Source: an uncultured Thermomicrobiales bacterium
GTDB taxonomy: Bacteria > Chloroflexota > Chloroflexia > Thermomicrobiales > UBA6265
Assembly (NCBI GenBank): GCA_902806345.1
Contig: CADCWF010000102.1
Span: 1-32,838 of the forward strand
Direction of reading: 5' to 3'
Length of the DNA stretch: 32,838 nucleotides
A program made the translations under genes and the position numbers. The notes beneath the pieces were generated by a model. That model was not told where the DNA came from and ran no database searches. It saw only the letters and a program-made list of their open reading frames with translations. Shown one piece after another: positions 1 through 32,838 of the stretch. Numbering within the stretch: the first letter of the stretch is position 1; each line of letters starts with the position of its first letter.

Positions 1-456
1 GACCGGGCGGAGGCGTTGGGGCGAGGACTCCGGGCCAGGCCGTTCGACCTCGTCCTCTGCCACGCCGACATCCACGCCGCCAACGTCCTGGTCGGCGCCG
101 ACGGCCGCATCCACCTGGTCGACTGGGACGGCCCCCTCCTCGCCCCGCCCGAGCGCGACCTGCTCTTCGTGGTCGGGTCCCAGATCGCGCGGGCGGTCGC
201 GCCGCGGGAGGAGGCGCTGTTCTTCGAGGGGTACGGGCCGGTCGCGATCGACCCGGCCGCCCTGGTCTACTACCGCTACGAGCGGATCGTCGAGGACCTC
301 GGCGAGTTCGCCAAGAGCATCTTCCTCGATCCGAGCCTGGGCGAGGCGACGAAGGCGGCCGCCGCCGAGCTGACGATGGGCTTCTTCGCCCCCGGCGGCG
401 ACCTCGACCGCGCCGAACTCGTGACGCTCCCCGAGCTCCCGGGGCCGCGGGACTAA
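1..456 (+). CDS. Aminoglycoside phosphotransferase family protein, C-terminal part (5' truncated by window edge)
   Basis: The frame is open from base 1 to a TAA at 454-456, so only the C-terminal ~150 residues are present. The segment [11 protein letters not shown] followed by HLVDWDG is the Brenner-type catalytic loop plus the metal-binding D of the protein-kinase-like APH fold: the D of HADIHAAN is the catalytic base and the D of VDWD binds Mg. The following PPERDLLFV stretch is typical of APH and spectinomycin-phosphotransferase-like proteins. The family transfers phosphate from ATP to a small-molecule hydroxyl, either an antibiotic or a metabolite such as choline or homoserine. The substrate cannot be told from this fragment. 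The protein should be cytoplasmic. The gene converges with the serine hydrolase on the other strand. Confidence 0.85.
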
Positions 457-779
457 CGCTCCGGTGTGCCGACACCGGCAGCGGGTGCGGCGAGGCAACC
501 ACCGGGTGATCCGGAGTTCGGGTGAGCCCCCGGTATCCCGCCGACAATTCCCCCCGCCATCGCCGCTGCCTGTCGGGCATCGGCGGGAGCGGGGAATGAC
601 TCGGGCAACCGGTGCACGATGGCTTCAGCCAGTATCCGTAGGAATCGGAGGCGGCGGCGCCGCCCGGCCGGGGTCAGGACCGGCGCTTCCGTCGCTCGCC
701 GGAGAGATCGGAGATGGGGGGTTGCCTTCCCGATGCCTCCCGCACCTCTCATCGGCGCCGGCTGAGTCACTGCCGAGAA
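457..779. other. Intergenic region between convergent genes
   Basis: 323 bp between the APH-like and serine hydrolase stop codons. Short open frames on both strands are R/P/G-rich and have no recognisable domain. The only structure seen is the imperfect hairpin at 547-597. Confidence 0.5.
547..597. terminator. Possible bidirectional terminator hairpin
   Basis: ATTCCCC (547-553) can pair with GGGGAAT (591-597), and CCGCC (554-558) with GGCGG (582-586), across a 4-nt bulge. It lies between two convergent stop codons. There is no T-tract, so the call is weak. Confidence 0.25.
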
Positions 780-1862
780 TCAAGTGGGGCGCGGGACTTC
801 GTTGCGTGCGGCAAACGCATCCACGAGTGCAAAGGCGAGCTCCATTCCCAGGTCTGGCCGGTCCCGATTGACCAGTGCCACGCTCGTGAGTCGGTGCCCG
901 ACGACGTCGGGAACGTGGAACGCCGCCGCGGAGTATCCCGGTCCCCCGCCGGCGTGTCCCGCCACCAGGCCATAGGGCGACGCGAGGTCGACCATCAGGC
1001 CAAGGCCGTAGGCGGGCCGAACGACCAGTGGATGTCTATCCGGCACCGGCACCGCCGTCAGCATCGCCGCCATCGATGGCTCGTCGAGCAGCCGCCCGGT
1101 CAGCAAGTGCTCCATGGCGCGGGCAAGATCGGGCGCGGTCGAGATCGCCACCCCGTGCGCCACCCAGCCGGGATGGTAGCGGTGCGAGACATCGCGCAGG
1201 TCTCCGTCGTCGTCGAGTGCGGCGCTGTAGCCGGGGGTGAGGGCGTGGCCATCGGCGAGCGACTCGGCCACGAAGGTCTGCCGCAGTCCCGCCGGCCGAA
1301 AGACCAGATCGGCCAGGGCGTCGGGCATCGGCTGTTGGGTGATTCGTTCGATCACCAAGCGCACCAGGAGGAACCCGATGTTCGAGTAGGCCCATGAACG
1401 TCCCGCGGCGAATCGAACCCCGAGCCGGAGCGTCCGGGTCAGGAACTGATCGCTCGTCCAGGGCGCGCCGGGGTCGGCCCGCAGCGCCTCGTTGTACTCC
1501 GCCATCGATCCGTAGTCGGGCAGCCCGGCCGTGTGGTTGAGCACCTGCCGGAGGGTGACAGGCTCGTCCACGGGCGTCTCGGGCAGGATGGCCTGGAGCC
1601 GGTCATCCAGTCCGAGGTGGCCCTGCTCGGCGAGCCGAAGGACCGCGATTGCGAGGAATGTCTTGGTGATACTGTAGGCGTAGAATCGCGCCTCTGGGTC
1701 GAGTGGCTCGGTCCCCTCCAGATTGAGGTGGCCGACAGCGGCCACGAGCGCCGGCCGGCCGTCGACGGTCAGTGCCACAACTGCTCCGGGGGTACGCGAC
1801 TCCCGGAGCGCCGCGGCAACCGCCGTCACGAGAACCTTCCGGGTTGTGTCGCTTCGACTCAT
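780..1862 (-). CDS. Serine hydrolase, class C beta-lactamase/penicillin-binding-protein-like
   Basis: 360 residues. The three active-site motifs of the family are visible: S64-I-T-K67 (nucleophile and general base), Y159-S160-N161, and H303-A-G near the C-terminus, which replaces the KTG of true beta-lactamases. HxG is usual for the esterase/D-aminopeptidase/carboxypeptidase branch. There is no signal peptide, so a cytoplasmic hydrolase acting on esters or peptides is more likely than an antibiotic-resistance enzyme. The start ATG (1862-1860) was chosen because homology-like sequence begins there. The same frame stays open upstream into the permease region, but that part is shadow sequence. 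The gene is co-directional with the ABC importer genes and starts 125 bp after the last permease, so it may be the last gene of that operon. Confidence 0.85.
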   Translation of the reverse strand: MSRSDTTRKVLVTAVAAALRESRTPGAVVALTVDGRPALVAAVGHLNLEGTEPLDPEARFYAYSITKTFLAIAVLRLAEQGHLGLDDRLQAILPETPVDEPVTLRQVLNHTAGLPDYGSMAEYNEALRADPGAPWTSDQFLTRTLRLGVRFAAGRSWAYSNIGFLLVRLVIERITQQPMPDALADLVFRPAGLRQTFVAESLADGHALTPGYSAALDDDGDLRDVSHRYHPGWVAHGVAISTAPDLARAMEHLLTGRLLDEPSMAAMLTAVPVPDRHPLVVRPAYGLGLMVDLASPYGLVAGHAGGGPGYSAAAFHVPDVVGHRLTSVALVNRDRPDLGMELAFALVDAFAARNEVPRPT

Positions 1863-1987
1863 GCCGGGCGACCCCGCGGGAGGAGAGCTGGAACGTCGGA
1901 GCAGCGAGGTTCGCTCCCCGAGGTCGTTGCGGGACCCCCCGCGCTCACGATTCTGATCGGGGCGCTGGAGAGCGCCGGATTCGGCAT

Positions 1988-2848
1988 CTACCCCTTGACC
2001 GCCCCCGCCACCGCCCCGTAGACCATGTACTTCTGGACGAACAGGAAGAAGACGAAGGTCGGCAGCATCGCGAGCGTCGCCGCCGCCATCAGGCTGCCCC
2101 AGTCCGTCTGGAACTGCTGCATGAACATCTGGATCCCGACCGGGATCGTCATCGTCTCCTCGTCCCGGAGGAAGATGCTGGCGATCAGGTACTCGTTGTA
2201 CGAGAAAAGGAACGAGAAGATCGTCACCGCCGCGACCCCCGGCCCGGAGAGCCGCAGCACCACCCGCCAGAAGGCCGCGAAGCGGGAGGCCCCGTCGAGC
2301 ATTGCCGCCTCCTCCAGCTCCCGCGGGATGGCGTCGAAGAACGCCTTGAACATCCAGGTCGCGAACGGCAGGTGGAGCACCGCGTAGAGCAGGATCACCG
2401 AGGTCCGGGTGTTGACCAGCCCCAGGTTGCGGAACAGGATGAAGAGCGGGATCAGGGTCAGGATCAGGGGGAACATCTGGACCATCAGCAGCAGCCGCGA
2501 GTAGCCGGTGGCCGCCCCGGAGCGGTAGCGCGACAGCGAGTAGCCGGCCAGCGCCGCCGCGGCGATCGTCAGCGCGGTGCCGCCGAGGGCGATCGCGAAC
2601 GAGTTGAGGAAGTAGGTCCAGAACGGGGTCCGCTCGGTCAGGTACGCGTAGTTGGCGATCGAGAGACCCTCCGGCAGCAGCCGACCACCGGCCAGGATCT
2701 CCGCCGTCGGCTTGAACGAGTTGAGGACCATCGCGATGATCGGCAGGTTGACGACGACCACGATCGCCGCCAGCAGCGCCGAGAGCAGCCACCGCCCGTT
2801 GTCGCTCTGCCGGCGCCCCGGCGCGGCCATGGGCATCGAGACCGCCAT
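1988..2848 (-). CDS. Carbohydrate ABC transporter permease (MalG type)
   Basis: 286 residues with about six membrane helices, the first at residues ~20-40. The cytoplasmic EAA loop, which docks the ATPase, is visible as ELEEAAMLDGAS with a following R-rich segment. The protein ends in a short VKG tail, as is usual for MalG-type (CUT1) permeases. It forms the membrane channel with the MalF-type permease encoded just upstream. Start ATG at 2848 is preceded by GGGAGGAGG at suitable spacing; an in-frame ATG six codons earlier lies before that site and is less likely. The operon contains no ATPase gene, so a shared MsmK/UgpC-type ATPase encoded elsewhere is presumed. The sugar is unknown. Confidence 0.93.
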   Translation of the reverse strand: MAVSMPMAAPGRRQSDNGRWLLSALLAAIVVVVNLPIIAMVLNSFKPTAEILAGGRLLPEGLSIANYAYLTERTPFWTYFLNSFAIALGGTALTIAAAALAGYSLSRYRSGAATGYSRLLLMVQMFPLILTLIPLFILFRNLGLVNTRTSVILLYAVLHLPFATWMFKAFFDAIPRELEEAAMLDGASRFAAFWRVVLRLSGPGVAAVTIFSFLFSYNEYLIASIFLRDEETMTIPVGIQMFMQQFQTDWGSLMAAATLAMLPTFVFFLFVQKYMVYGAVAGAVKG

Positions 2849-2991
2849 CGTTGCCTCCTCCCGCATAGTCCGTCTCGTGGTGCGCCGAGCCGGTCTTGCC
2901 CGGTGCCGCGCCCGGTCCCTTTGGGCCGGGCCGCCTCCCCGGGCTCGGCCGCGAAGCGGCCGGACCCTCTCCCGACCTGCCGTCGGTCCCC

Positions 2992-3921
2992 CTACCGCTC
3001 GTCCGCCTCTTGCCGCCGCAGCAGCACCAGCGCCAACACCATCAGGATCAGCATGCTGAGGAAGGCAATCGCCGAGCCGAGCCCGACGTCGTTGCGGGTG
3101 AAGGTGTACTTGTAGGCCAGCACGATCAGGTTCTCGGTCGCGTTCGACGGACCGCCCTGGGTCAGCAGCCACGGCGTCTCGAAGTCGTTCACGCTCCAGA
3201 TCGTCATCAGGATCCAGAGCACCACCGAGATCCCCGCGATCTGCGGCAGGGTGATGTCGCGGAAGCTCTGCCAGCGCCCCGCGCCGTCGATCTCGGCCGC
3301 CTCGTAGAGGTCGCGGTCGATGCTCTGCAGGGCCGCCAGGCAGGAGACCATCATGAACGGGAAGGAGCGCCAGATCTTGATCATGATCACCGAGAAGATC
3401 GCCGTATCGCCCGACCCCAGGAAGTAGATCGGGCCGAGCCCGACGAGCCCCAGCGCCTGGTTGAACAGCCCGTTCTGGTCGGCGATCATCCACCGCCAGC
3501 TCACGATCGAGACGATCGACGGGATGATCCACGGCAGCAGCAGCGCCACCCGGAAGAAGCCCCGGCCCGGCACGTCCTTGTTCAGCAGCAGCGCCAAGCC
3601 GAGCCCGACGACGTAGCTGCCGATCACGTTGCAGACCGCGAACAGGGCGCTGAACTGGAGCGCGTAGCGGACGTCGGGCATCCGCCACAGCGCCGCGTAG
3701 TTGGCCAACCCGACGAAGTCGCCGGCCTTCAGCAGCGACCCGTCACGCAGGCTGTAGACGAAGCCGCTGGCGAACGGGTAGAGGTTGATCAGCAGGATCA
3801 GCGCCAGCGACGGCACGAACAGCGCGTAGGGCAGGGGATCGAGCCGGCGCCGGCCGCCGCCGCTGCCCGACGCCACAACCCGGTCGCTCCGGCGCCCGAG
3901 AGCATCGGCCCGAACTCCCAT
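2992..3921 (-). CDS. Sugar ABC transporter permease (MalF/UgpA type)
   Basis: 309 residues. A ~25-residue basic, Gly/Arg-rich N-terminus is followed by six predicted membrane helices starting at LPYALFVPSLALILLINLYP. The EAA motif is seen as YEAAEIDGAGRWQSFRDITL at about residue 210-230. The sequence DFETPWLLTQGGP is typical of CUT1 MalF-like permeases. The ATG at 3921 has GGAGGGGAG just upstream. The gene lies between the binding protein (70-bp gap holding a dispersed repeat) and the MalG-type permease (143-bp gap), all on the minus strand. The three together form an importer lacking its own ATPase. Confidence 0.93.
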   Translation of the reverse strand: MGVRADALGRRSDRVVASGSGGGRRRLDPLPYALFVPSLALILLINLYPFASGFVYSLRDGSLLKAGDFVGLANYAALWRMPDVRYALQFSALFAVCNVIGSYVVGLGLALLLNKDVPGRGFFRVALLLPWIIPSIVSIVSWRWMIADQNGLFNQALGLVGLGPIYFLGSGDTAIFSVIMIKIWRSFPFMMVSCLAALQSIDRDLYEAAEIDGAGRWQSFRDITLPQIAGISVVLWILMTIWSVNDFETPWLLTQGGPSNATENLIVLAYKYTFTRNDVGLGSAIAFLSMLILMVLALVLLRRQEADER

Positions 3922-3947
3922 GGCTCCCCTCCGCTGCCGTCGCCGTG

Positions 3948-3990
3948 CCCCCTCCCCCGCGCATCGGGAGAGGGGGGTGGGGGTGAGGGC
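3948..3990 (-). repeat. 3'-end hairpin repeat, copy 1
   Basis: Read on the minus strand, GCCCTCACCCCC follows the TAA stop of the binding-protein gene with no gap. A C/T-rich run and an imperfect hairpin (GGGAG at 3966-3970 with CTCCC at 3952-3956) come next. It belongs to the six-copy family described in the findings. It may fold at the transcript 3' end and lower expression of the downstream permeases relative to the binding protein. Confidence 0.65.
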
Positions 3991-5289
3991 TTACCCGACG
4001 ATCTGGGCCAGCCGCTCCTCGGCCTTCTGCATCGACTCCGCGACGGCCCGGCCCTGGAGCAGGTCCTGGGCCAGCGTCTGCAGCACGCCCTCGCCCTCGA
4101 CCTCGTTGAGGACCGGGAAGATGCCCTCGGCCTTCGACCCCGTCCCCTGGCCGACCGGCACCCAGTTCTCGATGATGAACCGCAGGTTCTCGTTGTCGTC
4201 GAAGAAGGGGTCGTCGGCGATCGACTGCCGGACCGGGATTTGAGTCGTCCGTCCCTCGGTCCACAACGGCAGCAGGTGGTCGGACCACCACATCAGGAAC
4301 TGCTTGGCCTCCTCCTTGGCCTCGCTTTGCTCGTAGAGCATCACGTTGTTGACCCAGGAGACCGTGCCCTTGTCGCCGTGGGGGCCGCTCAGCGGCGCCA
4401 TCAGCCCGATCTGGTCGGCGATCTCGGGCAGCCGCCCTTCGAGACCGGGGTTGCTCAGGATCATCGCCGCATCGCCTTGGGCGAACGCCTTCAGCGCGTC
4501 GTCGCCCGAGTAGCCGGCGCTGGCCGGGTGGACGGCGCCGGCGGCGACGAGGTCGGCGAAGAACTGCAGCGCCTCGACGTTCCGCTCGTCCATCAGGTTC
4601 AACTGGCGCTCGGGCGTGAAGAGACCGCCGGCGTTGTTGGCGAAGAAGGACAGCATGTGGTGGACGCCGCCGTTCTCGCCGCCCGAGACGACGTAGCCGT
4701 ACCGCTCGTCGCCGGAAACCGCCTCGGCGGCGGCGGCGAACTCCTCCCAGGTCGTCGGCGCTTCGACCCCGGCCTCCTCCAGCAGATCGCGCCGGTAGTA
4801 GAGGACCCGGATGTCGATCGCCCACGGCAGCGCGATCTGGTGGTCGTCGAAGCGGAGCCGCTCGACGGTGCCGGGGAGGAAGTCCGCGAGGGTGCCGCTG
4901 CTCTCCCATTCGGCGACGATGTCGTCGACCGCGGCGACGGCGCCCTGGTCGTAGAACTGGACCGACTGGTAGGCGGCGCCGGTGCTGACGTCCGGCGCGG
5001 TGCCGGCGCCGATCGCGGTCGTGAACGTCTGGTACCAGTTGGCCCACGGGGTCGAGCGGTACTCGGCGGCGATCCCCGGGTGCTCCTCGTTGAACTGCGT
5101 CACCAGCCGGCCGCCGGTGTCGATGTACTCCGGCGGCCCCCAGACCATGTCCCAGAACTCGAGCGCCACCGCGTCCTGCGCCCGCGCCCGGCCGCCGAAC
5201 CGGCGCCCGGCCAGGCCGGATGCGCCGAGGGCCGCCGCACCCTTGACCAACGTCCGGCGGTCCATCCCGCCGCGGCCTCGCGTTGCCAT
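3991..5289 (-). CDS. Extracellular sugar-binding protein of ABC importer 1
   Basis: 432 residues, about the usual length for CUT1 (family 1) solute-binding proteins. The N-terminus has MDRRTLVKGAAALGASGLAG and then ARAQD, a twin-arginine (Tat) signal with likely cleavage near residue 38. The mature start VALEFWDMVWGPPEY fits the family, and aromatic residues that usually line the sugar site are frequent. It captures substrate outside the membrane and delivers it to the two permeases encoded downstream. ATG 5289 has GGGAGGAC 5 nt upstream. An internal ATG at the ninth codon (MDRR) is an alternative and would leave a standard Tat signal. The ligand cannot be read from the sequence. Confidence 0.92.
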   Translation of the reverse strand: MATRGRGGMDRRTLVKGAAALGASGLAGRRFGGRARAQDAVALEFWDMVWGPPEYIDTGGRLVTQFNEEHPGIAAEYRSTPWANWYQTFTTAIGAGTAPDVSTGAAYQSVQFYDQGAVAAVDDIVAEWESSGTLADFLPGTVERLRFDDHQIALPWAIDIRVLYYRRDLLEEAGVEAPTTWEEFAAAAEAVSGDERYGYVVSGGENGGVHHMLSFFANNAGGLFTPERQLNLMDERNVEALQFFADLVAAGAVHPASAGYSGDDALKAFAQGDAAMILSNPGLEGRLPEIADQIGLMAPLSGPHGDKGTVSWVNNVMLYEQSEAKEEAKQFLMWWSDHLLPLWTEGRTTQIPVRQSIADDPFFDDNENLRFIIENWVPVGQGTGSKAEGIFPVLNEVEGEGVLQTLAQDLLQGRAVAESMQKAEERLAQIVG

Positions 5290-5709
5290 GTCGTCCTCCC
5301 GCTACGCTGCGTGAGTCAGAGTTCCACGGGATCGAATGTTCGCCGCTCCTCGCCGTCACCTCCCTCCTGATGGTTTCCCGGAGGCAGCACGATCCGGACC
5401 ACCACCGCACGACTCCCGAACGCCCAGGGTGGGCGGGGAGGCCGAGGTCTCGGGAGAGACCGCCACCTAGGCTATCGAGCGCCCGCACCGAATCTCCGGC
5501 CCAACGGGTGGTCGGCGATTGCTCGCTCCCCGCCTCAGAGGGCAAGGGGAGAGACGGCGGCCCACCGGAACCGGTTTGGGTACCCAAAACAGCGCCGACT
5601 TCGGGGTCAACCGGGCCGGCAACGCCCGCACTCGGGCCGCCCTTCGCATGTCCGCCATGCCCGGCCCCGGCCCACGGCAGGAGTCAGCTACGACCCATCC
5701 GGGGCTCGT
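5290..5709. other. Upstream region of ABC importer 1
   Basis: About 420 bp without a supported gene. It should contain the importer promoter, but no convincing -35/-10 pair was found on the minus strand. A 14-bp perfect palindrome, TTTGGGTACCCAAA, lies at 5575-5588, about 290 bp upstream of the binding-protein start. One such palindrome is expected by chance in a window of this size. Confidence 0.4.
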
Positions 5710-5880
5710 CTCGGTCTGCCTGCCGCGGGTCTGCTCATTCGACTCGGCAAGCAACGGTCGCACCACCTGGAACGTGACGACGCTCGGGTTCAGCACGCGG
5801 ACCTAAAACGAGCGCCCATACACCGGGTGCGGCACGATCCGATCCAGGTCGGTGAAATCGTCGCCGCCCTCGCCAATCGT
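5710..5880 (-). pseudogene. Remnant of a DUF6194-like gene with an in-frame amber codon
   Basis: The minus-strand frame reads DLDRIVPHPVYGRSF, then TAG (5805-5803), then VRVLNPSVVTFQVVRPLLAE. As I recall the DUF6194 family, it has a C-terminal pattern of HPVY, a few residues, W, then V-x-NP and LL. The TAG stands where the family has a tryptophan, consistent with a single TGG-to-TAG change. The N-terminal part is missing: the frame merges upstream into the end of the THI5-like gene. I see a decayed, 5'-truncated gene. The family assignment is from memory of the motif, not from a search. Confidence 0.45.
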
Positions 5881-5920
5881 CACGATCCGGCAGCGCCGAG
5901 CCGATGGCTTGGGGTCGGGG

Positions 5921-6973
5921 TCAGCCCGCCTCGGGCGTCGCCGCCCCGACCGTCGGCAGCAGGTCCGCTCGGTAGGCCGCCGCCACGTCCAGCCCGGTCG
6001 GGATCAACCCCCGCTCGGTCATCCAGGTCGCATAGGCGTCCCACCGCGCGGGCTCCTGCGTCCCGAACGCCACCCCGCCCGCCGTCCATGCCGGGATCAC
6101 GAGCGCTAACCCCTCCTCCTCGACCGCCCGGTCGAGGTCCGGGCTGGCCGCGGCGAGCGCATCGAGCGCCGCCGCCGGTGCGGCCGCCGCCGCCTCGTAG
6201 CCGCGTCGCGCCGCCGCCAGGAACCTGCGCACCGTCTCGGCGTCGTCCGCCGCCGTCTGCTCGCTCGCGACGAGGACCAGCTCGTAGTAGGGCGGCACCC
6301 CCCATTCCTCGACCCGCAGCAGTGAGACCGGGTAGCCCTCCCGCTCGGCCAGGATCGTCTCGTGGGTCCAGTAGGCGCCCAAGGCGCCATCGGCGCGACC
6401 GGAGATGACGGCCGGCACGAGGTCGAAGCCGACGTTGACCAACTCGACGTCGGCCATCCCCAGCCCGTCGGTCTCCAGCATCGTCGCCAGGAACGCCTCC
6501 TGGCTCGGGATCCCGGGGGAGGCCACCGTCTTGCCGCGGAGGTCGGCCGGCCGCACGATCCCCGAATCCGCGAGGACCATGATCCCCAGCAGCGGCTGCT
6601 GCACCAGCGCCGCCACCGAGACGACCGGCACCCCAGCCGCGCGGGCCAGCAGGACATCGGTCTGGTAGGAGATGCCGAAGGTGTCGCGCCCGGCCCCGAC
6701 CGTCTGCAGCACGGTCGTCGGGTCGGACGGGGTGTATGCGTCGACCGCCAGCCCCTCGTCGGCGAACCAGCCGCGCTCCAGCGCCAGGTAGAGCCCGGCG
6801 TGGTTCGCGTTCGGGTACCAGTCCAGTGCCAGCGTCACCGGCGTTTCCTGAGCCCCCCCCCGGGCGCCCACCGCTCGGTCGGCAGGGAGCGCGGCGAGGG
6901 CCGCTCCGGCGGCCCCGGCGACGACGCGGCGGCGGGAGAGGCGAGGGGAGGGGAGCGACGGAACGCGGGGCAT
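5921..6973 (-). CDS. THI5/NMT1-like (SsuA-fold) ABC substrate-binding protein, TPP-riboswitch controlled
   Basis: 350 residues. A Tat-type signal is visible (SRRRVVAGAAGAALAALPA at residues 13-31). The mature protein opens with LALDWYPNANHAGLY (48-62), the signature of THI5/NMT1 domains as in ThiY, which binds the pyrimidine precursor of thiamine (formylaminopyrimidine/HMP). The SsuA-type two-lobe domain runs to about residue 310. ATG 6973 has AGGAGG 5 nt upstream. The leader carries a TPP riboswitch (7060-7157) and a promoter (7178-7206), so thiamine pyrophosphate should repress it. This supports uptake of a thiamine precursor. No permease or ATPase gene follows; downstream is only a gene remnant. 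The partners must be encoded elsewhere. Confidence 0.9.
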   Translation of the reverse strand: MPRVPSLPSPRLSRRRVVAGAAGAALAALPADRAVGARGGAQETPVTLALDWYPNANHAGLYLALERGWFADEGLAVDAYTPSDPTTVLQTVGAGRDTFGISYQTDVLLARAAGVPVVSVAALVQQPLLGIMVLADSGIVRPADLRGKTVASPGIPSQEAFLATMLETDGLGMADVELVNVGFDLVPAVISGRADGALGAYWTHETILAEREGYPVSLLRVEEWGVPPYYELVLVASEQTAADDAETVRRFLAAARRGYEAAAAAPAAALDALAAASPDLDRAVEEEGLALVIPAWTAGGVAFGTQEPARWDAYATWMTERGLIPTGLDVAAAYRADLLPTVGAATPEAG

Positions 6974-7023
6974 CGGGGCCTCCTGGGTGCCGGCTCGGTC
7001 CGGGACCGGCCGGAAACGACGAA

Positions 7024-7049
7024 CGCACCGCCGGGAGCCGGACGGTGCG
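7024..7049 (-). terminator. Hairpin in the TPP-riboswitch expression platform
   Basis: On the minus strand CGCACCG (7049-7043) pairs with CGGTGCG (7030-7024) in a 7-bp stem. It is followed by a T-richer stretch, TTCGTCGTTTCC. It lies between the aptamer and the start codon. It could be the conditional terminator, or part of a structure that hides the ribosome site at 6979-6984. Which mode applies is not decided. Confidence 0.45.
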
Positions 7050-7059
7050 AGCCAGAGGC

Positions 7060-7157
7060 CAATCGGTCCCCACGCGGGGATTACCCCGTTCGGGTGCGAC
7101 GGTCGGGGGCGGTCTCGGCCCCCCTCTCAGCCCGGCTCCCCGAGCTCCCGTGTCGGC
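7060..7157 (-). ncRNA. TPP riboswitch (THI-box) aptamer
   Basis: Read on the minus strand, the conserved THI-box elements appear in order. CGGGGAGCC is followed by GGGCTGAGAGG (pyrimidine-sensing core CUGAGA). A variable G/C hairpin comes next, then CACCCGA, then CGGGG-TAAT-CCCCG (P5 with its UAAU loop), then GCGTGGGGA (pyrophosphate-sensing core GCGnnGGGA). P3 is very short. P1 is not obvious in the primary sequence. The aptamer lies ~87 nt upstream of the start codon of a THI5-like thiamine-precursor-binding protein, which matches its expected regulon. Confidence 0.87.
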
Positions 7158-7177
7158 GGTCTTCAATTGTCGCTCGG

Positions 7178-7206
7178 AGCCTACGGCGCGTCCCTGACCG
7201 CGTCAA
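7178..7206 (-). promoter_or_regulatory. Promoter of the TPP-controlled gene
   Basis: On the minus strand: TTGACG (7206-7201), 17-bp spacer, TAGGCT (7183-7178). The predicted start near 7171 gives a leader of about 198 nt containing the whole riboswitch. The architecture matches the iclR promoter in this window. Confidence 0.6.
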
Positions 7207-7960
7207 GGCCGACGTGGCCCGATCAGCCTCCGGCGCGACATCCCGGTGATCGCGACACGGTTTCCGGCTGGTCGGTGGGGCGACCGTCGCGCGCTGCCGC
7301 CCCTCCTGCTCGTGGAACCCGCGCTTGCGTCCCCGAGCAGCACCCACGGCGAGGAGGGGTCGGGGAGGGGGACTCCCCCGTCAACACGCGCGATCCAGCC
7401 GGATTCCGTATCGGGTTCGGCCCCCGACGCCGAGAGGAGAACCTCGACGCGACGCCGCCCCCGGCCCGTGGGATGGACGGGCGGAGGGCGGCGGTAGCGT
7501 CGATCCCGGCGGACGGTCGGCGGCGCGGGGGAAGGGTTCGCGTCGTGGACCGTCCTGGACCGGGTGCGGGAGGCGGGGCGAAGCGGGGACGGCTCCCTGT
7601 CGCGGGGATCGGTCCGAACGAAACCCGGTCGGGACTCGGGTCTCCCCGGATCGGGTCCGCCCACGGCGGGGAACCGCCGGCGGGATGCGGATCCGGGGCG
7701 GCCGGTCCCGCTCGTCCGCCGAAACCGCGCGGCTGGGCGGGAACCGCCGGCGGGTGCGGGGTGCGCGGTGCGGGACGGAAGCCGGCGGGATCTCGGACGC
7801 CGGTTGCGGCCGGGTCCGTCTCGGCGGGCGGGGCGGCGGGGCGAGCGAGCGGGAGACGCCCGGCGGGAGCGGGGAGCGGGGAGCGGAGCGAACGGGTCGC
7901 GGATCGAGTCATCCGTCGGGACGAGCGGGAGGCGTCCCGACAGGCGCGTAAGGGGTCGGG
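7207..7960. other. Gene-poor, very G/C-rich stretch
   Basis: About 750 bp. Long open frames exist on both strands, but their products are P/R/G-rich without domains or a convincing ribosome site, as expected from base composition. A 16-bp direct repeat, GGGAACCGCCGGCGGG, occurs twice about 70 bp apart (near 7667 and 7738). Nothing else could be assigned. Confidence 0.45.
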
Positions 7961-8566
7961 TCAGGAACTGGCGGCGATCCGGTTCGTCTGGCGGACGCCC
8001 ACGGTGCGTGGCAGGGCACCCCGGCCGGCGGCCATCGCCGCGCGGCCGACCGCCCCGGCCGTCCGCTGCCGCGACGGGGAGATCGTCTCCGATCGCCGGT
8101 TGCGGGCGGCCAACAGGGCCGCACCGCTGACGAGCCCAATCGCGGCGAACAGGGCGAGCTCGTCGGAGGGGGCGAAGGGCGCCGCCGCGACTGGCGCGGC
8201 ATCGACCCGGAGCACGGAGCCGGTGCTGCCGTCGACCGATAGCCGCAGCTCGTCACCAGGCCGCAGCGCATCGGGAGGAACCGCGACCCCGTCGCGGAGC
8301 ACCTCGGCGCGGCCGCCGAGCGGGAATGCGACCGGGTCGGCTGCGCCGACCTCCCGCACCGCCAGGTGGCCGTCGGCGACCGCGAGCAGGGTGCCGGCGA
8401 CGGCGACCGGGACGCCCTCGGCGATGGCGGCGGGAGCGGCCGGCAGGGTCGCCGGGTCGTTGACGGCCAAGGTGCCGCCGACGACGGTCATGAAGAGGAC
8501 GAAGGTAACGAAGGGGGTCAGGAACCCCCGCATGGCCGCGAACCGCGAACCGGATCGGATGGACAT
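7961..8566 (-). CDS. Hypothetical protein with two membrane helices and a small beta-rich middle domain
   Basis: 201 residues from ATG 8566, which has GGGAGG about 8 nt upstream. One helix lies near the N-terminus (RGFLTPFVTFVLFMTVVGGT, ~residues 13-32) and another near 140-160 (ELALFAAIGLVSGAALLAA), followed by a basic tail. Between them is a ~90-residue segment (VAGTLLAVADGHLAVREVG, then LRPGDELRLSVDG) with the alternating pattern of a small beta-barrel, as in OB-like or DUF5666-type domains. This resemblance is weak. The middle domain would face the outside if both ends are cytoplasmic. A promoter with repeated operator-like sites lies ~360 bp upstream (8931-8958). Function unknown. Confidence 0.65.
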   Translation of the reverse strand: MSIRSGSRFAAMRGFLTPFVTFVLFMTVVGGTLAVNDPATLPAAPAAIAEGVPVAVAGTLLAVADGHLAVREVGAADPVAFPLGGRAEVLRDGVAVPPDALRPGDELRLSVDGSTGSVLRVDAAPVAAAPFAPSDELALFAAIGLVSGAALLAARNRRSETISPSRQRTAGAVGRAAMAAGRGALPRTVGVRQTNRIAASS

Positions 8567-8676
8567 CGGAACGACCTCCCGGACGATGGGCGCGGGGGAC
8601 GGAACGGTTCGCGGGGCGACGGCGGGAGCGGATCGGAAAACGGCGACGACGCGAGAGGGCCGAGGTGCCTTGCTGG

Positions 8677-8710
8677 CACCGCTCGGAGCGTCCGGACGCT
8701 CCGAGCGGTG
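8677..8710. repeat. Perfect 34-bp palindrome
   Basis: CACCGCTCGGAGCGTCC (8677-8693) is followed directly by its exact reverse complement (8694-8710). The plus-strand reading continues GTTTGCC, resembling the short T-tails behind other hairpins in this window. In the minus direction it lies in the predicted long leader of the gene at 7961-8566. It could be a terminator, an attenuator or a protein-binding site. Confidence 0.8.
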
Positions 8711-8925
8711 GTTTGCCGACGACCCTGCGGCGAGGTCGGGTGGTGACGCGGGTGTCACTCGGATCTACGTGCCGGGACCGGGCGGCGGATGCCTCGGGTC
8801 CCGGTGGGGGCGACCGCCGCGGGGAGCGGGACCGCCGTCGGTGCGGGGAACGGGGGCGAGGCGGGAGCGGGTCCGGCGCCGATGGCTGGGTCGGTTCCGA
8901 TCCTGGCGGGGCTCCGCCTTGCCTA

Positions 8926-8980
8926 GAACAAGTGTACGTATGGGTGCCGGTTTGTCAAGGGGTTTCCGAACAAGTTTTCG
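8926..8980 (-). promoter_or_regulatory. Promoter bracketed by two operator-like direct repeats
   Basis: Minus strand: TTGACA (8958-8953), 16-bp spacer, TACACT (8936-8931). A 13-bp repeat, GAACAAGTGTACG (8926-8938) and GAACAAGTTTTCG (8968-8980), 11 of 13 identical on the plus strand, covers the -10 and sits just upstream of the -35. The copies are 42 bp apart, four helical turns. The expected transcript runs into the gene at 7961-8566. Confidence 0.55.
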
Positions 8981-9321
8981 GATTCGCCCCCGGCACCTCC
9001 CGGCGGGTCCTCCGCCCTCGCCGGGATCAACGCAGGCGGTGTGCCACCGTGACACACGGTCGGCGGAGCACGGAAGCCAACGCAGCGCGACGAATCGGGC
9101 AGCGACGGCGACCGGCGGAGCGCCTCCGATCCCTTGTCGAACCGGATCGCCGGGAATCGACAACGGCGGCCAGCACGGCCGCCTTGGCACCCGCCGGCAC
9201 CGCGCCCGGCCCTCGCCGCCACCAGCGCCGAGGGGGCTCCAACACCACCGCCTGAGAAGACACCCACCCAACGGGCTGCTCGACCGGTCGCGGACGCCGG
9301 GCTGGCCTCGTGTCCCCGACG

Positions 9322-9366
9322 CCCACCGCCACCGCGCCGCCCCCACCGCCACCGCGCCGCCCCCAC
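9322..9366. repeat. 20-bp tandem duplication
   Basis: The unit CCCACCGCCACCGCGCCGCC occurs exactly twice (9322-9341, 9342-9361), followed by the first 5 bases of a third copy. It is non-coding as far as can be seen. Confidence 0.75.
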
Positions 9367-9464
9367 GACCGCAGTGCCGCCATGGCGAGCGAAGTTGCCT
9401 GGCAAGGCGCCAAGCAGAGCTCGTGCCCGCGACGTCGACACCACCTCCCATGCGCCGTCGCTGA

Positions 9465-9493
9465 TTGACGACCGCCGAGGAGAGCCATAGACT
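9465..9493 (+). promoter_or_regulatory. iclR-family gene promoter
   Basis: TTGACG (9465-9470), 17-bp spacer, TAGACT (9488-9493). Transcription would start near 9500, leaving a leader of only about 13 nt before the ATG at 9513. The operator-like element at 9507-9531 lies immediately downstream of the start point. Confidence 0.65.
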
Positions 9494-9506
9494 GCGGCGA
9501 GGGGCG

Positions 9507-9531
9507 AGAAACATGACTTCACCATCTGAAA
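9507..9531 (+). promoter_or_regulatory. IclR-type operator (three alternating half-sites) over the iclR start codon
   Basis: AGAAA (9507-9511), 5 bp, CTTCA (9517-9521), 5 bp, TGAAA (9527-9531): alternating half-sites every 10 bp. The core TTCACCATCTGAAA differs at one base from the operator at 10467-10481. It spans the start codon, consistent with autorepression. Confidence 0.6.
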
Positions 9532-10331
9532 CCCTCGCCGGTCCGGTCGCGCGGCCGCCGTCGGCGTCGATCCGGTCCGTCGACAAGGTCGTCGATATCC
9601 TGGAGTTGCTCTCCACCGAGAGCCGGGGGCTCCCACTCGGGGAGATCGCCGGTCGGCTCGGGCTCAACGTCAGCACCGTCCACCACCTGCTCGCGACGCT
9701 CAGGAACCGCGGCATGGTCGCCCAGGACGAGCGCAGCAAGGCCTATCGCCTCGGCTACGGGCTGGTCCGAATCGCCAACCGGTTCCTCTCCGAGACCGAC
9801 CTCTACCCCGCCGCCATCGGGCCGGTCGAGAAGCTGCGGGACCGCTCGGGCGAGACCTCCTACCTGTCGGCGTTCCAGGACAAGGCGATCGCAGAGGTGA
9901 TCCTGCTGCCGGGGGTGCGGCCGATCCAGGTGCGGCGGGTCCAGCGGCCGGGCAAATCCAGCCTGCACTCGACGGCGACCGGGAAGACGCTGCTGGCCTA
10001 CCTGCCCGGCGAGGAGTCCGCGGTCCTGCTGGCGGGGCGCGAGTTGGCGCGGTTCACGCCGAAGACGATCGTCGATCGGCTGCGGTTGGGCACCGAGCTC
10101 GATCTGATCCGGAGCCGCGGCTACGCGCTCGACGACGAGGAGGACTACGTCGGCGTCCAGTGCGTCGCGGTCCCCGTTTGCGTCGCCGGCGGCAAGTGCG
10201 TGGCGGCGGTCAGCGTCTCCTACCCGGCGTCGCCGCCGGAGCGCACGGAGGAGCTGATCCAGCTGGTGAGCGAGGCGGCGGCGACGGTCTCCGCCAACCT
10301 CGGCGCCGTCCCGATCCATCCGAACGCGTGA
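9513..10331 (+). CDS. IclR-family transcriptional regulator
   Basis: 272 residues. An N-terminal winged helix-turn-helix lies at ~18-75 (SVDKVVDILELLS, then GLPLGEIAGRLGLNVSTVHH). The effector-binding IclR domain spans ~90-265, with SSLHSTATGKTLLAYLP and a late DDEEDYVGVQCVAVPV segment typical of the family. Start ATG 9513 is preceded by GAGGGG; an upstream in-frame TTG at 9465 coincides with the -35 box and is rejected. The gene lies directly upstream of ABC importer 2, and both carry the same operator, so it very likely controls the importer/catabolic operon (usually as a repressor relieved by a pathway metabolite) and itself. Confidence 0.93.
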   Translation: MTSPSETLAGPVARPPSASIRSVDKVVDILELLSTESRGLPLGEIAGRLGLNVSTVHHLLATLRNRGMVAQDERSKAYRLGYGLVRIANRFLSETDLYPAAIGPVEKLRDRSGETSYLSAFQDKAIAEVILLPGVRPIQVRRVQRPGKSSLHSTATGKTLLAYLPGEESAVLLAGRELARFTPKTIVDRLRLGTELDLIRSRGYALDDEEDYVGVQCVAVPVCVAGGKCVAAVSVSYPASPPERTEELIQLVSEAAATVSANLGAVPIHPNA

Positions 10332-10411
10332 CCGCCCCTGCCCCGGCTGGGCAGAGGGGGGAGGCGCCCGACCCGGCGCCCTTGGCTGCGGGGCCGCTTC
10401 ACATCCTCCTC

Positions 10412-10440
10412 TTGACAGTGCCACCCCCCGTTGCTAAGGT
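10412..10440 (+). promoter_or_regulatory. Promoter of ABC importer 2 / catabolic operon
   Basis: TTGACA (10412-10417), 17-bp spacer, TAAGGT (10435-10440). The -35 is perfect, the -10 poor (3 of 6), suggesting a weak or activated promoter. The predicted start is near 10447, just before the operator. Confidence 0.55.
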
Positions 10441-10456
10441 GGCCCCAGAGAAGCCG

Positions 10457-10481
10457 TGAAACGCATTTTCACCATATGAAA
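10457..10481 (+). promoter_or_regulatory. IclR-type operator upstream of importer 2
   Basis: TGAAA (10457-10461), 5 bp, TTTCA (10467-10471), 5 bp, TGAAA (10477-10481). All three half-sites are perfect and 10 bp apart. It starts ~10 bp after the predicted transcription start, a position suited to repression. Confidence 0.7.
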
Positions 10482-10591
10482 TGATGGTGGGTTGGCACGA
10501 CGCAGCGCCCCCACCGAAGCGGGCCGGCGCCATACCGCGCCGCCGGCACGGCCGCACTGGGACCGGCAACGGAGCCGCTCCGGGGCATGGC

Positions 10592-11572
10592 ATGAAGGAC
10601 CTGGCGCTCCCCCGAGAACGCGACCCGCGGCCGGCGCCGGCGCCGGTGCCGACGGTGCGCCCGGCCCGCCGCCAGGGCGCCTTTCGTGGCGTCCGCCGCA
10701 CCGAGACGATCGCCGGCTACCTCTTCCTGCTGCCGAACTTCGCCGGCTTCCTCGTCTTCAGCCTGCTCCCGATCGCCGCCACCTTCGCCTTGACCCTGAC
10801 GGACTGGAGCCTGATCGGCGAGCGGCGGTTCGTCGGCCTGGCCAACTTCCGCCAGCTGCTGGCGGACGACCTCTTCTGGCAGAGCGCCCGCAACACCCTC
10901 TACTACACCGTCGCTGCGGTGCCGGCGGGGGTCTTCATCGCCTTCTGGCTGGCGCTCCTGCTGAACCGCAAGATGCGCGGCGTTGTCTTCTTCCGGACCA
11001 TCTTCTTCCTGCCCCACGTCACCCTGACGGTGGCGATCGCCCTGGTCTGGGCCTGGATCTACCATCCCCAGCTCGGCCTCCTGAACTACGGGCTGGAGCG
11101 GATCGGGATCGACGGGCCGCGCTGGCTGCAGAGCACCACCTGGGCGATGCCGGCCGTCGTCGTCATGAGCAACTGGCAGGGCATCGGCTACGCGATGCTG
11201 ATCTTCCTAGCCGGGTTGCAGGCAATCCCCCAGGACCTACTGGAGGCGGCCACGGTCGACGGCGCCACCTGGTTCCAGCGCCTCCGCCACATCGTCGTCC
11301 CGCTCCTGGCGCCGACCACCTTCTTCATCCTGGTGACCTCGTTTATCGGCGCCATGCAGGCCTTCGACCAGTTCTACGTGATGACCCAGGGCGGCCCCGC
11401 CTACTCCACCACCACCCTGGTCATGTACGTCTTCCAGAACGGCTTCCAGTGGTTCCAGATGGGCTACGCCGCCACGATCGCGGTCGTCCTCTTCGCCAGC
11501 ATCTTCGCCATCACCGCCCTCCAGTGGCGGTTCGGCCAGGCATGGGTCTACGGCAACGAAGGCGCCCAGTAG
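10592..11572 (+). CDS. Sugar ABC transporter permease (MalF/UgpA type), importer 2
   Basis: 326 residues from the ATG at 10592. The frame is open to an ATG at 10481, but that codon overlaps the operator and the extra residues are R/G/P-rich, so the later start is preferred, although its ribosome site is weak. A ~45-residue basic, proline-rich N-terminus is followed by six membrane helices from IAGYLFLLPNFAGFLVFSLL. The EAA loop is seen as LLEAATVDGATWFQRLRHIV near residue 225-245. FDQFYVMTQGGPAYST is typical of CUT1 permeases. It pairs with the MalG-type permease 31 bp downstream. No ATPase gene is in the operon. Confidence 0.9.
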   Translation: MKDLALPRERDPRPAPAPVPTVRPARRQGAFRGVRRTETIAGYLFLLPNFAGFLVFSLLPIAATFALTLTDWSLIGERRFVGLANFRQLLADDLFWQSARNTLYYTVAAVPAGVFIAFWLALLLNRKMRGVVFFRTIFFLPHVTLTVAIALVWAWIYHPQLGLLNYGLERIGIDGPRWLQSTTWAMPAVVVMSNWQGIGYAMLIFLAGLQAIPQDLLEAATVDGATWFQRLRHIVVPLLAPTTFFILVTSFIGAMQAFDQFYVMTQGGPAYSTTTLVMYVFQNGFQWFQMGYAATIAVVLFASIFAITALQWRFGQAWVYGNEGAQ

Positions 11573-11603
11573 CCGTGCCCCGCCGCGGAGGAGGACCGCC
11601 GCC

Positions 11604-12488
11604 ATGAGCCAGGCCGCTGGCCCCGCCACCGCCCCCGACACCCCCGCTGCTCCCCCGCGGCGACCCCGCTGGTTGGGCGACGCCCTGGCCTGGGCTGTCC
11701 TCTCCGTGCTCGGCCTCTTCTGGCTCCTGCCGTTCCTCTGGATGGTCGCCAACTCGCTCAAGAGCCTCGCCGAGATCTACTCCTTCCCGCCGACCTTCTT
11801 CCCGGACCAGCTCCGCTGGTGGAACTACCCCGACGCCTGGACCGCCGTCCCCTTCGCCCGCTTCTTCACCAACAGCGTGATCGTCTCGCTCGGCACCACC
11901 GCCGGCGTCCTGCTCACCTCGGCGATGGCCGGCTACTCGTTCGCCCGGCTCCGCTACCCCGGCCGCGACAAGCTCTTCATCGCCTACCTGGCGACCATGA
12001 TGGTCCCGTTCCCCGTCCTGATCATCCCGCTGTTCATCCTGATGGGCCAGCTCGGCCTGATCGACACCCTGATCGGGCTGATCCTGCCGGCCGCCTTTTC
12101 GGCCTGGGGCACCTTCCTGATGCGGCAGTTCATGCTCTCGATCCCGCGCGAGCTGGAGGAGGCGGCGCGGGTCGACGGGGCCAGCTACTGGCGCGTCTTC
12201 GTCCAGATCATGCTGCCGCTGTGCACCCCGGTCCTGGCCACCCTCGGCATCTTCACCTTCCTCGGCTCGTGGAACCAGTTCCTCTGGCCGCTGATCATGA
12301 TCTCCTCGGTCCAGAACAAGACGCTCCCGCTGGGGCTGACGATGTTCCAGGCGCAGGCGACGGTCGAGACCCCCTGGCACCTGGTGATGGCCGCCGCCAC
12401 CTTCTCGATCCTCCCCGTCCTGGTCGTCTTCGTGCTCGGCCAGCGCTACTACGTCCGCGGCATCGCGACGACCGGGGTCAAGGGGTGA
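11604..12488 (+). CDS. Carbohydrate ABC transporter permease (MalG type), importer 2
   Basis: 294 residues with a Pro-rich N-terminus and six membrane helices. The EAA loop is ELEEAARVDGASYWRVFVQI at about residue 190-210, and the C-terminus is GVKG, as in importer 1's MalG-type protein. ATG 11604 has GGAGGAGG 8-15 nt upstream. It forms the translocation pore with the preceding permease. The two permeases of importer 2 are clearly different from those of importer 1, so the two systems are not a recent local duplication. Confidence 0.93.
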   Translation: MSQAAGPATAPDTPAAPPRRPRWLGDALAWAVLSVLGLFWLLPFLWMVANSLKSLAEIYSFPPTFFPDQLRWWNYPDAWTAVPFARFFTNSVIVSLGTTAGVLLTSAMAGYSFARLRYPGRDKLFIAYLATMMVPFPVLIIPLFILMGQLGLIDTLIGLILPAAFSAWGTFLMRQFMLSIPRELEEAARVDGASYWRVFVQIMLPLCTPVLATLGIFTFLGSWNQFLWPLIMISSVQNKTLPLGLTMFQAQATVETPWHLVMAAATFSILPVLVVFVLGQRYYVRGIATTGVKG

Positions 12489-12551
12489 TCGCCGTGCCCA
12501 TCCCGCCTCGCCGCCCGACGGGTCATCCCGGTCACGCCGGCGATCGGGGAG

Positions 12552-12568
12552 GAGGGAGTTCCATGTAG
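12552..12568 (+). other. Strong ribosome site followed by ATG-TAG (start-stop element)
   Basis: GGAGGAGGGAG is followed at good spacing by ATG at 12563-12565 and at once by TAG at 12566-12568. A ribosome would initiate and terminate on adjacent codons, 129 nt before the binding-protein start. It may be a relic of a lost small gene, or a translational control element. Confidence 0.3.
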
Positions 12569-12696
12569 CCGCCGCGCGACGGCGCGCCACCCATTCGCCG
12601 CCCGGGGTCGCCACGGTTGCGACCGCCCGTCGTGCTCCCGAGGCGCGCCGGGCCGGGACAGGCTCCGCTCGTGTTTCAGCGCCAGGAGGGACGACG

Positions 12697-14061
12697 ATGA
12701 CCCGGACCCCTCGACTCGCCAACCGGACCGCGACCCGCCGGCGGCTGATCCAGTTCGGCGCCGCCGCCGCGGCGGCCGGCATCGTGCTGCCCGCCGCCCC
12801 GGCCCTCGCCCAGACCCCGGCCGCCTCCGACCTCTCCGGCACGCTCCGCGGGATGAGCTGGGAAACCGAAGCCGAGATGCGGAAGTGGTTCCGGCACACC
12901 GAGGAGTTCTTCGCCACCCGCTACCCAAACCTGACCCCGGAGCTCGAGTACGGCACCGCCTGGGCCGACTACTGGACCAAGCTCCAGACGGCCGTCGCCG
13001 GCGGCGCCCAGTTGGACATGTGCTGGATGCACGACAGCCGCGCCCAGTCCTACGCCTCGCTCGGCCTGATCCAGCCCCTCGACCCCTACATCGCCGCCGA
13101 CCCGCCGCAGGAGTGGCCCGACGCCTACTACCCGTCGCAGGTCGACGCCTTCCGCTACAACGACCAGCAGTTCGCCATCCCCTACGACTGGGCGACCGGC
13201 GGCTTCTACGTCAACCTCGACGTGCTGGAGCGGGCCGGGGTCGAGGTGCCGACCGTCGACTGGACCTTCGATCGGCTGCTCGAGGCCGGCCTGGCGATCA
13301 AGGCCAGCGCCCCCAACCCCGACGACTCCTGGGGCTTCTTCCTCCAGGTCACCTCCCACAACACCGGCTGGATCGTCAAGAGCTTCGGCGGCGAGCAGAT
13401 CACCGCCGACCCCCTGACCTCCCACTTCGACGATCCGAACACCATCGCCGCCTACCAGTTCCTCTACGACGCGATCAACACCCACGGGGTCATGCCCAAC
13501 CCGGCCGGGATGCAGGGCCTCGGCCTGGACCAGCAGACCGCCTTCGCCAGCGGCCTCCTCGGGATCATGGCCAGTCTCAACGACGAGGCCTTCGTCTTCG
13601 GCGAGATCGTCGGCGACAAGGCCGAGTGGACCGTCGCCCCGACCCCCAGCGGCGTCGACGGCCGCTACCAGTTCGCCGGCGGCTCCGGCTTCTCGATCCC
13701 GACGACGGCGGCCTTCCCCGAAGTCGCCTACGAGTACATCAAGTTCATGGCGACCGACCCGGCGAACCTGCCGACCACCGCCGAGATGGGCTCGATGTTC
13801 GTCTCCCGGATGGACGCCTGGGAAGACGCCATGCCGGACCCGACCCAGCTCGACCCCGAGGTCTACAAGGCGGTCTTCTACGACCTCGGCGTCGAGGACG
13901 CCACCGTGCCCCTCTACTTCCCCGGCTATCAGCAGTGGGACAGCTCCATCTACGTCCGGCACATGGACCGCCTCTGGACCGGCGCCACCGACGACGTCGC
14001 CGGCGTCCTCCAGCAGGTCCACGAGGAGACCCAGGCGTTCCTGGACACGATCGAGCAATAA
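12697..14061 (+). CDS. Extracellular sugar-binding protein of ABC importer 2
   Basis: 454 residues, usual for CUT1 binding proteins. A twin-arginine signal (ATRRRLIQFGAAAAAAGIV, residues ~11-29) ends near APALAQ (residue ~38). The mature protein has the family layout, with a first lobe containing YWTKLQTAVAGG and a mid-protein segment FAIPYDWATGGFYVN. It is rich in Trp and Tyr, as expected for a sugar-binding cleft. ATG 12697 is preceded by CAGGAGGGACGACG. It follows the permeases by 208 bp and ends with TAA directly followed by a 3'-end repeat. It would feed the importer of the IclR-controlled locus. The ligand is unknown; the downstream isomerases and dehydrogenase suggest a sugar, glycoside or polyol. 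Confidence 0.92.
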   Translation: MTRTPRLANRTATRRRLIQFGAAAAAAGIVLPAAPALAQTPAASDLSGTLRGMSWETEAEMRKWFRHTEEFFATRYPNLTPELEYGTAWADYWTKLQTAVAGGAQLDMCWMHDSRAQSYASLGLIQPLDPYIAADPPQEWPDAYYPSQVDAFRYNDQQFAIPYDWATGGFYVNLDVLERAGVEVPTVDWTFDRLLEAGLAIKASAPNPDDSWGFFLQVTSHNTGWIVKSFGGEQITADPLTSHFDDPNTIAAYQFLYDAINTHGVMPNPAGMQGLGLDQQTAFASGLLGIMASLNDEAFVFGEIVGDKAEWTVAPTPSGVDGRYQFAGGSGFSIPTTAAFPEVAYEYIKFMATDPANLPTTAEMGSMFVSRMDAWEDAMPDPTQLDPEVYKAVFYDLGVEDATVPLYFPGYQQWDSSIYVRHMDRLWTGATDDVAGVLQQVHEETQAFLDTIEQ

Positions 14062-14114
14062 GCCCTCACCCCCAACCTACTCGGGGACCCTCTCTCCTTG
14101 GGTCACCGAGTAGG
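14062..14114 (+). repeat. 3'-end hairpin repeat, copy 2
   Basis: GCCCTCACCCCC follows the TAA stop codon directly. CCTACTCGG (14076-14084) then pairs with CCGAGTAGG (14106-14114), with GACC/GGTC able to extend the stem. It may terminate or process the importer transcript ahead of the catabolic genes. Confidence 0.65.
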
Positions 14115-14174
14115 ACCCGGTGCGCTGGAGAGGGGACCCGGTCGTTCGTCGACGGTGGCCGCCGCGTTCCAATC

Positions 14175-14303
14175 CCCCGTCATCCTGAGCGAAGCGAAGG
14201 ATCCCGCCTCGGGTCCCCGAGGAGGACCCGCCGAAGCGGTGTTCTTCATTCGGGCGTTGCGTGAGTCGGAGCGGGATCCTTCGCTTCGCTCAGGATGATG
14301 GGG
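14175..14303. repeat. Long inverted repeat of the CATCCTGAGCGAAGCGAAGG type
   Basis: Two 33-bp arms (14175-14207 and 14271-14303) are reverse complements with one mismatch and enclose a 63-bp centre. The arm core CATCCTGAGCGAAGCGAAGG is, to my knowledge, a dispersed repeat found between genes in many unrelated bacteria. No transposase is encoded. It resembles a REP/MITE-like element. Confidence 0.7.
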
Positions 14304-14397
14304 TAGAGGGGCGGAGCGCTCTCCCGAGTCCCCGCCCAAGAGGGGGGCCGCCTCCTCGCCCCCGTTCAACCGCACCCCAACTCGGAGGAAAGCGCCC

Positions 14398-15363
14398 GTG
14401 AGACTCGCCGTTTCCGGTCAATTGCTGATGCGAACCCACCCGCTGGCCGAGATCGCCGACCTCCTCCGCTCGCTCGGGGTCGACGCGATCGAGCTCTGGC
14501 CGGCCAATATCCCCGGTGGCGACGACGCGGAGCAGCAGCAGCGCTACGAGCGCAAGGAGGTCGCCGCCGCCCGCCGCGTCCTGGACGAGCGGGGGATGGC
14601 CGTGGCCTGCGTCACGCTCGGCTTCGGGCTCCTCGGCCGCTGCCGGGAGGCCGGGCCGGGCTACGGCACGGACGCCCTCAAGGGCGCCGTCGACGCGGCG
14701 GCCGCCCTCGGCGCCCCGCTCGTCAACTGCTACCTGGCCGGGCTGCCGCCCGCGCTCTTCGCCGAGGCGGCGCGGCCGGCGGCCGAGTACGCCGGCGCCG
14801 CCGGCGTCACCATCGTCCTCGAGAACGAGGCCCACGACGACTCCGGCCCGGCGGCGAGCGTGAAGGCCATCGTCGAGGCGGTCGGCTCGCCCTTCTTCGG
14901 CACCCAGTACGACCCCTGCAACTACTACCACGCCAACGAGGAGCCCTACCCGGCCGCCTACGAGACGGTCAAGGAGCACGTCCGCTACGTCCACCTCAAG
15001 GGCGGCTGCCGCTGGGACCCGGCGGCCCGCCCCGGCGACCACAAGGGTGGCCTGATGCGCGGCAGCGAAGACGCCTTCATCGGCTACACCTCCGTCCCCG
15101 ACGGCGTCGCCAACGCCGACGGCATCCTCCGCCGGCTGGACCGCGACGGCTACGCCGGCTACGTCACCCTGGAGCCCCACGTACCGGCCGAGCACGCGCT
15201 CGCCTACTACGCGATCGACATCCCCTATGTGGGGGACCGCCTCCGCGAGCTGGACCAGGGCAGGAACCCGGACCCTGGCCTGGGGCACGACGGTGCTGCA
15301 GCCGCAACAACGACTGCCGCAGGGGCGCCGACGACGGCAGCGGCCGCGGCCGGGAGGAGCTGA
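14398..15363 (+). CDS. Sugar phosphate isomerase/epimerase (xylose-isomerase-like TIM barrel) 1
   Basis: 321 residues. Residues expected to bind a divalent metal at the barrel mouth appear in order: the E of VLENEAHDD (~145), the D of TQYDPCNYY (~178), the H of YVHLKGG (~200) and the E of VTLEPH (~260). This pattern is shared with IolE, hydroxypyruvate isomerase and 3-keto-sugar epimerases/isomerases. The last ~30 residues are an Ala/Thr-rich low-complexity tail outside the fold. GTG 14398 has GGAGG at proper spacing. Its TGA is directly followed by the ATG of the next isomerase gene, so the two are translationally linked. It probably acts on an imported sugar or its keto derivative. Confidence 0.88.
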   Translation: MRLAVSGQLLMRTHPLAEIADLLRSLGVDAIELWPANIPGGDDAEQQQRYERKEVAAARRVLDERGMAVACVTLGFGLLGRCREAGPGYGTDALKGAVDAAAALGAPLVNCYLAGLPPALFAEAARPAAEYAGAAGVTIVLENEAHDDSGPAASVKAIVEAVGSPFFGTQYDPCNYYHANEEPYPAAYETVKEHVRYVHLKGGCRWDPAARPGDHKGGLMRGSEDAFIGYTSVPDGVANADGILRRLDRDGYAGYVTLEPHVPAEHALAYYAIDIPYVGDRLRELDQGRNPDPGLGHDGAAAATTTAAGAPTTAAAAAGRS

Positions 15364-16239
15364 ATGGCGGTCATGCTCGGCGTCCTCGGCGATTCCTACC
15401 GGCGGCAGCTTCGCCGCCCCGGTGGGCGCCCCCCGATCGAGACCGTCGTCGCCAAGGTCGCCGCCCTGGCGGACGAGTTCGGGCTCCGGCCGTTCGGCGT
15501 CGACTTCGGCGTCGGCAACCTGCCCGCGACGGACGAGTCCTACCTCGACGAGCTGCGGCAGCGGCTGGCGGCCCACGGTCTGGTCCCGACCGTCATCGTC
15601 GGCTCCTTGATGCTCCACGCCGACCGCGACCTCTCCGAGCCGCCGCTGCAGAAGGCGATCGCCAACCTCGCCGTCGCACACCGGCTCGGCTCGCCGCTCG
15701 GCCTCTTCTACTTCGGCTACGGCGGCCGGGTCGACCGCGCCGGCCGGATCCGCCTCGCCGTCGAGCAGGTCGGCCGCCTCGCCGACGCCGCCGCCGAGTT
15801 CGGCCTCACGGTCACGACCGAGAACTACGATTACTTCACCAGCGACGACTTCCTGGAGATCTTCGCCCGCCTCGACCGTTCCAACGTCGGGCTCCACACC
15901 GACACCGGCAACTGGCTGCTCCTTGGCGAGGACCCACTGACGGCCACCCGCAAGCTCGCCCCCTGGACCCACCACGCCCACGTCCGCGACTACATCCTCC
16001 GCGACGGCGTCTTCACCAGCGTCCCGATCGGGCAGGGCACCGTCGATTTCCCGCCGATCCTGGACGAGTTGCGGCGGATCGGCGCGGGGCGCGACCGCTT
16101 CGTGCTCGCGGTGGAAATGGACCTCGACGCCGGCAACGAGGAGGTCGAGGACGCCGCGGTGCGCGAGTGCGTGCGGACGATGGCCGATTGGTCGGAGGGT
16201 GCGGGACTGGGGACGGGAGCGTCCGTCGCGGCGGGGTGA
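15364..16239 (+). CDS. Sugar phosphate isomerase/epimerase (xylose-isomerase-like TIM barrel) 2
   Basis: 291 residues, a second barrel of the same superfamily but only distantly similar to the preceding one. Metal-site candidates are the E of TTENYDYF (~157), the D of LHTDTGNW (~179), the H of HHAHVRDY (~206) and the E of LAVEMDLD (~240). It starts with no gap after the preceding stop (TGA-ATG), which supports co-translation. Paired TIM-barrel isomerases with a Gfo/Idh/MocA dehydrogenase are typical of inositol, 3-keto-glycoside and related pathways. The exact reaction cannot be fixed from sequence. Confidence 0.88.
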   Translation: MAVMLGVLGDSYRRQLRRPGGRPPIETVVAKVAALADEFGLRPFGVDFGVGNLPATDESYLDELRQRLAAHGLVPTVIVGSLMLHADRDLSEPPLQKAIANLAVAHRLGSPLGLFYFGYGGRVDRAGRIRLAVEQVGRLADAAAEFGLTVTTENYDYFTSDDFLEIFARLDRSNVGLHTDTGNWLLLGEDPLTATRKLAPWTHHAHVRDYILRDGVFTSVPIGQGTVDFPPILDELRRIGAGRDRFVLAVEMDLDAGNEEVEDAAVRECVRTMADWSEGAGLGTGASVAAG

Positions 16240-16318
16240 GAGAGGGCCACCCCTGCCGCCCCGCCGCACCATGGCAACCCGCTCGGCATGACGTGAACAG
16301 AGGAAAGGGAAACGGACG

Positions 16319-17392
16319 GTGACGGCATCCACCCGGACAACGCTGCGCTGGGGCATCGTCGGCTGCGGCCAGATCGCCCACGACCGGGTGGCGCCGGCCC
16401 TGGCGGTGGCCCGCAACGGCGACCTCGTCGCGCTCTTCGACCCCGACCGCGCCCGGCTCGACCGCCTGCGCGGGCAGGCGCCGACGGCGGCCGCTCACGA
16501 CACCCTCGACGCCCTCCTGGCCGACGAGGCGGTCGACGCGGTCTACATCGCGACGCCAAACCACCTCCACGCCGAGCAGACCTTGGCCGCCGCCGCCGCC
16601 GGCAAGCACGTCCTCGTCGAGAAGCCGATGGCGCTCGACGCCGCCGAGGGGAGCCGGATGGTCGAGGCCGCCGACCGCGCCGGCGTCACCCTGATGGTCG
16701 CCTACATGACCCTCTTCAACCCCGCCTTCCGGGCCGCCAAGCGGCTGGTCGAGGGCGGCGCCCTGGGCGAGATCGTGGCGGCGCGGGGGCGCCACTCCTA
16801 CGTCATGACGCCTGAGTCGCTCTCGGACGCGGCGGTCTGGCGGCTCGACCCCCGCCACGGCGGCGGTCCGCTGATGGACGTCGGCGTCTACTCGATCTTC
16901 ACCCTCCGCGAGCTGACCGGGGAGCGCCCGCGGTCGGTCTCGGCCATCGGCGCCCTGAAGCGGCTGCACGGCAAGACCGAGGTCGACACCATCCTCTTCA
17001 CCTTCCTGACGGAGCAGGGCACGCCCGGCGTCGTCGAGGCCAACTTCACCTTCGGCTCCTCGCACTACGAGCTGGAAGGGACCCGCGGTCGGCTCGCCCT
17101 CTCCGGCCACGTCTCGCAGCTGATCGGCGGCCGCCTCGACGCCGAGCTGTGGGGCGACGCCAAGGGCCGCAGCGTCGCCGAGCGGATCGTCCACGAGGTG
17201 GAGCCGGCCGGGCTGCCGCCGTTCGCCAACTACCTGGGCGAGGTCGAGCACTTCGCCGACCGCGTCCTCGCCGGCCGGGAGCCGATCGCCGCGGGCCGGG
17301 TCGCGGTCGGCGACCTCGCCGTGGCCGACGCCGTCCGCGAATCGCTGCGGACGGGCTGCCGGGTCGAGATCGCGGCGGAGCCGTCCGTCTGA
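16319..17392 (+). CDS. Gfo/Idh/MocA-family NAD(P)-dependent oxidoreductase
   Basis: 357 residues. The N-terminal Rossmann fold (residues ~10-130) shows GIVGCGQIAHDRVAPALA and the family motif VLVEKPMAL near residue 100. The C-terminal alpha/beta domain has GGGPLMDVGVYSI, the region holding the family's catalytic Asp. The usual following His is Tyr here, as in the xylose/glucose-fructose oxidoreductase branch. GTG 16319 is preceded by GAGGAAAGGG. The protein probably oxidises a hydroxyl of the imported sugar or polyol (or reduces a keto-sugar) with NAD(P), working with the two isomerases. It ends the IclR-controlled locus; no clear terminator was seen. Confidence 0.92.
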   Translation: MTASTRTTLRWGIVGCGQIAHDRVAPALAVARNGDLVALFDPDRARLDRLRGQAPTAAAHDTLDALLADEAVDAVYIATPNHLHAEQTLAAAAAGKHVLVEKPMALDAAEGSRMVEAADRAGVTLMVAYMTLFNPAFRAAKRLVEGGALGEIVAARGRHSYVMTPESLSDAAVWRLDPRHGGGPLMDVGVYSIFTLRELTGERPRSVSAIGALKRLHGKTEVDTILFTFLTEQGTPGVVEANFTFGSSHYELEGTRGRLALSGHVSQLIGGRLDAELWGDAKGRSVAERIVHEVEPAGLPPFANYLGEVEHFADRVLAGREPIAAGRVAVGDLAVADAVRESLRTGCRVEIAAEPSV

Positions 17393-17696
17393 GGCGGTGC
17401 CGGGTCGTCGCTCGGGTCTGCTGGAGGACGGCGGCCGCTGCCTCGACCCCGTGCTGTCTACGACGACGGGACTGGCTGGACGGGCCGGCGCCCATCTCCA
17501 AGGCGAACCTCGGCCGGGCCAAGTGCTCCGGATACGATGTCCCCTCGGATTCGCTCCCGGCACGAGGGGAGCGCCCCACCCATGCCGCCCCGGCGCCGTA
17601 GCCACGCCTCGCCCGTCATCACATTCCACGACGGCGTCCGCGACCGCAGCGCCAGCGGCACCCCGCGGTGGTCCTCGGGACCGATGCGGCCCCAGG
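17393..17696. other. Intergenic region between convergent genes
   Basis: 304 bp between the dehydrogenase and the minus-strand receiver gene. No gene, convincing hairpin or repeat was recognised. Confidence 0.4.
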
Positions 17697-18059
17697 TCAA
17701 GGGGATGGCGGGCATGCCACGAGCAGGCGCTCGACGGCGGCGAGCAGGTGGTCCACGTCGAACGGCTTGGGGATGAAGTCGACCCCGTCCGCGAGCGGAC
17801 CACGGAACGCGGCGCTCAGCAGCAGGACCGGCAGGGTGGGGTGATCGGCGCGGACCCGGGCGAGCAGCGCGAAGCCGTCCATCCCGGGCATGGAGACGTC
17901 CGAGACCACCAGGTCGGGCGGCCCCGCGTCGATGATCGGGAGGGCGGCGGAACCGTCGGTCACCGCCTCGACGGCGTAGCCTTCCAGCTCGAGCAGCGCG
18001 ACCAGCGCCTCGCGCACCCCGCGGTCGTCCTCGACGACGAGCACCCGCCGCACGACCAT
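17697..18059 (-). CDS. Stand-alone response-regulator receiver domain
   Basis: 120 residues, a single CheY-like domain with no output domain. All key positions are present: acidic pocket D11/D12 (VEDD), phospho-acceptor D54 (VVSDVSMPG), S82 in the T/S position (LLLSA) and K98 (IPKPF). It is therefore expected to be phosphorylatable, passing its signal by binding a partner rather than DNA. ATG 18059 has GGGAG nearby and lies 18 bp after the stop of the small helical protein, so the two form an operon. No histidine kinase with an ATPase domain is encoded here. Confidence 0.9.
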   Translation of the reverse strand: MVVRRVLVVEDDRGVREALVALLELEGYAVEAVTDGSAALPIIDAGPPDLVVSDVSMPGMDGFALLARVRADHPTLPVLLLSAAFRGPLADGVDFIPKPFDVDHLLAAVERLLVACPPSP

Positions 18060-18077
18060 GGTCTCCCGCCTGGCGGG

Positions 18078-18314
18078 CTAGCCGGACTCCGGCACCCGCT
18101 CGGTCTGCTGCCGCAGTTCCTCGACGGCGGCCGCCGCGTCTTCGATCTGGCGGTCGGCCTGGTCGATGTGGGCTTGCGCCGCCTCCGGGTCGACGGCGCC
18201 GGTCCGCACCTGCCGCCGCAGGATCCAGAGGTGCGTCTTGGCGGCCGTCAGCCGCTCCAGCACCTGGTGCGTCCGCCGCCCCAGCCACGCGCCGAACGAC
18301 TCCCGCTCGCCCAT
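18078..18314 (-). CDS. Small helical protein resembling an isolated DHp (HisKA) hairpin
   Basis: 78 residues, predicted to be two helices (~10-37 and ~43-72) joined by a short turn. H16-QVLERLTAAK can be laid on the H-box of histidine kinases (H-ELRTPLTAIK): the His and the LTA-x-K residues match, but the acidic residue after His is Gln and the Pro is absent. The second helix (AHIDQADRQIEDAAAAVEEL) fits the second DHp helix. No ATPase domain follows; the protein ends at PESG. Start ATG 18314 is preferred over one 14 codons upstream, though its ribosome site is weak. The receiver gene follows 18 bp downstream. The protein could be a phosphotransfer or dimerisation partner for that receiver, or a degenerate kinase fragment. 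Confidence 0.6.
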   Translation of the reverse strand: MGERESFGAWLGRRTHQVLERLTAAKTHLWILRRQVRTGAVDPEAAQAHIDQADRQIEDAAAAVEELRQQTERVPESG

Positions 18315-18434
18315 CCCGACCGACCCCCGTGACGCGCCCCGGCTCCGCCGCCGCACCGCAAGACCGCGACCACCCGCGGGGTACGGGGAAGCGGAGCACC
18401 GGGCGGACTCCGCCCGAACGATCCCGCCCCCTGC

Positions 18435-18461
18435 CTCGCCGACTCGCCGACTCGCCGACTC
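18435..18461. repeat. 8-bp tandem repeat in the amidohydrolase upstream region
   Basis: CTCGCCGA occurs three times without gaps (18435-18458) followed by a partial unit. A possible -10 box, TAAGAT (18465-18470), follows at once, so the repeat would occupy the -35 region. Copy-number change could alter promoter spacing. Confidence 0.6.
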
Positions 18462-18514
18462 CGCTAAGATGCCGCCCGCGCATCCGCCCGCAGTCGTGAG
18501 GAGACACCCAGCCC

Positions 18515-19954
18515 ATGCCCCGGCGCCGCATCGACGCCTCCCACGTCGTCGCCTTCCAGGGCGGCGGCCACCGCTACCTCAAGGACGGCGTCGTCGTCAC
18601 CGACGGGAACGCCATCGTCCACGTCGGCCCCGCCGGCTCCTACGCCGGCCCCGCCGACGAGACCATCGACGGCGCCGGCATGCTCCTCACCCCCGGCTTC
18701 GTCAACACCCACGCCCACCTCTACGAGTCCCCCCTCGACAAGTCCTTCGTCGAGGACATGGGCCGCCGCCAGTTCTACGGGTCCGGCCTCTTCGAGTACC
18801 TCCCCGTCCGCTCCGCCGCCATGTCCGACGAAGACGCCCACGCCTGCCTCGCCTTCTCGATGGCCGAGCTGCTCCGCACCGGCACCACCACCGTCATGGA
18901 GATCGGCTCCTACGGCGACGAGGCCGTCCGCCAGGCCGAGAAGTTCGGGATGCGCCTCTACATGGGCCTCGGCTACCGCTCCGGCCGCTGGTACACCGAC
19001 GACGGCAAGGCGGTGAAATACGCCTGGGACGAAGCCGCCGGGCTCCAGGGCCTCGACCGCGCCGTCGCCTTCATCGAGCGGCACGACGGCAGCCAGAACG
19101 GCCGGATCAAGGGTTTTCTGTCCCCGGCCCAGGTCGACACCTGCACCGAGGACCTGCTGCGCCGCTCCCGCGACGCCGCCACCCAGCTCGGCGTTCCCAT
19201 GGCGCTGCACACCTCGCAGTCGGTCAACGAGTTCCTGGAGATGACCCGCCGCCACGGCCAGACCCCGATCGAGTGGCTCCGGGACATCGGCTTCCTCGGC
19301 CCGGACGTGATCCTCGGCCACGCCATCGTCCTCGCCCCCGGAAGCTGGACCAACTGGCCCGGCGACGACGTCGGCATCCTGGCCGACACCGGCACCAACG
19401 TCGCCCACGCCGTCTGGGTCTTCGCCCGCCGCGGCATCGCCATGGAGAGCTTTGCGCGCTACCTCGCCCGCGGGGTGAACATGACCCTCGGCACCGACAC
19501 CGCCCCCCAGTCGATGCTCGAAGGGCTCCGCTACACCGCGGTCGTCTCCAAGCTCGTCGACCGCCAGACCGAGGTCGCCACCGCCGCCGACGTCTTCAAC
19601 GCCGCCACCCTCGGCGGCGCCAAGGCCCTCGGCCGCGACGACCTCGGCCGGATCGCCCCCGGCGCCAAGGCCGACCTCCTCCTCTGGGACGCGGCCAGCC
19701 TCTTCATGGCCCCGCTGCGCGATCCCCTCCGCAACCTCGTCTACAGCGCCCAGGCCGAGGACCTGCGGACGGTGCTGATCGACGGCGAGGTCCGGATGCG
19801 CGACCGCCAAATCCCCGGCGTCGACATCGCCGCCCTCGCCCGCGATCTCCAGGCCGCCGGCGAGCGGATGTGGGCCAACGTCGACCGGGGCGATTGGGCC
19901 GGCCGCTCGATCGACGAGCTCGCCCCCCAGACCTTCCCGCCCTACGCCGGGTAG
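18515..19954 (+). CDS. Amidohydrolase, ATZ/TRZ (chlorohydrolase/deaminase) type
   Basis: 479 residues. The metal-dependent amidohydrolase signature is complete: H66-A-H68 (NTHAHLYE), H232 (MALHTSQS), H269 (ILGHAIVL) and D328 (TLGTDTAP). The C-terminus has GAKADLLLWD and the VLIDGEVRM strand of the composite beta-domain. The family hydrolyses C-N or C-Cl bonds in ring compounds (aminopyrimidines, guanine, adenosine derivatives, s-triazines). The many family members differ in substrate, and none can be assigned here. It is cytoplasmic, with no signal peptide. ATG 18515 has GAGGAG 12-17 nt upstream. It is transcribed away from the receiver-gene pair and appears to be a single-gene unit. Confidence 0.92.
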   Translation: MPRRRIDASHVVAFQGGGHRYLKDGVVVTDGNAIVHVGPAGSYAGPADETIDGAGMLLTPGFVNTHAHLYESPLDKSFVEDMGRRQFYGSGLFEYLPVRSAAMSDEDAHACLAFSMAELLRTGTTTVMEIGSYGDEAVRQAEKFGMRLYMGLGYRSGRWYTDDGKAVKYAWDEAAGLQGLDRAVAFIERHDGSQNGRIKGFLSPAQVDTCTEDLLRRSRDAATQLGVPMALHTSQSVNEFLEMTRRHGQTPIEWLRDIGFLGPDVILGHAIVLAPGSWTNWPGDDVGILADTGTNVAHAVWVFARRGIAMESFARYLARGVNMTLGTDTAPQSMLEGLRYTAVVSKLVDRQTEVATAADVFNAATLGGAKALGRDDLGRIAPGAKADLLLWDAASLFMAPLRDPLRNLVYSAQAEDLRTVLIDGEVRMRDRQIPGVDIAALARDLQAAGERMWANVDRGDWAGRSIDELAPQTFPPYAG

Positions 19955-20115
19955 CGAGGGCGAACGGCCTCGCCGCGCCCCTCCGGCTAGGGATCGCCCG
20001 CGTGCGTTCTGGCACCGTTCCCCTGGACGGGCGAGCGGTGACTCCGAGGCGAAACTGACTGGGCCGCTCGTTCGTCACAGGTGCCGGAGGGGTGTGCCCG
20101 CCAACGGGGCCGCTC

Positions 20116-20144
20116 TTGACGCCGGGCCGGCGGCACCCCATGCT
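20116..20144 (+). promoter_or_regulatory. Possible promoter of the Cys-rich protein gene
   Basis: TTGACG (20116-20121), 17-bp spacer, CATGCT (20139-20144). The -10 is weak. The leader would be ~77 nt. Confidence 0.35.
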
Positions 20145-20227
20145 GCCACCGTCCCCGCACGGTTTCGCTCAGGGCCCCGATTCGACACGTCGGGGCCGCG
20201 TCCGCACCACGAGGAGGGGTTCTCGCT

Positions 20228-20758
20228 ATGGACAGCAAGACGTTCGACGCGCTGGTGCGCGGCGTCGGCTCGCACCGTACCCGCCGCGATGCTCTGAAGG
20301 GCATCGCCGCCGGGCTCTTCGGCCTCGGCGCCGCTCGTGGCGCAGCCGCCCAGTCGCGGCTCGCGAGCTGCAACGACAGCTGCCAGCGCAGCGAAGATTG
20401 CAACGCCGGGCTCCGCTGCAACAGCAATCGCCGCTGCGTCGCCATCCCCGACAGCCGGGACTCCTGCCGGCAAGACATCGACTGCCGCTCGGACTTCGAA
20501 ATCTGCCAGAACCGCCGCTGCGTCAACCGGGAGACCTGCAACAACAACGAGTGCAACCGCAACGACGACTGCCGGCGGAACGAGCGCTGCCGCAACGGCC
20601 GCTGCGTGAATCAGGACGAGTGCAACCGCAACGACGACTGCCGACGGGACGAGCGCTGCCGCAACGGCCGCTGCGTCCAGCGCGACGAGTGCACCCGCAA
20701 CGACGACTGCCCGCGCGACCAGCGCTGCCGCCGAGGCCGTTGCCGAGAGCGCAACTAG
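20228..20758 (+). CDS. Tat-exported Cys-rich repeat protein
   Basis: 176 residues. The N-terminus has a twin-arginine signal, RTRRDALKGIAAGLFGLGAA (17-36), with likely cleavage after GAAAQ (~42). The mature ~134 residues hold 22 cysteines. Residues 109-176 are three copies of a 23-residue unit, C-x5-C-x5-C-x4-C, each reading roughly CNRNDDCRRDERCRNGRC. Two looser units precede them (52-70, 80-98). The DDC/RC-x3-RC layout recalls small disulfide knots of secreted proteins such as EB or dickkopf-like modules. The mature part is also very rich in Arg, Asn and Asp. Tat export fits a protein that folds, or gains disulfides or cofactors, before export. ATG 20228 has GAGGAGG upstream. A strong terminator follows at 20782. 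Function unknown. Confidence 0.85.
   Translation: MDSKTFDALVRGVGSHRTRRDALKGIAAGLFGLGAARGAAAQSRLASCNDSCQRSEDCNAGLRCNSNRRCVAIPDSRDSCRQDIDCRSDFEICQNRRCVNRETCNNNECNRNDDCRRNERCRNGRCVNQDECNRNDDCRRDERCRNGRCVQRDECTRNDDCPRDQRCRRGRCRERN
20552..20758 (+). repeat. Three 69-bp in-frame tandem repeats in the Cys-rich gene
   Basis: Each unit encodes 23 residues (starting at Cys 109, 132 and 155). Units 1 and 2 are nearly identical at DNA level and unit 3 diverges, which suggests recent expansion by tandem duplication. Confidence 0.8.
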
Positions 20759-21213
20759 CGCCAAGCGGACATCCGATTTAAGGGGAGGCCGCCGGCGGCG
20801 GCCTCCCCCGTTTCGTGGCCAAATCTGGAGGGCGATCGAGGCCGGCGCCGGCCCGAGCGGGCGGGGAATGCGACAACCGCCTCGCGGAGCAACGGGGCTC
20901 GCCCACCGGCGGCAGCGTCGGCACCTCGTAGCCCGTCGGACTGCGGTTCGATCGCCGCGGAATCGGTCCGGCCTGCCGCTGGGCTGATCCAGAGCCCGCT
21001 CTCCCGCTCCCGCCATTGACCCGAAGCTCGGAAGCTCGTATCTGGGAGTGGGAAGGGCGCGCCCCTCGCCCGCCGCGCCCGATCGGCACCCGGATCCATC
21101 AGGCCAGCCGCCAACGGCGGGCGCAACCGGTCCGAGCGGTGGCGAGGCGCCATTCGGAACCTCCGGCCTGGCCGGCCCCTATACTCCCGGGCGAGACCGA
21201 GGAGGAACCCCGG
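20759..21213. other. Intergenic region before the Uma2 gene
   Basis: 455 bp holding the terminator at 20782-20812 and no supported gene. Possible promoter elements for the next gene are TTGACC-17 bp-TATCTG (21016-21044), or an isolated TATACT at 21180-21185 without a good -35. Confidence 0.4.
20782..20812 (+). terminator. Intrinsic terminator after the Cys-rich gene
   Basis: GGGGAGGCCGCC (20782-20793) pairs perfectly with GGCGGCCTCCCC (20797-20808) over a 3-nt loop. CGTTTCGT follows. The 12-bp stem is strong and the T-tail short, as with the other terminators here. Confidence 0.8.
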
Positions 21214-21801
21214 ATGGCCCTTGCCCGACCGACCCCGGCCCCCGGCACCTGGACCTACGACGACCTCCTGGCCCTGCCCGACGACGGCAAGCGCTACGAG
21301 ATCATCGAGGGGGTGCTCTACGAGATGCCGGGGCCGAACGCCGAACACGCCCTCGCCATCGTCAACCTGCTGCTGCTGCTCGCGCCGATCGTGCGGACGC
21401 TCGGGGGCACGATCCTGACCGCCCCGTTCGACGTCTTCTTCCCCGGCGCCGACCCCGTCCAGCCCGACATCCTCGTCCTCCTGCCGGAGGGCGCGACGCT
21501 CCGCCGTCGCGGCGTCCGGGGGGCGCCGGATCTGGTGATCGAGATCCTCAGCCCGTCTAACCGCGGCCACGACCTGCTGACCAAGCGGGCCCTCTACGGC
21601 CGCGCCGGCGTCCGCGAGTACTGGGTCGTCGATCCCGTCGCCCGGACGATCGAGACCCTCGTCCTCGACCGCGACGCCCTGCACGCCCACCGGACCGCGA
21701 CCGGCACCGACCCCGTGGCGTCCCGCCTGCTGCCGGCCGCCGCCTTCCCGGCGGCCGCCGCCTTCGCCGGCCTCGACGAGATCGAGCCCGACGAGGCGTA
21801 G
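21214..21801 (+). CDS. Uma2-family PD-(D/E)XK nuclease-like protein
   Basis: 195 residues. The DUF820/Uma2 fold is recognised from KRYEIIEGVLYEMPGPN (E29 region), VQPDILVL (D85), DLVIEILSPS (E110) and TKRALYGRAGVREYWVVD (K124), which together form a PD-(D/E)XK active site. Such proteins are abundant in Chloroflexota and Cyanobacteria and are presumed endonucleases with unknown biological targets. Start ATG 21214 has GAGGAGGAA upstream; the frame stays open 66 codons further back but without family-like sequence. It stands alone and converges with the DUF4239-type gene. Confidence 0.9.
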   Translation: MALARPTPAPGTWTYDDLLALPDDGKRYEIIEGVLYEMPGPNAEHALAIVNLLLLLAPIVRTLGGTILTAPFDVFFPGADPVQPDILVLLPEGATLRRRGVRGAPDLVIEILSPSNRGHDLLTKRALYGRAGVREYWVVDPVARTIETLVLDRDALHAHRTATGTDPVASRLLPAAAFPAAAAFAGLDEIEPDEA

Positions 21802-21876
21802 GGCGAGCGGTCGCGGACTGTCGCCTCACAACGGCGCGAGCCTTCGCTGGACCGAGAGCTCGTGACGCGGCTTGGT

Positions 21877-21922
21877 TCTCCCTTGCGCCCCGCGCGGTGG
21901 GAGAGGGGCGGGGGGTGAGGGC
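21877..21922 (-). repeat. 3'-end hairpin repeat, copy 3
   Basis: Minus-strand reading: GCCCTCACCCCCC, then a C/T run, then TCTCCC/GGGAGA (21904-21899 with 21882-21877) as a stem with a 16-nt loop. It lies 38 bp downstream of the DUF4239-type stop codon, on that gene's strand. Confidence 0.6.
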
Positions 21923-21960
21923 GGAGCCAGGGCTGTCCAAGCGCATCCCGAACGAGCCCG

Positions 21961-22764
21961 TCAGGCCGACCCCGCGGCCGGCGTCGCGGAAATCGGTGTC
22001 ACGGTCTCGCCGGCCCGCTCCACCACCCGCTCGAACCCGTCCGGCGAGACGCGGACCGGGTCGCGGAAGGGGCTGTCGAGGGCGGCGACGAGCGCCAGCA
22101 GCAGCGCCACCGTCGCCGCCAGCGCCGCCACCATCACCGCCTGGGCGAGGTGGTTCTCGACCCCGAACAGGTACGAGAAGCCGACCGTCACCGCGCCGCC
22201 GGCGATCAGGACCACCCACATCAGCTCCGGCAGGCCGCGCAGGCTCGCCAGCAGCCGCTCCCCCCGGGCGTCCTCCATCTCGTCCAGTTCGGCCAGCGAG
22301 GCGGCGTACGGGGCCAGTCCCCCGATCGGCCCCGCCGCCAGCTGGGCGTAACGGCGGTACAACTCGTCCATCGCCGCGGCGGCGACCGGGTCAGGCGCCT
22401 CGCGCCGCTCCATCGCCGCCCACTCGCGCCCGACCACCGCCCGCCCGTAAGCCAGCGCCGCCTCCTGGAGCTCGCCCCGCTGCGGATCGGGGAAGGCCTC
22501 CGCCAGCCGGACCAGGTCGAACAGCGACGCCGCCTCGGCAATCTCCGCGCTCCGCGCCTCCTCGAAGTCGTCCCAGGCGGCGACGACGAGCTGGCCGAGG
22601 ATGACGCCGTAGACGACGCCGAGCGTGGCGTAGACCGCCGACGCGACGGCGGTGTGGTCGGTCAGCACGGCGTACGGCACCAGCCGGCGGACGACGACCA
22701 GCCCCGCCAACGCCAGGACGACGCTGCCGACGACGGTGACGACGACCTCGGTGTTGGCCCCCAT
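21961..22764 (-). CDS. DUF4239-type (bestrophin-like) membrane protein
   Basis: 267 residues. Two N-terminal membrane helices (VVVTVVGSVVLALAGLVVVR, then ASAVYATLGVVYGVILGQLV) are followed by a ~120-residue helical soluble region (WDDFEEARSAEIAEAASLFD to ~195). Two more helices come next (LMWVVLIAGGAVTVGFSYLF and AVMVAALAATVALLLALVAA), then a short cytoplasmic tail with DSPFRDPVRVSPDGFE. This layout and the closing D-SPF-x-G/D-x-V-x-V/I motif fit DUF4239, a bestrophin-like family of presumed channels or stress proteins. ATG 22764 was taken as start; an ATG seven codons upstream is equally possible. The upstream open frame lacks membrane character. Confidence 0.8.
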   Translation of the reverse strand: MGANTEVVVTVVGSVVLALAGLVVVRRLVPYAVLTDHTAVASAVYATLGVVYGVILGQLVVAAWDDFEEARSAEIAEAASLFDLVRLAEAFPDPQRGELQEAALAYGRAVVGREWAAMERREAPDPVAAAAMDELYRRYAQLAAGPIGGLAPYAASLAELDEMEDARGERLLASLRGLPELMWVVLIAGGAVTVGFSYLFGVENHLAQAVMVAALAATVALLLALVAALDSPFRDPVRVSPDGFERVVERAGETVTPISATPAAGSA

Positions 22765-23039
22765 CCGCCCACGCCCCCGACCCATGCCCCCGACTGGCCC
22801 CGGTGCCGCAACCCTAGCACGCCCGCACCGCGCCCCGACCGCGCCCGGTCGTTCCCGAACCCGGCGATGCCTGCCGACGCCGTGCCGGTCGTCGGCATTG
22901 CACACCCCTCTCGCCCCGGTCCGGGTCGGGCTCGACGACCGGGTGATGGAGCGATCCGGACGCTCGATACGGACTTCGGGCGATCGCCGGCGAGATCGGA
23001 CGGCGGGGGTGCCCCACTCCTGGCGCAGGCGGCGAGGGT

Positions 23040-23094
23040 CCTCCTCCGGGACCCCGAGGAGGGGAGGGTCTGCGGCGGGCTAGGGGGTGAGGGC
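23040..23094 (-). repeat. 3'-end hairpin repeat, copy 4
   Basis: Minus-strand reading: GCCCTCACCCCC, ~25 bp, then CCTCCTC/GAGGAGG (23062-23056 with 23046-23040) as a 7-bp stem. It is the second copy downstream of the zinc-ribbon gene. Confidence 0.55.
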
Positions 23095-23161
23095 CTCCCC
23101 TGGCCACAGTGATCGCCTTTCAGCCAGGGTTCGTACAGGACATCTCTGGGGCGCCCCTGTT

Positions 23162-23195
23162 CCCCTCTCCCTCGCAAGGGAGAGGGGGTGAGGGC
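23162..23195 (-). repeat. 3'-end hairpin repeat, copy 5
   Basis: Minus-strand reading: GCCCTCACCCC merges into CCCCTCTCCCT/AGGGAGAGGGG, an 11-bp perfect stem with a 4-nt loop (23187-23177 with 23172-23162). This is the cleanest hairpin of the family together with copy 6. Confidence 0.7.
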
Positions 23196-23244
23196 TCTCC
23201 GAGCGGGAGCCCCTAGGCCGGGGGAGGAGACCACCTCGGCCGCG

Positions 23245-23287
23245 GGCAAACAGACGGGCCGGCCGGGAGATCCCGGCCGGCCCGTCT
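23245..23287 (-). terminator. Intrinsic terminator of the zinc-ribbon gene
   Basis: AGACGGGCCGGCCGGG (23252-23267) and its reverse complement (23272-23287) form a perfect 16-bp stem with a 4-nt loop. On the minus strand GTTTGCC follows. It lies 43 bp after the stop codon. Confidence 0.8.
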
Positions 23288-23330
23288 TCGGTTGCCTGGA
23301 CGAACTCACCCGCTCGCGGGTGCCCCGGTC

Positions 23331-23744
23331 CTAGTAGCGGTTGTAGCCGCCGGTGCGCGGGGCGGAGGCCCGGCGCTCCTGGAAGCATTCCCGGCAGTAG
23401 ACCGGCTTGTCGCTGCTCGGCTGGAAGGGCACTTCCGTGTCCTTGCCGCACGACGAGCAGACGGCCGGGAAGAGCTGGCGCGGACCCGAGGAGTAGCCGC
23501 CGCCGCCGCCCGAGGAGTAACCACCACCGCCGGACGAGTAGCCGCCGCCGCCGGACGAGTAGCCACCACCGGACGAGTAGCCGCCGGAATCGCCGCTGGC
23601 GTTCCGCTGCGCCTTGCGCTCGGCCCGGCAGTTCGCGCAGCGCTGCGGCTCACTGAAGCCGCGCTCCTGGTAGAACGCCTGCTCGCCGGCCGTGAAAGTG
23701 AAGGCCTGGCCGCAATCGCGGCAGGTCAACGTACGATCGCTCAC
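23331..23744 (-). CDS. Two-domain zinc-ribbon protein with Gly-Tyr-Ser linker
   Basis: 137 residues. The N-terminal zinc ribbon (C8-x2-C11, C36-x2-C39) reads TLTCRDCGQAFTFTAGEQAF and FYQERGFSEPQRCANCR, matching the probable zinc-ribbon (zf-trcl) family. A linker of five GYSSG units separated by Gly runs (~54-87) follows. The C-terminal ribbon has C96-x2-C99 and C117-x2-C120 (AVCSSCGKDTEVPF, YCRECF). The linker is predicted to be disordered. Similar small proteins are common in Chloroflexota and some candidate phyla; a nucleic-acid-binding role is inferred only from the zinc ribbons. The start is GTG 23744, with GAGGGG about 11 nt upstream. A strong terminator follows. Confidence 0.87.
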   Translation of the reverse strand: MSDRTLTCRDCGQAFTFTAGEQAFYQERGFSEPQRCANCRAERKAQRNASGDSGGYSSGGGYSSGGGGYSSGGGGYSSGGGGGYSSGPRQLFPAVCSSCGKDTEVPFQPSSDKPVYCRECFQERRASAPRTGGYNRY

Positions 23745-23993
23745 TGGAACTAAACCCCTCTACGCCGCGCACGACGCCGATACAAAAACTGCGACAAACG
23801 GCGTCGGCGGGACGGGAACGCGGATCCGCGAGGAGCGACATCCGGCGCGCGTGCGCGTCGAAGGCGTTTGATTGTGCGCATCATAGCACGCCGGGGCCGA
23901 TTCGCGAAGGGGGTCGATGCCCCCCGCCGCCGCGGCACCGAAATCCCCCGGCCGCACCCGTGCCGTCGCCGGCTCGACCCCCGGGGACGCCGG

Positions 23994-24296
23994 CTAGCGG
24001 TGGCGGTAGGTGATCCGGCCGCGCGTCAGGTCGTACGGCGACAGCTCGACCGTGACCCGGTCGCCGGTCAGCACCCGGATGTAGTTCTTGCGCATCTTGC
24101 CGCCGAGGTGGCCGAGCACCTTCTGCCCGTTGTCGAGCTCGACGGTGAACATCGCGTTCGGCAGCGCGTCGACCACCCGGCCGTCGACGGCGATCGCGTC
24201 CGGGTTTTCCCGGCGCGGCCGCTCCTCCGTCGTCGTGCCCGGCGCCGCCGGCTTGGCGGGGCGGATCGGCTTGCGGTACTGGGGCTTCTTCGGCAA
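23994..24296 (-). CDS. infA: Translation initiation factor IF-1 with N-terminal extension
   Basis: 100 residues. The C-terminal ~69 are a clear IF-1 S1/OB domain: [56 protein letters not shown]-1 binds the 30S A site with IF-2 and IF-3 at initiation. It is preceded by a ~31-residue Lys/Pro/Arg-rich extension ([15 protein letters not shown]...), which ordinary ~72-residue IF-1 lacks. The start is read as TTG at 24296 because GAGGAGG sits 6 nt before it; no ATG or GTG fits as well. It is outside any ribosomal-protein operon. Whether this is the only IF-1 of the genome cannot be told. Confidence 0.9.
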
Positions 24297-24369
24297 CGGG
24301 ACCTCCTCGTGATCGGGACCGATTCGCCGCGAACCGGGATCGGATGCTGCTACGGATGCAAGCTCGTGC

Positions 24370-24798
24370 TCAGCGGTCGCCGTCCGCTGCCTTGGCGGCC
24401 GGCACCCCGCCGGGGCCGGGTCGGAACGGGAGCGGGGCGGCGGTCGGGTAGGGCACCGCGTGCCGCTCCCGCAGCCGCTCCCGGAGATCGGCCTGCCCGT
24501 CCGCGGCGAGCCACGCGGTCGCGTCGCCCCGGATCGCGGCGAGCGCCGCCGGCACGTCGACCCAGGCCGTCCCCCAGGCACCGGCCCAGAGGGGCTCGGC
24601 CGACTCCGGCGTCCCGCTCGGGGCGCAAGCGACGATCGCCAGGCACCAGAACCGGGGCTGCCGGGGGTCGCGCGTCGGCATCACCCGGTAGAGGCGGGGG
24701 TCCGCCCCCACCCGCAGGTACACCTCGAGGGTGCCCGTGCCGCGCGGCACCACCACCTCGACCGCGACCGTGACCTCACCGCCTGCGTCGCCGTCCAT
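24370..24798 (-). CDS. Hypothetical protein
   Basis: 142 residues from ATG 24798, which has AGGAGG 6 nt upstream, so translation is well supported. The N-terminal half is beta-rich ([45 protein letters not shown]). The second half is helical ([23 protein letters not shown]) and ends in a Pro/Gly-rich tail. No signal peptide, membrane helix or known motif is seen. It lies 73 bp upstream of infA on the same strand and may be co-transcribed with it. Confidence 0.65.
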
Positions 24799-25217
24799 CG
24801 GGGTTCCTCCTGCCGCCAGCAGCGCGCTCGGGGTCGGACCGGCCGACCCGATCGACGACGGCGCGGAGCGGTGGACCCGGAGCACCGGAGCGAACGGCGG
24901 ACGGGCACCGGCCGGGCGGTCTCCGAAGTCTGCCCGCTTCGGACGCACGCGACGACGGAGCCCGATCGCGGCGGTGCCGCACGGACCCGTCGTCAGACCA
25001 CGCCCGAGGGTCGTTCCAGGGCACGTGCCGCGAAAGGATAGCACGTCCGCCCCGCCCGGCCGCCGCCAGGCCGATGGAGAAGCCCCGGCGGCGCCCGCCG
25101 GGGCCGATCGATTCCGCCGTTGCCAGGTCGGGATCGGGGGGTGGGGTCGCGGTCGGATCGGCCGGTTCGGGAGGGGCGAACCCGCCCTTCCCGAAGCGGC
25201 CAGTCCAAACCGATCCG
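24799..25217. other. Intergenic region upstream of the hypothetical gene
   Basis: 419 bp without a supported gene. It holds the DoxX-side terminator hairpin (25082-25104) and presumably the promoter for the hypothetical gene and infA, which could not be located. Confidence 0.4.
25076..25104 (-). terminator. Terminator hairpin downstream of the DoxX gene
   Basis: GCCCCGGCGG (25104-25095 on the minus strand) pairs with CCGCCGGGGC (25091-25082) over a 3-nt loop. TTCTCC follows. It lies ~114 bp after the stop codon. Confidence 0.55.
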
Positions 25218-25700
25218 TCAGCCGCGTCCAGCGGCCAGCGCGGACCGGTCGCGGCCGGCGAACCGGCGCTCGATCGGCAACTGGTTGTCAAGGGCGAGGG
25301 CGCCGGGGCCGGTCAGCGCCAGGGAGAGCGCGGCCGCCCCCAGCACCAGCACCAGCTCGATGCCGCCGTCACCGGCGAAGAAGCCGTTCGGCCGGTGGAC
25401 GAGCAGCAGGGCGACAAGCATGTCGACGGCCAGCAGGACGCCGAAGACCCGCGTCAGCAGGCCGACGATGAGCGCCAGGCCGCCGACCAATTCGACCAGG
25501 CTGACGACGATCGCGGCCAACCCCGGGGCGGGGACGCCGAGCGAGCCGAAGAAGCCGCCGACGCCGCCGACGCCCATCTGGAACAGCTTCTGGTAGCCGT
25601 GCATGAAGAAGGCGAGACCGACGACGACCCGGAGGAGCGTGAGCCCCCAGGGCCAGAGCGCGGTGTTTGTCCGCTGGCTGCCGCTTGCCTGTACCTGCAT
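25218..25700 (-). CDS. DoxX-family membrane protein
   Basis: 160 residues with four predicted membrane helices. The first has the DoxX signature LTLLRVVVGLAFFMHGYQKLF (R, F/HG-x-QK). The later VSLVELVGGLALIVGLLTR and LLVHRPNGFFAGDGGIELVL segments are family-typical. DoxX proteins are small inner-membrane proteins linked in some bacteria to thiol and quinone redox balance; the function here is not set. ATG 25700 has GGGAGC upstream. It begins 74 bp after the glyoxalase stop on the same strand and probably shares its promoter and regulation. Confidence 0.9.
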   Translation of the reverse strand: MQVQASGSQRTNTALWPWGLTLLRVVVGLAFFMHGYQKLFQMGVGGVGGFFGSLGVPAPGLAAIVVSLVELVGGLALIVGLLTRVFGVLLAVDMLVALLLVHRPNGFFAGDGGIELVLVLGAAALSLALTGPGALALDNQLPIERRFAGRDRSALAAGRG

Positions 25701-25774
25701 CGCGAGCTCCCTTCCGTTTCGTCGCGTCCCGATCCGCTCGATCCGACCCTTTCCGAAGGGACCACCGTGGCCCC

Positions 25775-26332
25775 TTACCCGGCCGGCGTGAACCCCGCCC
25801 CGACCCCGACCCCGGCGTCCGCCCCGGCCCCAGCTTCGATCGCATCGGCCTCGGCCAGCAGTCCGTCGAAGTCGAGCGGCCGGCTGACGAAGGCGAGCCG
25901 GCCGCCCTGGCGCGGCCATTCGGCCTCGGCCCGGTCCCAGGCCAGCTCGATCCCGTTGCCGTCCGGGTCGGCGAGGTAGATCGCCTCGTGGGTGCCGTGG
26001 TCGGAGGCGCCGCCGATCGGCCAACCCAGCTCCAGCAGCCGCCGCAGGGCGACGGCCAGGTCGCGCCGCTCCGGGTAGTTGATGGCGACGTGGTAGAGCC
26101 CCGTCGTCCCGGCCGGCGGCGGCGAGCCGCCGGCGCTCTCCCAGGTATTCAGCCCGATGTGGTGGTGGTAGCCGCCCGCCGAGAGGAAGGCCGCCTGCTC
26201 CCCCATCCGGGTCACCAGGTCGAAGCCGAGGGCGTCGCGGTAGAAGCCGATCGCCCGGTCGAGGTCGGCCACCTTGAGGTGGACGTGGCCGATGCGGGCG
26301 CCGGCGGCGATTGGGACGTGGCGGTCGGTCAT
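25775..26332 (-). CDS. Glyoxalase/bleomycin-resistance (VOC) family dioxygenase-like protein
   Basis: 185 residues. Two beta-alpha-beta-beta-beta modules are seen: residues ~14-75 (IGHVHLKVADLDRAIGFYRD, LGFDLVTRMG) and ~85-140 (GLYHVAINYP, EAIYLADPDGNGIELAWD). H16 or H18 of the first strand, the H of YHVAINYP and the E of GIELAW are likely metal ligands. The run GGYHHHIGLNTWES matches CatE/catechol-2,3-dioxygenase-like VOC proteins, often co-found with DoxX and involved in handling quinones or aromatic compounds. The C-terminal ~30 residues are Ala/Gly-rich. ATG 26332 is preceded by AGGAG. The gene is divergent from an XRE-cupin regulator, with a good promoter (26453-26481). Confidence 0.92.
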   Translation of the reverse strand: MTDRHVPIAAGARIGHVHLKVADLDRAIGFYRDALGFDLVTRMGEQAAFLSAGGYHHHIGLNTWESAGGSPPPAGTTGLYHVAINYPERRDLAVALRRLLELGWPIGGASDHGTHEAIYLADPDGNGIELAWDRAEAEWPRQGGRLAFVSRPLDFDGLLAEADAIEAGAGADAGVGVGAGFTPAG

Positions 26333-26412
26333 GGCGGTTGGAACTCCTATGGGGGACGGCTTGCCTGGTGCTGGCCTGGGGTGGAGGCCCCCGCGTTCCG
26401 GGCTCTCGGCCG

Positions 26413-26455
26413 GTTGCGATATTGCTCGCAACCAACTACGTTGTCGGGAGCAATA
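26413..26455. promoter_or_regulatory. Nested operator-like palindromes between glyoxalase and XRE-cupin genes
   Basis: Three inverted repeats are nested. GTTGCGA (26413-26419) with TCGCAAC (26426-26432); TATTGCTC (26420-26427) with GAGCAATA (26448-26455); CAAC-TAC-GTTG (26433-26443). The right TATTGCTC half covers the -10 of the glyoxalase promoter. They are plausible binding sites for the divergently encoded regulator. Confidence 0.55.
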
Positions 26456-26481
26456 GTAGCAGCCGATGTTGCTGCTGTCAA
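26453..26481 (-). promoter_or_regulatory. Promoter of the glyoxalase-DoxX unit
   Basis: Minus strand: TTGACA (26481-26476), 17-bp spacer, TACTAT (26458-26453). It is the best promoter match in the window. The predicted start near 26446 lies inside the palindrome cluster. Confidence 0.7.
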
Positions 26482-26501
26482 TCGAGTTTGCTGGAGGAAA
26501 C

Positions 26502-27176
26502 ATGATGGCGGAGACGTGCGCCGCCGCCCGCCCGCGGCGGCGGCCGTTGGTCGGCGCCCAGGTCCGCCGGATGCGGACCGATCTGGGCCTGACCTTGGCC
26601 CAGGTGGGGGGGCAAACGGGCCTCAACGTCGGCTACCTCTCCCAGATCGAGACCGACAAGGCCTCCCCCTCGCTGGAGACCCTGGCCGCCCTGGCCGACG
26701 CTTTCGGGGTGCCGATCGCCTGGCTCCTGGTCGAGGCCACGCCGCCGCCGAAGGTCGTCCGCAAGGCCGACCGCCCCGCCTGGGTCGGCGCCGGCGGCGT
26801 CCGCGGCGAGGAGGTCGACGGCGGCTTCGGGCGGACCCTGCGGATCGCCGAAGTGACCAGCCCGCCGGGCAGCCGGACCCCCCTCCACGCCGACCCCGGC
26901 GAGGAGCACCACCTGGTGCTGGAGGGGACGCTCCGCTGCCGCCAGGGGGAGCACGAGGTGACCCTCGGCCCCGGCGACTACCTGCTCTGGGACGGCAGCA
27001 TCCCGCACGAGGCGGAGAACGTCGGGCCCGGCCCGGCCCGGCTCCTGATCGTCACCGCCGGCCCGACCGGCATCTCCGTCCCGGACCACCAGCCGGAGGC
27101 CGTTTGCCGGGGCGGGGAGGGGAACGGGGTGTCGGACATCGCCGGCGGGTGCGTCCCCGGCCCGCTCCTTCCGTAG
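26502..27176 (+). CDS. XRE-family regulator with C-terminal cupin domain
   Basis: 224 residues. A helix-turn-helix lies at ~18-72 (VRRMRTDLGLTLAQVGGQTG, NVGYLSQIETDKASPSLETL). A cupin_2 sensor follows at ~110-185 (GSRTPLHADPGEEHHLVLEG, LGPGDYLLWDGSIPHEAEN). Such proteins sense a small molecule through the cupin and control neighbouring uptake or detoxification genes. ATG-ATG occurs at 26502; the first has GGAGG at ideal distance. The ~35-residue C-terminal tail is Gly/Pro-rich and probably unstructured. It is divergent from the glyoxalase-DoxX unit with palindromes between them, so it is the likely regulator of that unit. Confidence 0.92.
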   Translation: MMAETCAAARPRRRPLVGAQVRRMRTDLGLTLAQVGGQTGLNVGYLSQIETDKASPSLETLAALADAFGVPIAWLLVEATPPPKVVRKADRPAWVGAGGVRGEEVDGGFGRTLRIAEVTSPPGSRTPLHADPGEEHHLVLEGTLRCRQGEHEVTLGPGDYLLWDGSIPHEAENVGPGPARLLIVTAGPTGISVPDHQPEAVCRGGEGNGVSDIAGGCVPGPLLP

Positions 27177-27254
27177 GGTCCGTAGGGTATGAGCCTGGGC
27201 CAGTGCCGGTCAGGGATGCGGTGCCGACGCGGGGGCCTTCCCCGTTGTCGCCCC

Positions 27255-27776
27255 TCACCCCGCCGCCGCCAGGAGCAGCCCCACGGTCACCAGCCCGACG
27301 TGGCCGCCGACCAGCAGCCACCGCCCCGGCGCGAACGGGTCGTCCAGCGCGGCCGGCACCGGCAGGCAGCGGGGCCGGAACCAGAACCAGACCCCGAGCC
27401 CGCCGCCCGTCCAGACCCCCGCCGTCAGCAGCAGCCACCCCAGCCGGGCCAGCAGGGTGGCCGGCAGCGCCCCGAGGCAGATCGCCAGCAGCGCTCCCCC
27501 GACCAGCGCGGACGGCGCGATCAACCCGTAGCGCAGCACCGGCCGCCGCAGGCTCGCCCAGAGCAGGGTCGGCATCGTCGCCCAGCCGGCCGCCAGCGCG
27601 ACCTCGACCGCCGGCGGCGCCTCCAGCCTCGTCGCGGCGAGGAGCCAGATCAGCCCCAGCGCAACCGAGCTCGTCTTCGCCAGCCGCCGGATCCGGCCGC
27701 CGAAGGCGGCCTCGGCCGTCATCTCGACCGCCCCGGCCTCGGATGCGGCCCCGACCTCGGCGGCGCGTCGCGTCAT
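27255..27776 (-). CDS. Hypothetical membrane protein, last gene of the radical SAM cluster
   Basis: 173 residues from ATG 27776, 11 bp after the stop of the preceding membrane protein. About four helices are predicted: SSVALGLIWLLAATR, YGLIAPSALVGGALLAICLG, LLARLGWLLLTAGVWTGGGL and WLLVGGHVGLVTVGLLLAA. A further hydrophobic segment (AVEVALAAGWATMPTLLWAS) may be a fifth. No family was recognised. An internal ATG at 27722 is an alternative start. Position and orientation suggest co-expression with the three upstream genes. It converges with the XRE-cupin gene. Confidence 0.7.
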   Translation of the reverse strand: MTRRAAEVGAASEAGAVEMTAEAAFGGRIRRLAKTSSVALGLIWLLAATRLEAPPAVEVALAAGWATMPTLLWASLRRPVLRYGLIAPSALVGGALLAICLGALPATLLARLGWLLLTAGVWTGGGLGVWFWFRPRCLPVPAALDDPFAPGRWLLVGGHVGLVTVGLLLAAAG

Positions 27777-27786
27777 CGCCGCCACC

Positions 27787-28239
27787 CTACGCCCCTCCCG
27801 CCGTCGAACCCGGCACCGCCGCGCCGCCGGGCACAGCGGCAACCCGCAAGAAGCGGAGGAACCCGGCCAGGAACAGCGCGTCCGTGGCGGCGAACCAGGC
27901 GAAGGCGACGTGGGGCAGGTCGCCCTCGCCCAGTGCGAGCAGCGCGACCGCGACGTAGGCTGCCTTGTAGACGGCACCGATCGCGACGACGGCCGCGTTC
28001 CGCGCCGGGTCGCGCCAGACGAAGGCGTAGCCCAGCCCCTGGACGGCGACGAACGCCGCGATCAGCCGGAGGTAGACCGGGTCGGCCGGCGGCGGTGCCC
28101 CCAGGGCCGCGTAGATCGGACCGGCGAAGAACAGGAACCCCGCACCGAGCAGGCCGTCATAGACCGCCGCCAGCAGGAAGAACGGCCGGAAGGATGCCTC
28201 CGTGCCCCGTCCCACCGAAGTCGCCCGTCGCGTTGCCAT
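27787..28239 (-). CDS. Small membrane protein overlapping the radical SAM gene
   Basis: 150 residues with four predicted helices: FFLLAAVYDGLLGAGFLFFA, LRLIAAFVAVQGLGYAFV, VVAIGAVYKAAYVAVALLAL and AFAWFAATDALFLAGFLRFL. The pattern of short four-helix proteins with acidic or aromatic residues inside helices is common, but I could not name the family. ATG 28239 has AGGAGG 7 nt upstream, so initiation is well supported even though the first 83 bp lie inside the radical SAM reading frame. Confidence 0.75.
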   Translation of the reverse strand: MATRRATSVGRGTEASFRPFFLLAAVYDGLLGAGFLFFAGPIYAALGAPPPADPVYLRLIAAFVAVQGLGYAFVWRDPARNAAVVAIGAVYKAAYVAVALLALGEGDLPHVAFAWFAATDALFLAGFLRFLRVAAVPGGAAVPGSTAGGA

Positions 28240-29569
28240 GGTCTGCCTCCTGTGTTCCGCTCCGCGTCGCCGCCCACCGCAACCGCCGCCGGAACGCGCC
28301 CTTCCGGGTCCGCACCGCCTCGGCCGAGTAGAGCTGCCGGGCCAGCTCGACGAACCCCTCCTCCAGCTCCTCGACCGACATCTGCTGCGGCCGCACGTTG
28401 ACGTCGAAGACGGTGCATTTCTCCCAGGCCGTCGGGTCGAGCAGCCGCCCCTCGGCCAGCAGCCGGCGGTAGAGCGGCGTCCCCGGGAAGGCCGTCACCA
28501 CCGTGATCTGGACCTCGTACAGTCCGCTCTCCTCGACGAACCGGCGGATGGCGGCGAAGTCGGAGACCGTGCCGCCGTCCATCCCCAGCACGAAGCAGCC
28601 GTTGACGGCGATCCCGTGGTCCTGGATCCGGGCAATCGCCTCCCGGTAGCCCGCGAACTTGCCGCGTTTCCAGTTGCGCCGGGTCTCGATCCCCTCCAGC
28701 CCGGCCGCGGTCGGGCTCTCCAGGCCGATCAGCACCTGGGCGCAGCCCGACTCCCGCATCAGGTCGAGCAGCTCCCCGTCCTCGGCGACCGCGATGTCCG
28801 TCTCGGTGAACCAGCGGATGTTCTCGGCCGCCACCGCCCGCAGCAGCGCCTTGGCGTGCTTCTTGTCGACGAAGCTGTTGTCGTCGGCGAACTCGACGAA
28901 CGGGCGCGGCCAGATCGCCTTGACCGCCCGGATCTCGGCGATCGTCTTCGCCACCGGCTTCGTCTTGTACCGCGGTGTGAGCAGGATCGAGGAGGCGCAG
29001 AACTCGCACTTCCAGGGGCAGCCGCGGGCGGTCTGGACCGTGATCCGGTTGTACTTCGCCGGGTCGAGCAGGTCGAACCGGGGCATCGGCGCCTCGGCCA
29101 GGTCGAACTCCCGCCCCTTCGCCCCGTAGATCCCGCCGAGCCTGCCCGCCTCGAAATCGGCCAGGACGTCCGGCCAGGCCAGCTCGCCCTCGCCGACGAC
29201 CACGGCGTCGACGTGGGCCAGCGCCTCCCGCGGCATCGCCGTCGCGTGCAGTCCCCCGATGACCGTCTTGACGCCGCGCTCCCGGTAGCGGCGGGCGACC
29301 TCGTAGGCGTCCTTGACCTGGGCGGTGAAGGAGCCGATGGCGGCCAGGTCGCACGCCGGCAGCTCGCCCGTTTGGCGGAGGTCGGCGATCTCGTGGTAGC
29401 TCACCTCGAACCGGTCCGGGGTCATCCCGGCCAGGGTCAGCAGCGAGAGACTGGGCATCGCGGCGACGATCCTGCCGCGCTCGACGAACCCCGGCAGCGT
29501 CATCCCGAGCGCGTTCAGTTCCGGCTTGAACGCGCGCACCCCGCTCATCGCGATCAGCGCGATCTTCAT
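28157..29569 (-). CDS. B12-binding-domain radical SAM protein
   Basis: 470 residues. The N-terminal ~150 form a Rossmann-like cobalamin-binding domain (LAAIGSFTAQVKDAYEVARR, VIGGLHATAMPREAL, VVVGEGELAW). It lacks the usual DxHxxG base-off motif. The radical SAM core follows with C184-x3-C188-x2-C191 (ARGCPWKCEFC), the [4Fe-4S]/SAM site, and typical later strands (FVEFADDNSF, VLIGLESPTA, GCFVLGMDGGTVSDF, TAFPGTPLYRRL). It is of the BchE/HpnP-like group that modifies lipids, pigments or other unreactive carbons. ATG 29569 has AGGAG upstream. Its last ~27 codons overlap the next gene, and the tail after about residue 440 looks non-native, so an ancestral stop may have been lost. Confidence 0.93.
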   Translation of the reverse strand: MKIALIAMSGVRAFKPELNALGMTLPGFVERGRIVAAMPSLSLLTLAGMTPDRFEVSYHEIADLRQTGELPACDLAAIGSFTAQVKDAYEVARRYRERGVKTVIGGLHATAMPREALAHVDAVVVGEGELAWPDVLADFEAGRLGGIYGAKGREFDLAEAPMPRFDLLDPAKYNRITVQTARGCPWKCEFCASSILLTPRYKTKPVAKTIAEIRAVKAIWPRPFVEFADDNSFVDKKHAKALLRAVAAENIRWFTETDIAVAEDGELLDLMRESGCAQVLIGLESPTAAGLEGIETRRNWKRGKFAGYREAIARIQDHGIAVNGCFVLGMDGGTVSDFAAIRRFVEESGLYEVQITVVTAFPGTPLYRRLLAEGRLLDPTAWEKCTVFDVNVRPQQMSVEELEEGFVELARQLYSAEAVRTRKGAFRRRLRWAATRSGTQEADHGNATGDFGGTGHGGILPAVLPAGGGL

Positions 29570-29665
29570 GGAGGGCTCCTTTCGTGCCCCCCAGCTTGGC
29601 CTCGCGCCCCCGCCGGCGCATCCGCGAGGTTGCGGAATCGGGCGAGCCGTCGTGCCCCCGCAGTG

Positions 29666-30415
29666 CTACGGACGAGACCGGGAGGTCGTGGGCGGCCCCT
29701 CCCGCGGATGCCCCGCCGGCGGACGGCTCGGGTCCGCGAGCCGCTCGAACCGATCCCGATCGGGTGTCTGCCCGACAATCCCGCGGGCGCCCACGAAAAA
29801 GAGCCCCAGCGCCACCGCCTGGACGGCGTGGTAGAGCGCGTTGTGGTCGAACCACCGCGGGTGGAGTCCGATCCCGGCCCGCTGGATCGCCGCCGCGACG
29901 AAGGTCAGGAGGAGGCCGGCGATCGCGGCGGCGAGGCGCGGATCGCGGTCTCGTCGCCAGCCGACCACGAGGACGCCGAGCATGAGCGCTGTCGCTGGGA
30001 GGTAGGCAACGATGGCGTAGACGTACTGCCGGGCACCGAGCAGGACCGCCAGCGCGTAGGCGGCGAACGCCGCGACCGCCGCCGCGACGACGACGCGGGT
30101 GGTTCGTCCCGCAAAACCGAGCTCGGCCGCGGCGACCGCCAGCGCCAGGGCCGAAGCGCCGATGGCGAGCAGCGCCGTCGCCCACAGCACCTCGTGGGCG
30201 GTGCCGGGCGGCTGCCGGAAAAAGCCGTGGTCCAGGCCGCCGGCTAGGGAGGCGACGGCGACCGCCGCGAAGAACGCGACGAACCGGCGCCGCAGCGAAG
30301 GAGCCCCGCCTCGGACCCGAGCCAGGGCGACGGCGAAGACAACGGCCAGCAGTGCCAGCCCGAAATCGGTCAGCGCCACCCCGGGTTCGGCGATGTGGAT
30401 GCCAGCCAGTTCCAT
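29666..30415 (-). CDS. Seven-helix membrane protein, DUF6962/alkaline-ceramidase-like
   Basis: 249 residues from ATG 30415, which has GGGGAGG 7 nt upstream. An in-frame GTG 19 codons upstream (30472) overlaps a TGA and is the alternative. The start EPGVALTDFGLALLAVVFAV, the end of helix 2 (ASLAGGLDHGFF) and DHNALYHAVQAVALGLFF in the last helix recall DUF6962, a family I associate with the CREST group of membrane hydrolases (alkaline ceramidase). Their His/Asp/Ser residues bind zinc; H of LDHGF and the two His of DHNALYH are candidates here. The family assignment is from memory. It is the first gene of the radical SAM cluster (96-bp gap) and may work on the same lipid. Confidence 0.7.
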   Translation of the reverse strand: MELAGIHIAEPGVALTDFGLALLAVVFAVALARVRGGAPSLRRRFVAFFAAVAVASLAGGLDHGFFRQPPGTAHEVLWATALLAIGASALALAVAAAELGFAGRTTRVVVAAAVAAFAAYALAVLLGARQYVYAIVAYLPATALMLGVLVVGWRRDRDPRLAAAIAGLLLTFVAAAIQRAGIGLHPRWFDHNALYHAVQAVALGLFFVGARGIVGQTPDRDRFERLADPSRPPAGHPREGPPTTSRSRP

Positions 30416-31081
30416 CTCCACGCCTCCCCGCTCGATCCGCACGCCGCCGTCGACCAGGCGGACTCCGATCACACGGTCTCCACCCGCGCTCCCCCTTCAT
30501 CGCCCAGGATCATGGCCCGGCAGACGGTGCCGGCGGGTCGCCACGCCCTCGCCGTCACCGAGTTGACGACCCTAGCACCGACGGCGCCGGCCGACTTCGT
30601 CGGCCCGACTCGGACGAGCGGCCGGCGAGCTCGGGCAGCGTCTTCGACGTCGCCCATTGACCCGCCGACGAGCCGGCATTCGTCCCGGCGGCGCGACGAC
30701 GAACGAAGGGGTAGGGGACCATAGACTGTGGGCGTTCATTGGGGCGATACGCCCGGCGCCCCACTTCGCCGCCGTCTCGCCGGGCCCAATCGATCCTCTG
30801 ATCCGATCGGCGCATTCCCTGCCGAAGCCGGGACTCCGGATGGACCTCCCGGAACCCTCGCCGACCACGACCGCTGCCCCCAACAAGGGCGTCACCGGGT
30901 ACAGTTGGCTGCGGCCGGGGAGGCGCCCCTGCCGGACGAGCTTGGTCGGCATCTCCAACACCGAGGTCGACATCGTCGCGGACGGGGCCATCCTGGAGCG
31001 GCCGGTGACCGAGTGGTCATGAGTCGTGGGTCGGGTAGGGTCGGGGTGAGAGCGTGACGGCACCACCCCGGGGCCGTCGCA
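30416..31081. other. Intergenic region upstream of the membrane-protein/radical SAM cluster
   Basis: 666 bp between divergent or uncertain units. A minus-strand frame (30469-30657, 62 codons) ends in a GTGA overlap with the alternative start of the membrane-protein gene. A plus-strand frame at 30840-31022 (60 codons) has good codon-position bias but no recognised family or ribosome site. Neither is called as a gene. Confidence 0.35.
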
Positions 31082-31549
31082 TCAGCCCCCGCCGTTGGTG
31101 AGCGACTTCCGCATGAAGACCCGCCGGTAGGTGCCCTCCGTCCGGCGCTCGGTCTCCTCGTAGCCGAGCCGGCCGTAAAAGGCGACGTTCTCGGCCATCA
31201 GTTCGTTCGTGAACAGGCGCACGTCGCGCAACCCAAGTCCTGCCGCGTGCGCCTCGGCGAAGGCCATCAGCCGCCGCCCTAAGCCCCGCCCCTGGAACGC
31301 CGGGTCGACCGCCACGCTCCAGACCAGCATATGGTCAGGCTCCGGCAGCAGCACCAGAACCCCCCGCACCTCGCCGCCCTCGGCCGCGACCCAGACCCGG
31401 CCGCGCCCGATCAAGTCGCCGTAGTCGGCCAGCATCGGCGCCGGCTTGCGACCCAGGCGCTCGAGAAAGACGGCGTAGGCGGCTTCGACGCAAGTGGCCA
31501 CCGCGTCGGCGTCCTCGGCAGCCGTGGGGCGAATCCGCACCTCGTCCAT
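31082..31549 (-). CDS. GNAT-family N-acetyltransferase
   Basis: 155 residues. The acetyl-CoA-binding motif A is seen as SVAVDPAFQGRGLGRRLMAFAEAHA, with Q86-GRGLG91 as the pyrophosphate-binding loop. Motif B follows as NVAFYGRLGYEETERR. The N-terminus IRPTAAEDADAVATCVEAAY is the usual GNAT start. It transfers an acetyl group from acetyl-CoA to an amine; the substrate is unknown. ATG 31549 is preceded by GAGG. It is followed by convergent non-coding sequence and preceded upstream by a 3'-end repeat belonging to the next gene. Confidence 0.9.
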   Translation of the reverse strand: MDEVRIRPTAAEDADAVATCVEAAYAVFLERLGRKPAPMLADYGDLIGRGRVWVAAEGGEVRGVLVLLPEPDHMLVWSVAVDPAFQGRGLGRRLMAFAEAHAAGLGLRDVRLFTNELMAENVAFYGRLGYEETERRTEGTYRRVFMRKSLTNGGG

Positions 31550-31575
31550 GCCGTGCCTCGATCCGGTCCAGCGCA

Positions 31576-31620
31576 CCCCCCCTCCCGCCTCAGCGGGAGG
31601 GGGGGTGCGGGGGTGAGGGA
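31576..31620 (-). repeat. 3'-end hairpin repeat, copy 6
   Basis: Minus-strand reading: CCCTCACCCCC, then a 13-bp perfect stem (31605-31593 with 31588-31576) and a 4-nt loop. It lies 9 bp after the stop codon of the sunset-domain gene and upstream of the GNAT gene. Confidence 0.7.
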
Positions 31621-31629
31621 GCTCCCGCC

Positions 31630-32838
31630 CTAATGCTTCCGGGCTGGCGCGTAGCCGGCCGCCTCGGCCGCCTCCGCGCTCTTGAAGCAGAACTCGGGGG
31701 CGAGCTGGTCGTAGCTGCCGTAGTGCGGCAGGTGGAACTTCTTGGAGCGGGCGTTGCCCTTGACCGGGTACCCGGGCGGGCAGTGCTTCTTGCCGCTGCC
31801 GCGGACGGCGTTCGGCGGCGCCTCTAGCGGCGCCGGCGTTGGCGCCGGTCCGCCCGCGCCGGCGGCGTCGACGGGGACCGCCTCGGCGCCGATCACGCCG
31901 GCCTCGGTCACCGAGGCCACCGAGCCGGGCTGGGTCACCGGCGAGGGAGTCGGGTCGAGCGCCGCCCGACCGGCCATCCCGCCGCCGATCGGATCGCCAG
32001 AGGGCTCGACATCGCGGGCGACCGGCGCGGCGGTCGGGCGGAACGTTCCCGCGACGCCGCCGGGACCCGCCACTGCCCCGCTCCCCCCACCGCCGACGCC
32101 TGCCGCGTCGCCGACACCGCTCTCGGCCAGGGCGTCCGTGAACGTATCGCCGCCGGGACGCCCGCGCGGAGGCTCGGGCTCGCTCTCGGGGGCGACGATC
32201 GCGCCACCGGAGCCACCGGCTCCCCCTGTGCCGGCCGGGACGACGACGATCGACTCACCACCGGCCACCGTTCGGCCGCTGGCGCTTGCCGGCTCGGGGG
32301 CGATATCGGCCCCGCCGGCGACTTCAAGGTCCGCGGCCGGCACGGGTGCCATCTGGGGGGTGTCGAGGACGGGCTCGCCATCGATGGTGGTCCCCCAACC
32401 GGTCGGCGAGGGGGGCGCCCCGGGGGCGATGTCGCCGGTTCGGCCGGAGGGGGCATCGGCGGCCGCCGTCGTCGGGATCGTGCCTGCCTGGACGGCGTCG
32501 CCGCCGCCCGCGCTCCATCCCTCGGCCGGAGTCGGGATGTCCGCCGGGACGTCCGCGGCGACGGCCTGGAGCCCTCCCAGTTGGCCCCCGACGACGTCGT
32601 ACGAGGTGACGTTCGCCGGCTGCTCGTCGGTGGCCGGATCCGTGGCAGGGACGACCGGTGCGGCCGGCGCGTCGCCGGCGCCGATGCCGGGCGCGGCGAT
32701 CCCGGTGGCCCCGGCCTCGACCGCCTCGGCGACCCCCGTGCGCACGCCCGGGGAGGGCGCAGCCTCCGCCCAGGCGGAGCGGTCCTGGTCGGCCTGGCCG
32801 GCGCCGACCGGGCCGACGACCTTGGCCGGGTCGTCCGG
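31630..32838 (-). CDS. Low-complexity protein with C-terminal sunset-type domain (5' end outside window)
   Basis: About 402 residues are visible. The frame is open to the window edge, so the start is not seen; a GTG at 32745 exists but the coding sequence continues in front of it. The first ~340 residues are Ala/Gly/Pro/Thr/Val-rich and acidic without a fold, resembling a long flexible spacer. The last ~60 form a compact domain: CPPGYPVKGN, then LPHYGSYDQLAPEFCF, then AEAAGYAP. This matches the small domain NCBI names sunset, often found at C-termini of Chloroflexota and actinobacterial proteins. Two Cys residues in it may form a bond or bind metal. Localisation and function are unknown. Confidence 0.75.
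   Translation of the reverse strand, partial: PDDPAKVVGPVGAGQADQDRSAWAEAAPSPGVRTGVAEAVEAGATGIAAPGIGAGDAPAAPVVPATDPATDEQPANVTSYDVVGGQLGGLQAVAADVPADIPTPAEGWSAGGGDAVQAGTIPTTAAADAPSGRTGDIAPGAPPSPTGWGTTIDGEPVLDTPQMAPVPAADLEVAGGADIAPEPASASGRTVAGGESIVVVPAGTGGAGGSGGAIVAPESEPEPPRGRPGGDTFTDALAESGVGDAAGVGGGGSGAVAGPGGVAGTFRPTAAPVARDVEPSGDPIGGGMAGRAALDPTPSPVTQPGSVASVTEAGVIGAEAVPVDAAGAGGPAPTPAPLEAPPNAVRGSGKKHCPPGYPVKGNARSKKFHLPHYGSYDQLAPEFCFKSAEAAEAAGYAPARKH

What the first reader, a model, noticed from the sequence alone, without database searches (positions are those of the whole stretch)
20228..20758. Tat-exported disulfide-type repeat protein with a recently expanded 23-residue unit
Seen: twin-arginine signal, then 22 Cys in 134 residues. 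Three 69-bp repeats encode C-x5-C-x5-C-x4-C units, with the first two nearly identical at DNA level. It is Arg/Asn/Asp-rich, has a strong ribosome site and terminator, and forms a single-gene unit. Known: Tat carries folded proteins. Inference: a pre-folded extracellular protein, perhaps metal-binding, structural or toxin-like; repeat number may vary between strains.
Basis: partly seen in the sequence, partly recalled or inferred. Interest (0 to 1): 0.6.

Follow-up and report, generated by a model that had tools for sequence, protein, structure and literature searches.

The report
Exported knottin-like protein from large family
This gene makes a small exported protein probably held together by cysteine bridges, and it is one of about 60 genes in this uncultured bacterium that share one unusual export tag but carry very different cysteine-rich bodies, a pattern reminiscent of animal venom gene families for which I found no description in bacteria of this group.

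Summary
In detail: window 20228-20758 (+) encodes a 176-residue protein with a Tat-type leader (residues 1-42) and a body with 22 Cys in 134 residues. Three 69-bp repeats end it (62/69, 55/69, 52/69 identical); a fourth, diverged unit precedes them. The body passes Pfam's cut-off only for DUF7107 (unknown function). Each C-x5-C-x5-C-x4-C unit resembles the two-disulfide cystine-stabilised beta-sheet core of knottins and the Dumpy DPY module. The larger finding is the leader, consensus MDxxxFDxLTRxxGxxxxRRxALxGLAAG: a leader-only profile finds about 65 genes in this Thermomicrobiales genome and up to 115 in relatives, few elsewhere in the phylum. Of 55 own-genome members not used as seeds, 47 have bodies over 10% Cys; 97 of 111 Cys-rich bodies have an even Cys count, which favours disulfides over metal sites. 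In two relatives the same upstream amidohydrolase is followed by 2 and 4 leader genes with different Cys-rich bodies. Most likely this is a disulfide-rich exported or surface protein that leaves by Tat and is oxidised outside; its molecular role (binding, inhibition or structure) is inferred, not shown. 'Pre-folded' export is not required. Unusual, worth follow-up.

The parts
20228..20758 (+). Tat-leader, Cys-rich CSB/DPY-like repeat protein, 176 aa
   Evidence: ORF; DUF7107 E 1.1e-10, 42.1 bits over cut-off 24.6
20211..20217 (+). ribosome binding site GAGGAGG
   Evidence: sequence; SD-like motifs precede 27 of 39 family members against 2 of 39 in a control stretch
20228..20353 (+). conserved Tat-type leader, residues 1-42 (MDxxxFDxLxRxxGxxxxRR..., AxA-Q)
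   Evidence: leader profile A1: 7.9e-20 here, about 65 genes in the genome at E<=1e-3
20369..20437 (+). N-terminal five-Cys module, residues 48-70 (Cys104 may pair with its odd Cys)
   Evidence: all these Cys invariant in orthologues and two own-genome paralogues
20465..20521 (+). first, diverged four-Cys unit, residues 80-98
   Evidence: C-x5-C-x6-C-x4-C
20549..20617 (+). 69-bp repeat unit 1
20618..20686 (+). 69-bp repeat unit 2 (62/69 identical to unit 1)
20687..20755 (+). 69-bp repeat unit 3; best single match to the Dumpy DPY module (1oig)
20782..20808 (+). GC-rich 12-bp hairpin, possible terminator with weak T tail
   Evidence: fold; not flagged
18515..19954 (+). amidohydrolase gene marking the locus; its relatives in G001 and G014 are also followed by leader genes, with other bodies
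   Evidence: Pfam Amidohydro_1; 84-86% protein identity and downstream leader genes

Best explanation
The gene is one member of a lineage-expanded family of Thermomicrobiales (Chloroflexota) proteins that share a conserved Tat leader and carry divergent Cys-rich bodies. The leader (MDxxxFDxLTR...SRR) sends the hydrophilic chain through the Tat translocase and is cut after AxA. The body is oxidised outside by DsbA/VKOR-type enzymes into a string of small knots: an N-terminal five-Cys module, then four two-disulfide cystine-stabilised beta-sheet units like the knottin core and the Dumpy DPY module. The result is a small, rigid, protease-resistant protein at or outside the cell surface that most likely acts by binding (surface or matrix contact, or inhibition of foreign enzymes or competitors), with diversity generated by duplication, body divergence and repeat change. 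Shown: leader family, expansion, association with Cys-rich bodies, orthologues, fold resemblance in a predicted model. Inferred: Tat use, cleavage, oxidation order, location, binding role.
For: Leader-only profile finds about 65 own-genome genes at E<=1e-3, up to 115 per genome in the family at E<=0.01, while sister families have 0-2 per genome except one with 14, and a phylum sample of 301 has few. Among non-seed hits RR is present in 112 of 112 and FD in 104 of 112; 47 of 55 own-genome bodies are over 10% Cys, against at most 2.6% in 16 other window ORFs. Of eight leader hits examined outside the order, seven also carry Cys-rich bodies. Leader-independent test: of about 12 Stig1-like genes in the genome at least 11 carry the leader. 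Even Cys count in 97 of 111 Cys-rich bodies. TatC, VKOR and DsbA present. AlphaFold mean pLDDT 81, one beta hairpin per unit; Foldseek superposes a unit on squash inhibitor EETI-II, rmsd 0.5 A over 23 residues, and on DPY 1oig, 1.4 A over 22, both with weak E-values. Two-disulfide CSB peptides fold alone (PMC2659701). All 22 Cys kept in two orthologues. LPxTG-like tails on eight leader proteins of relatives point to the cell surface.
Against: No experiment. Pfam TAT_signal and NCBIfam TAT models do not report this protein. Foldseek E-values are all above 0.1, and the alignment behind the model had four sequences. The DPY match is below Pfam's cut-off. About one in seven leader genes has a Cys-poor body, so the leader is not exclusive to Cys-rich cargo. 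The seed leaders were chosen with a rule requiring F and RR, so their invariance in A1 is built in. MAGs may hold frame errors. No partner or substrate is known.
Confidence: 0.6

Rival explanations
1. Metal carrier: the Cys-rich body binds zinc, copper or an iron-sulphur site in the cytoplasm, folds around it and is exported loaded by Tat, as many Tat cofactor proteins are.
Against: Even Cys count in 97 of 111 Cys-rich relatives; no metallothionein or Fe-S family hit; fold and spacing match disulfide modules; no evident metal gene next door.
Confidence: 0.13
2. Structural or adhesive envelope protein: tandem CSB/DPY-like units form a disulfide-stiffened fibre or coat on the surface, in place of a soluble binder (a narrower version of the main reading).
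For: Dumpy DPY units work in a giant extracellular matrix protein (PMC2930355); the cultured relative Thermomicrobium roseum has a protein-dominated cell wall (PMC2615216); LPxTG-like tails on some relatives; giant members up to 1756 aa in G021.
Against: The T. roseum wall protein is described as rich in Gly, Pro, Glu and Ala, not Cys, and family f5, with 0-2 leader hits, shows the order can do without the family; most members here are short and mutually divergent.
Confidence: 0.3
3. Antagonistic peptides: the family is an arsenal of secreted antimicrobial or enzyme-inhibiting knottins against competitors or predators (another narrower version of the main reading).
For: ICK-like spacing in 37 of 51 own-genome bodies; sub-threshold Toxin_12 hits and one phospholipase A2-type paralogue over cut-off; conserved leader with divergent bodies, tandem arrays.
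Against: No immunity genes seen; charges vary (median net -2 in this genome); dN/dS below 1 between orthologues.
Confidence: 0.25
4. The conserved leader is only common ancestry plus recent duplication, with no special sorting role.
For: Tandem arrays of up to nine genes in 8 kb (G002:C342).
Against: F, D and RR persist while bodies differ (leader identity median 0.375 against 0.23 for bodies with Cys pairs left out), and the same leader-Cys link appears as single copies in distant Chloroflexota.
Confidence: 0.4

Closest known systems
Pfam DUF7107 (PF23416)
   Same: Passes the curated cut-off (42.1 against 24.6 bits); covers pairs of four-Cys units
   Different: A domain of unknown function, gives no mechanism; the leader and N-terminal module are outside it
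Dumpy DPY module (PF21164, PDB 1oig)
   Same: Identical C-x5-C-x5-C-x4-C spacing; 22-residue superposition at 1.4 A
   Different: Below Pfam's cut-off (18.8 against 27); DPY alternates with EGF modules in an insect matrix protein, here units are in direct tandem in a bacterium
Knottins, cystine-stabilised beta-sheet core (squash trypsin inhibitors, Min-23)
   Same: Unit superposes on EETI-II at 0.5 A over 23 residues; the two-disulfide core folds alone (PMC2659701)
   Different: The 23-residue unit has four Cys, so not the three-disulfide knot; no inhibitory loop identified
Conotoxin-type gene families (from general knowledge)
   Same: Conserved leader, divergent disulfide-rich bodies, multigene expansion
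   Different: Bacterial, Tat leader instead of Sec signal plus propeptide; function unknown; no homology claimed
Dickkopf_N (PF04706) and EB module (PF01683)
   Same: Weak matches to the same Cys spacing; the Dkk4 N-terminal region is the first Foldseek row
   Different: Both below cut-off for this protein; Dickkopf_N does pass for the G003 relative

Membership tests
DUF7107 (PF23416) | Pfam gathering score | tested here: met
   E 1.1e-10, 42.1 bits, cut-off 24.6, three stretches
Dumpy DPY module (PF21164) | Pfam gathering score | tested here: not met
   18.8 bits at best for unit 3, cut-off 27
Dumpy DPY module (PF21164) | C-x5-C-x5-C-x4-C spacing and hairpin fold | tested here: met
   (fold from a predicted model)
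Knottin / inhibitor cystine knot | six Cys, third disulfide threading the other two | tested here: not met
   Units have four Cys; full ICK-like spacing occurs in paralogues
Knottin / inhibitor cystine knot | cystine-stabilised beta-sheet core | tested here: inconclusive
   rmsd 0.5 A on EETI-II but Foldseek E 0.3-0.5
Tat substrates | twin-arginine signal with hydrophobic stretch and AxA site | tested here: met
   sequence; RR in 112 of 112 non-seed leader relatives; TatC in genome
Tat substrates | curated TAT_signal models | tested here: not met
   No hit for this protein; one paralogue sub-threshold
Tat substrates | Tat-dependent export | not testable with these tools
   needs experiment
EB module / Dickkopf_N | Pfam gathering score | tested here: not met
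   15.8 and 15.4 bits, cut-offs 24.3 and 25
Metal-binding Cys-rich proteins | bound metal | not testable with these tools
   Cys parity argues against

The most novel reading that the evidence does not exclude
The MDxxxFDxLTR...SRR leader defines a dedicated export class: a sorting signal, perhaps with its own chaperone, that marks disulfide-rich miniproteins for Tat in Chloroflexota, and on which Thermomicrobiales built a fast-changing repertoire of tens to over 100 knottin-like proteins per genome, comparable in gene logic to animal venom families.
Probability: 0.25. Interest if true: 0.82.

Novelty: new variant of a known kind. Interest (0 to 1): 0.6.

Why it matters
Disulfide-rich miniproteins are mostly known from animals, plants and fungi. 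A bacterial lineage with dozens of them per genome behind one conserved Tat leader would give a natural source of stable scaffolds, and a test case for how Tat handles Cys-rich cargo: folded and oxidised inside, or passed as a hydrophilic chain and oxidised outside. The leader motif lets anyone list the whole set from a genome.

Tried and rejected
Single-sequence scan of genome contigs found nothing; the six-row alignment found three named relatives. Rfam: no hit in the window, only chance-level hits around the gene, so no known riboswitch. No sigma-70-like promoter and no upstream motif common to the family (best 8-mers in 5 of 39). NCBIfam gave nothing above cut-off. The three orthologue contigs share no neighbours with the window gene. 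Literature searches found no description of the leader family; the library lacks most subscription journals. Overlapping ORFs 20092-20781 (+) and 20075-21016 (-) have no family hits and were taken as GC-rich chance frames. Cys-Cys distances in the AlphaFold model could not be read, so the disulfide pattern itself is untested.

Full report
OBSERVATION. The ORF at 20228-20758 (+) encodes 176 residues. Residues 1-42 form a Tat-type leader with RR at 19-20 and AxA-Q at the end. The following 134 residues hold 22 Cys; the next densest 134-residue stretch in any frame of the window holds 11, and at a Cys content of 1.2% the binomial chance of 22 or more is about 1e-18. Three 69-bp units lie at 20549, 20618 and 20687, with 62, 55 and 52 of 69 identical bases for pairs 1/2, 2/3 and 1/3. 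A GAGGAGG site precedes the ATG by 10 nt, and a 12-bp hairpin lies 23 nt behind the stop; its T tail is weak and the consensus scan missed it.

THE BODY. Cys positions give a five-Cys N-terminal module (48-70), a diverged four-Cys unit (80-98), one extra Cys (104) and three regular units. Orthologues in the named MAGs L114 (Thermomicrobiales GZL_FP_2_bin.163) and L115 (Thermomicrobiales SJ531) keep all 22 Cys, with dN 0.37-0.42 and dS 0.71-1.06 against the window gene; L116 (uncultured Chloroflexi) has the same body, but its leader is not in frame, perhaps a frame error. Two paralogues in the same genome (G000:C9, C232) have only two units, and a gene in G003 has seven (my count on the sequences), so unit number does vary. 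The body passes Pfam's cut-off for DUF7107 only. The three-unit stretch finds the Dumpy DPY module 1oig first in the PDB (E 0.019, same spacing). AlphaFold on four sequences gave mean pLDDT 81 and a hairpin in every unit. Foldseek put a unit on squash inhibitor EETI-II (0.5 A over 23 residues) and on 1oig (1.4 A over 22), with weak E-values, as expected for such short stretches. Two-disulfide peptides of the CSB type are known to fold alone (PMC2659701).

THE LEADER FAMILY. P0001 already found paralogues whose similarity was concentrated in the leader. The 27 seeds had been picked by a rule requiring F and RR, so I measured hits outside the seeds: RR in 112 of 112, FD in 104 of 112, and bodies over 10% Cys in 47 of 55 (own), 17 of 21 (G021), 25 of 33 (others). 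Sixteen other window ORFs have at most 2.6% Cys, and a Tat-like leader protein at 12697-14061 without MDxxxFD has 0.2%. Of eight hits examined outside the order, seven also carry Cys-rich bodies. As a leader-independent test I searched the genome for Stig1: 18 matches in about 12 genes, at least 11 of them with the leader. Cys counts are even in 97 of 111 Cys-rich bodies, as expected for closed disulfides; shared ancestry inflates this somewhat.

THE LOCUS. The amidohydrolase upstream (18515-19954) is 84-86% identical to one in G001:C541 and one in G014:C391. All three are followed, 195 to about 356 bp later, by leader genes: one here, two in G001, four in G014, with different bodies. The nearest relative of the window gene in G014 lies elsewhere (C86). 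So the place is shared, the leader is shared and the body is not. Tandem arrays occur elsewhere too: six in a row in G003:C294, nine (one partial, one masked) within about 8 kb in G002:C342.

MECHANISM. The genome has TatC, a VKOR and two DsbA-like proteins. Tat is known to accept hydrophilic unfolded chains of 100-120 residues (PMC6708511); this body has 10 large hydrophobic residues in 134. So export before oxidation, then folding outside, is at least as plausible as export of a pre-folded protein. Eight leader proteins of relatives end in an LPxTG-like tail, which places part of the family at the cell surface. What the bodies bind is unknown. Binding or inhibition is my choice because this fold class usually does that (general knowledge); a structural coat is the main rival. 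Metal binding is less likely but open.

NOVELTY. No paper found describes the leader family; the library is partial. The fold class is known and the domain has a DUF number; the combination of a Tat leader, mass expansion and body divergence in a bacterium appears new to me, so I rate it a new variant of a known kind.

Noticed in passing
G000:C130, locus L137 9-590: A leader-bearing paralogue has a phospholipase A2 body over Pfam's cut-off (PLA2G12, 39.5 bits).
   Followed up: partly
L018, L019, L020, L084, L098, L151, L154: Leader proteins with LPxTG-like C-terminal tails plus a hydrophobic stretch, suggesting sortase anchoring in these Chloroflexota.
   Followed up: partly
G021 loci L148, L149, L153, L155, L156: Giant leader proteins up to 1756 residues with 280 Cys, acidic and repetitive, clustered.
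   Followed up: no
L036 (G034) and L047 (G003): Leader plus Cys-rich repeats followed by what look like a phage tail-collar domain and a beta-propeller (read by eye).
   Followed up: no
G002:C342 (L181) 1-8052: Nine leader genes in tandem with repeated sub-motifs, one partial and one partly masked.
   Followed up: partly
window 12697-14061 (+): Ordinary Tat-like leader protein without the MDxxxFD motif and almost without Cys; served as an in-window contrast.
   Followed up: partly
window 21961-22905 (-): Bestrophin-like domain protein.
   Followed up: no
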